Positions 1-64,000 of a stretch of DNA of 64,000 nucleotides are shown one piece after another. Below the pieces are notes generated by a model. The model was not told the origin of the DNA, ran no database searches, and was given only the letters and a program-made list of their open reading frames with translations. Position numbers and translations under genes: made by a program. Position 1 is the first letter of the stretch, and each line of letters opens with the position of its first letter. The stretch comes from Pseudomonas fluorescens (GTDB lineage Bacteria > Pseudomonadota > Gammaproteobacteria > Pseudomonadales > Pseudomonadaceae), in NCBI RefSeq assembly GCF_001623525.1, contig NZ_CP015225.1, positions 5,406,501 through 5,470,500 on the forward strand, given 5' to 3'.

Positions 1-527
1 GGCAGGTTGATGATGAAGATCCAGTGCCAGGTCAGGTACTCCACCATCCAACCGCCCATGGTCGGGCCGATCAGCGGGCCGAGCAGGCCGGGGATGGTGA
101 TGAAGCCCATGATCCGCACCAGTTCCGAGCGCGGATACGCTCGCAGCACCACCAGCCTGCCCACCGGCAGCATCAGCGCACCGCCCAGGCCCTGGATGAC
201 CCGGGCGCCGATCAGCATGCTCAACGAATTGGATAAGGCGCACAGCAACGAGCCGAAGCTGAACAGCAGGATCGCCCCGAAGAAAATCTTCTTGGTGCCG
301 AAGCGGTCGGCGATCCAGCCCGAGGCTGGGATCAGCAACGCCACGGTGAGCATGTAGGCGATGATCACGCCCTGCATGCGCAGCGGGTTTTCCGCCAGGT
401 CGCTGGCCATGGCGGGCAGGGCGGTGTTGAGGATGGTCCCGTCCAGGGACTGCATGAAGAAGGCAATCGCCACCACCCACGGAAGCCAGCGGGCGGTGAC
501 GGCGTCGAGCGGTGCGCGGTTGGGCAT
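1..527 (-). CDS. DHA2-type MFS multidrug exporter, N-terminal part (cut by window edge)
   Basis: Only the first 175 or so codons lie in the window; the gene runs off the left end. The start at 527 ([10 protein letters not shown]) has a Shine-Dalgarno-like AGAGGT just upstream. The protein shows several hydrophobic segments, an acidic D in the first helix ([13 protein letters not shown]), which is typical of EmrB/QacA drug:H+ antiporters, and an MFS motif A-like loop ([11 protein letters not shown]). The later GxxxGPxxGG-like stretch ([13 protein letters not shown]) resembles motif C of antiporters. By family it would export drugs or solutes across the inner membrane using the proton gradient; the substrate cannot be read from the sequence. 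It is probably not functionally linked to the protease pair that follows. Confidence 0.85.
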
Positions 528-572
528 GGGACCTCTTGTATGAAGTGTTGATCAGGAACAGGTATCGCTGTT

Positions 573-704
573 GTGGAGGGAGCTTGCTCCCGCTGGGTTG
601 CGAAGCAACCCTGAAACCAGGCACCGCGGTGTTTCAGATGCATTGGGTCAGCAGGGTTTTGCGACTGCTGCGCAGTCGAGCGGGAGCAAGCTCCCTCGCC
701 ACAG
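573..704. repeat. REP doublet (REPIN-like), GTGG(C)GAGGGAGCTTGCTCCC family
   Basis: Two inverted REP units face each other: the left arm GTGGAGGGAGCTTGCTCCCGC and the right arm GCGGGAGCAAGCTCCCTCGCCAC have internal AGCTTGCT palindromes. Smaller inverted arms around GGTTGCGAAGCAACC and GACTGCTGCGCAGTC lie between them. The same element recurs about fifteen times in this window, always between genes. Confidence 0.9.
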
Positions 705-721
705 GGGTACAACTCCGGTCA

Positions 722-2059
722 TTACAACGTCAAGGTCAACCGCTTCACCAGCGCCCCCGGCAACAACATCGAGGCCGTGGCCCGCTGGCTGTAGGTGCTG
801 GCCGAGAGCAGCAGTTCCCGCTCTCGGGTCAGGCCTTCGAGTTGCGAGCCGAGCAGGCTGTAGACGCTGTCGTCGAAGCGCATGGTGCTGACCGGCGCGA
901 CAATCTGGCCGTTCTCGACCCAGAACGTGGCGAAGCGGGTCATGCCGGTCAGGCGGGCGGCCGGTTGGTCCGAGTAGTTCAGGTACCAGAGGTTGCTGAT
1001 GTACAGCCCGGTGCCAAGTTGTTCGAGGATGTATTTGTGCTCCAGTTGTCCGGCCTGCATGTCCAGCGCCGTGGGGTATTCGTAGCTGCTGGCGCCGTTG
1101 GCGGCGAGGCCGTATTCAGCGGCGCTGCGGGAGTTGACCAACTGCGCATTGGCCGTGCCCTTGGCGATCAGCCCCAGGTCATTGCGGGGATAACCTTCGT
1201 CGGAAAACGCCGGGCTCAAGGAGCCGCTGACCTGCTCGCTCAGCCACACGTTGGGGCTCAAGCTTGCTTCGTTGGCGTAGAACTTCTGCAACGGGCTCTG
1301 CTTGCTGGCAATCGCCCGGGCCGAGAACCCACCCCAACTGAGCATGCCCATGATCTCTTCAAGGGCGGCCGGCGCCAGGTAGGCGCGGTATTCGCCGGGC
1401 GGCAACGTGCGCAACGGCAGGCCGAGAAACGCCAGTTGCTCGCGGGCCTGCTCGAAGCGCCGGGAAAATCCCTCACTGCTCCATTCATGCCCGGCGTAAC
1501 TGGCTTTCACGGCCTGGCCGTTTTCATGGAACAGGCTGAAATCGAAGTTGAAGCTGTTGGCCTGATGCCAGCCGAACGCCCCCGCAGAACTGGCGAAACC
1601 TCGACTGATGGGCCCGGCGGCGTAGAACCCCACCAGGTCCAGGCCTTCGGCGGCGCGGCTGATTTCGGCCACGGCCTGCTCAGTGTCCGGCAACGGATGG
1701 TCCTGTACGTTGTGGCTCTGCCAGTGGTTGTGGTTGAGCAGCAGGTACGGATCGCGGGGCAGCAGCGGCAGGGTTTCACGCAGTTGTTGCAGGCCTTCGG
1801 CCAGGCGTTGCAAATCCGTCTCGGCTTCGCCGGACAAGGTGATCTGCAAGTCGGCGTGGCGTCCGTCGTCGATCAGTTTGAAACTGACATTGGCCTGTTG
1901 CACCTGGCCGGCCTGGCGGACCTTGCCATGGTTGAAACGGACGAAGGCCGAGGACTCGGCGGCGTAGCCGAGGGTGAACTGTTCTGGCGTGTGCAAGGCA
2001 TCGCGCAGCCAGTCGACCAACGCCTTGAATGCCTCGGCCTGATTCTTGACGGTGCTCAT
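722..2059 (-). CDS. PmbA/TldE-like subunit of a TldD/PmbA-type protease pair
   Basis: 445 residues. The protein matches the TldD/PmbA (U62) family in length and C-terminal glycine-rich layout (GTGLYISNLWYLNYSDQP, then VENGQIVAPVSTMRFDDS). It lacks the HExxxH metal motif that its partner has, as expected for the PmbA/TldE subunit, which forms a heterodimeric barrel with TldD. The start at 2059 (MSTVKNQAEAF) overlaps the partner's stop codon by one base (TGATG), so translation is probably coupled. The classical Pseudomonas tldD and pmbA genes are normally elsewhere, so this is likely a second paralogous pair; its substrate is unknown. It ends next to a REP element. Confidence 0.85.
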   Translation of the reverse strand: MSTVKNQAEAFKALVDWLRDALHTPEQFTLGYAAESSAFVRFNHGKVRQAGQVQQANVSFKLIDDGRHADLQITLSGEAETDLQRLAEGLQQLRETLPLLPRDPYLLLNHNHWQSHNVQDHPLPDTEQAVAEISRAAEGLDLVGFYAAGPISRGFASSAGAFGWHQANSFNFDFSLFHENGQAVKASYAGHEWSSEGFSRRFEQAREQLAFLGLPLRTLPPGEYRAYLAPAALEEIMGMLSWGGFSARAIASKQSPLQKFYANEASLSPNVWLSEQVSGSLSPAFSDEGYPRNDLGLIAKGTANAQLVNSRSAAEYGLAANGASSYEYPTALDMQAGQLEHKYILEQLGTGLYISNLWYLNYSDQPAARLTGMTRFATFWVENGQIVAPVSTMRFDDSVYSLLGSQLEGLTRERELLLSASTYSQRATASMLLPGALVKRLTLTL

Positions 2060-3501
2060 CAGGCATCTCCCCCAAACACATCGACGTTGCTGAACACGCA
2101 GGCCGGCGAGGCATGACCGACGCGGATGACCTGGTTCGGTTCGCCCTTGCCACAGTTCGGCGTGCCCAGGACCTGGAAGGTGCTGGCATCGCCCACGGCG
2201 CGCAGGCTCTTCCAGAATTGCGCGGAAATACCCCGGTAGTTGGGGTTCTTCACCACGCCCTTGAGCTCGCCGTTCTCGATCAACTGGCCCCACTCGCAGC
2301 CGAACTGGAATTTGTTGCGGGCGTCGTCGATGGACCAGGAACGGTTGGTGCGCATTAGCACGCCGTGCTCGGTGCCTTGGATCAGTTGTTCCAGGGATTG
2401 GTCGCCGGGTTCGATGTTCAGGTTCGCCATGCGGTCGATGGGCGGGCGATTCCAGCCGCAGGCGCGGCTGTTGGCGACACCGTCCAGGCCAGCACGGAAC
2501 TGTGACAGTGCGCCGCCCAGTGGACGCAGCAGCAGGCCTTCACGAATCAGGAATTGTTTGCTGGCGGCGCTGCCATCGTCGTCATGGCTGTAGCTCGCCA
2601 GTTCTTCGGGAATGTTCGGATCGAAGGTCACGTTCAAGAGGTTGGAGCCGTATTGCAGGTGTCCGAAGTCGCTGGCCTTGACGAAGCTGGTGCCGGCGTA
2701 ATTGCGCTCGTCCCCGAGGATGCGGTCCAGTTCCAGCGGATGGCCGATGGATTCGTGGATCTGCAACATCATCTGGTCCGGCATCAGCAGCAGGTCGCGG
2801 GGGCCTTGCGGGGTGTTCGGCGCCAGCAGCAGTTGCAGGGCCTGGTCGGCGATTTTCAGCCCGGCGCCGAGCAGGCCGCTGCGGCTGATCACATCGAAGC
2901 TGCCTTGCTGGCCGAAATTTTCCCGGCCCAGGGTGCGGGTCTGGCTGTCGTTGCCGTCGAAGGCGGTGACTTCCAGGGCCGGGTAGATGAAACGTTGGGC
3001 CTGGCGCAATTCAGCGCCGGCACTGTTGAGGTAGATCTGCTCGACCTGGGTCAGGCCGATGCTGGCTTGCCAGTTCACCAGGCGCTCGTCCTGAGGCACT
3101 GCGGCTGACTCGTCGCCGAGCAATTGGTAGCAATCGCTCAGTGGTGGGAAGGCCTGGTCGAAATTCGGCGAGAAGTAATCGGCGCGGTCGCTGGACACCG
3201 CTTGCTCGCGCAGGTCCAGCAGGGCGTGGGGCTTGAGCCGGCGGGCCTGTTGCTCGGCTCGATCCAGCGCCGCTTGCAGGCCGGTTTGGGACAGATCGTT
3301 GGTAGCGGCATACGCCTCGACCCCGTTGACCCGCACCGTGAGCATCGCCCCTTCATCACGGCCCAGGCTGGGCGGTTCGGCGACATTCTTGCGCACCGAC
3401 AGGTGCTGGCCGGACTCGCGCACGTAACGCAGGGAAAAGAATTCAGCGCCCGTGCGCAAGGCAGCAAAACGCTGCTTGAGCTGGGGGTGGAAGTCGAACA
3501 T
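2059..3501 (-). CDS. TldD-like zinc metalloprotease subunit
   Basis: 480 residues, the usual length for TldD. The diagnostic HExxxH zinc-binding motif is seen as HESIGH at residues 249-254, inside the typical QIHESIGHPLELDRILG block. This is the catalytic member of the TldD/TldE protease family, whose known members cleave unfolded peptides and process peptide natural products such as microcin B17. It is the first gene of a two-gene transcript with the PmbA-like gene. The start at 3501 is preceded by a GGAGG-like site (AAGGAGGTTCC in transcript sense). The role of this second pair in betaine-rich DNA is unknown; cyclic-peptide or antitoxin processing are family-based possibilities only. Confidence 0.88.
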   Translation of the reverse strand: MFDFHPQLKQRFAALRTGAEFFSLRYVRESGQHLSVRKNVAEPPSLGRDEGAMLTVRVNGVEAYAATNDLSQTGLQAALDRAEQQARRLKPHALLDLREQAVSSDRADYFSPNFDQAFPPLSDCYQLLGDESAAVPQDERLVNWQASIGLTQVEQIYLNSAGAELRQAQRFIYPALEVTAFDGNDSQTRTLGRENFGQQGSFDVISRSGLLGAGLKIADQALQLLLAPNTPQGPRDLLLMPDQMMLQIHESIGHPLELDRILGDERNYAGTSFVKASDFGHLQYGSNLLNVTFDPNIPEELASYSHDDDGSAASKQFLIREGLLLRPLGGALSQFRAGLDGVANSRACGWNRPPIDRMANLNIEPGDQSLEQLIQGTEHGVLMRTNRSWSIDDARNKFQFGCEWGQLIENGELKGVVKNPNYRGISAQFWKSLRAVGDASTFQVLGTPNCGKGEPNQVIRVGHASPACVFSNVDVFGGDA

Positions 3502-3660
3502 GGAACCTCCTTGTCTGGAGCGAGGGTACGGCGCAGTGCGGTGATTTGACGCGGCGGCTCTAGATTAGGCCTGGGGTGGGGGTGGGATCAAGGTAGAAGG
3601 GAATTTGAGGGCCTGGTCGAGCGCCATCGCGAGCAGGATGCTGCTGTGGAGATCGTTGGA

Positions 3661-3774
3661 GATCGTTCCCACGCTCTGCGTGGGGAATGCTGCCTGGGAC
3701 GCTCTGCGTTCCGCCTTTGGGATGTGACGCAGAGCGTCACGGGATGCATTCCCACGCAGAGCGTGGGAACGATC
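3661..3774. repeat. REP-like element, GATCGTTCCCACGC family
   Basis: Long inverted repeat with outer arms GATCGTTCCCACGCTCTGCG and its complement ending GTGGGAACGATC. Inner arms are built on GGACGCTCTGCGTTCC-like and GACGCAGAGCGTC words. Two further copies occur at 42210-42317 and 53309-53415. It lies downstream of betA. The preceding 3502-3660 holds nothing else recognisable. Confidence 0.85.
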
Positions 3775-3796
3775 TTTATCCAAGCGAGCTTGAGTC

Positions 3797-5500
3797 TTAC
3801 TGGGCCATTGGCCCCACTTCCCGCAGTGGCTTGCCGCGCACCGGCGCATCGCCAGCCACGTAGTACGGGGCAGTGCTGCGTGGCAATGGCTTGCGACCAC
3901 GGATCTTGTCGGCGATTTTCTCGGCGATCATGATCGTCGGCGCGTTCAGGTTGCCGGTGGTGATGATCGGCATGATCGAGGCATCCACCACGCGCAGTCC
4001 TTGCATGCCATGCACGCGGCCTTCGCCGTCCACCACCGCCATGTCGTCGGTGCCCATCTTGCACGAGCAGGATGGGTGGAACGCGGTTTCGGCATGCTCG
4101 CGGATGAACTGGTCCAGTTGCGCGTCCGTCTGCACCTCGATGCCCGGGCTGATCTCGCGGCCACGGAACGGATCGAGCGCCGGCTGTTGCATGATCTCGC
4201 GGGTCAGGCGGATGCCATCGCGAAACTCCTGCCAGTCCTGCTCGGTCGCCATGTAGTTGAACAGGATGCTCGGATGCTGGCGCGGGTCCTTGGACTTGGC
4301 CTGGATCCGGCCGCGGCTTGGCGAACGCATCGAGCCCATGTGTGCCTGGAAACCGTGCTCCTTCACGCCGTTGCTGCCGTTGTAGTTAATCGCCACCGGC
4401 AGGAAGTGGTACTGGATGTTCGGCCAATCGAATTCCGGGCGGGTGCGGATGAAACCGCCGGCCTCGAACTGGTTGCTGGCGCCGATGCCGGTGCCGTTGA
4501 ACAGCCATTCGGCACCGATGGCCGGCTGGTTGTACCAGAGCAGCGACGGGTACAGCGAGACCGGTTGGGTGCAGGCGTATTGCAGGTACAACTCGAGGTG
4601 ATCCTGCAGATTTTCACCGACACCCGGCAGGTCGTGGACCACCGGGATGTCGAGGCTTTCCAGCAACTTGGCCGGACCGACGCCAGAGCGTTGCAGGATC
4701 TGTGGCGAAGCGATGGCGCCGGAGCACAGCAGCACTTCCTTGCGCGCCCGGGCTTCGACCCGCTCTTCGGCGGCGCCCACCAGGTAACGCACGCCGACCG
4801 CGCGCTTGCCTTCGAACAGGATCTTGTCGGTCAGGGCGTGGGTGACGATGGTCAGGGTCGAACGCTTCTTGGCCACGTCGAGGTACCCGCGAGCGGTACT
4901 GGCGCGGCGGCCGTTGGGCGTGACGGTACGGTCCATCGGACCGAAGCCTTCCTGCTGGTAGCCGTTGAGGTCTTCGGTACGCGGGTAACCGGCCTGTACG
5001 CCGGCCTCGACCATGGCGTGGAACAACGGGTTGTTGCCGGCCTTGGGGGTGGTCACGCTGACCGGACCGTCGCCGCCGTGGTAATCGTTCGGGCCGATGT
5101 CCCGGGTCTCCGCTTTCCTGAAGTAGGGCAGGCAGTCCAGGTACGTCCAGTCCTCGAGGCCAGGCAGTTTTGCCCAGTTGTCATAGTCCAGGGCGTTGCC
5201 GCGGATGTAGCACATGCCGTTGATCAGCGAAGAACCGCCCAGGCCCTTGCCTCGACCGCACTCCATGCGGCGGCCGTTCATGTGCGGCTCCGGGTCGGTC
5301 TCGTAGGCCCAGTTGTAGCGCCGGCCTTGCAGCGGGAACGCCAGGGCGGCGGGCATTTGCGTACGGAAGTCGAGGCGATAGTCCGGGCCGCCGGCTTCGA
5401 GCAGCAGGACGGTGACGCCTTCGTCTTCGGTCAGGCGGGTGGCCAGGGTGTTACCGGCCGAGCCGGCGCCGATGATGATGTAGTCGAATACGTGGGACAT
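3797..5500 (-). CDS. betA: Choline dehydrogenase BetA
   Basis: 567 residues. A GMC-family flavoprotein that oxidises choline to betaine aldehyde (and can take the aldehyde further) at the inner membrane. The N-terminus [19 protein letters not shown] is the FAD-binding dinucleotide fold (GxGxxG, about residues 10-15). The GMC signature [15 protein letters not shown] follows near residue 80, and the C-terminal HPSCSCKMG and [12 protein letters not shown] blocks with the active-site His are present. The start at 5500 ([10 protein letters not shown]) matches BetA proteins. Order is betI-betB-betA on the minus strand, with a REP element in the betB-betA gap. BetI, encoded first, is the expected repressor. 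Confidence 0.97.
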
Positions 5501-5550
5501 GAAATGCACCCTCTTTTGAATTGGGTTCAGGTCGTGGTCGCCGAGTGCCC

Positions 5551-5684
5551 TTGTGGCGAGGGAGCTTGCTCCCGCTCGGCTGCACAGCAGTCGCCTGTAG
5601 AGCGACCATGTTCTGTCTGGATGACCTCGGGGCCTGGTTTGGGGCCGCTTCGCAGCCCAGCGGGAGCAAGCTCCCTCGCCACAA
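5551..5684. repeat. REP doublet between betB and betA
   Basis: Same family as 573-704; outer arms TTGTGGCGAGGGAGCTTGCT and its complement. It sits inside the betIBA transcription unit, where REP structures may stabilise or separate message segments (inference). Confidence 0.88.
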
Positions 5685-5712
5685 CAGCGTTCACTCAAGG
5701 CCTGGTGTCAGA

Positions 5713-7185
5713 TCAGAACACCGACGCGTAATCGCCCAACTCGACCTGTACCGATTTGATGCGCGTGAAGTTGTTCAGCGAACTGATGCCGTTTTCCCGG
5801 CCCACGCCCGATTGCTTGTAGCCGCCCACCGGCATCTTGGCATCGGACTCACCCCAGGCATTGATCCAGCAGATACCGGCTTCGAGCTGGTGGATCACGC
5901 GGTGGGCGCGGTTCAGGTCGCGGGTGACGACGCCGGCGGCCAGGCCGAAGTCGGTGTCGTTGGCGCGGCGGATCACTTCTTCTTCGGTTTCATAAGTGAG
6001 GATGCTCATCACCGGGCCGAAGATTTCTTCACGCACGATGGTCATCTCGTCGGTGCAATCGGTGAACACGGTCGGGGCGACGAAAGCGCCCTTGGCCAAT
6101 TCACCGTCGGTCAGGCGATTACCACCGCACAGCAGGCGCGCGCCTTCGGCTTTGCCTTTCTCGATGTAGCCCAGCACGCTTTCCATGTGGGCGAAGCTCA
6201 CCAGCGGGCCGAAGTTGGTGTTTTCGTCCTCTGGATTACCGATGCGGATGCGCGCCACGCGCTCGGCGATCTTGGCTTCGAAGGCGGCCTTGAGGTGGCT
6301 CGGCACGAACACGCGGGTGCCGTTGGTGCAGACCTGGCCGGAGCTGTAGAAGTTGGCCATCATCGCGGTGTCGGCGGCGCGATCCAGGTCGGCGTCGTCG
6401 AAGATGATCAGCGGCGACTTGCCGCCCAGTTCCATGGTCACGTCCTTGAGCGAAGAACTCGAGGCGCTGGCCATGACTTTCTTGCCAGTGTCGGTGCCGC
6501 CGGTGAAGGAGACTTTCTCGATGCGCGGGTGCTCGGTCAGCCAGGTGCCGACTTCACGGCCGCTGCCGGTCAGGACGTTGAAGACGCCTGGCGGAACGCC
6601 GGCTTCGGTATAGATCTCGGCCAGTTTCAAGGTGGTCAGCGAGGTGACTTCGCTCGGCTTGAAGATCATCGCGTTACCGGCTGCCAGGGCCGGTGCGGAT
6701 TTCCACAGGGCGATCTGGATCGGGTAGTTCCACGCGCCGATACCAGCCACTACGCCCAGGGGTTCGCGACGGGTGTAGACGAAAGACGTGTCGCGCAACG
6801 GGATCTGCTCGCCTTCGATAGCGGGCACCAGGCCGGCATAGTATTCCAGCACGTCGGTGCCGGTGACGATGTCGACGTAGCGGGTTTCTGAATAGGCCTT
6901 GCCGGTGTCCAGGGTTTCCAGGGCGGCCAGTTCATCGTTGCGCTCGCGCAGGATGTCCACGGCGCGACGCAGGATGCGCGAACGCTGCATGGCGGTCATG
7001 GCGGCCCAGACTTTCTGGCCCTTTTCGGCGCTGACCACGGCGCGCTCGACGTCCTCGAAAGTCGCACGCTGCACTTGGGCAAGGACCTCACCGTTGGCAG
7101 GGTTGATGGCTTCGAAAGTGGCGTCGCCGCTGGCATCGCTGTACGCGCCATCGATGTAGAGTTTTTGCAGTTCGAAACGGGCCAT
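5713..7185 (-). CDS. betB: Betaine aldehyde dehydrogenase BetB
   Basis: 490 residues, the standard length. It oxidises betaine aldehyde to glycine betaine with NAD(P)+. Seen in the sequence are the ALDH catalytic Glu motif (MELGGKSPL, about residue 250), the catalytic Cys block [14 protein letters not shown] (about residues 280-290), the cofactor-binding loop [12 protein letters not shown], and the C-terminal [15 protein letters not shown] block. It is cytoplasmic. It lies 80 bases downstream of betI in the same direction and is followed by betA, the classic bet operon order. Confidence 0.97.
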
Positions 7186-7265
7186 AAAGTCCTCGCAAGT
7201 GCATAAGTGGTTGGCTGGCCACCGGAGCGTGTCGTTTATAGCTGACTACGCGGTTCGGCGGCGGT

Positions 7266-7886
7266 TCAGGAGTCGAGCGGTTCTGTGTGCTCTGGTGCCC
7301 CTGCTTTGGTCAGTTGGAAATCCATGTATTCGTAAGCGATCCGGTGCGCCTGGGCGGTATCGAAAGCGTCTCCCGACAGCGCTCCGCGCAGCCACAAACC
7401 GTCAATCAACGCGGCCAGGCCCCTTGCTGCGCTGCGCGCCTGATCGACGGGCAACACGCGGCGGAACTGGCTACACAGGTTGGAATACAGGCGGTGATCG
7501 TTGATCCGCTGCAACCTGTGCAAAGACGGGTGGTGCATGCTGGTGGCCCAGAAGGCCAGCCAGGTTTTCATTGCCGGGCCGTTGACCTGGCTGGCGTCGA
7601 AGTTGCCTTCGATGATCACCTTCAGGTGAGCCCGGGGGCTTGTGTCCTCCAGCGCCTGGCGGCGCGCGGTGACGTTCTCGCTCAGGACAGTCATCAGGTA
7701 CTGGGCCGTGGCCGCGATCAGGCCATTCTTGTCCTGAAAGTAGTGACTGATGATGCCGTTGGAGACACCGGCCAAACGAGCGATCAACGCAATGCTGGCG
7801 TCCCCCATGCCGACTTGATCGACCGCTTGCAACGTGGCTTCGATCAGTTGTTGGCGGCGGATGGGTTGCATACCGACCTTGGGCAT
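7266..7886 (-). CDS. betI: TetR-family choline-sensing repressor BetI
   Basis: 206 residues. The TetR-type N-terminal helix-turn-helix is seen at about residues 10-55 ([17 protein letters not shown] ... [16 protein letters not shown]), followed by a helical ligand-binding domain. In known systems BetI represses the bet genes and is released by choline. It is the first gene of the minus-strand betIBA unit. A perfect 20-bp palindrome with TetR-operator character lies 71 bases upstream of its start (7957-7976), consistent with autoregulation. The divergently placed betT transporter gene found in other pseudomonads is absent here; the next genes upstream are the cbcXWV importer. Confidence 0.95.
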
Positions 7887-7956
7887 CTAGCACATCTCCT
7901 TAGGCCATCCGGCGGGCGAGAGTCGTCTGCCGGAATGAAAGCCAGTCTATTTTGTT

Positions 7957-7976
7957 TTGATTGAACGTTCAATCAA
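7957..7976. promoter_or_regulatory. Probable BetI operator (perfect 20-bp palindrome)
   Basis: TTGATTGAAC followed directly by its reverse complement GTTCAATCAA. The position just upstream of betI and the half-site ATTGAAC fit the known BetI operators, which carry ATTGAA/TTCAAT arms. Confidence 0.85.
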
Positions 7977-8148
7977 TAAAAAACAGGTTCTATGACAAGT
8001 CATCGCTGTCTGTCGGGATTTCCATGTGTAAAGGGCGCTTGAAGGCACATGGGAAACCCGCCGTGCGGGGCGAGGACTTTTTCGGGATGTCTTTATAACA
8101 CTCGTTGGCTGTGTGGAGGCCTAACGCCCATTGATAGCTGGAATACTG

Positions 8149-8285
8149 TTGTGGCGAGGGGATTTATCCCCGTTGGGCTGCACAGCAGCCCCAAAAGCGG
8201 CGACCTCATGTTGTCTGACACACCGAGACACCTGGCTTTTGGGGCTGCTTCGCAGCCCAACGGGGATAAATCCCCTCGCCACAAC
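8149..8285. repeat. REP doublet, GAGGGGATTTATCCCC variant
   Basis: Variant of the main REP family in which the arm reads GTGGCGAGGGGATTTATCCCC instead of GAGGGAGCTTGCTCCC. Inner arms are CTGCACAGCAG and CTGCTTCGCAG. The same variant occurs at 54098-54244 and 61292-61428. Confidence 0.88.
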
Positions 8286-8304
8286 TGTATTTCAGGTCAA
8301 GCTT

Positions 8305-8339
8305 GTCAGTAGTCAGTAGTCAGTAGTCAGTAGTCAGTA
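8305..8339. repeat. Tandem heptamer repeat, five copies of GTCAGTA
   Basis: Five uninterrupted copies of GTCAGTA, followed by a degenerate sixth. The block lies between the REP element and the cbcV terminator. Such simple-sequence tracts change copy number by slippage. Confidence 0.9.
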
Positions 8340-8358
8340 GCCAGCAAATGCACAAACA

Positions 8359-8387
8359 AAAACGCCGCGATCATCTCGCGGCGTTTT
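8359..8387 (-). terminator. Rho-independent terminator of cbcXWV
   Basis: Perfect 12-bp stem (AAAACGCCGCGA and its complement) with a 5-base loop and T-runs on both strands. It sits directly after the cbcV stop codon at 8399 and could also work on the opposite strand. Confidence 0.88.
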
Positions 8388-8398
8388 CGTGTGCAGGC

Positions 8399-9577
8399 TT
8401 AGCCCAGGTTCTTGCCCAGCAGTGCGTGGTACAGCTCGCTGTCGCCCAGGATGCCGACGACTTGCTGGTTATCGTGGAGCACCAGTTTGTTGCCGGTCTG
8501 GTAGCGGATCTGCAGCGCGTCGCGCATGCCGATGTTGGAATCAACCAGGGTCGGACGCCGGCCCAGGTCTTCGACGGCTTGGCCCGGTACCCAGTTCTGC
8601 AGGTCCAGCGCCGCGCCATTCTGACGGGCGCCCTTGATGGTGTTGCCTTCGGCCAGGTCGAGCCAGGAGTCGCCGCCCGGGTCCAGGCACACCGAACCGT
8701 TGATGCGCTTGCAGTTGTCCAGGGTGCGCATCAGGCTGCGACCGCACAGGACGTTGAGTGGGTTGGTGTGGGCGACAAAGGTGCGCACATAGTCGTCCGC
8801 CGGGTTGAGCACGATCTCTTCCGGCTTGCTGTACTGGATGATCTTGCCGTCTTTCATGATGGCGATCCGCGTACCCAGCTTCAGGGCTTCGTCCAGGTCA
8901 TGGCTGACGAACACGATGGTCTTTTGCAGTTTGCGTTGCAGTTCCAACAGTTCGTCCTGCAAACCCTGGCGGATCAGCGGGTCGAGGGCCGAAAATGGTT
9001 CGTCCATCAGCAGGATGTCGGCGTCCATCGCCAGGGCGCGGGCCAGGCCGACCCGTTGCTGCATACCGCCGGACAGCTCGTCGGGTTTCTTGTTGCGCCA
9101 CTGGGTCAGGCCCACCAGCTCAAGCTTCTCATCCACCAGCTTGCGCCGTTCCTTCTCGGGACGGCCCTGCATTTCCAGGCCGAAGCTGATGTTCTCGCGC
9201 ACGGTCAGCCAAGGCATCAGGGCGAACTTCTGGAACACCATGGCGATGCGCTTGGTGCGCATCATCTTCAGTTCGGCAGGGGAGCAGGAAGCGATGTCGA
9301 TCTGCCGCCCTTCATGCTCGACGAACAACTTGCCACGACTGACCGTGTTCAAGCCGTTGATGCAGCGCAGCAGGCTGGATTTACCGGAGCCGGAAAGGCC
9401 CATCAGGACGCAGATCTCACCCTTCTCGATGGACAGGCTGGCTTTTTCCACGCCAACGATCAGGCCGGTCTGCTGCAGGATCTCGGGTCGCGATAGGCCC
9501 TTGTCCAGCAGGTCCAGCGCGGCCTTGGGGCGGTTGGAGAAAATAACATCGACGTCTTCGAAACGAATGATGCTCAT
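8399..9577 (-). CDS. cbcV: Choline/betaine/carnitine ABC transporter, ATPase CbcV
   Basis: 392 residues. Walker A GLSGSGKSS is near residue 60, the signature LSGGMQQRVGLARAL and Walker B ILLMDEPFSALDP follow, and a C-terminal extension resembles the CBS-type tail of ProV/OpuCA. It is the ATP-hydrolysing subunit of the quaternary-amine uptake system known in Pseudomonas as CbcXWV. It is last of three genes; its ATG overlaps the end of cbcW by four bases (ATGA), so the two are translationally coupled. A strong terminator follows. Expression would be tied to GbdR in the known system. Confidence 0.93.
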   Translation of the reverse strand: MSIIRFEDVDVIFSNRPKAALDLLDKGLSRPEILQQTGLIVGVEKASLSIEKGEICVLMGLSGSGKSSLLRCINGLNTVSRGKLFVEHEGRQIDIASCSPAELKMMRTKRIAMVFQKFALMPWLTVRENISFGLEMQGRPEKERRKLVDEKLELVGLTQWRNKKPDELSGGMQQRVGLARALAMDADILLMDEPFSALDPLIRQGLQDELLELQRKLQKTIVFVSHDLDEALKLGTRIAIMKDGKIIQYSKPEEIVLNPADDYVRTFVAHTNPLNVLCGRSLMRTLDNCKRINGSVCLDPGGDSWLDLAEGNTIKGARQNGAALDLQNWVPGQAVEDLGRRPTLVDSNIGMRDALQIRYQTGNKLVLHDNQQVVGILGDSELYHALLGKNLG

Positions 9578-10419
9578 GCGTCACCCCCTACTTTAGCGTC
9601 GGGTTGTTTGCAGATTCGGTCGAGCATGATCGCCAGCAATACGATCGCCAGGCCGGCTTCGAAGCCTAGGGCGATATCGGCGGTGTTCAGTGCGTTGACC
9701 ACGGGTTTGCCCAGGCCATCGGCGCCCACCAGTGCGGCGATCACCACCATCGACAACGACAGCATGATGCACTGGGTGATACCGGCCGCGATGCTGGGCA
9801 TCGCATGGGGCAGTTCAATGCGCGACAGGAGCTGGCGACGGGAGCAGCCGAAGGCTTTGCCGGCGTCCATCAGTTCGTCCGGTACGTCGCGGATGCCCAG
9901 GTAGGTCAGGCGGATGGGCGCGGCAATCGCGAACACCACCGTGGAGATCAAGCCTGGGACCACACCCAGCCCGAAGAGGGTCAGGGTAGGAATGAGGTAA
10001 ACGAAGGTCGGTACGGTCTGCATCAGATCGAGTACCGGACGCATCATTGTGTAGAACATCGGCTTGTGCGCGGCAACAATGCCCAGCGGCACGCCGATCA
10101 GTACGCAAACCAGGGTCGCGAACAGCACCTGGGCGAGGGTTTCCATGGTTTCTTGCCAGTAACCCAGGTTGAGGATCAGCAGGAAGGACGCGATGACGAA
10201 TATGGTCAGGCCCCATTTGCGCTGGATGAAGTGCGCCAATAGCGCAATGAGGCCGATCAGGGCCAGGGGGTTGAACCAGGTCAGCGCGAACGTCACGCCG
10301 TGAATCATCGTTTCCAGGAACAGCGCGATTGCGTCGAATGTGTTGGCGCCGTTTTGCGTCAACCATTCGACAAAGCCCGCGATGTACTGGCCCAAAGGTA
10401 TTTTCTGATCAATAAGCAT
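9574..10419 (-). CDS. cbcW: Choline/betaine/carnitine ABC transporter, permease CbcW
   Basis: 281 residues with at least five hydrophobic spans. It carries the BPD permease loop around AFGCSRRQLLSRIELPHAMPSI (EAA-type motif, middle of the C-terminal half). The start at 10419 (MLIDQKIPLGQ) was preferred over an upstream in-frame ATG because it matches ProW-like proteins and removes an unlikely proline/cysteine-rich leader. It is the inner-membrane channel of CbcXWV, lying between the binding protein and the ATPase genes. Confidence 0.92.
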   Translation of the reverse strand: MLIDQKIPLGQYIAGFVEWLTQNGANTFDAIALFLETMIHGVTFALTWFNPLALIGLIALLAHFIQRKWGLTIFVIASFLLILNLGYWQETMETLAQVLFATLVCVLIGVPLGIVAAHKPMFYTMMRPVLDLMQTVPTFVYLIPTLTLFGLGVVPGLISTVVFAIAAPIRLTYLGIRDVPDELMDAGKAFGCSRRQLLSRIELPHAMPSIAAGITQCIMLSLSMVVIAALVGADGLGKPVVNALNTADIALGFEAGLAIVLLAIMLDRICKQPDAKVGGDA

Positions 10420-10454
10420 GGTAGTGAACGTCCGCATGCAAGGGAATAAACAGC

Positions 10455-10476
10455 CCGGGCGAGCGAACTCGCCCGG
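10455..10476 (-). other. Stem-loop in the cbcX-cbcW gap
   Basis: CCGGGCGAG, loop CGAA, CTCGCCCGG: a 9-bp GC-rich stem between the cbcX stop and the cbcW start, without a T-run. Such hairpins after binding-protein genes often protect the 5' message and raise its level above the permease (inference). Confidence 0.6.
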
Positions 10477-10490
10477 CATAACATCAGCAG

Positions 10491-11438
10491 TTATTGCGCA
10501 AGTTTGGCTTTCACGGCTTCCAGGCCAGGTTTACCGTCAATGGTGGTCACGCCAGCGAGCCAGGTATCGAGTACCTGTGGGTTTTTCTTCAACCAAGCCT
10601 TGGCGGCGGCCTCAGGTTTCATCTTGTCATCGAGCACGTTGCCCATCAGCTGGCTTTCCATGTCGACGGTGAACTCCAGGTTTTTCAACAGTTGGCCAAC
10701 GTTGCTGCATTCCTGGCTATAGCCCTTGCGGGTGTTGGTCGCCACGGTAGCGGCACCGAAGTCGGGGCCGAAGAAGTCATCGCCGCCGGTCAGGTACTGG
10801 ATCTTGAAACGGGTGTTCATCGGATGTGGTGCCCAGCCGAGGAACACCACGTCGGTGCCACGCTTGGCGGCACGGTCGACCTGCGAGAGCATGCCCGCTT
10901 CACTCGACTCCACGACTTTGAAACCGGCGTCCTTCAGGCCAAAGGCGTTCTTTTCGATCATGCTCTGGATCAGGCGGTTGCCGTCGTTGCCGGGTTCGAT
11001 GCCGTAGATCTTGCCGTCCAGCTCTTTCTTGAATTTGGGGATATCGGCGAAGTCGTGCAGGCCTTTGTCATACAAAGCCTGAGGCACGGCGAGGGTGTAC
11101 TTGGCGCCCTTGAGGTTGGTGCGCACGGTTTCCACGGTGCCGGCTTCGCGGTAGGCCTTGATGTCGTTTTCCATGGTCGGCATCCAGTTGCCGAGGAATA
11201 CATCCATGTTCTTGCCATCGGCCAGGGACTTGTAGGTCACCGGCACGGAAATCATGGTGGTCTTGGTCTTGTAGCCGAGGGCGTCGAGCACCACGCTGGT
11301 GGTAGCGGTGGTCACGGTGATGTCGGTCCAGCCGACATCGGAGAAATTGACGGTGCTGCACTGTTCGGGTTCAGCAGCGTTGGCCAGCATCGGAAGACTC
11401 AGCATGGCGGCCAACAACAACGATGTGGAACCTTTCAT
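10491..11438 (-). CDS. cbcX: Choline/betaine/carnitine periplasmic binding protein CbcX
   Basis: 315 residues with a clear signal peptide (MKGSTSLLLAAMLSLPMLANA, cleavage near residue 21). The OpuAC-type substrate-binding domain is recognisable from VGWTDITVTTATTSVVLDALGY and FLGWAPHPMN; aromatic residues of this kind form the cage for quaternary ammonium groups. It captures choline-type solutes in the periplasm for CbcW/CbcV. It is first in its operon, divergent from sdaB across a 424-base region that holds candidate activator sites. CaiX (19568-20512) is a clear paralogue. Confidence 0.93.
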   Translation of the reverse strand: MKGSTSLLLAAMLSLPMLANAAEPEQCSTVNFSDVGWTDITVTTATTSVVLDALGYKTKTTMISVPVTYKSLADGKNMDVFLGNWMPTMENDIKAYREAGTVETVRTNLKGAKYTLAVPQALYDKGLHDFADIPKFKKELDGKIYGIEPGNDGNRLIQSMIEKNAFGLKDAGFKVVESSEAGMLSQVDRAAKRGTDVVFLGWAPHPMNTRFKIQYLTGGDDFFGPDFGAATVATNTRKGYSQECSNVGQLLKNLEFTVDMESQLMGNVLDDKMKPEAAAKAWLKKNPQVLDTWLAGVTTIDGKPGLEAVKAKLAQ

Positions 11439-11593
11439 GGGTGGACTCCTGGTGTTTTATCGGCGGTGTCCGGTCAGGACAACCGCGCTTATTGGATGTT
11501 GCGGTTGGTGGCGCGTGGGCACTCTCTGACACGCGGCCTTGCAAACGAGCCGTAACCGATCATGTACCAGTGCAAATCTGACGCCTACAGGGT

Positions 11594-11628
11594 GGGTCGT
11601 ATCCAGTACAGGGAGGGTCGCATCCAGT
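11594..11628. promoter_or_regulatory. Two-copy direct repeat, candidate GbdR operator for cbcX/sdaB
   Basis: GGGTCGTATCCAGT (11594-11607) and GGGTCGCATCCAGT (11615-11628) are direct repeats exactly 21 bases apart, two helical turns. This is the arrangement bound by AraC/XylS-family activators. Both flanking genes are members of the GbdR regulon in P. aeruginosa. The assignment to GbdR is inference. Nothing else recognisable was seen in the rest of the 11439-11862 gap. Confidence 0.6.
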
Positions 11629-11862
11629 GTCGGTGACGTCGTTTACAGATTTTTTCCGCCCCTGGCGGGCCTCTGATACGCAGAAAAACGGCGCAAAACC
11701 GGGGCCAGGACGGGACGGCGTTGCTGGGCATGATTGCGTCGGTGTCAGACGTCGGACCCCAAGGCAAAAACCGGATGATGCGGCCATCCCGGCGTTGAGC
11801 GTAGCAGCTCCGTCACCGGACGCTTCTGCGCCCGGATGTGCCTGTTCTGGAGGTTTTCGGCA

Positions 11863-13239
11863 ATGGCAATCAGCGTTTTCGACTTGTTCAAAATCGGTAT
11901 CGGCCCGTCCAGTTCCCACACCGTGGGCCCCATGCGTGCCGCGGCGCTGTTCGTTGAAGCGCTGAAGGCAAAGGTCCTGCTCAATGATGTGCGCCGGGTC
12001 GAGGTGCAATTGTTCGGTTCGCTGTCGGCCACCGGCATTGGCCACGGCAGCGACAACGCCGTGATCATGGGCCTGATGGGGGAGTGGCCGGACGCAATCG
12101 ACCCGTCGCAGATCGGCCCGCGTATCGAGCTGCTGCGTGAAACCCAGACCCTGCTGCTCGACGGTCGCCTGCCGGTGCCGTTCGTATGGTCCCGGGACAT
12201 GCGCCTGATCGACGAGAACCTGCCGTTCCATCCCAATGCGATGACGCTGGTGGCCGAGGGCGCCGACGGCGAGCTGCACCGTGACACTTATTACTCGGTC
12301 GGCGGTGGCTTTGTCGTCGATCAGGCCCAGGCCTCCAGCGGCGTGGTGGATCTGGACAGCACTGAGCTGCCTTACGATTTCTCCAGCGCCGAAGAATTGC
12401 TTGAGCTGTGCCGTACCCACAACTTGCGAGTAGCCGAGTTGATGCTGGCCAACGAAAAGGTCTGGCGGTCCGAAGAAGAGATCCGCAGTGGCCTGATGAA
12501 ACTGTGGCGGGCCATGCAGGATTGCGTCGAGCAGGGCCTCAAGCATGAAGGCATCCTGCCGGGCGGTTTGAATGTGCGTCGGCGGGCGGCCAAGTTGCAC
12601 CGCAGCCTGCAAGAATTGAACAAACCCAATGTCATCGGCTCGACCCTCAGCGCCATGGAGTGGGTCAACCTGTTCGCCCTGGCGGTCAACGAAGAGAACG
12701 CCGCCGGCGGACGCATGGTCACGGCGCCGACCAATGGCGCGGCGGGGATCATTCCGGCGGTCCTGCACTACTTCATGAAATTCAGCGAAGCGGTCACCGA
12801 CGCCAACGTTGTGGATTATTTCCTCGGTGCGGCGGCCGTCGGGATCCTGTGCAAGAAGAACGCATCGATTTCTGGCGCCGAAGTCGGTTGCCAAGGTGAA
12901 GTGGGATCGGCCTGCGCCATGGCGGCGGCGGGCCTGGCGGAAATCCTCGGAGCCACGCCGGAGCAATTGTGCAACGCGGCGGAAATCGGCCTGGAACACA
13001 ACCTCGGCCTGACGTGCGATCCGGTGGGCGGCCTGGTGCAGGTGCCGTGCATCGAGCGCAATGCGATTGCCGCGGTGAAAGCCATCAATGCCGCGCAAAT
13101 GGCGCTGCGGGGTGACGGCCAGCACTTCATCTCCCTGGACCGGGTGATCCGCACCATGCGTGATACCGGGGCCGACATGCATGACAAATATAAAGAGACC
13201 TCGCGCGGCGGCTTGGCGGTCAGTGCGGTGGAGTGCTGA
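11863..13239 (+). CDS. sdaB: L-serine ammonia-lyase (iron-sulfur type)
   Basis: 458 residues, usual for single-chain SdaA/SdaB. It deaminates L-serine to pyruvate and ammonia, the last step of betaine catabolism here (glycine to serine to pyruvate). The family signature [11 protein letters not shown] is at residues 14-24. Cysteines in [15 protein letters not shown] and [14 protein letters not shown] are positioned as in enzymes that bind an oxygen-sensitive 4Fe-4S cluster. The start at 11863 has GGAGG ten bases upstream. It is divergent from cbcX and upstream of gbdR. The symbol follows the P. aeruginosa gene at the same place. Confidence 0.94.
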
Positions 13240-13244
13240 TCCAC

Positions 13245-13378
13245 TGTGGCGAGGGAGCTTGCTCCCGCTGGGTTGCGAAGCAACCCCAAGGCCTGATCTC
13301 GCAGTGCTTCAGAAAGACCGCGTAGACAGGATTTGCGACCGCTTCGCGGTCGAGCGGGAGCAAGCTCCCTCGCCACAG
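13245..13378. repeat. REP doublet downstream of sdaB
   Basis: Main-family REP pair; arms GTGGCGAGGGAGCTTGCTCC and complement, inner arms GGTTGCGAAGCAACC and GACCGCTTCGCGGTC. Confidence 0.88.
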
Positions 13379-13503
13379 GTGAATTTAAAACCGCTCGTAA
13401 AATGCACACCCACCTCGAAACACGCCACCTTTTAGCGCGTCGCAAACAGACAAGAGACGAACGGTCGGCCCCGCCGTCGGGTGCCACGCGACCGTCCGTC
13501 GCC

Positions 13504-13557
13504 GCACTTGTGGTGATACCTGTTGCGCAAGCCCCGCAGCCCAGTTCCCACAAGTGC
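13504..13557. promoter_or_regulatory. Inverted repeat upstream of the gbdR sigma-54 promoter
   Basis: GCACTTGTGG (13504-13513) and CCACAAGTGC (13548-13557) are perfect 10-bp arms separated by 34 bases, about 136 bases upstream of the -24/-12 element. The position suits an enhancer-binding protein, though no known NtrC consensus is seen; a stem-loop is the alternative. Confidence 0.45.
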
Positions 13558-13692
13558 TACCGATCTGCTCACGGTGCCGCGTGACGGGGCCCTGACACCC
13601 GCCAAAGTCCTGATAACCGTCCCTCGAAATACACCTTGAATAGACAGGTCGCGATGTCGTTTTCAGGATTTATTGAACGCGTATTCAATTTA

Positions 13693-13707
13693 GGCATGAC
13701 AATTGCT
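13693..13707 (+). promoter_or_regulatory. Sigma-54 (-24/-12) promoter of gbdR
   Basis: GGCATGACAATTGCT matches the RpoN consensus GGCACG-N4-TTGCW at all but one defined base, with the correct 12-base GG-to-GC spacing. It is about 107 bases upstream of the gbdR start. ATTGAA-N6-TTCAAT lies immediately upstream (13672-13689). Confidence 0.75.
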
Positions 13708-13757
13708 GTAACACTGTAAAGCCCGTCTCCCTCGTGGAGAGCAATGGCAAATAACCC

Positions 13758-13765
13758 AATAAAAA
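13758..13765 (+). promoter_or_regulatory. A-rich motif, candidate Hfq/Crc site in the gbdR leader
   Basis: AATAAAAA fits the AANAANAA catabolite-activity motif bound by Hfq/Crc in Pseudomonas messages. It lies in the predicted 5' leader, 49 bases before the start codon. It would give catabolite repression of the regulator; short motif, so low certainty. Confidence 0.35.
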
Positions 13766-13813
13766 GAGCCTCCGCCTGAGGCCATCACCCGCTTTGTGTG
13801 AGGAGATACCGCG

Positions 13814-14917
13814 ATGACGACGTCCAACTCCGGGGCCCAACCCCAGAACCGTGCGCCTCAATCCATCGGCTTTTTGCTGCTGGACAATTTCACGCTGATT
13901 TCCCTGGCGTCCGCGGTAGAACCGCTACGCATGGCCAACCAACTGTCCGGTCGCGAGCTATATCGCTGGACGACCCTCACAGTCGATGGCGGCCAGGTCT
14001 GGGCCAGCGACGGCTTGCAGATCACCCCCGACGCCTCGATGCACAAGGCGCCGGCCCTGGATACTGTCATCGTCTGTGGCGGCATCGGCATCCAGCGTAC
14101 CGTGACCCGCGAACACGTGTCGTGGCTGCAGAGCCAGGCCCGTCAATCCCGTCGCCTCGGCGCGGTTTGTACCGGCAGTTGGGCCCTGGCCTGCGCCGGT
14201 CTGCTGGACGGCTTCGATTGCAGCGTGCACTGGGAATGCCTGGCGGCAATGCAGGAAGCTTTCCCACGGGTATCGATGAGTACCCGCTTGTTCACCCTCG
14301 ACCGTAACCGCTTCACCAGCTCCGGCGGCACCGCGCCGTTGGACATGATGCTGCACCTGATCAGCCGTGATCATGGCCGTGAACTGTCGGCAGCGATCTC
14401 GGAAATGTTCGTCTACGAGCGTATCCGCAACGAACAGGATCACCAGCGTGTGCCGCTCAAGCACATGCTCGGCACCAACCAGCCGAAGTTGCAGGAAATT
14501 GTTGCGCTGATGGAAGCCAACCTCGAAGAGCCGATCGACCTGGATGAACTGGCGGTGTACGTCGCCGTGTCCCGGCGTCAGCTGGAGCGGTTGTTCCAGA
14601 AATACCTGCACTGCTCGCCGTCGCGCTATTACCTCAAGCTGCGGTTGATTCGTGCACGGCAACTGCTCAAGCAGACGCCGATGTCGATCATCGAAGTGGC
14701 CTCGGTATGCGGCTTCGTCTCCACCCCGCACTTCTCCAAGTGCTACCGCGAATACTTCGGCATTCCGCCGCGTGACGAACGCGTCGGTTCCAACACCACG
14801 CAGCAGGTGGCGATGATGCCGCTGCCGCAGGCGCTGGTGCTGTCGCCATTGTCCGGCCCGCTGTCGGCGCTGAGCCAGGCGCGTAATGAGTCGACGTTTG
14901 CCAGTGTGAGGCTCTAG
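13814..14917 (+). CDS. gbdR: AraC-family activator of betaine catabolism GbdR
   Basis: 367 residues. The N-terminal half is a DJ-1/PfpI-type (class I glutamine amidotransferase-like) sensing domain (IGFLLLDNFTLIS ... GGIGI ... GAVCTGSWALACAGLLDG). The C-terminal AraC/XylS double helix-turn-helix begins near residue 240 (DLDELAVYVAVSRRQLERLF ... IIEVASVCGFVSTPHFSKCYREYFG). In P. aeruginosa this protein responds to glycine betaine and dimethylglycine and activates gbc, dgc, sox, cbcXWV and sdaB. It has its own sigma-54-type promoter, suggesting nitrogen or carbon-status control. CdhR (20699-21643) is a paralogue with the same layout. Confidence 0.94.
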   Translation: MTTSNSGAQPQNRAPQSIGFLLLDNFTLISLASAVEPLRMANQLSGRELYRWTTLTVDGGQVWASDGLQITPDASMHKAPALDTVIVCGGIGIQRTVTREHVSWLQSQARQSRRLGAVCTGSWALACAGLLDGFDCSVHWECLAAMQEAFPRVSMSTRLFTLDRNRFTSSGGTAPLDMMLHLISRDHGRELSAAISEMFVYERIRNEQDHQRVPLKHMLGTNQPKLQEIVALMEANLEEPIDLDELAVYVAVSRRQLERLFQKYLHCSPSRYYLKLRLIRARQLLKQTPMSIIEVASVCGFVSTPHFSKCYREYFGIPPRDERVGSNTTQQVAMMPLPQALVLSPLSGPLSALSQARNESTFASVRL

Positions 14918-14924
14918 CAGCTTT

Positions 14925-15059
14925 CTGTGGCGAGGGAGCTTGCTCCCGCTGGACTGCGAAGCAGTCCCAAAACCGGCCTATGCGGTGTATCAGTCAAATG
15001 GCATTCGCTGGTTTTGCGACCGCTTTGCGGCCGAGCGGGAGCAAGCTCCCTCGCCACAG
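14925..15059. repeat. REP doublet downstream of gbdR
   Basis: Main-family REP pair with inner arms GGACTGCGAAGCAGTCC and GACCGCTTTGCGGTC. It separates gbdR from a convergent small gene. Confidence 0.88.
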
Positions 15060-15061
15060 GG

Positions 15062-15325
15062 TCAGGCGCTGTGGTTCTGCTGATACTCGGCCAGTGCAGG
15101 CAACAATTGCTTATCAATCGCCTGGCGCACGGCTGGCAGGATAGTTGCACTGCTGGTGTACATGTTCTTGACCATCAGGCGCAGTTCATTGGCGCGGGCC
15201 CTGTCCAGCCCCCGCACGGCGCACTCGCAGGCCTGCTGGGCGGTGGAGCCGCTGGGTATCTGCAACCCCAGGGCCTTGAGCTGGCCCAGCAGGTCTTCCT
15301 GGTCGATCAAATCGGCGTACATCAT
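15062..15325 (-). CDS. Small conserved hypothetical protein
   Basis: 87 residues, acidic-neutral and mostly helical by composition, with two cysteines near residue 33 (QQACECAVRGLDRARANEL). There is no signal peptide or membrane segment. Two adjacent ATG codons give starts at 15325 or 15322; an AAGGAAAA site lies 5-12 bases upstream of the first. Coding-like composition and a good ribosome site make it a probable real gene. It sits between gbdR and the carnitine genes, where P. aeruginosa also carries an uncharacterised small gene. No family was recognised, so no function is proposed. Confidence 0.6.
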   Translation of the reverse strand: MMYADLIDQEDLLGQLKALGLQIPSGSTAQQACECAVRGLDRARANELRLMVKNMYTSSATILPAVRQAIDKQLLPALAEYQQNHSA

Positions 15326-15574
15326 GACGCTTTTCCTTGTTCAGGGATTGGGGTCGTGTCTCGATTCTGGTAGCCGCCCGAAGCGGCGGCAAGGGCAAAT
15401 GGTCGCAATGTCATGAATGACTATGGAGGCGTCGTTTTCGGCTAACTTGCACGGGGCTGGACTGGGCACACTGACCTCAAGCTGAATCACGATGGTCTGG
15501 TCACCCTCGCGCGACAGCTCCTCCAGTAACGCAACCTGCCCCGATCCTGTCACGGCTTGATCGGGGATTTTTTT
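15326..15574 (+). ncRNA. Candidate small RNA or leader ending in a strong terminator
   Basis: This 250-base stretch has no convincing gene but ends in a Rho-independent terminator on the plus strand: CCCCGATC (15539-15546), GATCGGGG (15559-15566), then seven T residues. No plus-strand gene lies upstream before gbdR, whose 3' end is separated by a REP doublet and an opposing gene, so the terminator has no obvious client. A 22-codon ORF (MTMEASFSANLH...) at about 15418-15486 is a possible alternative. Transcription is not demonstrated. Confidence 0.35.
15539..15574 (+). terminator. Rho-independent terminator
   Basis: 8-bp perfect stem CCCCGATC/GATCGGGG with a 12-base loop, followed by A and seven T residues. 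Confidence 0.75.
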
Positions 15575-15625
15575 GCCTGTGAATCAGGGAAAGCTTGGGT
15601 GTCCGGCGATGAACGATGACGCGGC

Positions 15626-16789
15626 CTAGCGCTGCAACACCAGAATCCGCGACAACAACTCATCCCGATCCACATAGCATCCCTGGAAATGCCGGGCCCC
15701 GGAGGCCGGGTCGAAGGCATTGCGGGCGTGGAGGGTGCGGCGGTTGTCGAAGCACCAGAGCTGGCCGGGTTCGAGACGCTGTACCAGGCGAAATTGTGGC
15801 TCGCGGGTCAGGGCAATGAAGCGGCGGTAGGCGCGGTAAAGCTTGGGCATCTGCTCGACCGTGGTGTCGAACGGCCCACGCAGGAAGTTCGCCATGCGGA
15901 TTTCCGAAACCTGGCCGAGGGCGTCCAGCGCGATGATTGGCGCCAGGCAGCGGTAGTCGCTGCGACGGTCCTTGTTGCGAAACTCCACGGGGATCCGGCA
16001 CAGCGCGTCGAAGGCCTCGGGGTCTTCCTGGCGCAGTGCTTCAGCAATGGCAAACCCGTCGACAAAAATGCTCTCGCCACCGTCGGCGTCATTCACCAGG
16101 CAATGCAAGAATTGCAGCCCCGGCTGTAATTCCCGGGTCGGCAAATCACTGTGCAATGGCAGGTTGAAAGCGGTGTAGGCGTTGCTGTCGGCATCGGCTT
16201 TGGACTGCACATTGAACAGCACACCGAAGTTGCTCTCGCGAATAAAGGAAATGCGCTGGGCAATCCGTGTCAGCGAGCCGGGTTCGGTGGGTACGCCGCG
16301 CACCTGGGTCAGGCCGATGTCGCGCACCGCCAGCAACCATTGCAACAACGCATGGGCATCGTCCATCAGTGCCGGGTAGTCGAACACTGGCAATTGCAGG
16401 TCGTGCCGCCACAGTTGGCGCCGAGGCTTGTTCGCCAGGCGCTCGGCCCGGGACTGATCATCGTAGGCGTGGGCGCGCAACCAGCCCGGGTCGAAACGGC
16501 TCTGGTGACCGTCCTGCCAGTTCACGCACAGGCAGCCTTCGTCGTCGAGGTAGGTTGCGCCGGGGGCAATGTCTTCAGGGACGTCGATGATTTCCAGCAC
16601 CTGCTCGCGGGTGACGCTGTAGACGCATTGAGGGCAAGGGCAGTTGTCCCGCAGCCACGGGTGATGAAAGGGGCTTGCCCGGCCATCGGCCCACATCACT
16701 TGGATCCGGTCGGCCAAGGGTGTGACGGCGGTCAATGGGAAGATCAAGGGGTAATGGCGAAAGTCGGCAAAGGCGGCGGCGGTGTTCAT
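15626..16789 (-). CDS. Gamma-butyrobetaine dioxygenase (2-oxoglutarate/Fe type)
   Basis: 387 residues, the length of known bacterial gamma-butyrobetaine hydroxylases. It converts gamma-butyrobetaine plus 2-oxoglutarate and O2 to L-carnitine. The N-terminal DUF971-like domain carries the zinc-type cysteines C50, C52, C55 (NCPCPQC). The C-terminal TauD-type double-stranded beta-helix has the iron motif HxD at H213-D215 (PLHSDLP) and the distal His in RTLHARNAF near residue 360, followed by conserved arginines. It is the last gene of the minus-strand caiX-cdhCAB unit, 20 bases after the thioesterase gene. Its product feeds directly into CdhA. Confidence 0.9.
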   Translation of the reverse strand: MNTAAAFADFRHYPLIFPLTAVTPLADRIQVMWADGRASPFHHPWLRDNCPCPQCVYSVTREQVLEIIDVPEDIAPGATYLDDEGCLCVNWQDGHQSRFDPGWLRAHAYDDQSRAERLANKPRRQLWRHDLQLPVFDYPALMDDAHALLQWLLAVRDIGLTQVRGVPTEPGSLTRIAQRISFIRESNFGVLFNVQSKADADSNAYTAFNLPLHSDLPTRELQPGLQFLHCLVNDADGGESIFVDGFAIAEALRQEDPEAFDALCRIPVEFRNKDRRSDYRCLAPIIALDALGQVSEIRMANFLRGPFDTTVEQMPKLYRAYRRFIALTREPQFRLVQRLEPGQLWCFDNRRTLHARNAFDPASGARHFQGCYVDRDELLSRILVLQR

Positions 16790-16809
16790 GGCGATCTCCT
16801 GTTCGCGGC

Positions 16810-17286
16810 TTATCGGGGGAGAGGCAGGGCGATGATCCGGCCGATGTACAGCGGCGGCGGCAGGTCGGATTGTTCGTCGAGCAGGGCGCTGAGCCGGTCC
16901 AGGGTCTGTTCGGTGAAAGGCGCCGAGCGCGGGCCGGCCAGGTCGACGTGCAGTAGCATCTGTTCATTGCCGGCCAGCTCTTTATCACCGCCGACCAGAT
17001 GCAGGCTGTGGTAGAGGTGCAGGCGTTTGGCGTCGTGGCCGATGATGTGCGTGTGCACCTCGACCTGGGCGTCGAGCTTCACTTCGTGCAGGTAGTTCAG
17101 GTGCAGTTCGAGGGTGAACAACGAGTGGCCGCTGGCTTCGCGGTTCTGGCTGTCCATGCCGAGCCGGTCCATCAGCGCGTCGGTGGCGTAGCTGAAGATC
17201 AGCAGGTAGAAGGCATCGCGCAGGTGGCCGTTGTAGTCGACCCATTCAGGGAGGATGCGGGTTTGATAGGTGGTTAGGGTGGGCAT
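16810..17286 (-). CDS. cdhB: Betainyl-CoA thioesterase of carnitine catabolism (CdhB)
   Basis: 158 residues. A hotdog-fold acyl-CoA thioesterase: the opening WVDYNGHLRDAFYLLIF contains the 4-hydroxybenzoyl-CoA-thioesterase-type D-x-N-x-H motif. In the known pathway it releases glycine betaine from betainyl-CoA after CdhC. The start at 17286 (MPTLTTYQTR) was chosen because the upstream extension is translated REP sequence. It lies between cdhA and the butyrobetaine dioxygenase gene, with a REP doublet separating it from cdhA. In some bacteria this domain is fused to carnitine dehydrogenase, which supports the assignment. Confidence 0.87.
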   Translation of the reverse strand: MPTLTTYQTRILPEWVDYNGHLRDAFYLLIFSYATDALMDRLGMDSQNREASGHSLFTLELHLNYLHEVKLDAQVEVHTHIIGHDAKRLHLYHSLHLVGGDKELAGNEQMLLHVDLAGPRSAPFTEQTLDRLSALLDEQSDLPPPLYIGRIIALPLPR

Positions 17287-17320
17287 GCTGGAACTCCACA
17301 AATAGTCGCTGGTGTACACC

Positions 17321-17456
17321 CTTGTGGCGAGGGAGCTTGCTCCCGCTCGGCCGCGAAGCGGTCGTAAAACCAGCGAATACGATTTGACTGATACACCGCA
17401 TTTGCCGGTTTTGGGACTGCTTCGCAGTCCAGCGGGAGCAAGCTCCCTCGCCACAA
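17321..17456. repeat. REP doublet between cdhA and cdhB
   Basis: Main-family pair inside the cdh transcription unit; arms CTTGTGGCGAGGGAGCTTGC and complement, inner arms GGCCGCGAAGCGGTC and GGACTGCTTCGCAGTCC. Confidence 0.88.
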
Positions 17457-17463
17457 GGGGGGG

Positions 17464-18429
17464 TTATTCGCTGAACGCCATGCCATGCTTGGCCTTGGTG
17501 GCCTTCACCGCCTCCAGCACCGCCAGCAGGCAATCGTCACGATAGCGCTCCAGGGCCGAGATGCTATGGCTGCCCAATTGCGCGCTTGTGCCGTCCACCA
17601 CATCGTCGATCAGCTTTTCGGTCAGCTCTGGCGCTGGCAGGTAGGTCCACGGCAGTTGCAGCGCCGGGCCGAACTGGGCCATGAAGTGCCGCATCCCGGC
17701 ATCGCCGCCGGCCAGGGTGTAGGTCAGGAACGTGCCCATGAACGACCAGCGCAAGCCGGCGCCAAAGCGGATCGCATCGTCGATTTCTCCGGTGGTCGCC
17801 ACCCCGTCGTTGACCAGGTGCAGGGCTTCGCGCCACAGCGCTTCGAGCAGGCGGTCGGCAATGAAACCGGGCACTTCCTTGCGCACGTGCAGCGGCCGCA
17901 TGCCAAGGGATTCGTACACCTGCATCGCCGCCTGTACGGCTTCGGGCGCGGTGTTTTTGCCGCCGACCACTTCCACCAGCGGCAACAGATAGACCGGGTT
18001 GAACGGGTGCCCGACCACGCAGCGCTCCGGATGGGTGGCGCCTTCGTAGAATTCGCTCGGCAGCAGCCCCGAGGTACTGGAACCGATCAGCGCGTTCGGC
18101 TTGGCAGCGGCGCTGATCTGGCCGTGCAATTCGAGTTTCAGTTCCAGGCGCTCGGGGGCGCTTTCCTGGATGAAGTCGGCGTCGCGCACGCATTCTTCGA
18201 TGGTCGCGACAAAGCGCAGCCGATCCTGCGAGGCGCCAGGGGCCAGGCCCTGTTTTTCCAGCGCGCCCCAAGCGTTGGCGACGCGTTTGCGCAATGCCGC
18301 CTCGGCACCCGGCGCCGGGTCCCAGGCAATAACGTCGAGGCCATGGGCCAGGGCCCTGCTGATCCAGCCGCTGCCGATTACACCACTGCCCAGGGCGGCG
18401 AAGGTCTTGATGTCGGTGATAAAGCTCAT
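17464..18429 (-). CDS. cdhA: L-carnitine 3-dehydrogenase CdhA
   Basis: 321 residues. NAD+-dependent oxidation of carnitine to 3-dehydrocarnitine. It is built like 3-hydroxyacyl-CoA dehydrogenases: N-terminal Rossmann [17 protein letters not shown] (residues about 14-30), then [20 protein letters not shown] with the catalytic His, and [21 protein letters not shown]. The start at 18429 is the only good one. It lies downstream of cdhC in the caiX-cdhC-cdhA-cdhB order found in other pseudomonads. Expression is expected to be under CdhR. Confidence 0.93.
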
Positions 18430-18458
18430 GGTGTTTTCCTAATGATTCGCCGATTCCC

Positions 18459-18549
18459 TGTGGGAGCGAGCTTGCTCGCGATGACGGATTCCAGGTGCAG
18501 CAGATGCCCTGGATGTACCGCCGCTATCGCGAGCAAGCTCGCTCCCACA
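18459..18549. repeat. REP doublet, TGTGGGAGCGAGCTTGCTCGC variant
   Basis: Third arm variant: TGTGGGAGCGAGCTTGCTCGCGATG and its complement with a 40-base centre, between cdhC and cdhA. Related half elements are at 33612-33646 and 55158-55196. Confidence 0.85.
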
Positions 18550-18608
18550 TTTGATCTTGGGTGGTCTTGAGAACTGCAGTCACTGCAGATCCAATGTGTA
18601 CGTTCGGT

Positions 18609-19496
18609 TCAGCCGCGCTGGGTCAGCCCCATTTTCTTGCGACCTTCAGCCGGGGTGAGCACGCGGGCGCCGAGGCGGCTGAGGATTTCGCCGGCCCGCT
18701 CCACCAACTGACCGTTGGTAGCGAGTACGCCTTTGTCCAGCCAGAGGTTGTCTTCCAACCCGACCCGCACGTTGCCCCCCAGCAGTACGGCCTGGGCGGC
18801 CATCGGCATTTGCATGCGGCCGATGCCGAAGCCCGCCCACACCGCGTCCGCCGGCAGGTTGTCGACCATGGCTTTCATGGTGGTGGTGTCGGCCGGTGCG
18901 CCCCACGGGATACCCAGGCAGAGTTGGAACAGTGGGTTGTCCAGCAGGCCTTCCTTGATCAGTTGCTTGGCGAACCACAGGTGACCGGTGTCGAAGATCT
19001 CCAGCTCGGCCTTGACCCCCAGTTCGGTGATGCGCTTGGCGCCGGCCCGCAGTTGCGCCGGAGTGGAGACGTAAATGGTGTCGCCGTCGCCGAAGTTCAG
19101 GGTGCCGCAATCCAGCGTGCAGATTTCCGGCAACAACTCTTCGACATGAGCCAGGCGGGTCAGCGGGCCCACCAGGTCGGTGTTGGGGCCGAATTCCATT
19201 GGCTGTTCGCCCGCACCGATCTCCAGGTCGCCGCCCATGCCGGCGGTGAGGTTGACGATGATGTCCACGTCCGCTTCACGGATGCGCTCCATCACTTCGC
19301 GGTACAGCGCCACGTCGCGGCTGAACTTGCCGGTCTGCGGGTCGCGGACGTGGCAATGGACCACCGTGGCCCCGGCCTTCGCCGCCTCGATGGCGGCGTC
19401 GGCGATCTGTTTCGGGGTGACCGGTACGTGAGGGCTCTTGGCGGTCGTGTCGCCAGCACCGGTGAGTGCGCAGGTGATGATGACGTCGTGGTTCAT
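18609..19496 (-). CDS. cdhC: 3-dehydrocarnitine:acetyl-CoA trimethylamine transferase, BKACE family CdhC
   Basis: 295 residues. A member of the beta-keto acid cleavage enzyme family (formerly DUF849): the zinc-binding HxH block is VVHCHVRDP near residue 48, and the Glu/His-rich [13 protein letters not shown] and [12 protein letters not shown] blocks follow. In the characterised pathway it condenses 3-dehydrocarnitine with acetyl-CoA to acetoacetate and betainyl-CoA, the substrate of the neighbouring thioesterase. It sits second in the caiX-cdhCAB unit, 71 bases after caiX. Confidence 0.93.
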
Positions 19497-19567
19497 GGTG
19501 CGGATTCCTTCAGGCGTGGTAAGTCACTGCGCAGCCCTTTGGTGCTGCGCAGATGGATAGCGGTTGT

Positions 19568-20512
19568 TCAGTTACTGGTCAGTTTCAGGTTGTCGGCGGC
19601 GGGCTTGCCATCGAAGGTAGTGACGCCTTCGAGCCAACGCTGCTTGTCTTGCGGATGATCCTTGAGCCATTGCCGGGCCGATTCGAGCGGGTCCTTGTGA
19701 TCGAGCAACGGCTGCATCATCCGGCTTTCATCTTCGGCGCTGAACGTCAGGTTGCTCAGCAGGCGACCGACGTTCGGGCATTGTTGGGCGTAGTCCGGCG
19801 CGGTGACGGTCCACACGGTGGCCATGCCTTCGTTCGGGCCGAGGGCGTCGTCGCTGCCGGTGAGGTAGGTCATTTGCACGTTGACGTTCATCGGGTGCGG
19901 CGCCCAGCCGAAGAACACCACGGCTTCCTTGCGCCGCACGGCGCGGTCCACGGCGGCGAGCATGCCGGCTTCGCTGGACTCGACCAGTTGGAATTTGCCC
20001 AGGCCGAACTGGTTCTTGGCGATCATCGCCTTGATCTGGGTATTGGCGCCGGAGCCCGGCTCGATGCCGTAGATCTTGCCGCCCAGTTCTTTTTCGAATT
20101 TGGCGATGTCGGCGAAGGTTTTCAGGCCCTTGTCGGCCAGGTAGGTCGGTACCGCCAGGGTGGCGCGGGCGTCCTTGAGGCTGGGCTGCTCCAGCACCTT
20201 GACCTGCTTGGCTTCGACGAACGGGGTGATGGTCTGGGTCATCAACGGGTTCCAGTAACCCAGGAACAAGTCCAGGCGCTGGTCGCGGATGCCAGCGAAG
20301 ATGATTTGCTGGGAGGCGCTGGTTTGCTTGGTCTTGTAGCCGAGGCCGTCGAGCATCACTTGGGTCAGGGCGCTGGTGGCGATGACGTCGGTCCAGTTGA
20401 CCACGCCCAGGCGCACGTTCTGGCACGCGGCGGGCTCGGCAGCCATGGCGGTGCCATTGAGGAAAGTGGTGCCGCAAAGTGCAAGTACACAGGAGCTGAT
20501 CAGTCGTTTCAT
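19568..20512 (-). CDS. caiX: Carnitine-binding periplasmic protein CaiX
   Basis: 314 residues with an N-terminal signal peptide (MKRLISSCVLALCGTTFLNGTAMA). It is a full-length paralogue of CbcX, sharing the blocks VNWTDVIATSALTQVMLDGLGYKTK, FFGWAPHPMNVNV and the C-terminal VTTFDGKPA. CaiX proteins are orphan binding proteins that deliver carnitine to the CbcWV core, which fits the absence of a permease or ATPase gene here. It is first gene of the carnitine operon, divergent from cdhR across 186 bases. Confidence 0.92.
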   Translation of the reverse strand: MKRLISSCVLALCGTTFLNGTAMAAEPAACQNVRLGVVNWTDVIATSALTQVMLDGLGYKTKQTSASQQIIFAGIRDQRLDLFLGYWNPLMTQTITPFVEAKQVKVLEQPSLKDARATLAVPTYLADKGLKTFADIAKFEKELGGKIYGIEPGSGANTQIKAMIAKNQFGLGKFQLVESSEAGMLAAVDRAVRRKEAVVFFGWAPHPMNVNVQMTYLTGSDDALGPNEGMATVWTVTAPDYAQQCPNVGRLLSNLTFSAEDESRMMQPLLDHKDPLESARQWLKDHPQDKQRWLEGVTTFDGKPAADNLKLTSN

Positions 20513-20698
20513 GTCGGGTTCCTCGGCAGCTTATTGTTATGGGTTCCGGCATCTGCGCACCGGTGATGCCAAGTTACGCAGCCCGGCGCCTGGCAAAACG
20601 CACAGCGGCGACGTGCTCTTGCACTGCAGCGACTCTTGAATGGGCCTTGCAACTGGCGTATCAAGGTCCGCACGCTACCCGCCAACCGAGTGCGCTCC

Positions 20699-21643
20699 AT
20701 GTCCCAGGATTTCTACTTTTTGTTGATGCCGGGTTTTTCGGCCATCGGTTTCATTTCGGCCATCGAGCCGTTGCGGGTTGCCAATCGGTTTCGTGGCGAG
20801 CTGTACCGCTGGCATGTGCTGAGTGTCGATGGCGGGCCGGTGCTGGCGAGCAATGGCATGTCGGTCAACGCCGATGCCGCGCTGGAGCCGCTGAAGAAGG
20901 GCGCGACCCTCTGGGTGGTGGCCGGGTTCGAACCGCTCGAATTCTCCACCCCGACGCTGGAGCGCTGGCTGCATCGGCTGGACAACGAAGGTGTGACCCT
21001 GGGCGGCATCGACACCGGCAGCGTGGTGTTGGCCGAGGCGGGGCTATTGGAAGGGCACCGCGTGACCTTGCATTGGGAAGCGATCGAGGCGTTCAAGGAG
21101 TCTTATCCGCAACTCAGCGTGACCCAGGAACTGTTCGAGATCGACCGTCGCCGCATTACTTGCGCGGGCGGCACGGCTTCCATCGACCTGATGCTGGACC
21201 TGATCGGCCAGGCCCACGGTTCGGAACTGGCGATCCAGGTCAGCGAGCAGTTCGTGCTCGGCCGCATCCGCCCGCGCAAAGATCACCAGCGCATGGAAAT
21301 CGCCAACCGCTATGGCATTCGCAACAAGAAGCTGGTGCACGTCATTGGCGAGATGGAAACCCACAGCGAACCGCCCCTGAGCACCTTGGCACTGGCCGAA
21401 TCCATCGGCGTCACCCGGCGCCAACTCGAACGCCTGTTCCGCCTGCACCTGAACGACACCCCGAGCAACTTCTACCTGAGGCTGCGCCTGGAGAAGGCCC
21501 AGCAGTTGCTGCGCCAGACCGACATGAGTGTGTTGGAAGTGAGCATCGCCTGCGGCTTTGAGTCGCCGTCGTACTTCACCCGCAGTTACCGGGCACGGTT
21601 CGCGCGCTGTCCACGGGAGGATCGGCGGCGGCAGTTGGTTTGA
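20699..21643 (+). CDS. cdhR: AraC-family carnitine regulator CdhR
   Basis: 314 residues. It has the same two-domain plan as GbdR: a DJ-1/PfpI-type sensor domain (FLLMPGFSAIGFISAIEPLRVANRF ... GGIDTGSVVLAEAGLL) and a C-terminal AraC DNA-binding domain (LAESIGVTRRQLERLFRLHL ... VLEVSIACGFESPSYFTRSYRARF). It is known to activate caiX-cdhCAB in response to carnitine. The start at 20699 aligns with the family; an in-frame ATG at 20636 would add 21 residues and has no better ribosome site. It is divergent from caiX. Confidence 0.92.
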   Translation: MSQDFYFLLMPGFSAIGFISAIEPLRVANRFRGELYRWHVLSVDGGPVLASNGMSVNADAALEPLKKGATLWVVAGFEPLEFSTPTLERWLHRLDNEGVTLGGIDTGSVVLAEAGLLEGHRVTLHWEAIEAFKESYPQLSVTQELFEIDRRRITCAGGTASIDLMLDLIGQAHGSELAIQVSEQFVLGRIRPRKDHQRMEIANRYGIRNKKLVHVIGEMETHSEPPLSTLALAESIGVTRRQLERLFRLHLNDTPSNFYLRLRLEKAQQLLRQTDMSVLEVSIACGFESPSYFTRSYRARFARCPREDRRRQLV

Positions 21644-21675
21644 AAACAAACTTCAAGAGCTCGCTCGCCGACAAT

Positions 21676-21706
21676 AAGTATTTAAATTTTTTGATTTAAA
21701 TTACTT
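21676..21706. repeat. AT-rich imperfect palindrome downstream of cdhR
   Basis: AAGTATTTAAAT (21676-21687) and ATTTAAATTACTT (21694-21706) are complementary apart from one bulged base, with a T-rich centre. It may act as the cdhR terminator and marks the sharp drop in GC at the left edge of the alginate-lyase block. Confidence 0.55.
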
Positions 21707-21832
21707 CTGGCGATTCCCTTGGCTTTTTTAAAGACTGTTCGCTGTTAGTACTGACGAACGGATAGGGAAGTCTGTCCATTCAAAAAACATATTTTAACTC
21801 GGGCTGAACAGGTGCCAAGGGAGGTACTGTGC

Positions 21833-23002
21833 ATGAAGGGAAAGGGTTGGCTGTTTTTTGTATTGCTGTTGGTCAGTCGGTTGGCACAAGCAGATTTTTC
21901 CCATCCCGGAATTCTGGTGGACTTCAAGCAATTACGATATGTGAAGGAAAATATATACCGAGAACCCTGGAAGAGCGCCTATGAAAAGACTTTGCAAGAC
22001 TCCTTGGCCGATAGAGATTACGAGCCTAGGCCTTGGGGGACTGTAGAGTGTGGTTCGTATTCCAATCCAAATAATGGCTGTTCGGACGAGACCCGGGACG
22101 CCCGGGCAGCCTACACCCAGGCTTTATTATGGCGGTTGAGTGGTGATCCGCGTTATGCGGAAAACGTACGAAAAATCCTTAATGCATGGGCCGATACGCT
22201 GACCGGTGGTCACACCAATAGTAATGGGCCCTTGCAAGCCGCATGGACGGCAGGGCTGTTTACTCGGGCCGCTGAAATTGTCAAATATTCCTACGATGGT
22301 TGGCCCCAGCCGGAAAAAGACAAGGTAACCAGGTTATTTGCAAGGCAATACTATCCTGATGTGCTGCGCGCTTTTTCCGGAAACTATACTTGCTATAACA
22401 AGAACTGGCATGCAAGTGCAGTCGAGGCGATGTTTAATATTGCCGTGTTCAATAAGAACCAGGCGTGGTTGGATGATGCTGTTTCGAAGTGGCGGGGCCT
22501 TGTTCCGTCGTATATTTATCTTGCCTCGGATGGCGCACGCCCGAAGGATGCTCCGTGGTGTCGGCGTAGCAATGCGCAAATCAATGCGCACTGGGGCAGC
22601 CCGGAAGCCTACTTGGAAGGCTTGTCGCAAGAAAGTTGTCGGGACTTTGAACATGCAGCTTATGGTTTGGCGGCAATCATCAATGTGGCGGAGAGCGCTC
22701 GTTTACAGCAGATTGATTTATATGGGGATCAAGCCAGCCAGGCAGCGTTACGCATTGCGGCGGCGATGGAGTTGCACAGTGCCTATCAAAATGGTGACCA
22801 AGCAAAATTATGCAAGGCCTACGATGGCCACAAGAACGATACGGTCGGTACGTTCGAGATAGGATTCAATCACTACGCGCTGCGTCAAGGCGCCTCCTTG
22901 CCGCAGACGTCGCTTTTTCTGCAAAAGCATCGCCCCGTCAAAGGAAAGTTTCATTACCTTTGGGAAACGCTGACTCACGGGTCCACGGGGACCATTCCAT
23001 AG
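21833..23002 (+). CDS. Secreted alginate-lyase-family protein
   Basis: 389 residues. The start at 21833 follows a strong GGGAGG ten bases upstream and gives a clear signal peptide (MKGKGWLFFVLLLVSRLAQA), so the product is exported. The rest is an alpha-helical toroid protein of the alginate lyase family (PF05426-like), with the NWHASAVEAMFNIAVF helix and paired cysteines near residues 69 and 83. By family it would cut alginate or a related uronate polymer by beta-elimination; the substrate is not certain. Codons such as TTA, ATA and AGA are much commoner than in the neighbours, suggesting horizontal gain. It stands alone, flanked by AT-rich inverted repeats. Confidence 0.75.
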   Translation: MKGKGWLFFVLLLVSRLAQADFSHPGILVDFKQLRYVKENIYREPWKSAYEKTLQDSLADRDYEPRPWGTVECGSYSNPNNGCSDETRDARAAYTQALLWRLSGDPRYAENVRKILNAWADTLTGGHTNSNGPLQAAWTAGLFTRAAEIVKYSYDGWPQPEKDKVTRLFARQYYPDVLRAFSGNYTCYNKNWHASAVEAMFNIAVFNKNQAWLDDAVSKWRGLVPSYIYLASDGARPKDAPWCRRSNAQINAHWGSPEAYLEGLSQESCRDFEHAAYGLAAIINVAESARLQQIDLYGDQASQAALRIAAAMELHSAYQNGDQAKLCKAYDGHKNDTVGTFEIGFNHYALRQGASLPQTSLFLQKHRPVKGKFHYLWETLTHGSTGTIP

Positions 23003-23070
23003 AACCAGTCGTATCTGGTTTGAGAGGACCCGGCAGCGATTGGAGGGTGGTCGGGAGCTGGTTTGACAGG

Positions 23071-23133
23071 CTTTTATACTCAATTATGCCCGGGACTATA
23101 AATTATACCTGTCGCCATAATTGGGTATAAAAG
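23071..23133. repeat. 18-bp inverted repeat pair downstream of the lyase gene
   Basis: CTTTTATACTCAATTATG (23071-23088) and CATAATTGGGTATAAAAG (23116-23133) are complementary at 17 of 18 positions across a 27-base centre. It could be a transcription terminator or an end of a small mobile element. It lies just beyond the AT-rich gene and before a REP doublet. Confidence 0.7.
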
Positions 23134-23162
23134 CTTGATACCGCCAGTCATCGGTCATTCAT

Positions 23163-23257
23163 CTGTGGCGAGGGAGCTTGCTCCCGCTGGACTGCGTAGG
23201 AGGCCCTAAAGGCAGGGCCGCTGCGCGCCCCAACGGGAGCAAGCTCCCTCGCCACGG
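23163..23257. repeat. REP doublet
   Basis: Main-family REP pair with shortened centre; arms CTGTGGCGAGGGAGCTTGC and complement. Confidence 0.85.
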
Positions 23258-23281
23258 GGGTGTTTCGTCTGAGAGATTGGC

Positions 23282-23698
23282 TTACTTCTTTACCAACGCC
23301 GAACACGCCGCCTTGTACGCCTCATGTTGATATTTGTTCAGCGTCGCCGGCAAGGCGAAGTCATGTTTCTTGTGCTGCGCGTTGAGGGTCTGCGGCGACA
23401 GCAGTGTCACCTCGCAGCCTTCCAGCAACTGGAGAATCCCCTCGATCTTGAACGTGGTCGGTCCGCCGGCGAACTCGCCTTTCTTGCTGCGCTTCTTTAT
23501 GGCGATGCGTTCGATGCCATTCTCGACCACGAATGCCCGTACCTGGGCGGCAAACGCCTTGACGTTGGCGGCTTCGTCATCGTCGTCCAGGGTGATTTTC
23601 TTGGTGTTCAGGGCGACGTGGGTCAGTGTCTGCTGTTCCAGCGAGGCAACGGCGATGATCGCTTCGCTGCCTTTGATTTCGATGCCGCAAATGATCAT
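23282..23698 (-). CDS. DUF3010 family protein
   Basis: 138 residues, the normal length for this small cytoplasmic family found in many gammaproteobacteria. It opens MIICGIEIKGSEAIIAVAS, with a repeated beta-strand pattern recalling RNase H/actin-like folds (IxGIxIKG), then a basic loop IAIKKRSKKGEFAGG and a C-terminal helix rich in His/Tyr. No biochemical function is established for the family. It is monocistronic by spacing: 88 bases separate it from the next gene on the same strand. Confidence 0.8.
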   Translation of the reverse strand: MIICGIEIKGSEAIIAVASLEQQTLTHVALNTKKITLDDDDEAANVKAFAAQVRAFVVENGIERIAIKKRSKKGEFAGGPTTFKIEGILQLLEGCEVTLLSPQTLNAQHKKHDFALPATLNKYQHEAYKAACSALVKK

Positions 23699-23785
23699 TG
23701 GAACCCTTGATGCCCGGAGGTGTGGAATTGCAGTTTATCCATCTTGGTCTGGAACGCCGCTCTGATTTTTTCATCTGCGGCCCAC

Positions 23786-24562
23786 TCAGTTCATGCTTTG
23801 GCGCAGGTCGAGCATGATTTTGTCGAAGTAGTCGACCCGGATGACGCCGAAGCGGGGGTATTCGAAGTCCAGGATCACATACAGCACGCAGACCATGACC
23901 GCCGCGTAACCCAGGCTGTGCAGCCAGTTGCGCCGCTTTGTACCGGCCATGCCATAGCCGATCAGCAGGGCGCTGATCAGGGCCATGGTCACCAGCATCA
24001 GGTAGATGACCAGCGGTGGGTGGGTTTCATGGGCCACGGCGCGGGTGGTGGTGATATCGATCATTTCATTTTGTGCCTGCAGCACACTGACCCCCAGGGT
24101 TGGGGTGGGCATTTGCTGCAGGGCGGCGATCGTGCGTTTCCAGATGATCTGTTGCAAGTCACTGGCGCGATCATGGGCGGCTTCGTCGAGTTCGTCTTCG
24201 CGCAGGTCACGGTAATACTCGATGCGGGCGTCGACATAGTCCTTGAACGCCTGGCGCAGGGCCGGTTGCTCGCTGGCCGGTAGCAGGTCCAGGCGTAGCC
24301 AGGCGGTGCCCATGGCATTGGTTTCGGCAACGATCAGCGCGCGCCGTTGATCCAGGCGTGTGGCTGCGCCAGAGAAGGTAAAGGCAATCAGGAGTGCCAG
24401 CAGGCCGAACACCGCGCCTTCTATTGCACCAATGCCTTGGCGGGCGCCCTCCGGGTCTTGGGCCAGGTGACGGTTGCCGATCCGGCGACCGGCCTCGATG
24501 CCCGCCACGATGGCGATAAAAATAGCTAACCCATATAAAGGCAAGGCGGTAAGAGAGAGCAT
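23786..24562 (-). CDS. DUF4239-type (bestrophin-like) membrane protein
   Basis: 258 residues with about four membrane spans: two near the N-terminus (LPLYGLAIFIAIVAGIEAG and AVFGLLALLIAFTFSGA) and two near the C-terminus (YLMLVTMALISALLIGYGMAG and GYAAVMVCVLYVILDFEYPRFG). A long charged central helical segment separates them. The start at 24562 was preferred to 24613 because AAGGGA lies upstream at proper distance. The layout matches DUF4239 proteins, distantly bestrophin-like; ion transport is possible but unproven. A conserved-type palindrome (24640-24673) lies about 80 bases upstream. Confidence 0.7.
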   Translation of the reverse strand: MLSLTALPLYGLAIFIAIVAGIEAGRRIGNRHLAQDPEGARQGIGAIEGAVFGLLALLIAFTFSGAATRLDQRRALIVAETNAMGTAWLRLDLLPASEQPALRQAFKDYVDARIEYYRDLREDELDEAAHDRASDLQQIIWKRTIAALQQMPTPTLGVSVLQAQNEMIDITTTRAVAHETHPPLVIYLMLVTMALISALLIGYGMAGTKRRNWLHSLGYAAVMVCVLYVILDFEYPRFGVIRVDYFDKIMLDLRQSMN

Positions 24563-24639
24563 ATGAAAATCCCTTGATAGGCAATAACACCGACTAACGT
24601 GAGCGCCTGTCATGAGCTGATCCTAAGCCCCTCCTTTCG

Positions 24640-24673
24640 CTTCGGATACTGTCAGAGTTAACAGTATCCGAAG
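24640..24673. promoter_or_regulatory. Palindrome with ACTGTCAGAGTTAACAGT core
   Basis: CTTCGGATACTGT (24640-24652) and ACAGTATCCGAAG (24661-24673) are perfect 13-bp arms around CAGAGTTA. The same core recurs at 60589-60618 and, imperfectly, at 62666-62686, with half of it at the window end. There is no T-run. It could be an operator of the downstream DUF4239 gene or a terminator of the antitoxin-like gene. Confidence 0.6.
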
Positions 24674-24704
24674 CCTAATGTCTGTTGGGATATCCCCCGT
24701 AGGC

Positions 24705-25031
24705 CTACAGTTCCAACTGATCAGCATGGATACCAAAGGCAGCGGCAATTTTCTCTCGGGTAGCCCGGCGAGGCTTTGCGACCGATTCCTGTTGGGCAAA
24801 CGCCGACTGAGAAATACCCAGGCGCCTGGCGACTTCATCCTGAGTCAGGTTCAAGTGTTCGCGCCAGGCGCGGATAGGCGTAGCGCCGTCGACGATACGG
24901 CTGACCACTTCGTGAGGGATCAGATCGGGTTCCAGTTTTTGTGCAACGTATTGTGCGTACGGAATGACCACAAATGCCGGGTTTCCGTCTGCATCGTTGA
25001 TGATCTGAATATCAGTAGGTGCGTTCATCAT
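24705..25031 (-). CDS. Orphan antitoxin-like protein with XRE helix-turn-helix
   Basis: 108 residues. The N-terminal third (IQIINDADGNPAFVVIPYAQY) resembles Phd/RelB-type antitoxin ends. The C-terminal half is an XRE/Cro helix-turn-helix (WREHLNLTQDEVARRLGISQSAFAQQES, about residues 57-84). This domain order is that of DNA-binding antitoxins paired with RelE/HigB toxins, but no toxin gene was found on either side. The start at 25031 (MMNAP) lacks a Shine-Dalgarno and directly abuts a 15-bp inverted repeat, suggesting a leaderless, autoregulated message. An in-frame ATG at 25097 would run translation through the repeat. Confidence 0.7.
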   Translation of the reverse strand: MMNAPTDIQIINDADGNPAFVVIPYAQYVAQKLEPDLIPHEVVSRIVDGATPIRAWREHLNLTQDEVARRLGISQSAFAQQESVAKPRRATREKIAAAFGIHADQLEL

Positions 25032-25083
25032 GGAAAAATATAAGTCTTTTATAAGATTTTCGAATCCTGACTTATATTTTTCC
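25032..25083. promoter_or_regulatory. 15-bp perfect inverted repeat, probable autoregulatory operator
   Basis: GGAAAAATATAAGTC (25032-25046) and GACTTATATTTTTCC (25069-25083) flank a 22-base AT-rich centre that contains TATAA-like -10 words on the minus strand. It touches the antitoxin-like start codon. Confidence 0.65.
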
Positions 25084-25131
25084 CTGGGCCAACGCATGAA
25101 GGGTGTCTGGATATTGCTCCGTGGATAACCT

Positions 25132-25533
25132 TCAATCCTGCCCAATCGACTCCAAAAACTCCGACCGATCATCGCTTACCTGGGCCATGCAGTCGTTTTC
25201 GGCGATCTTGTAGGCTTCGCTGCCGGGTTTGGCCGGGAAGGCGGCGATGGCGCAATCGGCGTCGCGTTGTTTGAGCCACAGTTGTTGGGCGGTCTTGACC
25301 TTGGCGGTGATGTCGTTGAGTTGCGCCTTGTCGCTGGCGTAGCGGGTTTGCAGGCGCTCGAAGAGGCTTTGCAGGTTTTCGTTGAGCAATTGTTCGGCGG
25401 CGGTCTTGCCATAGGCCGAGCAGGCCAGGGTCTGGACGTCGTTTTCAACTTCGTCGCAGGGGTTGGGCTCGGTGTCTTCGGTTGCGTGTGCCAGGGTGCT
25501 GATCAGTGCCAAAGCCAGGAAGAGTGATTTCAT
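25132..25533 (-). CDS. LprI-like (DUF1311) lysozyme-inhibitor-type periplasmic protein
   Basis: 133 residues with a signal peptide (MKSLFLALALISTLAHA, cleavage near residue 17). The mature part has the LprI N-terminal domain pattern: paired cysteines in PCDEVENDVQTLACSAYGKTAAEQLLNENL, then LWLKQRDADCAIAAF and NDCMAQ, as in family members that bind lysozyme. It probably protects peptidoglycan from host or competitor lysozymes (family inference). The start at 25533 was chosen for the signal peptide. It is divergent from the dipeptidase/dgc operon. Confidence 0.78.
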   Translation of the reverse strand: MKSLFLALALISTLAHATEDTEPNPCDEVENDVQTLACSAYGKTAAEQLLNENLQSLFERLQTRYASDKAQLNDITAKVKTAQQLWLKQRDADCAIAAFPAKPGSEAYKIAENDCMAQVSDDRSEFLESIGQD

Positions 25534-25767
25534 TGCGTTGCCGCTCGAGTCCAGTGAAAACCAGTGATGCGGCGGATTCTGGCGCAAGCGTCGGGTAAAG
25601 AACAGACGGGTAGGATGGGCCTGTTGTAGTCCATTGTCGTGGATTGACGCTTTCGGCAATTCCCCTGTCGTTTTTGCACCGGGTCGCCACGCCCCTCAGG
25701 CATATGCTGGCCCCAAAGCGCCGGCAGACGATTCGGCGCATGAAATCCGATAAAAGGGGACTGCCTG

Positions 25768-26745
25768 ATGAGCCCAGCCGAATTGCACGCCGACAGCATC
25801 GTTATCGACGGGCTGATCATTGCCAAATGGAACCGCGAACTGTTCGAAGACATGCGCAAGGGCGGCCTGACCGCAGCCAACTGCACCGTGTCGGTATGGG
25901 AAGGCTTCCAGGCCACCATCAACAACATCGCAGCCAGCCAGAAACTGATCCGCGAAAACAGCGATCTGGTGATCCCGGTGAAAACCACCGCCGACATCCG
26001 CCTCGCCAAGGAGCAGGGCAAGACCGGCATCATCTTCGGTTTCCAGAACGCCCATGCCTTCGAAGACCAGCTTGGCTACGTCGAGATCTTCAAGCAGCTC
26101 GGCGTCGGTGTGGTGCAGATGTGCTACAACACCCAGAACCTGGTGGGCACCGGTTGCTACGAGCGCGACGGCGGCCTGTCGGGCTTCGGTCGTGAGATCG
26201 TCGCCGAGATGAACCGTGTCGGCATCATGTGCGACCTGTCCCACGTCGGTTCCAAGACCTCCGAAGAGGTCATCCTCGAGTCGAAGAAGCCAGTCTGCTA
26301 TTCCCACTGCCTGCCGTCCGGCCTGAAAGAGCACCCGCGCAACAAGTCCGATGAAGAACTGAAGTTCATTGCCGATCACGGCGGCTTTGTCGGCGTGACC
26401 ATGTTCGCGCCGTTCCTGGCCAAGGGCATCGATTCGACCATCGACGACTACGCCGAGGCCATCGAATACACCATGAACCTCGTCGGTGAAGACGCCATCG
26501 GTATCGGCACCGACTTCACCCAGGGCCACGACCAGGCGTTCTTCGAGATGCTGACCCACGACAAGGGCTACGCCCGTCGTCTGACCAGCTTCGGCAAGAT
26601 CATCAACCCCCTGGGCATCCGTACCGTGGGCGAGTTCCCGAACCTCACCGAGACGCTGCTCAAGCGCGGTCACCCTGAGCGGGTGGTGCGCAAGATCATG
26701 GGTGAGAACTGGGTCAACGTCCTCAAAGACGTCTGGGGCGAATAA
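25768..26745 (+). CDS. M19 (renal dipeptidase-like) peptidase of the dgc operon
   Basis: 325 residues. Membrane-dipeptidase-type TIM barrel: SDLSHVG-like CDLSHVG, YSHCLP and GIGTDFTQGHD blocks carry the expected metal-binding His and Asp residues, though the usual N-terminal HxD is replaced (DSIVIDGLIIAKW). The gene is conserved at this place upstream of dgcA in Pseudomonas, so a role in dimethylglycine or related amine use is likely, but the substrate is unknown. It begins the operon dipeptidase, DUF5943-type, dgcA, dgcB, etfA, etfB. The missing HxD suggests a changed metal site or substrate. Confidence 0.82.
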   Translation: MSPAELHADSIVIDGLIIAKWNRELFEDMRKGGLTAANCTVSVWEGFQATINNIAASQKLIRENSDLVIPVKTTADIRLAKEQGKTGIIFGFQNAHAFEDQLGYVEIFKQLGVGVVQMCYNTQNLVGTGCYERDGGLSGFGREIVAEMNRVGIMCDLSHVGSKTSEEVILESKKPVCYSHCLPSGLKEHPRNKSDEELKFIADHGGFVGVTMFAPFLAKGIDSTIDDYAEAIEYTMNLVGEDAIGIGTDFTQGHDQAFFEMLTHDKGYARRLTSFGKIINPLGIRTVGEFPNLTETLLKRGHPERVVRKIMGENWVNVLKDVWGE

Positions 26746-26825
26746 CCGCCGCCGCACCGCTGAATCCTTTACCTGCGGCCTTGTGCGCCGCAGGCAATAC
26801 CACGCATTTCCGGAGTCAAGTTTTC

Positions 26826-27356
26826 ATGGCCAAAATCGCCCCCCAACTGCCTATCGAAGTCGACAGCGAAACCGGTGTCTGGACCTCCGACGCCCTGCCG
26901 ATGCTCTACGTGCCGCGTCACTTCTTCGTCAATAACCACATGGGTATCGAAGAAGTCCTGGGCGCCGACGCTTACGCCGAGATTCTCTACAAGGCCGGCT
27001 ACAAATCCGCCTGGCACTGGTGTGAAAAAGAAGCCGAATGCCATGGCCTGGAAGGCGTCGCGGTGTTCGAACACTATATGAAGCGCCTGTCCCAGCGTGG
27101 CTGGGGCCTGTTCAAGATCCAGGACATCGACCTGGACAAAGGCACCGCCAGCGTCAAGCTCGAACACTCGGCGTTCGTCTATGTGTACGGCAAGGTCGGG
27201 CGCAAGGTCGACTACATGTTCACCGGCTGGTTCGCCGGTGCCATGGACCAGATCCTCGCCGCTCGCGGCAGCAAGATCCGCACCGTGGCCGAGCAGGTCT
27301 ACGGCGGTTCCGAAGAAGGCCACGACGACGGCCTGTTCATCGTCAAGCCGTTGTAA
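26826..27356 (+). CDS. Conserved DUF5943-type protein of the dgc operon
   Basis: 176 residues, cytoplasmic, no signal peptide. It is rich in aromatic and histidine residues (AGYKSAWHWCEKEAECHGLEG, FEHYMKRLSQRGWGLFKI) with two cysteines, and ends VAEQVYGGSEEGHDDGLFIVKPL. The general layout recalls V4R/4-vinyl-reductase-like ligand-binding domains, but this is weak. It lies 80 bases after the dipeptidase and 15 bases before dgcA, strongly suggesting a helper role in dimethylglycine demethylation. The function has not been established to my knowledge. Confidence 0.72.
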   Translation: MAKIAPQLPIEVDSETGVWTSDALPMLYVPRHFFVNNHMGIEEVLGADAYAEILYKAGYKSAWHWCEKEAECHGLEGVAVFEHYMKRLSQRGWGLFKIQDIDLDKGTASVKLEHSAFVYVYGKVGRKVDYMFTGWFAGAMDQILAARGSKIRTVAEQVYGGSEEGHDDGLFIVKPL

Positions 27357-27371
27357 GTCGAGGATCGCACC

Positions 27372-29432
27372 ATGGCTTTTGAAGCAATGTTCCAGCCGAT
27401 CCAGATCGGCAAGCTGACCATCCGCAACCGCGTGCTCAGCACCGCGCACGCCGAGGTCTATGCCACCGACGGCGGCATGACCACCGACCGGTACGTGAAA
27501 TATTACGAAGAGAAGGCCAAGGGCGGCATCGGCCTGGCGATCTGTGGTGGCTCGTCCGTGGTCGCCATCGACAGCCCGCAGGAGTGGTGGAGTTCGGTGA
27601 ACCTGTCCACCGACCGCATCATTCCGCATTTCCAGAACCTGGCTGACGCCATGCACAAGCATGGCGCCAAGATCATGATCCAGATTACCCACATGGGCCG
27701 TCGCTCGCGTTGGGACGGTTTCAATTGGCCGACCCTGATGTCGCCGTCCGGTGTGCGTGAGCCGGTGCACCGCGCCACCTGCAAGACCATCGAGCCGGAA
27801 GAAATCTGGCGGGTGATCGGCAACTACGCCCAGGCGGCACGGCGTGCCAAGGCCGGTGGCCTGGACGGTGTCGAACTGTCCGCCGTGCACCAGCACATGA
27901 TCGACCAGTTCTGGAGCCCGCGGGTCAACAAGCGGACCGACGAGTGGGGCGGCAGCTTCGAAGGCCGCATGAAGTTTGGCCTGGAAGTGCTGAAAGCCGT
28001 ACGCGCCGAGGTGGGTGACGATTTCTGCGTGGGCATGCGCATCTGCGGTGACGAATTCCACCCGGACGGCTTGTCCCACGAGGACATGAAGCAGATCGCC
28101 AAGTACTACGACGACACCGGCATGCTGGATTTCATCGGCGTGGTGGGCTCGGGTTGCGACACCCACAACACCCTGGCCAACGTCATCCCGAACATGAGCT
28201 ATCCACCGGAGCCGTTCCTGCACCTGGCCGCCGGCATCAAGGAAGTGGTCAAGGTTCCGGTGCTGCATGCGCAGAACATCAAGGACCCGAACCAGGCCAC
28301 GCGGATCCTGGAGGGCGGTTACGTCGACATGGTCGGCATGACCCGCGCCCACATCGCCGACCCGCACCTGATCGCCAAGATCAAGATGGGCCAGATCGAC
28401 CAGATCAAGCAGTGCGTCGGTGCCAACTACTGCATCGACCGCCAGTATCAAGGCCTGGACGTGCTGTGCATCCAGAACGCCGCGACCTCCCGTGAATACA
28501 TGGGTGTGCCACACATCATCGAGAAGTCCACCGGGCCGAAACGCAAGGTGGTCGTCGTGGGTGCCGGCCCAGCGGGGATGGAAGCGGCGCGTGTGGCCGC
28601 CGAACGTGGGCACGACGTGACCCTGTTCGAGAAAAAAGAATTCATCGGCGGGCAGATCACCACCGCCTCGAAAGCCCCGCAACGGGACCAGATCGCTGGT
28701 ATCACCCGCTGGTTCCAACTGGAGCTGGCGCGGTTGAAAGTCGACCTGCGCCTGGGCGTGGCGGCGGATGCAGCGACCATCATGGACTTACGTCCGGACG
28801 TGGTGGTGCTGGCTGTCGGCGGGCATCCGTTCCTGGAGCAGAACGAGCACTGGGGCGCCGCTGAAGGGTTGGTGGTCAGCAGCTGGGACGTGCTCGACGG
28901 CAAGGTTGCGCCAGGCAAGAACGTGCTGGTCTACGACACCATTTGCGAGTTCACCGGCATGTCGGTGGCCGACTTCCTCGCCGACAAGGGCAGCCAGGTG
29001 GAGATCGTCACCGACGACATCAAGCCGGGCGTGGCCATTGGCGGGACGTCGTTCCCCACCTACTACCGCAGCATGTACCCCAAGGAAGTGATCATGACCG
29101 GGGACATGATGCTGGAGAAGGTCTACCGCGAAGGCGACAAGCTGGTGGCGGTGCTGGAGAACGAATACACCGGGGCCAAGGAAGAGCGCGTGGTGGACCA
29201 GGTGGTGGTGGAAAACGGCGTGCGGCCGGACGAAGAAATCTACTACGCGCTCAAGGAAGGTTCGCGCAACAAGGGCCAGATCGACGTCGAAGCCCTGTTC
29301 GCGATCAAGCCCCAGCCGTGCCTGGAGCAGAGTGGCGATGGCTACCTGCTGTTCCGCATCGGCGACTGCGTGGCCCAGCGTAATACCCACGCCGCCATCT
29401 ATGACGCCCTGCGGTTGTGCAAGGATTTTTAA
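27372..29432 (+). CDS. dgcA: Dimethylglycine demethylase subunit DgcA
   Basis: 686 residues. An old-yellow-enzyme/trimethylamine-dehydrogenase-like flavoprotein: an N-terminal FMN TIM barrel (FQPIQIGKLTIRNRV ... GVELSAVHQHMIDQFWSPRVNKRTDEWGGS), an Fe-S region and a C-terminal FAD/NAD-type half (RKVVVVGAGPAGMEAARVAAERGH, near residue 393). It removes a methyl group from dimethylglycine to give sarcosine, in the GbcAB-DgcAB-Sox chain. Three of the four cluster cysteines are present (C348, C354, C366); residue 351 is Ala where trimethylamine dehydrogenase has Cys. It is followed by a REP doublet and dgcB; electrons probably pass to DgcB and the ETF pair. Confidence 0.92.
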   Translation: MAFEAMFQPIQIGKLTIRNRVLSTAHAEVYATDGGMTTDRYVKYYEEKAKGGIGLAICGGSSVVAIDSPQEWWSSVNLSTDRIIPHFQNLADAMHKHGAKIMIQITHMGRRSRWDGFNWPTLMSPSGVREPVHRATCKTIEPEEIWRVIGNYAQAARRAKAGGLDGVELSAVHQHMIDQFWSPRVNKRTDEWGGSFEGRMKFGLEVLKAVRAEVGDDFCVGMRICGDEFHPDGLSHEDMKQIAKYYDDTGMLDFIGVVGSGCDTHNTLANVIPNMSYPPEPFLHLAAGIKEVVKVPVLHAQNIKDPNQATRILEGGYVDMVGMTRAHIADPHLIAKIKMGQIDQIKQCVGANYCIDRQYQGLDVLCIQNAATSREYMGVPHIIEKSTGPKRKVVVVGAGPAGMEAARVAAERGHDVTLFEKKEFIGGQITTASKAPQRDQIAGITRWFQLELARLKVDLRLGVAADAATIMDLRPDVVVLAVGGHPFLEQNEHWGAAEGLVVSSWDVLDGKVAPGKNVLVYDTICEFTGMSVADFLADKGSQVEIVTDDIKPGVAIGGTSFPTYYRSMYPKEVIMTGDMMLEKVYREGDKLVAVLENEYTGAKEERVVDQVVVENGVRPDEEIYYALKEGSRNKGQIDVEALFAIKPQPCLEQSGDGYLLFRIGDCVAQRNTHAAIYDALRLCKDF

Positions 29433-29450
29433 CGGATTACCACCATTACC

Positions 29451-29581
29451 TGTGGCGAGGGAGCTTGCTCCCGCTGGGCTGCGAAGCAGCCCCAATCATC
29501 AGTCGAGAAGCATCAGGTTTACGCCTGGGGCTGTTTTGGGAGCGCTTCGCGCTCCAGCGGGAGCAAGCTCCCTCGCCACAA
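29451..29581. repeat. REP doublet between dgcA and dgcB
   Basis: Main-family pair within the operon; inner arms GGGCTGCGAAGCAGCCC and GGAGCGCTTCGCGCTCC. Confidence 0.88.
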
Positions 29582-29639
29582 GTAGGTGCGTCGCTCTCAC
29601 TGGCGCGCACATGATCCTGCGTCTTTGGGAGCAACACCT

Positions 29640-31589
29640 ATGCTGAACACCCTTCTTCCTATCCTGCTGTTCGCAGCCCTGGGCCTCGCGGTCCTCGGCG
29701 CCTTGCGGCGGGTGAATATGTGGCGCCGGGGGCGACCGTCCAAGGTCGACCTGATCGGCGGCCTCTTCGCCATGCCCAAGCGCTACATGGTGGACTTGCA
29801 CCATGTGGTGGCGCGGGACAAATACATTGCCAACACCCACGTGGCCACGGCCGGTGGTGCGGTGGCGTCGGTGGTGCTGGCGATACTGGTCCATGGTTTC
29901 GGCCTGCATAACCGCTTCCTCGGCTACGCCTTGCTGTTGATGACGGCCGTCATGTTTGTCGGTGCGATCTTCGTCTATCTGCGTCGGCGCAATCCGCCGG
30001 CCCGTTTGTCCAAGGGCCCATGGATGCGCCTGCCGAAAAGCCTGTTGGCCTTCTCGGCATCGTTCTTCCTGGTGACCCTGCCGGTGGCGGGGATCCTGCC
30101 GGAGAACTTCGGCGGTTGGCTGGTGGCGGCGGTCCTGGGTGTCGGTGTGCTGTGGGGCGTGTCGGAACTGTTCTTCGGCATGACCTGGGGCGGGCCGATG
30201 AAGCACGCCTTCGCCGGTGCCTTGCACCTGGCCTGGCACCGCCGCGCCGAGCGTTTTGGCGGCGGTCGTTCCACCGGGCTCAAGCCGTTGGACCTGAACG
30301 ACCCAGCGGCACCGCTGGGCGTCGAGAAACCCAGGGATTTCACCTGGAACCAACTGCTGGGTTTCGACGCCTGCGTGCAGTGCGGCAAGTGTGAAGCGGC
30401 CTGCCCGGCGTTTGCCGCGGGCCAGCCGCTGAACCCGAAAAAGCTCATCCAGGACATGGTCGTCGGCCTGGCCGGTGGCACCGATGCGAAATTCGCTGGC
30501 AGCCCATACCCGGGCAAACCCGTGGGCGAACACGGCGGCAATCCTCATCAGCCGATCGTCAATGGCCTGGTGGACGCCGAGACGCTGTGGTCCTGCACCA
30601 CCTGCCGGGCCTGCGTCGAGGAATGCCCGATGATGATCGAGCACGTCGATGCCATCGTCGACATGCGTCGTCACCTGACTCTGGAAAAAGGCGCCACGCC
30701 AAACAAAGGTGCCGAGGTCCTGGAAAACCTCATCGCTACCGACAACCCAGGTGGCTTTGCCCCGGGCGGGCGGATGAACTGGGCGGCGGACCTGAACCTG
30801 AACCTGCTCAGCGAGAAGAAATCCACCGACGTGCTGTTCTGGGTCGGCGACGGTGCCTTCGACATGCGCAACCAGCGCACCCTGCGGGCGTTCGTCAAAG
30901 TGCTGAAGGCGGCGAAGATCGACTTCGCCGTGCTCGGCCTCGAAGAACGCGACAGCGGCGACGTGGCCCGGCGCCTGGGTGATGAGGCGACGTTCCAGCT
31001 GTTGGCCAAACGCAACATCCAGACCCTGGCCAAATACAGCTTCAACCGCATCGTCACCTGTGACCCCCACAGTTTCCACGTACTGAAAAACGAATACGGC
31101 GCCTTCGATGGCAACTACCTGGTGCAGCACCACAGCACCTATATGGCGGAAATCATCGACGCCGGCGCCCTGAACCTCGGCCAGCACAAGGGCGACAGCG
31201 TGACGTATCACGACCCGTGCTACCTGGGCCGCTACAACGGCGAATACGAGGCGCCGCGCCAGGTGCTGCGTGCGCTGGGTATCGAGGTCAAGGAGATGCA
31301 GCGTTCCGGTTTCCGTTCGCGTTGCTGCGGCGGTGGCGGCGGTGCGCCGATCACCGACATCCCGGGCAAGCAGCGGATTCCCGACATGCGCATGGAAGAC
31401 ATCCGCGAAACCGGCGCTGAGCTGGTGGCGGTAGGTTGTCCACAGTGCACCGCGATGCTCGAAGGCGTGGTCGAGCCGCGGCCGATGATCAAGGACATCG
31501 CCGAACTGGTGGCCGACGCGCTGCTGGAAGACGCGGCCCCGAGCAAACCGGTGATCCCGGTCAAACGTGAACCCGCGGAGGTGCATTAA
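29640..31589 (+). CDS. dgcB: Dimethylglycine demethylase Fe-S subunit DgcB
   Basis: 649 residues. An N-terminal membrane part has four or so helices (MLNTLLPILLFAALGLAVLG; SVVLAILVHGFGL; ALLLMTAVMFVGAIFVYL; LLAFSASFFLVTLPVAG). Two ferredoxin-like 4Fe-4S motifs follow (CVQCGKCEAACP and CTTCRACVEECP), then heterodisulfide-reductase-type CCG domains (HDPCYLGRYN and SRCCGGGGG). It is an ETF:quinone-type or HdrD-like electron carrier that would link demethylation to the respiratory chain. The start at 29640 follows a REP doublet. Its stop overlaps the etfA start (TAATG), showing coupling. Confidence 0.92.
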   Translation: MLNTLLPILLFAALGLAVLGALRRVNMWRRGRPSKVDLIGGLFAMPKRYMVDLHHVVARDKYIANTHVATAGGAVASVVLAILVHGFGLHNRFLGYALLLMTAVMFVGAIFVYLRRRNPPARLSKGPWMRLPKSLLAFSASFFLVTLPVAGILPENFGGWLVAAVLGVGVLWGVSELFFGMTWGGPMKHAFAGALHLAWHRRAERFGGGRSTGLKPLDLNDPAAPLGVEKPRDFTWNQLLGFDACVQCGKCEAACPAFAAGQPLNPKKLIQDMVVGLAGGTDAKFAGSPYPGKPVGEHGGNPHQPIVNGLVDAETLWSCTTCRACVEECPMMIEHVDAIVDMRRHLTLEKGATPNKGAEVLENLIATDNPGGFAPGGRMNWAADLNLNLLSEKKSTDVLFWVGDGAFDMRNQRTLRAFVKVLKAAKIDFAVLGLEERDSGDVARRLGDEATFQLLAKRNIQTLAKYSFNRIVTCDPHSFHVLKNEYGAFDGNYLVQHHSTYMAEIIDAGALNLGQHKGDSVTYHDPCYLGRYNGEYEAPRQVLRALGIEVKEMQRSGFRSRCCGGGGGAPITDIPGKQRIPDMRMEDIRETGAELVAVGCPQCTAMLEGVVEPRPMIKDIAELVADALLEDAAPSKPVIPVKREPAEVH

Positions 31590-32809
31590 TGAGCGACATC
31601 ATCCGCCGCGACCCTCGCGCCGAGTGGATCGCCCGCAACCGCCTGCACCCGCTGCACGCGGCCATGCAACCGGTGCAACACAGCTGGATGGGGCCCAACG
31701 GCGTCATTCGCAAAAATGTCCATGGCATCGGTTTCATCGGTCCCAACGGCATCAAGCGCATCGACCGCAGCGGCGCCCAGCAGGGAGGCGCGAGCAAGCG
31801 TACTGCCGCCGTTGAAGTGCAACTGCCGTTGCATCAGGTGCCGCAACCGGCGTTCTACATCAGCGTGGTGCCGGACATGGTCGGGGGCCGCTTGAGCAGC
31901 CACGACCGCGATCTGTTGGGCCTGGCCCATCAGCTTGCAGGTACGGACGGTGCAGTGCTGGCGGTGGTCTTCGGCGAGCACAAGGAAAACACCTTCGCCA
32001 CGGCCGGTGTCGACCGCTTGCTGGTGCTCGATGGCGAGGAATTCAGCGGTTATGCACCGGAACAACGGGTCCAGGGCCTACGGGCTGTGGATAACCAATT
32101 CAACCCCCGCCATTGGTTGCTGCCCGACAGTCGCACCGGTGGCGGCGAACTGGGCCGGCGCTTGGCGGCGGCCCTGGGCGAACGCCCGGCCACGCGGGTC
32201 TGGCAGGTCAAGGGCGAAGAGTGCATCGGCCGCGCCGGTGCCGGCCTGCAAGACCTGGCCCGGCCATTGGCGCGCTTGATCCTGGCAGCGGCCGAATGCG
32301 CTGAACCGGTCAGCGAAACCCGCCACGAAGCCTTGCCGGTGGAGTTATCCACAAGCGTGGCCCGCAGCTTGTCGCGTATCGAAGACCTCGGCGCGGTGGC
32401 GGTGGACCCGGGGGCGATCCCGATGGCCGAGGCCGAATTCATTTTCTCCGGCGGCAACGGGGTCAAGGACTGGGCACTGTTCCACCAGACCGCAGCGGCC
32501 CTGGGCGCCACCGAAGGCGCTTCGCGGGTGGCGGTGGACGACGGCTTCATGGCCCGCGATCGCCAGGTCGGTGCGTCCGGCACTTGGGTTACGGCGCGGG
32601 TTTACGTGGCCGTGGGGATTTCCGGGGCAATCCAGCACCTGCAGGGCATTGGCGCCTGCGACAAGGTGGTGGCAATCAACCTCGACCCAGGCTGCGACAT
32701 GATCAAACGGGCAGACCTGTCGGTGATCGGTGACAGCGCGGCGATTCTCCAGGCCTTGATCGCGGCGGTAGAGACTTACCGCAACGAAGCCAAGCGCGAT
32801 GCGGCTTAA
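31589..32809 (+). CDS. etfA: Electron transfer flavoprotein alpha subunit of the dgc system
   Basis: 406 residues, longer than usual EtfA because of an N-terminal extension (RRDPRAEWIARNRLHPLHAAMQ ... NVHGIGFIGPNGIKRID). The C-terminal FAD-binding domain is typical: FIFSGGNGVKDW, GASGTWVTARVYVAVGISGAIQH and AINLDPGCDMIKRADLSVIGD. It accepts electrons from the demethylase and passes them on with EtfB. It is a dedicated paralogue, distinct from the housekeeping etf genes. Two perfect DnaA-box 9-mers lie within the gene (32086-32094 and 32345-32353). Confidence 0.92.
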   Translation: MSDIIRRDPRAEWIARNRLHPLHAAMQPVQHSWMGPNGVIRKNVHGIGFIGPNGIKRIDRSGAQQGGASKRTAAVEVQLPLHQVPQPAFYISVVPDMVGGRLSSHDRDLLGLAHQLAGTDGAVLAVVFGEHKENTFATAGVDRLLVLDGEEFSGYAPEQRVQGLRAVDNQFNPRHWLLPDSRTGGGELGRRLAAALGERPATRVWQVKGEECIGRAGAGLQDLARPLARLILAAAECAEPVSETRHEALPVELSTSVARSLSRIEDLGAVAVDPGAIPMAEAEFIFSGGNGVKDWALFHQTAAALGATEGASRVAVDDGFMARDRQVGASGTWVTARVYVAVGISGAIQHLQGIGACDKVVAINLDPGCDMIKRADLSVIGDSAAILQALIAAVETYRNEAKRDAA

Positions 32810-32822
32810 GAAGGATAAGTTG

Positions 32823-33593
32823 ATGAGTACCCAAGTGATCAGCCTCGTGTCCATCGGCGCCCACCCCACTTCCGGGCGCCCCCGGCGCGCTGAACAGGAC
32901 GCCCGGGCCGTGGAGCTGGGCCTGCAACTGGCCGGCAGCGACCTGCAAGTGCTGCACGCCGGTGACGTGGCCGAACCGGCCCTGCGCGCCTACCTGGGCA
33001 TGGGCCTGGATGAATTGCACGTGCTGGAAAACCCCGTCGGCGCCGACGCCCTGCCGGCCCTGACCGATTACCTGCGTGATGCCGGCGCCCAAGTGGTGCT
33101 CACCGGTAGCCAGGCGGAAACCGGTGAAGGCTCGGGCATGCTGCCGTTCCTGCTGGCCGAGAATCTCGGTTGGCCGCTGGTGGTGGGGCTGGCCCAGGTC
33201 GAATCCATCGACGGCGGTGTGGCCCTGGTGCTGCAAGCCTTGCCTCGTGGCCAACGGCGTCGCCTGAAAGTGCGCCTGCCGTTCCTGGCCACTGTGGATA
33301 ACGCCGCGCCAAAACCTCGGCAAAGCGCCTACGGCCCGGCCCGGCGCGGGGCGTTGCACGCTGAAGAGGTGGAGGTGCTCGATGACACCTTGCTGGCAGT
33401 GGCGACCCTGCAACCGGCCAAGCCACGCCCCAAACGCTTGAAAGTGATCAAGGCCAAGAGCGGCGCCGACCGCATGAAAGCCGCCACGGCCAAGGCCAGT
33501 GGCGGAGGCGGGCAGGTGCTCAAGGGCGTGAGCCCTGAGGCCGGGGCCGAGGCGATTCTCAAGCTGTTGATTGAGGAAGGGGTTGTTCGCTAA
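32823..33593 (+). CDS. etfB: Electron transfer flavoprotein beta subunit of the dgc system
   Basis: 256 residues. EtfB fold: an N-terminal strand (STQVISLVSIGAHPTSGRPRRAEQDARAVELGLQL), the ETF motif region VVLTGSQAETGEGSGMLPFLLAENLGWPLV, then a low-complexity basic C-terminus (KPRPKRLKVIKAKSGADRMKA). It begins 14 bases after etfA with an AAGGA-like site (AAGAAGGATAAG). It pairs with EtfA. The gene's 3' part carries a perfect DnaA-box 9-mer at 33293-33301, the third of the cluster that continues downstream. Confidence 0.9.
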   Translation: MSTQVISLVSIGAHPTSGRPRRAEQDARAVELGLQLAGSDLQVLHAGDVAEPALRAYLGMGLDELHVLENPVGADALPALTDYLRDAGAQVVLTGSQAETGEGSGMLPFLLAENLGWPLVVGLAQVESIDGGVALVLQALPRGQRRRLKVRLPFLATVDNAAPKPRQSAYGPARRGALHAEEVEVLDDTLLAVATLQPAKPRPKRLKVIKAKSGADRMKAATAKASGGGGQVLKGVSPEAGAEAILKLLIEEGVVR

Positions 33594-33611
33594 ACCCAGG
33601 AACACCTGAGT

Positions 33612-33646
33612 CCCCCTGTGGGAGCAAGCTCGCTCCCACAGGGGGG
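33612..33646. repeat. REP half element, CTGTGGGAGCAAGCTCGCTCCCACAG type
   Basis: CCCCCTGTGGGAGC and its complement GCTCCCACAGGGGG around AAGCTC-like centre, just after etfB. It may end the dgc/etf transcript, though there is no T-run. Confidence 0.8.
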
Positions 33647-33677
33647 CATGTGTTTGCCCGCCGTTGCTGTGGGCCTC

Positions 33678-35179
33678 TGTGGATAACCTGTCCGGCTTCG
33701 CCGCAAAGGCCATCCAGGCCTGCGCTCAAAACACCCGCCTGACCTGCTGCAACATCCGGCCATAAAACCACTGGCCTGGCGGGTTGCCGCGTCTCACGCC
33801 TGTGGGTAAAAAAGGTCGTTTCATCGCCAATGGAGTCCCCTCAATGGAAGTAGCAATTCGTCCGGCCTTGCCCACGGATACACACGAGATCGCTCGTTTG
33901 TTCCGGATCTCCTCGGAGGGTGCATCGGATTACATCTGGAGCCAGCTGGCGGAGCCAGGCCAGGATCTCCTTGACGTGGGCGCCGCGCGTTATGCCCGGG
34001 AAGATGTCGATTTTTCCTACCAGAACTGCCTTGTCGCCGAGGCCAACGGCCAGGTCATTGGCATGATGCACGCTTATGTCACACGTCATGATCCACAGGC
34101 GGCCCCCGTGACAGACCCGGTCCTGGCGCCCTACGCCGACATGGAAATCCCCGACACCCTCTATATCTCCAGCCTGGCCCTCCATGAAGGTTGGCGCAGC
34201 AAGGGGTTGGGCGTGCGTTTCCTCGAGCGGGCCCAGCAGCGTGCCGATCAGTTGGAGCTCAAGGGCCTGAGCTTGATCGACTATGCCGCGAACACCGGCG
34301 CCCGGCGCTTTTACGAGCGCCATGGCTTCAGCATCGTCAAGACCTGTCAGGTTGTCCCGCATCCGATGATTCAGGTAACGGGCGCCGCCTACCTCATGCA
34401 TCGGCCTTGACCGGCACGGCGCAAACCCTGGCGCGGGGCACAGGTTGGCCCGGTCCCACAGGTAAGTATGGGGTTACCCACAATCCCTGTGCGCGCCTCT
34501 GTGGATAACCTGTTCGCCCCTCGCGGTACACCACGCCAATCGGGCTCTCCAGGGCAGTGCTCAAAAAATAGACAGGCTAACCTACGGTTTTTCATGGGTT
34601 TTGTGTGTGAATAAGCTCGGGTGCATAACAACACTTGCCCCCAATCTCTGTTGGCGCTTCTGTGGATAAGATGTTCGCTCTACGCTACAAGCCATACGAA
34701 CCGGGGGCTTCCGTGGGCTGGTCATAAAATGATCAAACAGCCATTTTTATCAGGAAAACCTCCGTGAAACCGCGATTTACAAGCCGTCAGAAGGGTTTTC
34801 CACAGAATCGTCAAAACTACCCCCAAACACTGTTGGCGCTTCTGTGGATAAGGTGTTCGCTTACCGCCACACGCCTTGCCAGGCATGGCTTACAGGTATT
34901 TGATCAAAAAACAACCGATGGGCCGGTAAAACCGTCATTGTTCATAAGTCACGGTTTTTATTCACTTTGTCGGTGGAAAAATGCCGGACATACACGTACT
35001 TGTCCCCATTTGCTGTGGGTGGTCATGTGGATAACTTGTTCGCCAAACGCTGCAAGCCACGGCGGGCATAGCGCAAATCGTGATAGATCAAATTTCATAC
35101 AGTTCTAAGTCATACCCTTGACGAGGGTCTGTGGGCTGTCTTCACTCCATGGCACAAGGACATCGCTCATTTATCCACA
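33678..35179. repeat. Array of consensus DnaA boxes, spaced by 160-185 bases
   Basis: Perfect TGTGGATAA 9-mers lie at 33678-33686, 34500-34508, 34661-34669, 34843-34851 and 35026-35034, and the opposite orientation TTATCCACA at 35171-35179. One-mismatch boxes are at 33801-33809, 34474-34482 and 34796-34804. Around the boxes a longer context is kept: upstream CCCC-AA--CTGTTGGCGCTTC, downstream TGTTCGC. Three further perfect boxes lie in etfA and etfB. Apart from the GNAT gene and a possible 40-codon ORF, the 33594-35460 stretch holds no other gene. Confidence 0.85.
33844..34410 (+). CDS. GNAT-family N-acetyltransferase
   Basis: 188 residues. The acetyl-CoA-binding motif A is seen as SLALHEGWRSKGLGVRFLERAQQRA (about residues 112-136; the R-x-x-G-x-G/A loop is RSKGLG). 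A C-terminal block ARRFYERHGF is typical of GNATs. It transfers an acetyl group from acetyl-CoA to an unknown amine. The start at 33844 (MEVAIRPALP) was preferred to 33784 because it begins the domain directly. It is monocistronic and sits inside the DnaA-box array. Confidence 0.85.
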   Translation: MEVAIRPALPTDTHEIARLFRISSEGASDYIWSQLAEPGQDLLDVGAARYAREDVDFSYQNCLVAEANGQVIGMMHAYVTRHDPQAAPVTDPVLAPYADMEIPDTLYISSLALHEGWRSKGLGVRFLERAQQRADQLELKGLSLIDYAANTGARRFYERHGFSIVKTCQVVPHPMIQVTGAAYLMHRP

Positions 35180-35198
35180 TCAGGTTCAGGGAGAACAC

Positions 35199-35321
35199 AT
35201 GATGGATAGCCAACCCCCTCGCTCGTATTCATTTTCTCCTGCGACGTGCGTCCCGACGCGTCCCACCTCGTTGCCCAAACGGCCCGCTCGCCGTGCCGTC
35301 AATCTGCGTGCGCGGCTATAG
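35199..35321 (+). CDS. Possible 40-residue basic peptide upstream of the GMC operon
   Basis: A short ORF (MMDSQPPRSYSFSP..., ending in Arg-rich KRPARRAVNLRARL) has a good GGGAG six bases upstream of its ATG. It lies in the leader of the GMC/hydrolase gene. It may be a regulatory leader or chance. No relatives recognised. Confidence 0.3.
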   Translation: MMDSQPPRSYSFSPATCVPTRPTSLPKRPARRAVNLRARL

Positions 35322-35460
35322 CGCCCCAGCAGGTTCCCGCGTTTCCCCGTAACACCGCTGACTGCCGCTCGAACCCGTACGGGATAGTGGCCAGGCGTTC
35401 GTGCGCCTGTCGATTTGCAGGCAACCGCAGAGTTGCCCCTTCTGCCTTGAGGACTTGAAC

Positions 35461-38400
35461 ATGACACGGATCTCGACCCCCATCAGTGATATCCAGGAGC
35501 ACTACGACGTCATCGTCATCGGTTCCGGCTACGGTGGCGGCATTGCTGCCTCGCGCCTGTCCCGGGCCGGGCGCAAGGTGTGCCTGCTGGAGCGTGGCCG
35601 GGAGATCCAGCCCGGCGAATACCCCAACACCCTGCTCGCGGCCACCGAGGAACTGCAGGTCCATGACCCGGACGGGCATATCGGTTCGCGCACCGGGCTG
35701 TTCGACCTGCACGTTAACGCCCAGCAGAACGTGGTGGTCGGTTGCGGCCTGGGTGGCACGTCGTTGATCAATGCCAACGTTGCGCTGGAGCCGGAGCCTG
35801 GCGTGTTCGACGACCCGCGCTGGCCCCTGGCGGTGCGTGAGCACCGCGACACGCTGCTCAAGGATGGCTACGCACGGGCCCGGGAGATGCTCAAACCCAA
35901 CGCCTATCCGGCGTCGGAACCAAACCTGCCCAAGCTCGATGCCCACAAGAAGTCCGCCGATTACCTCAAGCAAGGCGCGCATTTCTACAAGCCGCCGATC
36001 AACGTGACTTTCGACAAATTGCCCAACAACCTCAACCACGTCGGCGTCGAACAACTGCCGTGCAATGGTTGTGGTGATTGCGTTTCGGGCTGTAACAACA
36101 AGGCCAAGAACACCACGCTGATGAACTACCTGCCGGATGCCTGGAACCACGGCGCGGAGATTTTCTGCCAGGCCGAGGTGCGGCACCTGGAGCGCGACGG
36201 CGATGGCTGGATCGTGCACTTCCAGTACTTGGACAGCGGTCGCGAGATGTTCTCGGCGCCGACCCTGTTCGTGCGTGCTGACATCGTGGTGGTGTCCGCC
36301 GGCACCCTGGGTTCCACCGAAATCATGTTGCGCTCGCGGGACAAGGGCCTGTCCATGTCCGACCAACTGGGCGAGCACATGAGCGGCAACGGCGACATCC
36401 TCGGCTTCGGCCACAACTGCGACCAGGTCATCAACGGTATTGGTTTCGGTGCCCATTCGGCCAAGGAACTGGAACCGGTGGGGCCGTGCATCACCTCGGT
36501 CATCGACATGCGCACCGAGGGTGACTGGCGCAGCCGCATGGTCATCGAGGAAGGTTCGATTCCCGGCGCCCTCGGTCGGGCCATGGTGCCGAGCATGGCG
36601 GCGTTTGCCGGGATGATAGGCGTGCCCACCGACACCGGTTTCGGGGCCAGCCTCAAATACAAAGGCCGGGAGGCCGAGAGTTTCCTGCGCGGCCCTTATT
36701 ACGGCGCGCTGCATAACATGCAGACCTACCTGATCATGAGCCACGACGACGCCAAGGGCCGCATGGTGCTCGACAACAAGGACCAGTTACGCATCGACTG
36801 GCCCGGCGTCGGCGAACAGGAGAACGTCACCCTCGGCAACGAGCGGCTGCACCAGAGCACCAAGGCCCTGGGCGGGATCTGGGTCGAGAACCCGATCTGG
36901 ACCAAGCTGCTCAAGCACAGCATCGTCTCGGTCCATCCTCTGGGCGGTTGCGTGATGGGCGAGGATGCGACCCAAGGCGTGGTCAACCACAAGGGCCAGG
37001 TGTTCAGTGGCGCCAGTGGCACGGATGTCTACCCGGGCTTGTACGTGACCGACGGTGCGGTGATCCCGACGTCCCTGGCGGTCAACCCGTTGCTGACCAT
37101 CTCGGCCGTGAGCGAGCGCAACATGGGGTTGCTGGCAGCCGACCGCGGCTGGACCATCGACTACACGCTGCCCTCGGCCCCGCGCAAGCCGGTGGCCGCG
37201 CCGACCCTCGGCGTGCAGTTCACCGAAACCATGAAGGGCTACTTTTCCACAGCCTTCATCCAGCCCCAGGGCACCGATCTGAGCCTGTACGAAGCAGCGG
37301 TCAAGCGGGGCAGGGCCGACAACTCATCCATCGAATTCACCCTGACCATCACCGCCGTCGACCTCAACCGCCTGATCAAGGAGCCGGAACACGCCGCGAC
37401 CCTGGTGGGCACTCTCGATGCACCGCTGCTCTCACCGCAACCGCTGGTGGCCAGCAATGGGGTGTTCAACCTGTTCGAGCAGTACCAGGAACAGGTTGGC
37501 GTACGGCACATGAACTACGACATGAAGTTGACCGCCGAGGACGGCAACGATTACTACTTCAGCGCCTTCAAGACCGTGCCCGAGGACAACGGCGTGCTGA
37601 ACATCTGGCATGACACCAGCACGCTCTATGTCACGCTCTATCGCGGGCCGGACAAGACTGGCGCGGTGATCGGTTCGGGGGTGATGCACATTCTGCCGAC
37701 CGACTTCGCCAAGCAAATGACCACCATGAAAGTGCTCAATGCCCGCAATGAACGTGAGCGCGTGGAGGCGCTGGCGCGGTTCGGCAAGTTTTTTGCCGGC
37801 ATCTTGTGGGAGAGCTACGGCGGTGTCTTCGCCGGCGACGTCTACTTCAACCCGGACGCGCCGCCCCGGTTGAAACGGCCGTTGGATGCGCCGCCACCGA
37901 TGGTGCATTTCTTCCAGACCGAAGACAACGTCGAGCTGCGCCTGACCCGTTACCAAGCCGGCACCAAAGGCCCGGTGATGTTGGTTCATGGCCTGGGCGT
38001 GGGCTCGAATATTTTCTCCACTGACACCATTCACACCAACCTGCTGGAATACCTCTGCAAGCACGAATACGACGTCTGGCTGCTGGATTTGCGGGTGAGC
38101 ATCCTGCTGCCGGCCAGCAAGCACGAATGGAACGGCGACCAGGTGGCCCAGTACGATTTCAAGGCCGCCATCGAGCAGATCCAGCAAGCGACCCTGGCCC
38201 GTGACGTGCAGTGCGTGGTGCATTGCTACGGCGCGACGACGTTCTTCATGTCGATGCTGGCGGGGTTGCAGGGCGTGCGTTCGGTGGTCTGCTCGCAGAT
38301 CGCCGCCGACACGGTGGTGGCCACCGCCACCGGTCTGAAAGCCGGTTTGCATTTGCCGGGGATGCTCGATGCCATCGGTATCAAGTCCCTCACGGCTTAC

Positions 38401-38913
38401 GCCGACACCAAGGAAAGCTGGTTTAACAAACTCTACGACAAGGCCCTTAACGGCTATGCCCGGATCGAGGCCCAGGGCTATTGCACCAACCCCGTCTGCC
38501 ATCGCATCACGTTCATGTATGCGTCGCTATACCGCCACGACACCCTCAACGAAACCCTGCACGACAACCTGCATGAGTTGTTCGGCGAGTCGAACATCCA
38601 GACCTTCGAGCACCTGGCGCTGATCGTGCGCAAGGGGCACCTGGTGGACTTCAAGGGCAACGACGTCTACATGCCGCATTTCGATCGGTTGAAATTGCCG
38701 ATCTGCTTCATCAGCGGCGCCGACAACCAGTGCTACCTGCCGCAGAGCACCCTCAAGACCTATGAGCGACTGTGCGATATGCACGGCCCGCAATTGTTCA
38801 GCCGCCACGAAGTGCCGGGCTACGGCCACATCGACTGCATGTTCGGCAAGGATGCGGTGGTGGATGTTTATCCGATCATTCTTGAGCACCTGGAGAAGAC
38901 TGCGCTCGGCTAG
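35461..38913 (+). CDS. GMC-type oxidoreductase fused to an alpha/beta hydrolase
   Basis: 1150 residues, about twice a normal GMC enzyme. Residues 1-560 or so form the FAD part: YDVIVIGSGYGGGIAASRL (Rossmann, near residue 15), then C201-x2-C204-x2-C207-x3-C211 (CNGCGDCVSGC), spaced like a 4Fe-4S ligand set, and the C-terminal GMC block VHPLGGCVMGE ... NPLLTISAVSERN. This half resembles cholesterol-oxidase-like GMC proteins. After a linker region, residues from about 815 to the end are an alpha/beta hydrolase (VMLVHGLGVG oxyanion region). Its nucleophile elbow reads VHCYGA with Cys922 instead of Ser, and a terminal His is at 1123 (GYGHIDC). It likely oxidises an alcohol or sterol-like substrate and cleaves an ester or lactone. 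It is first of a three-gene set. Confidence 0.8.
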   Translation: MTRISTPISDIQEHYDVIVIGSGYGGGIAASRLSRAGRKVCLLERGREIQPGEYPNTLLAATEELQVHDPDGHIGSRTGLFDLHVNAQQNVVVGCGLGGTSLINANVALEPEPGVFDDPRWPLAVREHRDTLLKDGYARAREMLKPNAYPASEPNLPKLDAHKKSADYLKQGAHFYKPPINVTFDKLPNNLNHVGVEQLPCNGCGDCVSGCNNKAKNTTLMNYLPDAWNHGAEIFCQAEVRHLERDGDGWIVHFQYLDSGREMFSAPTLFVRADIVVVSAGTLGSTEIMLRSRDKGLSMSDQLGEHMSGNGDILGFGHNCDQVINGIGFGAHSAKELEPVGPCITSVIDMRTEGDWRSRMVIEEGSIPGALGRAMVPSMAAFAGMIGVPTDTGFGASLKYKGREAESFLRGPYYGALHNMQTYLIMSHDDAKGRMVLDNKDQLRIDWPGVGEQENVTLGNERLHQSTKALGGIWVENPIWTKLLKHSIVSVHPLGGCVMGEDATQGVVNHKGQVFSGASGTDVYPGLYVTDGAVIPTSLAVNPLLTISAVSERNMGLLAADRGWTIDYTLPSAPRKPVAAPTLGVQFTETMKGYFSTAFIQPQGTDLSLYEAAVKRGRADNSSIEFTLTITAVDLNRLIKEPEHAATLVGTLDAPLLSPQPLVASNGVFNLFEQYQEQVGVRHMNYDMKLTAEDGNDYYFSAFKTVPEDNGVLNIWHDTSTLYVTLYRGPDKTGAVIGSGVMHILPTDFAKQMTTMKVLNARNERERVEALARFGKFFAGILWESYGGVFAGDVYFNPDAPPRLKRPLDAPPPMVHFFQTEDNVELRLTRYQAGTKGPVMLVHGLGVGSNIFSTDTIHTNLLEYLCKHEYDVWLLDLRVSILLPASKHEWNGDQVAQYDFKAAIEQIQQATLARDVQCVVHCYGATTFFMSMLAGLQGVRSVVCSQIAADTVVATATGLKAGLHLPGMLDAIGIKSLTAYADTKESWFNKLYDKALNGYARIEAQGYCTNPVCHRITFMYASLYRHDTLNETLHDNLHELFGESNIQTFEHLALIVRKGHLVDFKGNDVYMPHFDRLKLPICFISGADNQCYLPQSTLKTYERLCDMHGPQLFSRHEVPGYGHIDCMFGKDAVVDVYPIILEHLEKTALG

Positions 38914-38927
38914 GCGCGCAACTGACC

Positions 38928-39028
38928 CGTGGCGAGGGAGCTTGCTCCCGCTCGGCTGCGAAGCAGTCGTCGCTTCTGAGAGCTGGGGGCCGCTGCGCGA
39001 CCCAGCGGGAGCAAGCTCCCTCGCCACA
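38928..39028. repeat. REP doublet between the GMC/hydrolase and cytochrome genes
   Basis: Main-family pair with a short centre; arms GTGGCGAGGGAGCTTGCTCC and complement. Confidence 0.88.
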
Positions 39029-39067
39029 AAAGCTTTGCTCTGGGCCAAGAATAAGGAAAAGGATGCC

Positions 39068-40936
39068 ATGAACGCTTACATCCGCTGGTTCCAACGCATC
39101 ATCTGGGTGGGCATTGTGATGAACATGTTCTTCGCGATCCCGGCGCTGTTCGCGCCGGCGTTGCTGACGTCCATGCTCGGCTTGCCGCCCGTGTTGTCCG
39201 ATCCCTGGCTGGAAAACGCCGGCATGTTGCTGGTGGGGATCAGCCTGTTCTACATGCCCTCCGGGTTCAACGCGCCGCGTTTCGTCGTGCATTCGTGGTT
39301 GTGCGTGCTGTCGCGGCTGGTGGCGGTGGTGTTCTGGATCTACCTGATCAACACCAACAACCAGGGCCAGTTGTTCGTGCCGATGTTGATGGGCGACCTG
39401 AGCATGTTCCTGATCCTGGGCGTGCTGCTGTACCTGGGTAGCACGCTGGCCAATCGGCCACTGACCTTGCTCTGCGCCGGTTGGCGAGAGTGGCGCGCCG
39501 GCTGGGCGCGGCGCTGGCACAGCCACGGTTTCAAGGTCGGCACGCTGGTGGTCGTGCTGGTGCTGGGCTTCATCGGCTACCAGACCTGGTACCAGATGAT
39601 CCGCGAAGTGCCGCAGCCAGACTTCGCCTCCGATGAAGACCATTACAAATACGCCGCCATCGGCCTGGGCATCGAGGCGCGGATTCCGTACTACCTGTTC
39701 GCCGTGCTGCCGCAGATGTGCCCGGAGAAACTGCCCAAGCCGGGCGGTTACGAGGTGTTCGGCTTCCTCTACGAAAATGGCAACGACCTGCCCATCGGCA
39801 TGGCCAAGCGGCAGCTCGGCTACCCCACGGTGGAACCGAACTGCGCCCTGTGTCACACCGGTTCCTACCGGGCCAACGCCAGCGACGTCGCCGTTCCGGT
39901 CGCCAGCGCACCGGCCAACACCCTGCAACTGCAAGCCTTCCAGTGGTTTGCCTACGATTGCGCCAGCGATCCGAAATTCACCCCGGATGCGGTCATGGCG
40001 GCGATCAACGGCAAGTTCCAACTGGGCTTTTTCGAGAAGCTGTACAACCGTTACCTGATCATCCCGATGGCCAAGAGTGCGCTGCTCAAGCAGAAACAGG
40101 CCTACGCCTGGCAGAAGCTGCGTCCGGCCCAGGGCCCCGGGCGGACCGACACCTTCAACCCGACCAAAATGGTGGTGTTCGGCTTCCCGGATGACTCCAC
40201 CATCGGCACTGTGGACCTGCCGCAGGTCTGGAACCAGAAACCCCGCGAGTCCCTGTATCTGCACTGGGATGGCAATAACAACAACATCCATGAGCGCAAT
40301 TACGCCGCGGCCATGGCCGTGGGCGCGACACCGCAATCGGTATTGCCGCCGAGTTTCAACCGGGTGACCAATTGGCTGTTGGGGCACAAGGCGCCCGTCT
40401 GGCCGTTCGCCCTGGACCAGGCGAAAGTCGCCCAGGGCAAACCGATCTGGGAGAAAAACTGCGCCGGTTGCCACGACTTCGGCCGCACCGACACGGGCCA
40501 GGTTACTACCAACATTGACCAGTTGGGCACTGATCCCCACCGACTCAATTCTTTCACCGAAGGTTTGGTGACGGCGTTCCACGGCTTCAAGAAACCGCCG
40601 TTCGACTTCAACGCCTACCGCAAGACCCAGAGCTACAGCAACACCCCCACCGACGGCATCTGGCTGCGCGCGCCGTACCTGCACAACGGTTCGGTGCCGA
40701 CCCTGTGGGATTTGCTGCAACCGCCGCAGTTGCGTCCGCAGGTGTTCTACACCGGCTCCGACATCTACGACCAGGAGAAGGTCGGTTTCATCACCAGCGG
40801 CGCGCAGATGAAGGCGTCGGCGGATTTCAAATACGACACCCGCCTGGAAGGCAACCACAACGGCGGCCACCTGTATGGCACGCAGCTGCCGGACGTCGAT
40901 AAACGGGCCCTGATCGAATTCATGAAGACCCTGTAG
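39068..40936 (+). CDS. Membrane-anchored di-heme cytochrome c
   Basis: 622 residues. About five N-terminal membrane helices (residues 8-175: IIWVGIVMNMFFAIPALFAP, GMLLVGISLFYM, VLSRLVAVVFWIYLI, MFLILGVLLYLGS, VGTLVVVLVLGFIGY) are followed by a large periplasmic part with two c-type haem motifs, CALCH (C259) and CAGCH (C465). The second lies in a cytochrome c peroxidase-like domain with PYLHNGSVPTLWDLL, as in di-haem proteins. It is the natural electron acceptor for the preceding GMC flavoprotein, as in FAD dehydrogenase-cytochrome complexes. The N-terminal helices resemble DoxX-like small membrane proteins; their role is unclear. It lies 27 bases before the phosphoesterase gene. Confidence 0.82.
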   Translation: MNAYIRWFQRIIWVGIVMNMFFAIPALFAPALLTSMLGLPPVLSDPWLENAGMLLVGISLFYMPSGFNAPRFVVHSWLCVLSRLVAVVFWIYLINTNNQGQLFVPMLMGDLSMFLILGVLLYLGSTLANRPLTLLCAGWREWRAGWARRWHSHGFKVGTLVVVLVLGFIGYQTWYQMIREVPQPDFASDEDHYKYAAIGLGIEARIPYYLFAVLPQMCPEKLPKPGGYEVFGFLYENGNDLPIGMAKRQLGYPTVEPNCALCHTGSYRANASDVAVPVASAPANTLQLQAFQWFAYDCASDPKFTPDAVMAAINGKFQLGFFEKLYNRYLIIPMAKSALLKQKQAYAWQKLRPAQGPGRTDTFNPTKMVVFGFPDDSTIGTVDLPQVWNQKPRESLYLHWDGNNNNIHERNYAAAMAVGATPQSVLPPSFNRVTNWLLGHKAPVWPFALDQAKVAQGKPIWEKNCAGCHDFGRTDTGQVTTNIDQLGTDPHRLNSFTEGLVTAFHGFKKPPFDFNAYRKTQSYSNTPTDGIWLRAPYLHNGSVPTLWDLLQPPQLRPQVFYTGSDIYDQEKVGFITSGAQMKASADFKYDTRLEGNHNGGHLYGTQLPDVDKRALIEFMKTL

Positions 40937-40963
40937 CCCAGGGCATTGCGAAGGAGCGTTCAC

Positions 40964-42208
40964 ATGTCATTACTGCACCATTGGGAGCATGAGTTCGACA
41001 AGGTCAAGGTCCGCCTGCACGGGTTGGTCACGCGGTTGGAAATGTCTTGGAAAAAACTCGTCAACGACCTGGAACCCGAGGAGTTCCAGGCCATCGTCAA
41101 GCTGCTGCAACGCGGCCACGACCAGGCCCGGCATGTCATCGAGCATGGCGACCTGCCGGACGACGAACCGGCCGTGCCATGGGAATTGTCCCACGGCTTG
41201 TCGATCCTCAAGATCGGCAACGTCACGCCCTTGCCGCAAAGCGAGGACGAGCTACCGACCCGGGTACTCAAGGACGGCACCTTGCTCGGCTGCCGCAAAT
41301 GGGAACTGCTGGACCTGTTGTGGAGCGAGGCGTTGCTCAAGTGGATCGAGAACCTGCGCCACCACGCGTCGTTCGCCACCAACCCGGCGCTGGTGAAAAT
41401 GGACAGCGACGTGGTGCTGGCCATCGCCGGCGACTGGGGCACCGGGCCGTTCGACAGTCATGCCCCGGCGGTGGCGGTGGCCAACCAGATGCAACTGGCC
41501 CTGGCCGATTTCACCATCCACCTGGGTGACGTGTATTACGCCGGCACCCATTCCCAGGAAGACGTCGACATGGTCGGCTGGCCCCAGGGCAAGCACGGCG
41601 CGTTCACCCTCAATTCCAACCATGAGATGTACAGCGGTGCCCACGGCTATTTCAAGGAATTGTCCAAGCGTTTCCCGGTGCAGCAAGGCACCAGCTACTT
41701 TGCCCTGTACAACGACGACTGGCTGGTGGTTGGCCTCGACAGCGCCTACGCCTCGGACGCCATGAACTTGTACATGGACGGCACCCTCAACACCCAGCAG
41801 ATCGAATGGATGAAGACCCTGCCCAAGCGCAAGAAACTCATGGTGCTCAGTCATCACCAGGGTTTTGATATTTCCGGGCACCACAAGACGGCGCTTTACC
41901 AACCGGTATGCGATGCCTTGGGGCGCGAGCCGGATTATTGGTATTGGGGGCATTTGCACAACGGTATCTGCTACGCGCCGCAAGGCGGATTGCATGCACG
42001 CTGCGCCGGGCATGGGGCTATCCCCTACGGCACCACCAGCGAGCTGAACGGGCATGCCGGGGTGTTGTGGTCGGAGACTCAATTGGCGGGTGACGAGGCG
42101 TATCCGCAGCGGGTGTTGAACGGGTATGTGAAGGTGCGGCTGAAGGGGGAGGAGATTGTCGAGACGTTTTATGGGGAGGATGGCAGTGTGCGGTGGTCTT
42201 CTCACTAA
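40964..42208 (+). CDS. Calcineurin-like metallophosphoesterase
   Basis: 414 residues, no signal peptide. The metal-binding blocks of the family are in order: AIAGDWGTG (Asp), IHLGDVYYAG, NSNHEMY (usual GNHE, here SNHE), VLSHHQGF and WYWGHLHNG (GHxH). The N-terminal 130 residues are helical and unassigned. A two-metal phosphodiesterase or phosphatase is expected; the substrate is unknown. It is third gene of the GMC-cytochrome set, with GGAG upstream (GAAGGAGCGTTCAC), and is followed by a REP-like repeat. Confidence 0.85.
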   Translation: MSLLHHWEHEFDKVKVRLHGLVTRLEMSWKKLVNDLEPEEFQAIVKLLQRGHDQARHVIEHGDLPDDEPAVPWELSHGLSILKIGNVTPLPQSEDELPTRVLKDGTLLGCRKWELLDLLWSEALLKWIENLRHHASFATNPALVKMDSDVVLAIAGDWGTGPFDSHAPAVAVANQMQLALADFTIHLGDVYYAGTHSQEDVDMVGWPQGKHGAFTLNSNHEMYSGAHGYFKELSKRFPVQQGTSYFALYNDDWLVVGLDSAYASDAMNLYMDGTLNTQQIEWMKTLPKRKKLMVLSHHQGFDISGHHKTALYQPVCDALGREPDYWYWGHLHNGICYAPQGGLHARCAGHGAIPYGTTSELNGHAGVLWSETQLAGDEAYPQRVLNGYVKVRLKGEEIVETFYGEDGSVRWSSH

Positions 42209-42209
42209 T

Positions 42210-42317
42210 GATCATTCCCACGCTCTGCGTGGGAATGCCTCAACGGACGCTCCGCGTTCGGCTTTCGGGACGCAGAGCGTCCCGGGCTGCATTCCCACGC
42301 GGAGCGTGGGAACGATC
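42210..42317. repeat. REP-like element, GATCGTTCCCACGC family
   Basis: Second copy of the family seen at 3661-3774, with the left arm GATCATTCCCACGCTCTGCG and right arm ending GCGTGGGAACGATC. It is placed between the convergent phosphoesterase and gbcA genes. Confidence 0.85.
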
Positions 42318-42337
42318 ACCGACCGAAGCGCCTGGTT

Positions 42338-43633
42338 TTAGCCCTGGACCGGAACGCCCTTGAGGTATGGCGCTGGCTCGGCCCCGAGGTTGTTGAGCAT
42401 GCGCTCGCTGTACCAATCCACGAAGTTCACCACGCCGAACTCATAAGTCTTGGAGTACGGGCCTGGCTGGTAGGCGGTGGAGTTGATGCCGCGCTGGTTT
42501 TCTTCGGCCAGGCGACGGTCCTGGTCGTTGGTGGCGTCCCAGACCTGGCGCATGCGCGCCACGTCGTAGTCCACGCCTTCGACCGCGTCCTTGTGCACCA
42601 GCCACTTGGTGGTAACCATGGTTTCCTGGGCGCTGATCGGCCACACGGTGAACACGATGATGTGGTCGCCCATGCAGTGGTTCCACGAATGCGGCAGGTG
42701 CAGGATGCGCATCGAGCCCAGGTCCGGGTTCTTGATGCGGCCCATCAGCTTGGCGCAGCCTTGCTTGCCGTCCATGGTCATCGACACGGTGCCCTTGAGC
42801 AGCGGCATGCGCACGATGCGGTTGCGCAGGCCGAAACTGGCGTGGGCGTAAGGGATCTTCTCGGCTTCCCAGGCGGCGGCGGAGGCGGCCACGTGGTCCT
42901 TGAACGCCTGGTCGGCGCGCGGGTCGGTGACGTCGTCCCATTCCAGCAGGGTCTTGAGCAGTTCCGGGTGCGCGCCGCCGCAGTGGTAACACTCGCGGTT
43001 GTTTTCCAGGACCAGCTTCCAGTTGGCTTTTTCCATCAAGGTGGTTTGCACCGCCACCTTGGTGTTTTCCATGTCGTAGGGTTCCATGTAATGGGCCAGG
43101 GTCGACAGGAAGTCATCGATGGCCGGCGGGTTCTCCGCCAGGCTGATGAAGATGTAGCCGCCGGCGGTCTTCACGTTCACGGGTTTCAAGCCGTATTGCT
43201 TCATGTCGAAGTCGGCGCCCATTTCGGTGCCGGCGAACAGCAGGCGACCGTCGAGTTCGTAGGTCCACTGGTGATAATGGCAAACCAGTTTGGCGACCTT
43301 GCCCTTGTCACTGGTGCACAACCGCGAGCCACGGTGACGGCAGACGTTATGGAACGCGTGCACTACGCCGTCGGCGCCGCGAATCACGATGATCGGGTTC
43401 TTGCCGACTTGCAGGGTCAGGTAGTTACCCTTGGTCGGGATTTCGCAGGTCATGCCGGCGATCAACCATTCCTTCTGGAAAATTTCCTGCATGTCGATAT
43501 CGAACAGGCGCTCATCGCTGTAGAACGGCTGAGGCAGCGAGAACGTGCGCTCGCGTTCCTGTAGCATCTGTGCGGTGGCCTTGCGTGCGGGTTCCAGCGG
43601 ATCGCCCAGGCTCAGGGTAGTGGTGACGTCCAT
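42338..43633 (-). CDS. gbcA: Glycine betaine monooxygenase, Rieske oxygenase subunit GbcA
   Basis: 431 residues. Rieske non-haem iron oxygenase: the 2Fe-2S ligands are CRHRGSRLC ... CHYHQW (C-x-H and C-x2-H, about residues 95-120), and the mononuclear iron site is in NWKLVLENNRECYHCGGAHPEL (H-x4-H type). With GbcB it demethylates glycine betaine to dimethylglycine, releasing formaldehyde. The start at 43633 (MDVTTTLSLGDPL) suits the family. It is divergent from gbcB across a 283-base control region. Confidence 0.95.
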   Translation of the reverse strand: MDVTTTLSLGDPLEPARKATAQMLQERERTFSLPQPFYSDERLFDIDMQEIFQKEWLIAGMTCEIPTKGNYLTLQVGKNPIIVIRGADGVVHAFHNVCRHRGSRLCTSDKGKVAKLVCHYHQWTYELDGRLLFAGTEMGADFDMKQYGLKPVNVKTAGGYIFISLAENPPAIDDFLSTLAHYMEPYDMENTKVAVQTTLMEKANWKLVLENNRECYHCGGAHPELLKTLLEWDDVTDPRADQAFKDHVAASAAAWEAEKIPYAHASFGLRNRIVRMPLLKGTVSMTMDGKQGCAKLMGRIKNPDLGSMRILHLPHSWNHCMGDHIIVFTVWPISAQETMVTTKWLVHKDAVEGVDYDVARMRQVWDATNDQDRRLAEENQRGINSTAYQPGPYSKTYEFGVVNFVDWYSERMLNNLGAEPAPYLKGVPVQG

Positions 43634-43815
43634 CGTTTTATCCTCATGGCCCTCTACGTGACCATCAAAAAGTGGCTGATCGGTTGTGCTACGCAAGGCA
43701 GAAAATTGTGTTTGTCTGTGGGAGCGAGTGTGGGGCCGCGCAGGGGCCGAACCTTATCCATGGGCGACATGGCCCAATCTGTTCCCGACGCGCAAGCCCC
43801 GGTAGTTAAGGGCTG

Positions 43816-43848
43816 GTCGCGATAAGTATGTGAATGTCGCAGATAGGT
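43816..43848. promoter_or_regulatory. Candidate activator site in the gbcA-gbcB control region
   Basis: GTCGCGATAAGTA (43816) and GTCGCAGATAGGTA (43836) form a direct repeat 20 bases apart. It resembles the 21-base-spaced GGTCG/GTCG repeats at 11594-11628 and 47279-47308. GbdR is the known activator of these genes; the site assignment is inference. Confidence 0.45.
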
Positions 43849-43916
43849 AAATGGCCGTTCAGGCGCCTGCGCACAATCGCCAACATGAAGGCCGGCAGTC
43901 GGCCGTGGAGATCAGC

Positions 43917-45017
43917 ATGTCCAATAACTTCCTGAACCCGGTCACGACCCAGACCTGGGCCAATGGCCGACATATCGTACGTTGCGTCAAAGTCATCCAG
44001 GAAACCTGGGATGTGCGCACGTTCTGCTTCATGGCCGACCAGCCAATCATGTTCTTTTTCAAGCCGGGACAGTTTGTCACCCTGGAGCTGGAAATCGAAG
44101 GCCAGCCGATCATGCGCTCCTACACCATCTCCAGTTCGCCGTCGGTGCCCTACAGTTTTTCGGTGACCATCAAGCGCGTTCCGGGGGGCAAGGTTTCCAA
44201 CTGGCTGCACGACACCCTGCATGAAGGTCAGGAGCTGGCGGTGCACGGGCCGGTGGGGTTGTTCAACGCCATCGATTTCCCAAGCCCGAAAGTCCTGTAC
44301 CTGAGCGGTGGCGTGGGGATCACGCCGTGCATGTCCATGGCGCGCTGGTTCTACGACACCAACGCCAATGTCGACATGACCTTTATCCACAGCGCCCGCT
44401 CGCCCAAGGACATCATCTACCACCGCGAGCTGGAACACATGGCGTCGCGGATCGACAACTTCAGCCTGCACCTGATCTGCGAAAAACATGGCCTGGGCGA
44501 GCCTTGGGCCGGGTATCGCGGTTATCTGAACCACAAGATGCTGGAATTGATGGTGCCCGACTTCCTCGAGCGCGAGGTGTTCTGCTGCGGCCCGACCCCA
44601 TACATGACCGCGGTCAAGCGCCTGCTGGAAGCGGCCGGCTACGACATGAAGCGTTATCACGAGGAATCCTTCGGCGCTACACCACCGGAAGCCCGCGCCG
44701 ACGCCGTGGAACAGGCCGAACAGGCTGCCGACGCGCCGGAAGTCGATGCGGCGGACCTGCACCTGGTGGAGTTCACCTCCTCTGGCAAGAGCATTCGCGT
44801 GGGACCGGGCGAAACCGTGCACGCTGCGGCTGCCAAGCTCGGCATGATGATCCCCAAGGCTTGCGGCATGGGCATCTGCGGCACCTGCAAGGTGCTGAAG
44901 CTGGGCGGGGAAGTGGAAATGGACCACAACGGCGGGATCACCGAGGACGACGAGGCCGAGGGCTACATCCTGTCGTGCTGCAGCGTGCCGAAGGGGGATG
45001 TGCGGATCGAGTTCTGA
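43917..45017 (+). CDS. gbcB: Glycine betaine monooxygenase, reductase subunit GbcB
   Basis: 366 residues. Ferredoxin-NAD(P)H reductase-like: FAD-binding RSYTISSSP (about residue 66), the NAD domain GGVGITPCMSMARWF, and a C-terminal plant-type 2Fe-2S ferredoxin domain with CGMGICGTCK and a final CCS. It passes electrons from NAD(P)H to GbcA. The start at 43917 (MSNNFLNPV) has GGAG seven bases upstream and was preferred to 43851. It is divergent from gbcA. Confidence 0.95.
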   Translation: MSNNFLNPVTTQTWANGRHIVRCVKVIQETWDVRTFCFMADQPIMFFFKPGQFVTLELEIEGQPIMRSYTISSSPSVPYSFSVTIKRVPGGKVSNWLHDTLHEGQELAVHGPVGLFNAIDFPSPKVLYLSGGVGITPCMSMARWFYDTNANVDMTFIHSARSPKDIIYHRELEHMASRIDNFSLHLICEKHGLGEPWAGYRGYLNHKMLELMVPDFLEREVFCCGPTPYMTAVKRLLEAAGYDMKRYHEESFGATPPEARADAVEQAEQAADAPEVDAADLHLVEFTSSGKSIRVGPGETVHAAAAKLGMMIPKACGMGICGTCKVLKLGGEVEMDHNGGITEDDEAEGYILSCCSVPKGDVRIEF

Positions 45018-45033
45018 TCCTGCAGTGAGCCCC

Positions 45034-45136
45034 CTGTGGCGAGGGAGCTTGCTCCCGCTCGGCTGCGTAGCAGTCGTCGCTTCTGAAATCTGGGGGCTGC
45101 TGCGCAGCCCAGCGGGAGCAAGCTCCCTCGCCACAA
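45034..45136. repeat. REP doublet between gbcB and ltaE
   Basis: Main-family pair at the 3' ends of two convergent genes; inner arms GGCTGCGTAGCAGTC-like and GGCTGCTGCGCAGCCC. Confidence 0.88.
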
Positions 45137-45170
45137 AAGTCCCAAAGCCACCCGGGCTTTGGGAGTCGCC

Positions 45171-46211
45171 TTAAAGGCTCATCACTTCCCGAATATCCGC
45201 CGCCAATTCCCTTACCCGCGCCTCTTCGGTATCCCACGAGCACATGAACCGCGCGCCGCCCTTGCCGATGAAGGTGTAGAAGCGCCAGCCGCGAGCGGTC
45301 AGCGCGGCGATGGCCGGTTCCGAGAGTTGCAGGAACACGCCATTGGCCTGGACCGGAAACATCAGTTCCACGCCTGGAATGTCGCTGACCAGCTCTGCCA
45401 GCAATTGGGCGCAGTGGTTGGCGTGGCGGGCGTGCTTGAGCCAGGCCTGGTTTTGCAGCAAACCGACCCAGGGCGCGGAGAGGAAACGCATCTTCGATGC
45501 CAGTTGCCCGGCCTGTTTGCAGCGGTAGTCGAAGTCCACGGCCAGGTCGTGATTGAAGAACAGGATCGCTTCACCCACCGCCATGCCGTTTTTCGTACCG
45601 CCAAAGCACAACACGTCCACACCGGCCTTCCAGGTCAGGTCGGCCGGGGAGCAGCCGAGGAAGGCGCAGGCGTTGGAAAAGCGCGCGCCGTCCATGTGCA
45701 GGTTCAGCCCCAGTTCCTTGCAGGTGATGCTGATGGCGCGGATTTCTTCCGGGGTGTAGACACTGCCGACTTCCGTGGCCTGGGTCAGGGTCACGACCCG
45801 GGGCTTGGGGTAGTGGATGTCCTGGCGCTTGAGGGCGATCTCGCGGATCGACTCGGGGGTCAGCTTGCCGTTTTCAGTGCGCGCGACCAACAGTTTGGAA
45901 CCGTTGGAGAAGAACTCCGGCGCGCCACATTCGTCGGTTTCGACGTGGGCGGTTTCCGAGCAGATCACGCTGTGGTAACTCTGGCACAGCGACGACAGCG
46001 CCAGGGAGTTGGCCGCCGTGCCATTGAACGCGAAGAACACTTCGCAGTCGGTTTCGAACAAGGCCCGGAAATCATCCGCCGCGCGATGGGTCCACTCGTC
46101 GTCACCGTAGGCGCGCTGGTGGCCCTGGTTGGCTTCTTCCATGGCGGCCCAGGCTTCGGGGCAAATGCCGGAATAGTTGTCGCTGGCAAACTGTTGACTC
46201 TTGTCGGTCAT
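45171..46211 (-). CDS. ltaE: Low-specificity L-threonine aldolase
   Basis: 346 residues. PLP-dependent cleavage of threonine and allo-threonine to glycine and acetaldehyde. It has the aspartate-type fold I: FNGTAANSLALSSL, HMDGARFSNA and the Schiff-base lysine in VLCFGGTKNGMAVGEA (about residue 205). The start at 46211 (MTDKSQQFASDNYSG) matches the family. It lies between gbcB and the glycine/serine genes, at the place where P. aeruginosa has ltaA, so it adds glycine or can run in reverse within the same metabolic block. Confidence 0.92.
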   Translation of the reverse strand: MTDKSQQFASDNYSGICPEAWAAMEEANQGHQRAYGDDEWTHRAADDFRALFETDCEVFFAFNGTAANSLALSSLCQSYHSVICSETAHVETDECGAPEFFSNGSKLLVARTENGKLTPESIREIALKRQDIHYPKPRVVTLTQATEVGSVYTPEEIRAISITCKELGLNLHMDGARFSNACAFLGCSPADLTWKAGVDVLCFGGTKNGMAVGEAILFFNHDLAVDFDYRCKQAGQLASKMRFLSAPWVGLLQNQAWLKHARHANHCAQLLAELVSDIPGVELMFPVQANGVFLQLSEPAIAALTARGWRFYTFIGKGGARFMCSWDTEEARVRELAADIREVMSL

Positions 46212-46406
46212 GGCCTTGCTCCTTGAATAGAGAGTCCTGGGTAAAGAGATCCCTGGCGGAATGCCTGGATGGGGCGTTCCATGGTTCGGCGTGTTTGGGT
46301 CCACAGCGCCGTGGTCGATACTGGTGCGCACTTTACCCAAGATTAGCGGGGGAACACACCGGATGTTGCTGTCAGAAAGTCACAAGGTCTTCGGGCCGCT
46401 ATACAC

Positions 46407-47111
46407 ATGAGCCGGCGTGACGGCGCCCTGGACCTGCTCAAGTGGCTGGCTCTTTTGTCGATGGTCCTCGATCATCTGCGATATGTCGGTTTTTCCGTCG
46501 ATTGGTTGTATGTGCCAGGACGGTTGGCGTTCCCGTGGTTCTGCCTGGCGATGGCGGCGAACCTGGGGCGCGGTGGAACCCACGTCGCTCCATGGCGTTA
46601 CCTGGGCTGGTTGCTGCTATTCAGTGCCGTCAGTGAAATCCCTTACCGCTTGTTCATTCCCGACCCCACCACCCTGAATGTGATGCCAACCCTGGTGTTG
46701 GGGTTGTTGGTGGCGCGCTGCTGGCAGACGCCCACCCTGGAGGCGCGTTGCCTGGCCGCGATGGCGTTGCTATTGGCGGCGCTGTTTTCGTCGCGGCTGA
46801 TGTTCGGGTTCTTCGGTGTGCTGCTGCCGCTGGCCGCGCTACTGGTGTTGCGCCGACCCTGGTATTTCGCGGCTTTGCCAGGGGTAGTCTGCGTGGCGGC
46901 CAATCAATGGCGAGTGTTGTATGGCGCGGCGTGGCTGGGGGATGGGGTGGCGCTCTGGGGGTTGTTGGCTTGCCTGATCGCGCCAGGGCTTGGGTTAGTG
47001 GTTTTGCGACAGGCCGGTCGCTTTCATCCTCCAGCGATGCGGCGTTGGGCGTATGGCCTTTATCCGGCGCATTTTCTGGTGTTGCTCGTGGTTCGCCAGA
47101 TCGCCGCATAA
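46407..47111 (+). CDS. TraX-family membrane protein
   Basis: 234 residues, very hydrophobic, with about seven spans. It starts MSRRDGALDLLKWLALLSMVLDHLRYVGF, the D-x-LK-x-x-A-x-x-x-M-x-x-DH pattern of TraX proteins (PF05857), whose plasmid relative acetylates F pilin; chromosomal members are probably acyltransferase-like, with unknown substrates. It is monocistronic, divergent from ltaE across 195 bases and followed by a REP doublet. It is not part of any conjugation locus here. Confidence 0.8.
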   Translation: MSRRDGALDLLKWLALLSMVLDHLRYVGFSVDWLYVPGRLAFPWFCLAMAANLGRGGTHVAPWRYLGWLLLFSAVSEIPYRLFIPDPTTLNVMPTLVLGLLVARCWQTPTLEARCLAAMALLLAALFSSRLMFGFFGVLLPLAALLVLRRPWYFAALPGVVCVAANQWRVLYGAAWLGDGVALWGLLACLIAPGLGLVVLRQAGRFHPPAMRRWAYGLYPAHFLVLLVVRQIAA

Positions 47112-47115
47112 CCCC

Positions 47116-47250
47116 TTGTGGCGAGGGAGCTTGCTCCCGCTGGGCTGCGAAGCAGCCCCAAGGCCTGAGAATACGATTTGTCAGGTCCACCGCGTTTGCC
47201 GGTTTTGCGACTGCTTCGCAGTCGAGCGGGAGCAAGCTCCCTCGCCACAG
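47116..47250. repeat. REP doublet between the traX-like gene and glyA
   Basis: Main-family pair; inner arms GGGCTGCGAAGCAGCCC and GCGACTGCTTCGCAGTCG. Confidence 0.88.
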
Positions 47251-47278
47251 GGTCGGTGTTCCATTCCATTTGAGTGCA

Positions 47279-47308
47279 TGTCGTAAACGCACCTTTGCGT
47301 GGCGTCCA
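47279..47308. promoter_or_regulatory. Candidate activator site upstream of glyA-sox
   Basis: TGTCGTAAACG (47279) and TGGCGTCCATA (47300) are imperfect direct repeats exactly 21 bases apart. The spacing is the same as in the cbcX-sdaB site, about 120-140 bases upstream of glyA. Assignment to GbdR is inference. Confidence 0.4.
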
Positions 47309-47419
47309 TAGGCATTTGACATGCCTGCGCCAGCCATACCATCGCATCCAAAGGGCACGACCGAATGGTCCGTGCCTCACCGAGACGAAAGGCGCACCGC
47401 CGCCGCTGGGAGAGACGCG

Positions 47420-48673
47420 ATGTTCAGCAAGCAAGACCAAATCCAAGGCTACGATGATGCACTGCTGGCGGCGATGAACGCCGAAGAGCAACGCCAGGAA
47501 GATCACATCGAACTGATCGCGTCAGAAAACTACACCAGCAAGCGCGTGATGGAGGCCCAGGGCAGCGGCCTGACCAACAAGTACGCCGAAGGCTATCCAG
47601 GCAAGCGCTACTACGGTGGCTGCGAGCACGTCGACAAAGTCGAAGCCCTGGCCATCGAACGCGCCAAGCAACTGTTCGGCGCCGATTACGCCAACGTCCA
47701 GCCGCACTCCGGTTCTTCGGCCAACAGCGCCGTATACCTGGCCCTGCTGCAGGCCGGCGACACCATCCTGGGCATGAGCCTGGCCCACGGCGGTCACCTG
47801 ACCCACGGCGCCAAGGTGTCGTCCTCGGGCAAGCTCTACAACGCGGTGCAATACGGTATCGACACCACCACCGGCCTGATCGACTACGACGAAGTCGAGC
47901 GCCTGGCGGTCGAGCACAAGCCGAAAATGATCGTGGCCGGTTTCTCCGCTTACTCCAAGACCCTGGACTTTCCACGTTTCCGCCAGATCGCCGATAAGGT
48001 CGGTGCTCTGTTGTTCGTCGACATGGCCCACGTGGCTGGCCTGGTTGCCGCCGGTCTGTACCCGAACCCGCTGCCGTACGCCGACGTGGTCACCACCACC
48101 ACCCACAAGACCCTGCGCGGTCCGCGTGGCGGCCTGATCCTGGCCAAGGCCAACGAAGAAATCGAGAAGAAGCTCAACGCCGCGGTATTCCCCGGCGCCC
48201 AGGGCGGCCCGCTGATGCACGTGATCGCCGGCAAGGCGGTGTGCTTCAAGGAAGCGGCGGAGCCTGGCTTCAAGGCTTATCAGCAGCAAGTGATCGATAA
48301 CGCCCAGGCCATGGCTGGCGTCTTCATCAAGCGCGGCTACGATGTAGTGTCCGGTGGTACCGATAACCACCTGTTCCTGGTCAGCCTGATCCGTCAGGGC
48401 CTGACTGGCAAGGACGCCGATGCTGCCCTGGGCCGCGCCCACATCACCGTGAACAAGAACGCCGTGCCGAACGACCCGCAATCGCCGTTCGTGACCTCGG
48501 GCCTGCGCATCGGCACCCCGGCGGTGACCACGCGTGGTTTCAAGGTGACCCAGTGCGTCACGCTGGCCGGCTGGATCTGCGACATTCTCGACAACCTCGG
48601 CGACGCCGATGTCGAGGCCAATGTCGCGCAGCAAGTAGCGGCCCTGTGCGCGGACTTCCCGGTTTATCGCTGA
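47420..48673 (+). CDS. glyA: Serine hydroxymethyltransferase
   Basis: 417 residues. It interconverts glycine plus 5,10-methylene-THF and serine plus THF; here it uses glycine and the one-carbon units produced by sarcosine oxidase. Visible are [21 protein letters not shown], the PLP lysine block [19 protein letters not shown] (about residue 230) and the C-terminal [17 protein letters not shown]. The start at 47420 ([11 protein letters not shown]) follows AGAGACGCG. It is first gene of glyA-soxBDAG-purU-fdhA; soxB begins 21 bases after its stop. One of several Pseudomonas glyA paralogues (glyA1 position). Confidence 0.96.
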
Positions 48674-48694
48674 GTCGGTTTTGGAGTAATGACT

Positions 48695-49945
48695 ATGCAA
48701 CGCTATTCGGGCTTCGGCCTCTTCAAACACTCTCTCAGCCATCACGAAAACTGGCAGCGGATGTGGCGTACGCCGACACCGAAAAAAGTCTACGACGTGG
48801 TCATCGTCGGCGGTGGCGGGCATGGCCTGGCGACCGCCTATTACCTGGCCAAGGAACACGGCATCACCAACGTGGCCGTGGTCGAGAAGGGCTGGTTGGG
48901 CGGCGGTAACACCGCGCGCAACACCACCATCGTGCGCTCCAACTACCTGTGGGACGAATCGGCCCACCTGTACGAACACGCGATGAAACTCTGGGAAGGC
49001 TTGTCCCAGGACCTGAACTACAACGTGATGTTCTCCCAGCGTGGCGTCTACAACCTGTGCCACACCCTGCAGGACATCCGTGATTCCGAGCGCCGGGTCA
49101 GCGCCAACCGCCTCAACGGCGTAGACGGCGAGCTGCTCAACGCCAAGCAAGTGGCCGACGAGATCCCCTACCTGGATTGCTCGAAAAACACCCGCTACCC
49201 GGTGATGGGCGCCACCGTCCAGCGTCGCGGCGGCGTGGCCCGTCACGATGCCGTGGCCTGGGGCTTTGCCCGGGCGGCGGACGCGTTGGGCGTGGACCTG
49301 ATCCAGCAGACCGAAGTGATCGGTTTCCGCAAGGAAAACGGCGTGTGCATCGGCGTGGAAACCAACAAGGGCTTCATCGGCGCCAAGCGCGTCGGCGTGG
49401 TGACCGCCGGTAACTCCGGACACATGGCCAAGCTCGCCGGCTTCCGCCTGCCGATCGAGTCCCACCCGCTGCAAGCGCTGGTGTCGGAACCGATCAAGCC
49501 AATCATCGACAGCGTGATCATGTCCAACGCCGTGCACGGCTACATCAGCCAGTCCGACAAGGGCGACCTGGTGATCGGCGCCGGTATCGACGGCTACAAC
49601 GGCTACGGTCAGCGTGGTTCGTACCCGGTGATCGAACACACCATCCAGGCCATCGTCGAAATGTTCCCGGTGCTCTCGCGGGTGCGCATGAACCGTCAGT
49701 GGGGTGGCATCGTCGACACCACGCCGGACGCCTGCCCGATCATCTCCAAGACCCCGGTGCCGAACATGTTCTTCAACTGCGGTTGGGGCACCGGCGGCTT
49801 CAAGGCCACCCCGGGCTCGGGCAACGTCTTCGCTGCAAGCCTGGCCAAGGGTGAAATGCACCCACTGGCCGCGCCGTTTTCCATCGACCGTTTCCACAAC
49901 GGCGCACTGATCGACGAACACGGCGCTGCTGCCGTCGCCCACTAA
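48695..49945 (+). CDS. soxB: Sarcosine oxidase beta subunit SoxB
   Basis: 416 residues. D-amino-acid-oxidase-fold flavoprotein of the heterotetrameric enzyme that oxidises sarcosine to glycine: [22 protein letters not shown] is the FAD Rossmann motif (about residue 33). The conserved N-terminal [25 protein letters not shown] and [14 protein letters not shown], where covalent FMN attaches in this family, are present. The start at 48695 has GGAG eight bases upstream; the ATG at 48689 is too close to it. Confidence 0.95.
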
Positions 49946-49959
49946 CAGGAGAAATCCCT

Positions 49960-50289
49960 ATGTTGCACATCTTCTGTCCTCACTGCGGCGAACTGCGCTC
50001 CGAAGAGGAATTCCATGCATCCGGCCAGGCGCACATCCCGCGTCCGCTGGATCCGAACGCCTGCACCGACGAGGAGTGGGGTGACTACATGTTCTTCCGT
50101 GACAACCCACGCGGCTTGCACCATGAACTGTGGGACCACGTCGCCGGTTGCCGCCAGTACTTCAACGTGACCCGTGACACCGTGACCTACGAGATTCTCG
50201 AAACCTACAAGATCGGCCAAAAGCCGCAGTTCACCGACAAGGCTGACAGTCCGAAAGCGGCTGCACAGGCTCTGGGAGAGAAGGTATGA
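49960..50289 (+). CDS. soxD: Sarcosine oxidase delta subunit SoxD
   Basis: 109 residues, the small zinc-binding subunit. The CPHCGELRSEEEFHASG start carries the zinc ligands C-x2-C and His, and DHVAGCRQYFNVTRDT completes the site. It begins 14 bases after soxB with AGGAG upstream. Its end overlaps soxA by four bases (ATGA), so the subunits are made in step. Confidence 0.95.
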   Translation: MLHIFCPHCGELRSEEEFHASGQAHIPRPLDPNACTDEEWGDYMFFRDNPRGLHHELWDHVAGCRQYFNVTRDTVTYEILETYKIGQKPQFTDKADSPKAAAQALGEKV

Positions 50290-53200
50290 GCCAGATCAAT
50301 CGCCTGTCCAACGGCGGACGGATCGACCGCAACAAAGTGCTGAGCTTCACCTTCAACGGCCAGACCTACAAAGGCTTCGAGGGCGATTCCCTGGCCGCTG
50401 CACTGCTGGCCAACGGCGTCGACATCATTGGCCGCAGCTTCAAGTACTCCCGCCCGCGCGGCATCTTCGCCGCCGGTGCCGAAGAGCCGAACGCGGTGCT
50501 GCAGCTCGGGGCCACCGAAGCCACGCAGATCCCGAACGTGCGCGCCACGCAACAGGCGCTGTATCAAGGTTTGGTCGCCACCAGCACCAACGGCTGGCCG
50601 AACGTGAACAACGACATGATGGGCATTCTTGGCAAGGTCGGCGGCAAGCTGATGCCGCCGGGTTTCTACTACAAAACCTTCATGTACCCGCAATCGTTCT
50701 GGATGACTTACGAGAAGTACATCCGTAAGGCCGCAGGCCTGGGTCGCTCGCCGACCGAGAACGATCCGGACACCTACGACTACATGAACCGTCACTGCGA
50801 CGTGCTGGTGGTCGGCGCTGGCCCTGCTGGTTTGGCCGCCGCACTGGCCGCGGCCCGCAGCGGTGCGCGCGTCATCCTGGCCGATGAGCAGGAAGAGTTC
50901 GGCGGCAGCCTGCTCGACTCCCGCGAGAGCCTGGACGGCAAGCCGGCGACCGAATGGGTAGCTTCTGTTGTCGCGGAACTCAAGTCGATGCCCGACGTGG
51001 TGTTGCTGCCTCGCGCCACGGTGAACGGTTACCACGACCATAACTTCCTGACCATCCACGAGCGCCTCACCGATCACCTCGGTGACCGCGCGCCGATCGG
51101 CCAGGTTCGCCAGCGCATCAACCGCGTCCGTGCCAAGCGCGTGGTCCTGGCGACCGGTGCCTGTGAGCGTCCGCTGGTCTACGGCAACAACGACGTGCCG
51201 GGCAACATGCTGGCCGGCGCGGTGTCCACCTACGTGCGTCGCTACGGCGTGGCACCGGGCAAGAAACTGGTGCTGAGCACCAACAACGACCATGCCTATC
51301 GCGTGGCCCTGGACTGGTTCGACGCCGGCCTGCAAGTGGTGGCCGTGGCCGATGCGCGCAGCAACCCGCGTGGCGCGCTGGTGGAAGAAGCCCGCGCCAA
51401 GGGCATCCGTATCCTCACCGGCAGCGCCGTGATCGAAGCCCGTGGCAGCAAGCGCGTCACCGGGGCACGTGTTGCCGCGATCGACGTCCGTGCCCATAAA
51501 GTCACCAGCCCTGGCGAATGGCTGGACTGCGACCTGGTGGCCAGCTCCGGCGGCTACAGTCCGGTGGTTCACCTGGCGTCGCACCTGGGCGGCAAGCCGA
51601 TCTGGCGTGAAGACATCCTCGGTTTCGTACCGGGCGAAGCACCGCAAAAGCGCGTATGCGTCGGCGGCGTGAACGGTGTCTACAGCCTCGGCGATACCTT
51701 GGCCGATGGCTTCGAGGGCGGCGTGCGCGCGGCCAGCGAAGCCGGCTTCAAGGCAGTGGAAGGCGTGTTGCCCAAAGCCCTGAGCCGTCATGAAGAGCCA
51801 ACCCTGGCGCTGTTCCAGGTGCCTCATGAAAAATCCACCGCACGGGCGCCGAAGCAATTCGTCGACCTGCAGAACGACGTCACCGCCGCCGCCATCGAAC
51901 TCGCCACCCGCGAAGGCTTCGAGTCGGTGGAACACGTCAAGCGCTACACCGCACTGGGCTTCGGTACTGACCAGGGCAAGCTGGGCAACGTCAACGGCCT
52001 GGCCATCGCGGCTCGTTCGCTGAACGTGAGCATCCCGCAGATGGGCACCACCATGTTCCGTCCGAACTACACGCCGGTGACTTTCGGCGCGGTGGCTGGC
52101 CGGCACTGTGGGCACATCTTCGAGCCGGTACGTTTCACCGCGCTGCATGCCTGGCATGTGAAGAACGGTGCTGAATTCGAAGACGTCGGCCAGTGGAAGC
52201 GCCCTTGGTACTTCCCGAAAAACGGTGAAGACCTGCATGCCGCGGTCAAGCGCGAATGCAAGGCGGTGCGTGACAGCGTCGGCCTGCTGGACGCCTCGAC
52301 CCTGGGCAAGATCGACATCCAGGGCACGGACGCCCGTGAGTTCCTCAACCGCGTCTACACCAACGCCTGGACCAAGCTCGACGTGGGCAAGGCTCGCTAC
52401 GGTCTGATGTGCAAGGAAGACGGCATGGTCTTCGACGACGGCGTAACGGCCTGTCTGGCGGACAACCACTTCCTGATGACCACCACCACGGGCGGCGCGG
52501 CGCGCGTGCTGCAATGGCTGGAGATCTATCACCAGACCGAATGGCCGGACCTGAAGGTGTACTTCACCTCGGTTACCGACCACTGGGCGACCATGACCCT
52601 GTCGGGCCCCAACAGCCGCAAGCTGCTGAGCGAAGTCACTGACATCGACCTGGACAAGGACGCTTTCCCGTTCATGACCTGGAAGGAAGGCCTGGTGGGT
52701 GGCGTGCCGGCGCGGGTGTTCCGGATCTCGTTCACCGGTGAGCTGTCGTACGAAATCAACGTGCAGGCCGACTACGCCATGGGCGTGCTCGAGCAGATCG
52801 TCGAGGCGGGCAAGAAATACAACCTGACCCCGTACGGCACTGAGACCATGCACGTACTGCGGGCCGAGAAGGGCTTCATCATCGTCGGCCAGGACACCGA
52901 CAGCTCGATGACCCCGGACGACTTGAACATGGGCTGGTGCGTAGGCCGCACCAAACCGTTCTCGTGGATCGGCTGGCGCGGCATGAATCGCGAAGATTGC
53001 GTGCGTGAAGACCGCAAGCAATTGGTGGGCCTCAAGCCGATCGACCCGAATGTCTGGCTGCCGGAAGGCGCGCAACTGGTGTTCAACACCAAGCAGGCGA
53101 TCCCGATGACCATGGTTGGCCACGTGACCTCCAGCTATGCCCACAACTCCCTGGGTTATTCATTTGCCATGGGTGTGGTCAGGGGCGGCCTCAAGCGGAT

Positions 53201-53303
53201 GGGCGAGCGCGTGTTCGCGCCATTGGCCGACGGCAGCGTGATCGAGGCAGAGATTGTTTCTTCGGTGTTCTTCGATCCGAAGGGGGATCGGCAGAATATT
53301 TGA
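50286..53303 (+). CDS. soxA: Sarcosine oxidase alpha subunit SoxA
   Basis: 1005 residues, full length. Domain order: an N-terminal 2Fe-2S ferredoxin-like fold without its cluster (FTFNGQTYKGFEGDSLAAALLANGV), an FAD/NAD part (CDVLVVGAGPAGLAAALAAARSGARV, about residue 175) and a C-terminal GcvT-like aminomethyltransferase/THF-binding half (about residues 620-1000, including LSGPNSRKLLSEVTDID and TGELSYEINV). It channels the methyl carbon of sarcosine onto tetrahydrofolate. A REP-like repeat of the GATCGTTCCC family separates it from soxG. Confidence 0.96.
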   Translation: MSQINRLSNGGRIDRNKVLSFTFNGQTYKGFEGDSLAAALLANGVDIIGRSFKYSRPRGIFAAGAEEPNAVLQLGATEATQIPNVRATQQALYQGLVATSTNGWPNVNNDMMGILGKVGGKLMPPGFYYKTFMYPQSFWMTYEKYIRKAAGLGRSPTENDPDTYDYMNRHCDVLVVGAGPAGLAAALAAARSGARVILADEQEEFGGSLLDSRESLDGKPATEWVASVVAELKSMPDVVLLPRATVNGYHDHNFLTIHERLTDHLGDRAPIGQVRQRINRVRAKRVVLATGACERPLVYGNNDVPGNMLAGAVSTYVRRYGVAPGKKLVLSTNNDHAYRVALDWFDAGLQVVAVADARSNPRGALVEEARAKGIRILTGSAVIEARGSKRVTGARVAAIDVRAHKVTSPGEWLDCDLVASSGGYSPVVHLASHLGGKPIWREDILGFVPGEAPQKRVCVGGVNGVYSLGDTLADGFEGGVRAASEAGFKAVEGVLPKALSRHEEPTLALFQVPHEKSTARAPKQFVDLQNDVTAAAIELATREGFESVEHVKRYTALGFGTDQGKLGNVNGLAIAARSLNVSIPQMGTTMFRPNYTPVTFGAVAGRHCGHIFEPVRFTALHAWHVKNGAEFEDVGQWKRPWYFPKNGEDLHAAVKRECKAVRDSVGLLDASTLGKIDIQGTDAREFLNRVYTNAWTKLDVGKARYGLMCKEDGMVFDDGVTACLADNHFLMTTTTGGAARVLQWLEIYHQTEWPDLKVYFTSVTDHWATMTLSGPNSRKLLSEVTDIDLDKDAFPFMTWKEGLVGGVPARVFRISFTGELSYEINVQADYAMGVLEQIVEAGKKYNLTPYGTETMHVLRAEKGFIIVGQDTDSSMTPDDLNMGWCVGRTKPFSWIGWRGMNREDCVREDRKQLVGLKPIDPNVWLPEGAQLVFNTKQAIPMTMVGHVTSSYAHNSLGYSFAMGVVRGGLKRMGERVFAPLADGSVIEAEIVSSVFFDPKGDRQNI

Positions 53304-53308
53304 TACCT

Positions 53309-53415
53309 GATCGTTCCCACGCGCTGCGTGGGAATGCATCCCGGGACGCTCCGCGTCCCAAAAGCGGACGCAGAGCGTCCATGGCGGCATTCCCACGCAG
53401 CGCGTGGGAACGATC
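53309..53415. repeat. REP-like element, GATCGTTCCCACGC family, between soxA and soxG
   Basis: Third copy of this family; arms GATCGTTCCCACGCGCTGCG and complement, inside the sox operon. Confidence 0.85.
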
Positions 53416-53438
53416 AATCTACGAGACAGGTGCTCCAC

Positions 53439-54071
53439 ATGACCGCAGTCAACGTGTACCAACAACGCCCAACCACCGGGGCCAAGGCCGAGTCGTCGCT
53501 GCACCATGCCGACCTCGCCAGCCTGGTGGGCAAGGGCCGCAAGAACGCCGGTGTCACCGTGCGCGAGAAAAAACTCCTGGGCCACCTGACCCTTCGTGGC
53601 GACGGCCACGACCCGGCGTTCGCCGCCGGCGTGCACAAGGCCCTGGGCCTGGAATTGCCAGGCGCCCTGACCGTCATCGTCAAGGGTGAAACCAGCCTGC
53701 AATGGCTCGGCCCGGACGAGTGGCTGCTGGTAGTGCCCACTGGCGAAGAGTTCGCAGCCGAGCAGAAACTGCGTGAAGCTTTGGGCGACCTGCACATCCA
53801 GATCGTCAACGTCAGCGGCGGCCAGCAGATCCTCGAACTGTCCGGTCCGAACGTGCGCGACGTGCTGATGAAATCCACCAGCTACGATGTTCACCCAAGC
53901 AACTTCCCGGTGGGCAAGGCCGTGGGCACGGTGTTCGCCAAGTCGCAACTGGTGATCCGCCACACGGGCGAAGACACCTGGGAACTGGTGATCCGCCGCA
54001 GCTTCTCCGATTACTGGTGGCTGTGGTTGCAGGACGCCGCGGCTGAGTATGGGTTGAGCGTGCAGGCCTGA
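53439..54071 (+). CDS. soxG: Sarcosine oxidase gamma subunit SoxG
   Basis: 210 residues. GcvT/YgfZ-like single-domain subunit with ITS blocks VTVREKKLLGHLTLRGDG, LQWLGPDEWLLVVP, QILELSGPNVRDVLMKSTSYDVHPSNF and VIRRSFSDYWWLWLQDA, all typical of SoxG. The start at 53439 (MTAVNVYQQRP) lies just after a REP-like repeat; AGACAGGTG is the likely ribosome site. It completes the heterotetramer. Confidence 0.94.
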   Translation: MTAVNVYQQRPTTGAKAESSLHHADLASLVGKGRKNAGVTVREKKLLGHLTLRGDGHDPAFAAGVHKALGLELPGALTVIVKGETSLQWLGPDEWLLVVPTGEEFAAEQKLREALGDLHIQIVNVSGGQQILELSGPNVRDVLMKSTSYDVHPSNFPVGKAVGTVFAKSQLVIRHTGEDTWELVIRRSFSDYWWLWLQDAAAEYGLSVQA

Positions 54072-54097
54072 AAACACGTTCTAAAGCCGAACACTTT

Positions 54098-54244
54098 TGT
54101 GGTGAGGGGATTTAGCGAAACGTCGCACCGCCCCGCTGGGCTGCGAAGCAGCCCTCAACCAGCCAGCTCGGTGTATCAGGCCGATTGCATCAAGCTTTTT
54201 GGGGCTGCTTCGCAGCCCAACGGGGATAAATCCCCTCGCCACAG
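54098..54244. repeat. REP doublet, GAGGGGATTTATCCCC variant, between soxG and purU
   Basis: The right arm is intact (GGGGATAAATCCCCTCGCCACAG). The left arm is disturbed: GTGGTGAGGGGATTT is followed by AGCGAAACGTCGCACCG before the GCTGGGCTGCGAAGCAGCC arm, so one unit has been altered. Confidence 0.85.
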
Positions 54245-54292
54245 GGTTCTGTGTTCGGCGGGGGTTAGCCATAACAAACAGGAGTCACCGCA

Positions 54293-55150
54293 ATGAGTCG
54301 TGCCCCAGACACATGGATTCTCACCGCCGACTGCCCCAGCGTGCTCGGTACGGTGGACGCGGTGACCCGCTTTCTGTTCGAGCAGGGCTGCTACGTCACC
54401 GAGCACCACTCCTTCGACGACCGGCTCTCGGGGCGTTTTTTCATTCGCGTGGAATTTCGCCAGCCGGATGGCTTTGACGAGCAAAACTTTCGCACCGGCC
54501 TGGCCGAACGGGCCGAAGCCTTCGGTATGGTTTTCGAACTGACGCCGCCCAACTACCGGCCCAAAGTCGTGATCATGGTGTCCAAGGCCGATCACTGCCT
54601 CAACGATTTGCTCTACCGCCAACGCATCGGCCAGTTGTCCATGGACGTGGTGGCCGTGGTGTCCAACCACCCCGACCTCAAACCGTTGGCCGACTGGCAC
54701 CAGATTCCCTACTACCATTTCCCCCTGGACCCGAACGACAAGCCTTCCCAGGAACGGCAGGTGTGGCAGGTGATCGAAGACACCGGTGCTGAGCTGGTGA
54801 TCCTTGCGCGCTACATGCAAGTGCTGTCGCCGGAGTTGTGCCGCAAGCTCGATGGCAAGGCGATCAACATCCATCACTCGCTGCTGCCGGGTTTCAAGGG
54901 CGCCAAGCCGTATCACCAGGCCTACAACAAGGGCGTGAAACTGGTCGGCGCGACGGCGCACTACATCAACAACGACCTGGACGAAGGCCCGATCATCGCC
55001 CAGGGCGTGGAAGTGGTGGACCACAGCCACTATCCCGAGGATTTGATCGCCAAGGGCCGGGACATCGAAGGGCTGACCCTGGCCCGGGCCGTGGGGTATC
55101 ACATCGAAAGAAGGGTGTTCTTGAACGCCAATCGCACTGTCGTTCTTTAG
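54293..55150 (+). CDS. purU: Formyltetrahydrofolate deformylase PurU
   Basis: 285 residues. It hydrolyses 10-formyl-THF to formate and THF, returning folate when one-carbon units flood in from sarcosine oxidation. An N-terminal ACT domain (WILTADCPSVLGTVDAVTRFLFEQGCYV, residues about 5-80) is followed by a formyltransferase domain with VVAVVSNHPDL and INIHHSLLPGFKGAKPYHQAY, including the catalytic Asn/His. It starts after AGGAG (54289 region). It is a second, pathway-dedicated copy in Pseudomonas (purU2 position), between sox and fdhA. Confidence 0.93.
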   Translation: MSRAPDTWILTADCPSVLGTVDAVTRFLFEQGCYVTEHHSFDDRLSGRFFIRVEFRQPDGFDEQNFRTGLAERAEAFGMVFELTPPNYRPKVVIMVSKADHCLNDLLYRQRIGQLSMDVVAVVSNHPDLKPLADWHQIPYYHFPLDPNDKPSQERQVWQVIEDTGAELVILARYMQVLSPELCRKLDGKAINIHHSLLPGFKGAKPYHQAYNKGVKLVGATAHYINNDLDEGPIIAQGVEVVDHSHYPEDLIAKGRDIEGLTLARAVGYHIERRVFLNANRTVVL

Positions 55151-55157
55151 ATTTTTG

Positions 55158-55196
55158 GGGCCGCTTCGCAGCCCATTCGCGAGCTTGCTCGCGATG
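55158..55196. repeat. Degenerate REP fragment
   Basis: GGGCCGCTTCGCAGCCC-like arm joined to CGCGAGCTTGCTCGCG: remains of two REP variants fused together, just after purU. Confidence 0.7.
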
Positions 55197-55305
55197 AGGC
55201 CCTTACAGACAACAAAGAAACAAAGACACAAGCACTAACCCGAGCAATCAACGCGCTGCCTGCCTGGGCAACGCAGTTCCACAAAAACAACAGCGAGGTG
55301 AAAGC

Positions 55306-56505
55306 ATGTCTGGTAATCGTGGTGTCGTGTATCTCGGCCAAGGTAAGGTTGAAGTACAGAAAATCGACTATCCAAAAATGCAGGACCCGCGCGGCAGGAA
55401 GATTGAGCACGGTGTCATCCTGCGCGTGGTCTCCACCAACATCTGCGGCTCCGACCAGCACATGGTGCGCGGCCGTACCACGGCTCAGACCGGTCTGGTC
55501 CTGGGTCACGAAATCACCGGTGAAGTGATCGAAAAGGGCAGCGATGTCGAGAACCTGAAAATTGGTGATCTGGTGTCGGTGCCGTTCAACGTGGCTTGCG
55601 GGCGCTGCCGTTCCTGCAAAGAGCAACACACCGGCGTCTGCCTGACCGTCAACCCGGCCCGTGCCGGCGGTGCCTACGGTTACGTGGACATGGGCGACTG
55701 GACCGGCGGCCAGGCCGAATACGTGCTGGTGCCGTATGCCGACTTCAACCTGCTGAAGCTGCCGGACCGCGACAAGGCCATGGAGAAAATCCGCGACCTG
55801 ACCTGCCTGTCCGACATCCTGCCGACCGGCTACCACGGCGCCGTGACCGCCGGCGTTGGCCCTGGCAGCACCGTCTACATCGCCGGTGCCGGCCCGGTTG
55901 GCCTGGCGGCCGCCGCTTCCGCACGCCTGCTGGGCGCTGCGGTGGTGATCATCGGTGACGTCAACTCAGTCCGCCTGGCCCACGCCAAGGCCCAAGGCTT
56001 CGAAATCGTCGACCTGTCCACCGACACCCCGCTGCACGAGCAAATCGCCGCACTGCTGGGCGAGCCAGAAGTGGATTGCGCCGTCGACTGCGTTGGCTTC
56101 GAAGCCCGTGGTCACGGCCATGACGGCGTCAAGCACGAAGCCCCGGCCACCGTGCTCAACTCGTTGATGCAGGTGACCCGTGTCGCCGGCAAGATCGGTA
56201 TTCCCGGCCTCTACGTCACCGAAGACCCAGGCGCGATCGATGCCGCCGCCAAGATCGGTGCCCTGAGCATCCGTTTTGGCCTCGGCTGGGCCAAATCCCA
56301 CAGCTTCCACACCGGCCAGACCCCGGTCATGAAGTACAACCGCCAGCTGATGCAGGCGATCATGTGGGACCGCATCAACATCGCGGAAATCGTCGGTGTG
56401 CAGGTGATCAGCCTGGATGATGCGCCGAAGGGGTATGGCGAGTTCGATGCGGGTGTGCCGAAGAAGTTTGTGATTGATCCGCATAAGTTGTTTAGTGCGG
56501 CGTAA
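55306..56505 (+). CDS. fdhA: Glutathione-independent formaldehyde dehydrogenase FdhA
   Basis: 399 residues. Zinc-containing medium-chain dehydrogenase that oxidises formaldehyde to formate with tightly bound NAD+, removing the formaldehyde made by GbcAB and DgcAB. Catalytic zinc ligands are in TNICGSDQHM and GLVLGHEITGEV, the structural zinc cysteines in CGRCRSCKEQHTGVC (about residues 97-112), and the NAD motif in VYIAGAGPVGLAAAASARL. The start at 55306 follows GCGAGGTGAAAGC. It is last gene of the glyA-sox operon, closed by a strong terminator. Its 3' end has been copied twice downstream (57731-57925 and 59083-59139). Confidence 0.96.
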   Translation: MSGNRGVVYLGQGKVEVQKIDYPKMQDPRGRKIEHGVILRVVSTNICGSDQHMVRGRTTAQTGLVLGHEITGEVIEKGSDVENLKIGDLVSVPFNVACGRCRSCKEQHTGVCLTVNPARAGGAYGYVDMGDWTGGQAEYVLVPYADFNLLKLPDRDKAMEKIRDLTCLSDILPTGYHGAVTAGVGPGSTVYIAGAGPVGLAAAASARLLGAAVVIIGDVNSVRLAHAKAQGFEIVDLSTDTPLHEQIAALLGEPEVDCAVDCVGFEARGHGHDGVKHEAPATVLNSLMQVTRVAGKIGIPGLYVTEDPGAIDAAAKIGALSIRFGLGWAKSHSFHTGQTPVMKYNRQLMQAIMWDRINIAEIVGVQVISLDDAPKGYGEFDAGVPKKFVIDPHKLFSAA

Positions 56506-56522
56506 GGTTGGAAGCAAGACGG

Positions 56523-56554
56523 AAAAAAGGGCGACAGTTATGTCGCCCTTTTTT
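56523..56554 (+). terminator. Rho-independent terminator of fdhA
   Basis: AAAAAAGGGCGACA, loop GTTA, TGTCGCCCTTTTTT: 14-bp perfect stem with T-run. Copies of the same hairpin appear at about 57892-57921 and, degenerate, at 59105-59139. Confidence 0.92.
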
Positions 56555-56608
56555 GTTAGTCGTTATTTTCATTGCTCGCCGCATGCATGCACCAGGTCCG
56601 AAGCCTAT

Positions 56609-57619
56609 TCATTGGCGGACCTGATTGACTTGAACAGTCATAGGGTTGCGCCTGAAAGAACCATGGTATTTAAATGAAATATCCTCATAGATATGAGGGC
56701 GCAAAGACTTTATCCCCTCGCTCATCCCCTTGCCTCGGTAATAGTCAATGTCGAGTGCTTTTGAAGGCATATCGGTTACGTATACTTTTAGTACGACTGT
56801 TCGTTCGCTTTTTGAGAGCAATGAACGAGCGTATTCCTCTGCAACTCCGGGATCTGTGGCTATGTAGAATCCTTCACCCAGTACCAAGTCTTCCGGTTTG
56901 CTGTTGGCCCCTGCATATCCATCCAGAACTCCGCGGTTGAGCAAATTTCGTGCGCTGCTATCCGTAGTGCCATGGTAACCCACAGCATATTGTTTGGTCG
57001 GCGAGGGGGCTTCAGCTTTATGGGGGGATTTTTTTTGGCCCAACAAGTTTCTGAGCCCTTTGAGAGGGTTGAACCCTTTAGGAAAAAAGAAGTGTCCTGT
57101 TGGATCCCGCCTATTAAGCGGATCCCCGTCGCAATAGGTATATGCATTCAGCCCACCCTTACCAAACGGACTCAAACTGTCCGGACTGTTAAATCGCATC
57201 AACCCCGGATTGAACACCCGATAACCATTGCCCAACAAATAATGCCCCGTCACCGGGTCCGGCCGTTCGCCATTGAAGCCGAGCAGGCTTAGTAAGCCGT
57301 TCTCCGCAGGGCGGTGGCCGTACGGGGTATAGGCGAGGGGATGAGGCTGCGTGGCATCGAGCGCGTGTAGCACCGAGCGTTGTTGATCGGTGGCGAGCAA
57401 AGTGGTTCCGACGGCGCCATCCTGGCGCTGTTGTTGCGCCAGGAGTTGCTCGTCCTGTTGGAAAATCGACCGCTCTACCGGGCCCTGGATTTCGCTGGTC
57501 AGGCGCTCCTTCAGGTAGAAGCGCTGGGCGCGGGCCTGGGTCGGTGGTGTGCAGTCGGTCAAACGATCCAGTGGGTCGTAGTGGTAACGGCAGAGCACGG
57601 TTTCATCTGCGGAGGACAT
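56609..57619 (-). CDS. Short Rhs protein with an ADP-ribosyltransferase-like C-terminal tip
   Basis: 336 residues. Residues 1-170 are the end of an Rhs/YD-repeat core ([15 protein letters not shown] ... [25 protein letters not shown] ... DPLNRRDPTGH), shared with the two following genes. The remaining 160 or so residues are unique. They show YHGTTDSSARNLLNRG, then GEGFYIATDPGVAEEYARSL and a late Glu in PHIYEDISFKYHG, a pattern like H-Y-E mono-ADP-ribosyltransferase toxins. There is no signal peptide. No immunity gene is visible downstream, where the fdhA terminator lies 50 bases away. It is AT-richer than neighbours. Confidence 0.72.
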   Translation of the reverse strand: MSSADETVLCRYHYDPLDRLTDCTPPTQARAQRFYLKERLTSEIQGPVERSIFQQDEQLLAQQQRQDGAVGTTLLATDQQRSVLHALDATQPHPLAYTPYGHRPAENGLLSLLGFNGERPDPVTGHYLLGNGYRVFNPGLMRFNSPDSLSPFGKGGLNAYTYCDGDPLNRRDPTGHFFFPKGFNPLKGLRNLLGQKKSPHKAEAPSPTKQYAVGYHGTTDSSARNLLNRGVLDGYAGANSKPEDLVLGEGFYIATDPGVAEEYARSLLSKSERTVVLKVYVTDMPSKALDIDYYRGKGMSEGIKSLRPHIYEDISFKYHGSFRRNPMTVQVNQVRQ

Positions 57620-57730
57620 GGGCTTTGTTCTATGGAAAATACAGATAGCAACATCATGTTCAGGTAGAAGGTCGGCTGTCTAGCTAGCAGAAGTGTTAGG
57701 TTTAGCTGCCCGCAGCAGCCAGCCCTCACT

Positions 57731-57925
57731 CATGAAATGAAACCGCCCACTGGTGCAGGCGATCATGTGGGACCGTATCAACATTGCTGAAATCGTGTAC
57801 AGGTGATCAGACTGCATGACGCACCGAAGAAGTTTTTGATTGAACCGCACAAGTTTTTTTGCGCGACGTAAGCGGCAAAGGGCAAGACGGAAAAAAGGAC
57901 GACAGTGATGTCGCCCTTTTTTCGG
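57731..57925 (+). pseudogene. Decayed duplicate of the fdhA 3' end with its terminator
   Basis: The stretch matches the last part of fdhA (56329 on) through words such as CAGGCGATCATGTGGGACCG, ATCAACATTGC and GAAGAAGTTT, then repeats the AAGACGGAAAAAAGG...GATGTCGCCCTTTTTT terminator. It has stops and deletions and cannot code. It occupies most of the 57620-57991 gap between the first and second Rhs genes; no immunity gene was seen there. Confidence 0.85.
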
Positions 57926-57991
57926 GGGTTTCTTCAGTGGAAACGTAGCAACTAATAAATTTCGATTCTATTTTGCTTGGTAAGATAAGAT

Positions 57992-59017
57992 TTAAGTTTG
58001 ATTGCGTATATGTCGTGAGTGCTGCTCTGCCCACTCGTAAGTTGGAGGGCCACCAGGATAGGTAAAAAAGAACGATGTTGGTTGGAAGGCCTCGTCAGTC
58101 ATCTGCTTGATTCCCGCTTCATACCTGTGCAGATTAGCTTTGTGAGTCGTTCTAGATTCTAGTGTTTTTTGAATGATTTCGTGAAGGTCTTCTATTTCGG
58201 ATGTGAGGTTGGCGGAGTTTTTTAGTTGATGGGCTAAGAATCTTTCTTGTTTGATTATTTTGTTGCTGTCTTTCCATAGTTTGAATTCGAATCGGGAAAT
58301 GCGTGGAATTTCATGTTCAGGGCCTATAGGTAATATTAAAAATTCCTCTGTAGGGGATATGAATATATCTATATTTTTTATGTCGTTCGTTGCAGGAAGT
58401 GTTATGCCATGAACGTCTATGATCGTAGCCGGATTCGGTCTTTTTATGATTTTTAGGTGTCTTAGTACAGGCTTTAAAAAGTTAGGTAGATGTCCCGTCG
58501 GATCGCTTCGATTCACAGGGTCCCCAACGCAGTATCCATACGCATTCAATCCACCCTTTCCAAATGGACTCAAACTGTCTGGGCCGTTGAACCGCATCAA
58601 CATCGGATTGAACGCTCGATAACCATTTCCCAATAAATAATGCCCCGTCACCGGGTCCGATCGTTCGCCGTTGAAGCCGAGCAGGCTGAGTAGACCGTTT
58701 TCCAGGGCTCGGTGACCGTAAGGCGCATAAGCGATAGGGTGAAGCTGCGTTGCGGCGAGCGTCTGTAATACTGACCGGTGGTGATCGGTGGCGAGAAAAG
58801 TGGTTTGGACAGTGTCTTCCTGGCGTTGTTGCTGCGCCATGAGCTGGTCCTCCAGTTGAAAAAAGGAGCACTGCGCCGTCCCCCGAACTTCTGTGGTTAG
58901 ACGATCCTTGAGGTAGAAACGTTGGGAGCTGACTTGGGCTGTTGGCGTGCAATCGGCCAAGCGATCCAATGGATCGTAATGATAGCGGCAGAGCAGCGTT
59001 TCACGGTTCGCTGACAT
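57992..59017 (-). CDS. Short Rhs protein with an unassigned C-terminal tip (second copy)
   Basis: 341 residues. The N-terminal 170 residues are the same Rhs core end as in the neighbours ([23 protein letters not shown] ... DPVNRSDPTGH). The tip after DPTGH is different: IDVHGITLPATNDIKNIDIFISPTEEF ... FEFKLWKDSNKIIKQERFLAHQLKN, ending in FFFTYPGGPPTYEWAEQHSRHIRNQT. It is charged and AT-rich in coding, with no family I can name. The start has an AGGGAT site upstream, and the leader carries a scrap of the cold-shock gene's 3' end. No partner immunity gene is visible. Confidence 0.72.
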   Translation of the reverse strand: MSANRETLLCRYHYDPLDRLADCTPTAQVSSQRFYLKDRLTTEVRGTAQCSFFQLEDQLMAQQQRQEDTVQTTFLATDHHRSVLQTLAATQLHPIAYAPYGHRALENGLLSLLGFNGERSDPVTGHYLLGNGYRAFNPMLMRFNGPDSLSPFGKGGLNAYGYCVGDPVNRSDPTGHLPNFLKPVLRHLKIIKRPNPATIIDVHGITLPATNDIKNIDIFISPTEEFLILPIGPEHEIPRISRFEFKLWKDSNKIIKQERFLAHQLKNSANLTSEIEDLHEIIQKTLESRTTHKANLHRYEAGIKQMTDEAFQPTSFFFTYPGGPPTYEWAEQHSRHIRNQT

Positions 59018-59048
59018 GGGCTAGATCCCTAAATGGACCGGTCTCTAT

Positions 59049-59139
59049 ACCGGCGTAACTCTCGTGGCCTGCATTCCTTTTCTTGTAAGGTTGGAAACAA
59101 GACGGAAAAACGGGCGTCAGTGATGTCGCTATTTTCTAA
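59049..59139. pseudogene. Composite scrap: cold-shock gene 3' end joined to fdhA 3' end
   Basis: CCGGCGTAACTCTCGTGGCCTGCATTCC (split here as 59050-59076) matches the 3' end of the cold-shock gene at 60289-60315; on the minus strand it still reads GMQATRVTP then stop. Directly after it, TAAGGTTGGAAACAAGACGG and a degenerate ATGTCGC hairpin match the fdhA end at about 56502-56550. The two scraps meet between Rhs copies two and three. Confidence 0.82.
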
Positions 59140-59225
59140 CAGACAACGATAAAGGACGACCTTGACAGCGCGTGTGAAAATGCAGTTCGCTTGAGGCCAT
59201 GTTTTTTTGAATAAGGTGTCTTGAA

Positions 59226-60257
59226 TTATCCACGAATGTTTTTAGGCTCTAAAGTATATCTGTTGATGTAATAGGTGCGTAATGCCTCCAAATCAAAAGG
59301 AATTGGTCCTAGGCCATACATTGGTAAGTTGGTTATTATATTTGAATTGACCTTTCTACCGGCGAGCGTTACTGCTCGTCGCTCCCTGTATTTTAGTCGA
59401 TGCACTTCGTCGCTGAATTTAAGTGGAGCAGAGTTTTCTAACTCTTTGTCTGGGAGGTTGGCGCCGCTTTCAATCCAGTTCGGGATGTCTTCGGGATTTG
59501 TTCTGTGTGGCGTTTCGGATTTTTCGGCAATCCAGTGTTGAGTGCTTCTTTCACTGTGTTTTTTTTGAGTCTTTGGATTTTTTACATAAGAAATGCGCTC
59601 AGGTAAATCCATGGTTTTTTGTTTTATTGGGATGTTTTGGCCAGGTTCTTCAGAGCCTCCTATTATATCTGCCGGGCGACGAGTCGATGGGGTCCTGAAC
59701 CTGTATTGCTTCATGAGTGGGCGCCAAACATGGCCCGTCGGGTCGTTCCGATTCACCGGATCTGCTGCGCAGTACACATACGTATTCAACCCTCCCTCTC
59801 CAAAAGGACTCAAAGTGTCGGGGCTGTTGAACCGCATCAACACCGGATTGAATGCCCGATAACCATTACCCAGCAAATAATGACCCGTCACCGGGTCCGA
59901 CCGTTCGCCATTGAAGCCGAGCAAGCTAAGCAAACCGTTTTCCGGCGGGCGGTGGCCGTAAGGCGTGTAGGCAAGGGCATAAGGCTGCGTTGCATTGAGT
60001 GCGTGCAATACCGAGCGTTGTTGATCGGTGGTAAGTAACGTGGTTTCGACGGCGCCGTTCTGGCGCTGTTGTTGCGCTAGGAGTTGATCGGCCTGCTGGA
60101 AAATCGAGCGCCCTATAGAACCTTGTATCTCGCAGGTCAGGCGCTTTTGCAGATAAAAGCGCTGGGTACTGGCCTGGGTCGATGGTGAACAGTCGGCCAG
60201 ACGATCCAATGGGTCGTAATGGTAGCGACAGAGCGGTGTTTCACGGTTAGCAGACAT
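59226..60257 (-). CDS. Short Rhs protein with an unassigned C-terminal tip (third copy)
   Basis: 343 residues. The same Rhs core end is at residues 1-170 ([23 protein letters not shown] ... [11 protein letters not shown]). Its own tip is [26 protein letters not shown] ... [33 protein letters not shown] ... [21 protein letters not shown], basic and His/Trp-containing, family not recognised. A GGGAG site precedes the start. It begins only 24 bases after the cold-shock gene stop on the same strand, so the two may share a transcript. Confidence 0.72.
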
Positions 60258-60281
60258 GGGTTGGCTCCCTGAATGGACCGA

Positions 60282-60494
60282 TTATTCCGGCGTAACTTTC
60301 GTGGCCTGCATTCCCTTGCTTCCCTGCTCGATTTCAAAGGAGACGGTTTGTCTCTCTTTCAAGGTTTTATAACCCTCGCCGGATATCGCCGAATAGTGAA
60401 CGAACAACTCCTCGCCACCTTTGCCACAGGAAATGAAGCCATAGCCCTTTGCATCGTTGAACCATTTAACGGTTCCCTTGATTCGGTCGTTCAT
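60282..60494 (-). CDS. Cold-shock domain protein
   Basis: 70 residues, a single OB-fold [22 protein letters not shown] carries RNP1 (KGYGFI) and ELFVHYSAI carries RNP2 (variant of VFVHFSAI). It binds single-stranded RNA or DNA as a chaperone. There is one cysteine. Upstream lies a 12-bp palindrome at 60589-60618. Its 3' end has been copied to 59049-59076 together with Rhs duplication. Confidence 0.93.
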
Positions 60495-60588
60495 TTTTAT
60501 TGTCCTGATTGCCCGAATGGATAAAGGCGTGGTTGCCCATGGCCTTGTTTTCGTTGACACGACGGGAGCTTAGGATCGGGGCAAATCG

Positions 60589-60618
60589 TTGCCTACTGTC
60601 AGAGTTGACAGTAGGCAA
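60589..60618. promoter_or_regulatory. Palindrome with ACTGTCAGAGTTGACAGT core
   Basis: TTGCCTACTGTC (60589-60600) and GACAGTAGGCAA (60607-60618) are perfect 12-bp arms around AGAGTT, about 95 bases upstream of the cold-shock gene start and just after the frameshifted small gene. The core is shared with 24640-24673. Confidence 0.6.
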
Positions 60619-60673
60619 TACCGAGAGGGAATAACCGATTGCAGGTGATATTCAGATCACGGTCACGTGGCAG

Positions 60674-60945
60674 TCATGCCAGGGCTTGCGCCTGCAATCG
60701 TCGGCCGATCACGTCCAGCACGTCGCAGCCATCGCGCAACGGAATCGCCAGGAGCAGGGCGAAGTCGTGGAGGACGACGGCGTCGGAACTGATCTCCTCG
60801 CGGAAGGCGATGTTTTCCAGTAGTTGGGTGGCGGCACGGATGCGGTAGGCGGCGGTTTCGTAGAGGACGTCGAGGGGGCTTGGGTGTCGATAAGCAGGGT
60901 GGCGGGGGTGCAGTCGACGCCGGTGATGGGGATGTATCGGTTCAT
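60674..60945 (-). pseudogene. Small gene broken by a one-base frameshift in a G/C tract
   Basis: The start at 60945 (MNRYIPITGVDCTPATLLIDTQA) has GGAG at good distance. The frame is then lost at the five-G tract 60874-60878. One extra base there would continue into PLDVLYETAAYRIRAATQLLENIAF ... LLAIPLRDGCDVLDVIGRRLQAQALA, which ends at 60674. The joined product of about 90 residues looks like the small DUF3077/DUF6124-type helical proteins common in Pseudomonas. This is either a real pseudogene, phase variation or a sequencing error. Confidence 0.6.
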
Positions 60946-61291
60946 TGGGTAGATCTCCATGGGTTCGATGATGCCGCCACTCACTCGTCGCCAAACGAAT
61001 GGGTGGCAGCTGTACGCAGGTTGGCGAACCGGACACCATGGAAGCCGGCAGACCCGAAGGCCTCCCGCGCACAACTGCCATTGAGCAATTCTGCGAGTGC
61101 AAAAGCCCGTGCCAAAAAGCAGGGCTTCTGACCATAGTGTATCGAGTCGCCAAACCCGAGTCGCCATGTGGACGACGGGAAGAACTATAGGCATCGCCTA
61201 TTGGGCTGGGCAAGGCTCGCTGTTGCGGGGGATTTCCCAAGTATTTGTGGGATTTTTGGTCGTGAGTATTCAGGCAGGAACACCGCTTCCA
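60946..61291. other. Intergenic stretch without recognised gene
   Basis: No convincing coding region on either strand. A weak stem-loop AAGCCC/GGGCTT lies at 61103-61127. The leader of the frameshifted gene lies at its left end. Nothing else was seen. Confidence 0.5.
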
Positions 61292-61428
61292 TTGTGGTGA
61301 GGGGATTTATCCCCGCTGGGCTGCGAAGCGGCCCCCCAAACCAGGCAGCTCGGTGCGTCAGGAGGATTGAGTTCGCTGTTTTAGGGGCTGCTGCGCAGCC
61401 CAGCGGGGATAAATCCCCCTCGCCACAG
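61292..61428. repeat. REP doublet, GAGGGGATTTATCCCC variant
   Basis: Arms TTGTGGTGAGGGGATTTATCC and its complement; inner arms GGGCTGCGAAGCGGCCC and GGGGCTGCTGCGCAGCCC. Confidence 0.88.
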
Positions 61429-61460
61429 AGGGAGAGCAGTCCCCTGCTTTTCAGATACCA

Positions 61461-61505
61461 GCGGCGAGCGCTTCGCACTCGAGCGGGAGCAAGCTCCCTC
61501 GCCAC
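61461..61505. repeat. Single REP unit, main family
   Basis: GCGAGCGCTTCGCACTCGAGCGGG then AGCAAGCTCCCTCGCCAC: one half of the usual pair, directly after the gene at 61510. Confidence 0.8.
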
Positions 61506-61509
61506 CCGG

Positions 61510-62085
61510 TTATTGGTGTGCAGTCGCGGCCTCGACCCGGTCGCAGAATTCAGGGTAGAAGCCCTGGGCGCTGGGGCCTTGGCAATAGTCTTGCGCCTGG
61601 GTCAGGGCATCGGCGCTGAAGTCCAGGCTACGGGGCATGCTGGCGAAGGTGACGTAGCCATCCTGTTGCGTCTTGATGGCGTCGAAGCCTTGCATGTCGT
61701 AGACCAGCTCCACGTCATCATCGGCCAGCAGGCGCGCCTTGACCGTCACTTGCGTGTACTGCTTACCCCCCGGTGCGCCGTTGAGCGCCGCCAGGCCATG
61801 GCCGACAACCCGCAGCAGGTCCGCAACCCAGGCGTTGCTGTCATCCGCGGCGGTGTTTGGACGGTAGCGCAACCTCAGCGTTTGCTGGTCGCGGGTCACA
61901 TCGGTAAGCGTCGGGGCGGAGCGCTTGATGCGGTGTTCGATGGTCAGCCAGGTCTTTTGTTCTTCGCTGGTGCCGTCGGCCAGTTCCGGATTCAGCGGGC
62001 CACGCTGGTACTCGTTGACGCCCAGGACAATGAGCATGCCCGTCAGGATGACGGCGAGGGCCGCGCCGCCGATTTTTACGTTCAT
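61510..62085 (-). CDS. Membrane-anchored hypothetical protein
   Basis: 191 residues. An N-terminal segment MNVKIGGAALAVILTGMLIVLGVNEY is a signal anchor or signal peptide, so the rest (mostly polar, two cysteines in DYCQGPSAQGFYPEFCDRVE) faces the periplasm. The start at 62085 was chosen for this segment, since the upstream in-frame extension is unlikely. No family recognised. It lies 105 bases downstream of the DUF3757 gene on the same strand. Confidence 0.7.
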   Translation of the reverse strand: MNVKIGGAALAVILTGMLIVLGVNEYQRGPLNPELADGTSEEQKTWLTIEHRIKRSAPTLTDVTRDQQTLRLRYRPNTAADDSNAWVADLLRVVGHGLAALNGAPGGKQYTQVTVKARLLADDDVELVYDMQGFDAIKTQQDGYVTFASMPRSLDFSADALTQAQDYCQGPSAQGFYPEFCDRVEAATAHQ

Positions 62086-62190
62086 AGGCAAACTCTGCAG
62101 GAGAAAGCCGCACTGTACGGTAACGGTGCAGGCGATGGCAGGGCGCCTTGAAATGCTGTGCAGGAACAGTGACGCGGTTGCCATTCCCGA

Positions 62191-62613
62191 TCAAAGCAAC
62201 AGGTTGAAGTAGTCTGCGTCCATTAACCTGCACATTTTGGTGTCCGGGCTTTCGCAGCGATTATTCACCCACCCTGAAAAGGCCGGTTCCAAGATCTGCT
62301 GATACTCCATATTCAGATTTATGTCCCCGTACCGGCACGTGACGGTCGCCGTTGTGGCTGCCTGTCTATCCTCGTCGGCTTCATGGATAACGTACTCGGC
62401 GCCTTCGAATTGCAGCCTTGCCGGGTCGACCACGTCCACCAGGCTTTCGCTCTCCCATTCGTGGTTGTCTTGTGCCTCGACGAAAAAAACATCTTCCACC
62501 GATTCAATGTTTTTATGAATGTCAGTGACGGCAGGGCAGGTTATTTCACCGGCATGGGCGTGGCCGATGATCAGCAAAAGCAACGCCGCGCCTCCAGCCA
62601 GTATTTTTCTCAT
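62191..62613 (-). CDS. DUF3757-type secreted protein, copy 1
   Basis: 140 residues with a signal peptide (MRKILAGGAALLLLIIGHAHA). The mature part shows ITCPAVTDIHK, FEGAEYVIHE, VTCRYGDINLNMEY and CESPDTKMC, with four cysteines as in small Pseudomonas DUF3757 proteins. It is a clear paralogue of the gene at 63528-63935. The function is unknown. The upstream region holds an imperfect copy of the ACTGTCA palindrome about 55 bases before the start, and a DUF2780 gene lies divergently. Confidence 0.72.
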   Translation of the reverse strand: MRKILAGGAALLLLIIGHAHAGEITCPAVTDIHKNIESVEDVFFVEAQDNHEWESESLVDVVDPARLQFEGAEYVIHEADEDRQAATTATVTCRYGDINLNMEYQQILEPAFSGWVNNRCESPDTKMCRLMDADYFNLLL

Positions 62614-62665
62614 GTGCCAGGCTCCAGGGCTCAGATCAACGATTCACGGCTTTGGTCGGGCGGGC

Positions 62666-62686
62666 TACTGTCAATGTTGGCAGTTA
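62666..62686. promoter_or_regulatory. Imperfect copy of the ACTGTCA palindrome
   Basis: TACTGTCAATGTTGGCAGTTA, here upstream of DUF3757 copy 1; preceded by GGGC, as at the window end (63991-64000). Confidence 0.45.
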
Positions 62687-62868
62687 TTTATGTCAATTCA
62701 GAACTGTATATGGATGTTTGGTAACTTATAGCTATAAGAAAAAGCGCAGTTTTCATTGAATCAGACACTTCTGACGGGCTTGGAAGATTTTTCTGTAGTG
62801 GCTATCGGCCATTCCTGTAATACGTTTAGGAACAATCTGCATCCGCTCCAGTCCAACGCTCGCTTTAC

Positions 62869-62892
62869 GCCGCTCTTGATGAGCGGCTTTTT
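62869..62892 (+). terminator. Rho-independent terminator just before the DUF2780 gene
   Basis: GCCGCTC, loop TTGAT, GAGCGGC, then five T. It lies 22 bases before the 62915 start, with no gene upstream on this strand, so it is a possible attenuator or the end of an unseen small RNA. Confidence 0.75.
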
Positions 62893-62914
62893 CATGGTCT
62901 AGAGGATGTCCCGG

Positions 62915-63544
62915 ATGAAGGTTTCACGTGGTTTTGCTCTGTCTTGCCTGTTGACGCTGGCTGCCAGCCCAGCCTTCGCGCAGTTCAGTCTCAGTGATGC
63001 AGCCAATGTGGTGTCGGCGATGCAGGGCAACCAAGGCGAACAGGGCGAGGGCGCCGTGGCCGCCGCGCCGAAAGCCGCCGGGTTGCTCAACACCTTGGGA
63101 TCGGAACTCAAGATCACGCCGGAACAGGCCATCGGCGGTGCCGGTGCGATGCTGGGGCTGGCGAAGAACCGACTCAGCGAGCCGCAGTTTTCCGAGTTGA
63201 GCAAAAGTGTTCCGGGCCTGGATCAGATCGCTGGGAACAGTGCTATTGGCGGGCTTAATGGTCTGGGCGGTTTGCTCGGGGGCGGGTCGGAGAAGAATGC
63301 ACTGCTCGACGGCTTGCTGGGCAACGTCAAGGACACCGGCGACCTGAACAATGCCTTCAGTGCGCTGGGCATGGACAGCGGCATGATCGGCCAGTTTGCC
63401 CCGATTATCTTGCAGTACCTCGGCCAACAGGGCGTGGCGGGTTCGTTGCTGCAGAATCTGGGGGGATCTGGGGCACGGGGCGGGTGTTTGATGAAGGTGG
63501 CGACATCGAAAATCCGCCACGGAACCATCAAAACCTCAAGCTGA
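62915..63544 (+). CDS. DUF2780-type secreted protein (3' end uncertain)
   Basis: 209 residues as read. The start at 62915 is right for the AGAGG at 62901-62905; the ATG at 62906 is too close. A signal peptide (MKVSRGFALSCLLTLAASPAFA) precedes QFSLSDAANVVSAMQGNQGEQG and an Ala/Gly/Leu-rich helical domain (LNTLGSELKITPEQAIGGAGAMLGLAKNRL ... GLLGNVKDTGDLNNAFSALGMDSGMIGQFAPIILQYLGQQG), typical of DUF2780. The tail after LLQNLGGSG is unlike the family and overlaps the opposing DUF3757 gene by 17 bases; the six-G tract at 63460-63465 may hide a frameshift. Function unknown. Confidence 0.72.
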   Translation: MKVSRGFALSCLLTLAASPAFAQFSLSDAANVVSAMQGNQGEQGEGAVAAAPKAAGLLNTLGSELKITPEQAIGGAGAMLGLAKNRLSEPQFSELSKSVPGLDQIAGNSAIGGLNGLGGLLGGGSEKNALLDGLLGNVKDTGDLNNAFSALGMDSGMIGQFAPIILQYLGQQGVAGSLLQNLGGSGARGGCLMKVATSKIRHGTIKTSS

Positions 63545-63935
63545 AATAGTCGGCGTTCACCGGCTTGCAGGAGTAGGTGTCCCGACTGGCGCAATGGTTG
63601 GCCGACCAGGGCAAGGACGCCGGCTCCTGGACGTCAAGATAATCCAGCGTGAGGTTGTTCTCGCCGTAATTGCAGCTAATGATCACTCTCCTCGGCACCT
63701 GTTCATCTTCGTCGGGTTCATGGACCGCGAACTCAGCACCGTTGAATTGCTGCACCGCTGGATTGGCCTCCTGTCCAAGGTCCTGGCTCTGCCATTCGCG
63801 ATCATCCTGAATTTCTACTGTTTCAGTGGTGTCATGGATGAGTGTTGTAGCCGGACAGGTGACTTCTGCGGCATGAACATGGCCGATTATCAGTAAGCAA
63901 ATTCCTGCGCCGCCATCAGTCATTAAGTTTCTCAT
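63528..63935 (-). CDS. DUF3757-type secreted protein, copy 2
   Basis: 135 residues. A hydrophobic leader (MTDGGAGICLLIIGHVHAAE after an in-frame MRNL) is a probable signal peptide. The mature part repeats the copy 1 pattern: VTCPATTLIHDTTE, FNGAEFAVHEPDED, ISCNYGENNLTLDY, CASRDTYSC and the end NADYFSLRF. Roughly half the aligned positions agree with copy 1. A half copy of the ACTGTCA palindrome lies 56 bases upstream of its start, at the window end. Confidence 0.7.
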   Translation of the reverse strand: MRNLMTDGGAGICLLIIGHVHAAEVTCPATTLIHDTTETVEIQDDREWQSQDLGQEANPAVQQFNGAEFAVHEPDEDEQVPRRVIISCNYGENNLTLDYLDVQEPASLPWSANHCASRDTYSCKPVNADYFSLRF

Positions 63936-63990
63936 GGGCTTGCCTCCACAATGTGTCCCGGCGACATGTTTGCGGCTGTGCTTGGCGAGG

Positions 63991-64000
63991 GCTACTGTCA
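63991..64000. promoter_or_regulatory. Start of a further ACTGTCA palindrome (cut by window end)
   Basis: GCTACTGTCA is identical to the left part of the copy at 62665-62674, again upstream of a DUF3757 gene. Confidence 0.35.

Follow-up and report, generated by a model that had tools for sequence, protein, structure and literature searches.

What is the function of a dense group of perfect DnaA boxes that lies about 550 kb (8% of the chromosome) from dnaA? To our knowledge, few loci that regulate DnaA away from oriC are known beyond the relatives of E. coli and B. subtilis. The group was noticed in a 64-kb stretch of DNA from Pseudomonas fluorescens (the window), in which nine perfect DnaA 9-mers occupy 3.1 kb at positions 32086, 32345, 33293, 33678, 34500, 34661, 34843, 35026 and 35171. 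All nine had been correctly located in an earlier note made from the sequence; its statement that there are none elsewhere in the window is wrong, a tenth perfect box being present at 44383-44391. Their number is, as the note held, far above chance: 0.23 perfect matches are expected in the whole 64-kb window, and the maximum among 100 dinucleotide shuffles was 2.

Density of DnaA boxes in the genome

The whole genome contains 125 perfect boxes, against 17 matches to the reversed pattern, and 118 of the 125 were placed on the chromosome for an analysis of density. The array, with nine boxes in 3.1 kb, ranks first in density among the placed sites; the second group, with six, lies beside oriC, and this genome-wide check for clustering found no equally dense group elsewhere among the 118. 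Among 20,000 simulations there were at most four boxes under a uniform null and at most five under a local-density null. Chance clustering is ruled out by these simulations together with the dinucleotide shuffles. Perfect boxes are enriched toward oriC in the source genome and in one relative, and the 9-mer TTATCCACA is concentrated at oriC of the source genome, where 16 of the 118 placed sites fall within 10 kb. The same 9-mer is listed as the high-affinity DnaA box of P. putida in the available text of PMC4285127.

Organisation of the array

The components of the array are given below; mean column conservation was computed over 122 aligned arrays selected for at least three perfect boxes, so that the invariance of the unit boxes is partly by construction.

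34474..35100, minus strand: core array of four composite units in tandem, every unit having a perfect DnaA box followed 59-60 bp later by a Fis-like core
34474..34482, plus strand: inverted near-consensus site TTACCCACA, located 26 bp ahead of the box of unit 1
34500..34508, minus strand: perfect DnaA box of unit 1, 94% mean column conservation
34661..34669, minus strand: perfect DnaA box of unit 2, 100%
34796..34804, plus strand: DnaA box TTTTCCACA between units 2 and 3, 99%
34843..34851, minus strand: perfect DnaA box of unit 3, 100%
35026..35034, minus strand: perfect DnaA box of unit 4, 97%
33678..33686, minus strand: outlying box, 85 bp beyond the etfB stop codon, in a context like that of the units
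35171..35179, plus strand: box in inverted orientation, 145 bp beyond that of unit 4

The unit boxes at 34500, 34661, 34843 and 35026 share a context of 56 nt and are spaced 161, 182 and 183 bp apart, which bears out the recurrence every 161-183 bases described in the earlier note. They are flanked by a GNAT gene on one side and a GMC oxidoreductase gene on the other. The note's description of the surroundings of these four boxes as otherwise non-coding is right; the boxes at 32086, 32345 and 33293 are located within the etfA and etfB coding sequences. The extended motif TGTGGATAANNTGTTCG has four copies in the source genome, every one within the array, and conservation reaches beyond the 9-mer to CTGTTGGCG upstream and TGTTCGC downstream. 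In each unit the strong box has candidate weak sites 2-3 bp away, which fit the consensus at only about four of nine positions.

The looser consensus TTWTNCACA adds two sites in 33591-35460, at 34606 and 34796, the former being much less conserved (58% mean column conservation) than the latter. The box at 34796, which played no part in the selection of arrays, is an exact match to TTWTNCACA in 71% of the 126 copies of unit 2, where it lies at +135. With up to one mismatch, TTWTNCACA is present at -26 in 86% of 118 unit 1 copies; degenerate counterparts of TTACCCACA, namely TTGCCCCCA, CTACCCCCA and TTGTCCCCA, start at 34635, 34817 and 35000.

Fis-like and IHF-like sites

Scans were made with a Fis pattern, GNNNAWWWWWTNNNC, and an IHF pattern, WATCARNNNNTTR, which we take to represent the two consensus sequences. 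Each unit was found to carry a Fis-like core (percentages are copies matching GNNNAWWWWWTNNNC).

34559..34573, unstranded: unit 1 (+59), 81% of 118 copies with up to one mismatch, 10% exact
34720..34734, unstranded: unit 2 (+59), 95% of 126 copies with up to one mismatch, 40% exact
34902..34916, unstranded: unit 3 (+59), 100% of 126 copies with up to one mismatch, 36% exact
35086..35100, unstranded: unit 4 (+60), 60% of 121 copies with up to one mismatch, 7% exact

The available text of PMC8682772 gives the Fis form as GnnYAnnnnnTRnnC and the IHF form as TAAnnnnTTGATW. The pattern GNNYANNNNNTRNNC is present at +59/+60 in 85-100% of copies with up to one mismatch and in 14-53% exactly. The consensus of units 2 and 3 contains the dyad TTGATCA-N5-TGATCAA. 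A Fis pattern also lies at +3, over the box itself, with one mismatch in 83-94% of copies of units 1-3 and exactly never or hardly ever. The genome encodes an ORF of Fis size (119 aa) with an HTH_8 match.

No IHF consensus was found at a fixed offset by a consensus scan, which can miss a real site; the best offset had up to one mismatch in 40% of one unit's copies and exact matches in at most 11%. IHF as the code was therefore dropped, although IHF-like matches in the arrays exceed those in a mononucleotide shuffle (254 vs 92 with up to one mismatch, 19 vs 5 exact). We attribute this surplus to ATCAA inside the Fis-like dyad as its candidate source.

Conservation across the genus

Using etfB as an anchor, at least three same-strand boxes were found downstream of it in 129 of 181 loci, a set that excludes 30 short loci (L086-L115, with flanks up to 1.5 kb) and in which some named loci end at contig edges and are scored as misses. 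The 111 etfB genomes without a short locus were covered by 100 plus a further seven, with G076, G082, G120 and G123 left out. The extended motif TGTGGATAANNTGTTCG is found in 289 of 398 genomes of the genus. Conservation in sister species, on which the earlier note had staked its proposal, is thus borne out, and since both boxes and motif are kept, the array is unlikely to be the relic of an extra origin that the note had offered as its other possibility.

The exact motif is missing from 109 of the 398 genomes, and the 14 kb downstream of etfB are free of boxes in three genomes from a different genus of the family, presumably the P. aeruginosa group; the array is therefore dispensable in some lineages. 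An apparent absence in six genomes, based on the first 9 kb downstream of etfB, was refuted, as the array lies 11-12 kb from etfB with its spacing intact. In one further genome it is 33 kb from etfB and in two it is on a different contig; each of these three arrays has three or four boxes. The distance from etfB to dnaA, determined in 39 of 48 genomes that had a dnaA match, is 326-645 kb (6-12%) in 38 and 1114 kb in one, eight of the genome sizes being rounded. In at least nine of the 39, array boxes are missing near etfB although the distances are the same, so that this distance does not testify to selection on the array.

Boxes are also present within the neighbouring genes.

31589..32809, plus strand: etfA-type gene, electron transfer flavoprotein alpha (Pfam PF00766, PF01012)
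32086..32094, minus strand: box within etfA, Val-Asp-Asn codons GTGGATAAC, kept in 157 of 165 peptide-motif matches
32345..32353, plus strand: box within etfA, GAG TTA TCC ACA, kept in 118 of 147 peptide-motif matches
32823..33593, plus strand: etfB-type gene, the anchor for finding relatives (Pfam PF01012)
33293..33301, minus strand: box within etfB, GTGGATAAC, kept in 147 of 179 loci with the peptide motif
33844..34410, plus strand: GNAT acetyltransferase gene (Pfam PF00583)

The etfA box at 32345 is kept by means of the rare codons TTA and ACA, and the codons of the etfB box rank 21, 32 and 4 of 225 for synonymous identity. We assume the gene names dgc and gbc for this neighbourhood. An RNA family was dropped as a reading, as there is no Rfam match in 31500-36500 at E up to 1, and so was a mobile origin, since phage and plasmid records yielded no match at E up to 1e-5. 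It is well supported that this DnaA-box cluster outside oriC has been kept by selection.

Spacing of the boxes

The distances between boxes follow a helical ladder. Up to 240 bp, 408 of 411 spacings are within 2.5 bp of a multiple of 10.7 bp, and up to 340 bp, 419 of 423 are, the period having been fitted to spacing classes that share ancestry and are not independent. A periodogram of the classes gives p ~5e-4 with chains cut at 240 bp and 3e-4 without that limit; lifting it adds the classes 248, 259, 299, 310, 317, 320 and 332, of which 317 is off the ladder. Later loci contribute single spacings, e.g., 107, 191, 194, 195, 249 and 330. On the etfAB gene tree, the helical class changed at least 12, 8 and 6 times in three slots (118, 127 and 121 of the 129 loci used, respectively), counts that overstate independent events because several 10-11 bp indels occur at similar places. 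Compensating indels are also seen among the array spacings. Spacings of this kind place the boxes on one face of the DNA helix.

Discussion

The array is probably a DnaA-binding locus that affects initiation, in one direction or the other, and it may help to set the time at which the chromosome is copied. On our best reading, the locus would work like datA or DARS2 with an architecture of its own. That it most likely limits free or active DnaA has, in our judgement, close to an even chance of being correct, a chance slightly lowered by etfB lying equally far from dnaA where the array is missing; we favour a DnaA-lowering role because the locus is duplicated soon after initiation. According to the available text of PMC8682772, cooperative head-to-tail binding of DnaA is favoured by weak boxes at intervals of 2-3 bp. 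DnaA would load onto the strong boxes and spread head-to-tail onto the weak sites that flank them at a distance of 2-3 bp, and the phased units would build one nucleoprotein complex, perhaps with Fis as an organiser. Once the locus had been copied soon after initiation, free or active DnaA would fall by titration and possibly by ATP hydrolysis, and early re-initiation would be prevented, as it is by datA in E. coli. It speaks against this reading that hydrolysis of the datA type would lack its known cofactor site here, since the IHF consensus has no fixed offset.

A DARS-type element, in which DnaA clusters and Fis promote ADP release, regenerate ATP-DnaA and stimulate initiation, would account for the Fis-like core being kept in every unit and IHF not, and for the resemblance to E. 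coli DARS2, where a strong box with weak boxes spaced 2-3 bp apart is found at Fis sites (available text of PMC8682772). However, the four unit boxes share one orientation, whereas DARS2 boxes I and II act head-to-head (same source), DARS2 uses IHF as well, and an origin-proximal position would fit a negative regulator better; we consider this element unlikely. It is improbable that DnaA acts here as a transcription factor for the neighbours (etf, a small ORF, downstream genes). A plus-strand box does follow the last unit box by 144-148 bp in 39 of 129 arrays, and a short Arg-rich ORF comes after it in all 14 listed of those 39, but the neighbours differ: in 46 of the 129 the next plus-strand box is 1.7-2.8 kb away, within one conserved coding sequence (which we take to be gbcB-like) in all 14 listed of these, and in 44 there is none within 3 kb. 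Moreover, in seven genomes at least 11-12 kb separates the array from etfB, and in two the array and etfB are on different contigs.

Chromosome organisation by another protein, or by DnaA with a nucleoid protein, rather than control of initiation, would explain why CTGTTGGCG, TGTTCGC and the TTGATCA-N5-TGATCAA dyad are conserved outside the 9-mer; this is quite improbable, as oriC is marked by the same 9-mer and conservation extends to boxes that played no part in selection, at 34796 and within etfA and etfB; the invariance of the unit boxes, being partly by construction, carries no weight on this point. It is very improbable that the array is a second origin or an autonomously replicating element, whether active or a relic. 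Two autonomously replicating elements of P. aeruginosa have been reported (cited in the available text of PMC4403523), and the array is AT-richer than its flanks, with GC of 0.40-0.56 over most of it. However, GC skew passes from weakly positive values to weakly negative ones across the array, contrary to what an origin shows; a 4-kb profile of the window, which is a weak test, shows no negative-to-positive switch at the array and a shallow local minimum near 40-42 kb, away from it. Conservation speaks against a relic, and no replication protein was found among six neighbouring proteins scanned.

Being widespread, easy to delete and governed by a clear geometric rule, such a locus would make models of initiator titration and nucleotide switching testable in Pseudomonas; it would also show that helical phasing across some 600 bp matters for a DnaA complex outside the origin. 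More tentatively, it is possible that the array represents a new class of replication control, a helically phased tandem DnaA/Fis array serving the function of datA or DARS in a large part of the genus, with boxes also in coding genes and with whole-unit spacing by integral helical turns as part of its code.

Comparison with known systems

In E. coli, datA stimulates hydrolysis of DnaA-bound ATP and its deletion leads to untimely initiation, whereas DARS2 promotes exchange of ADP for ATP on DnaA. Clusters of DnaA boxes away from oriC also modulate initiation in B. subtilis, and the array presumably resembles them. The array matched none of 5,426 E. coli genomes, datA and DARS2 included (blastn, E up to 1e-5). 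With datA it has in common a cluster of DnaA boxes outside oriC, a non-coding stretch, an origin-proximal position and the importance of spacing. In contrast to datA, which is one compact core and requires an IHF site at a set spacing from its boxes (available text of PMC10380432), the array comprises four tandem units with further boxes in coding genes and has no fixed IHF consensus. The earlier note's likening of the locus to datA is apt as regards a selected, origin-proximal cluster outside oriC and fails as regards IHF, in whose stead a Fis-like site is kept.

Enrichment of boxes near the origin, with titration of DnaA, is described for E. coli in the available text of PMC12371093, in whose main text the word Pseudomonas does not occur. 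Perfect boxes are likewise concentrated toward oriC in the source genome and in one relative, but the enrichment in E. coli is a diffuse density and the array is a single organised locus. Within the open-access papers searched, the note's view that such a site had not been described for Pseudomonas stands. The array shares with DARS2 a strong box, candidate weak boxes 2-3 bp off and putative Fis-consensus sites (available text of PMC8682772), and differs from it in having four helically phased units, no fixed IHF consensus and no DNA similarity by blastn. The conserved Fis-like site would bring the array closer to DARS2.

A dense DnaA-box cluster on the chromosome

All nine perfect TTATCCACA boxes described in the earlier note lie exactly where it had placed them, but its statement that none occurs elsewhere in the window is contradicted by a further one at 44383. 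Shuffled sequence would give 0.23 perfect boxes per window. The window covers C1:5406501-5470500 of a single-contig genome (C1; 6,919,098 bases), in which perfect boxes number 125 and matches to the reversed pattern 17. Among the 118 placed sites (the remaining seven all lie beyond 6.589 Mb), the array, with its nine boxes, is the densest 3.1 kb, followed by six boxes at 4.894 Mb, adjoining oriC. Four perfect boxes are found within 273 bp adjoining dnaA.

Location of dnaA and the array in the chromosome
4887453-4888955, dnaA
5438586-5441679, array cluster, about 550 kb from dnaA

In raw counts, perfect boxes crowd toward oriC in this genome, where 16 of the 118 placed boxes are no more than 10 kb from the origin and 2 are more than 2 Mb away, and in the relative G121, where the 100 listed sites of 135 include a single one in the stretch from 2.0 to 4.4 Mb opposite dnaA. 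Secondary groups lie on the two sides of oriC: seven perfect boxes in 3.4 kb (C1:4893679-4897076) and five in 5.3 kb (C1:4877404-4882666). Three more within 435 bp (C1:4048026-4048460), at a distance of about 840 kb on the side of oriC away from the array, form a further candidate DnaA site.

Conservation of the array and its neighbourhood

Conservation was assessed in 181 loci, comprising the window, 80 named loci anchored on etfB (the best of 347 found), and 100 further unnamed loci, mostly of 11.8 kb each, taken from 141 of the 149 genus genomes with an etfB match. The boxes are kept in relatives: downstream of etfB, three or more perfect boxes on one strand form a chain in 129 of the 181 loci, and two or more do so in 144. 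The gap between etfB and the array ranges between about 30 bp and 7 kb, whereas the spacing inside the array is kept. Six genomes first scored as array-free carry it, normally spaced, 11-12 kb downstream of etfB; in one more it lies 33 kb away and in two others on a separate contig, these last three copies having three or four boxes. In a relative whose EtfB is 75% identical, three unit boxes stand directly after etfB.

The motif TGTGGATAANNTGTTCG occurs four times in this genome, always inside the array, and is present in 289 of 398 genus genomes. Since it is rare outside the genus (a single copy in each of 3 of 142 genomes of the order), and since no box was found within 14 kb downstream of etfB in three genomes from a different genus of the same family, the array is mainly a trait of this Pseudomonas genus, missing from part of it. 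In each of two distant relatives (G001 and G147) a pair of divergent unit-like box contexts, separated by 194-195 bp, is present 357 and 551 bp after etfB in one locus (L232) and 363 and 558 bp in the other (L233), possibly another form of array. At window 35199-35321, a small Arg-rich ORF of 40 aa has a DnaA box immediately upstream, and short ORFs like it come after the same inverted box in all 14 listed loci of that type.

The boxes inside the two coding genes are also kept. Val-Asp-Asn is written as GTGGATAAC in 147 of 179 etfB loci and 157 of 165 etfA matches, and the etfA box GAGTTATCCACA persists in 118 of 147 matches despite the rare codons TTA (3/344 Leu codons) and ACA (7/175 Thr codons; both over seven window genes, this box itself counted). 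Ranked within etfB alone for synonymous identity to the window, its box codons stand 21st, 32nd and 4th of 225, and GAT is 85% identical at the box, whereas the gene's two remaining GAT codons reach 66% and 18%. Conservation of the etfB box codons is thus above average, not extreme.

In 39 genomes whose dnaA and etfB share a contig, the two genes are 326-645 kb apart (6-12%) in 38 and 1114 kb apart in one, with etfB on one side of dnaA in 27 and on the other in 12. As array boxes are missing from the vicinity of etfB in at least nine of these genomes, this distance is a property of the neighbourhood and gives no evidence of selection on the array.

Anatomy and spacing of the units

The alignment of 122 arrays gives a unit of approximately the form TTRYCCMCA, 5 bp, TGTTGGCGC, 3 bp, TGTGGATAA, 2 bp, TGTTCGC, unit 4 deviating with TGTGGGTGG upstream. 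These arrays were picked for perfect boxes, so that unit-box conservation is partly built in; conservation of the flanks, of the box at 34796 between units 2 and 3, and of the Fis-like cores is independent of this selection. Gaps of 2-3 bp are those reported in PMC8682772 as best for cooperative DnaA binding; the candidate flanking sites bear a weak resemblance to the DnaA consensus. From their sequences, the units appear to be tandem duplicates that have diverged.

A Fis-like core with at most one mismatch lies 59 bp from the box start in 81%, 95% and 100% of copies of units 1, 2 and 3, and at +60 in 60% of copies of unit 4; most other offsets score near zero. The published Fis consensus gives 85%, 97%, 100% and 88% for units 1-4, and also matches over the box itself, at +3, with one mismatch in 83-94% of copies of units 1-3. 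In units 2 and 3 the site's consensus is the dyad TTGATCAAAAAATGATCAA. A 119-aa ORF with an HTH_8 match, comparable in size to Fis, is present in the genome.

Same-strand neighbour spacings in the 181 loci fall into classes of 55, 66, 106, 128, 139, 150, 161, 172, 182 and 193 bp, with one further class at 217 bp. Up to 240 bp, 408 of 411 spacings deviate from a multiple of 10.7 by no more than 2.5 bp, as against about half expected for random lengths, and the best period is 10.7 bp with a phase near zero (p about 5e-4 vs uniform classes), which places the boxes close to whole numbers of helical turns apart. When spacings beyond 240 bp are included, the best period becomes 10.65 (p about 3e-4), with 419 of 423 spacings on the ladder. 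Spacer alignments contain compensating indels under strict and looser gap costs; with the former, both insertions and deletions of at least 2 bp separate the members of 266 of 391 and 185 of 286 divergent same-class pairs sampled. In a gene tree of etfAB built with the boxes masked, the helical class shifts at least 12, 8 and 6 times in the three spacing slots. The 10-11 bp steps tend to sit some 40 bp ahead of the next box; several could therefore have a common origin, which makes the tree counts upper estimates of independent events.

Possible function and known systems

DnaA boxes at the Pseudomonas oriC appear in Pseudomonas genome and origin papers, and two autonomously replicating P. aeruginosa elements are cited in PMC4403523. 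No description of the array locus was found in the parts covered of a mainly open-access literature.

A functional DnaA complex would best explain the cluster, because the boxes are dense, are kept through indels by whole turns, and are kept in coding genes. The earlier note's notion of a relic of an extra origin finds little favour, a second origin at the array being unlikely. For the kind of complex, we tentatively prefer a negative, datA-like role, at close to an even chance, on account of the site's position near the origin and its many strong boxes. The array is unlike datA in that the consensus scan of the aligned arrays found no IHF consensus at a fixed offset in the units, and in giving no blastn match to E. 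coli genomes at E up to 1e-5. A DARS-like reactivation by the array would be a rather improbable alternative to this negative role. Among known systems, datA and DARS2 are the closest to the array.
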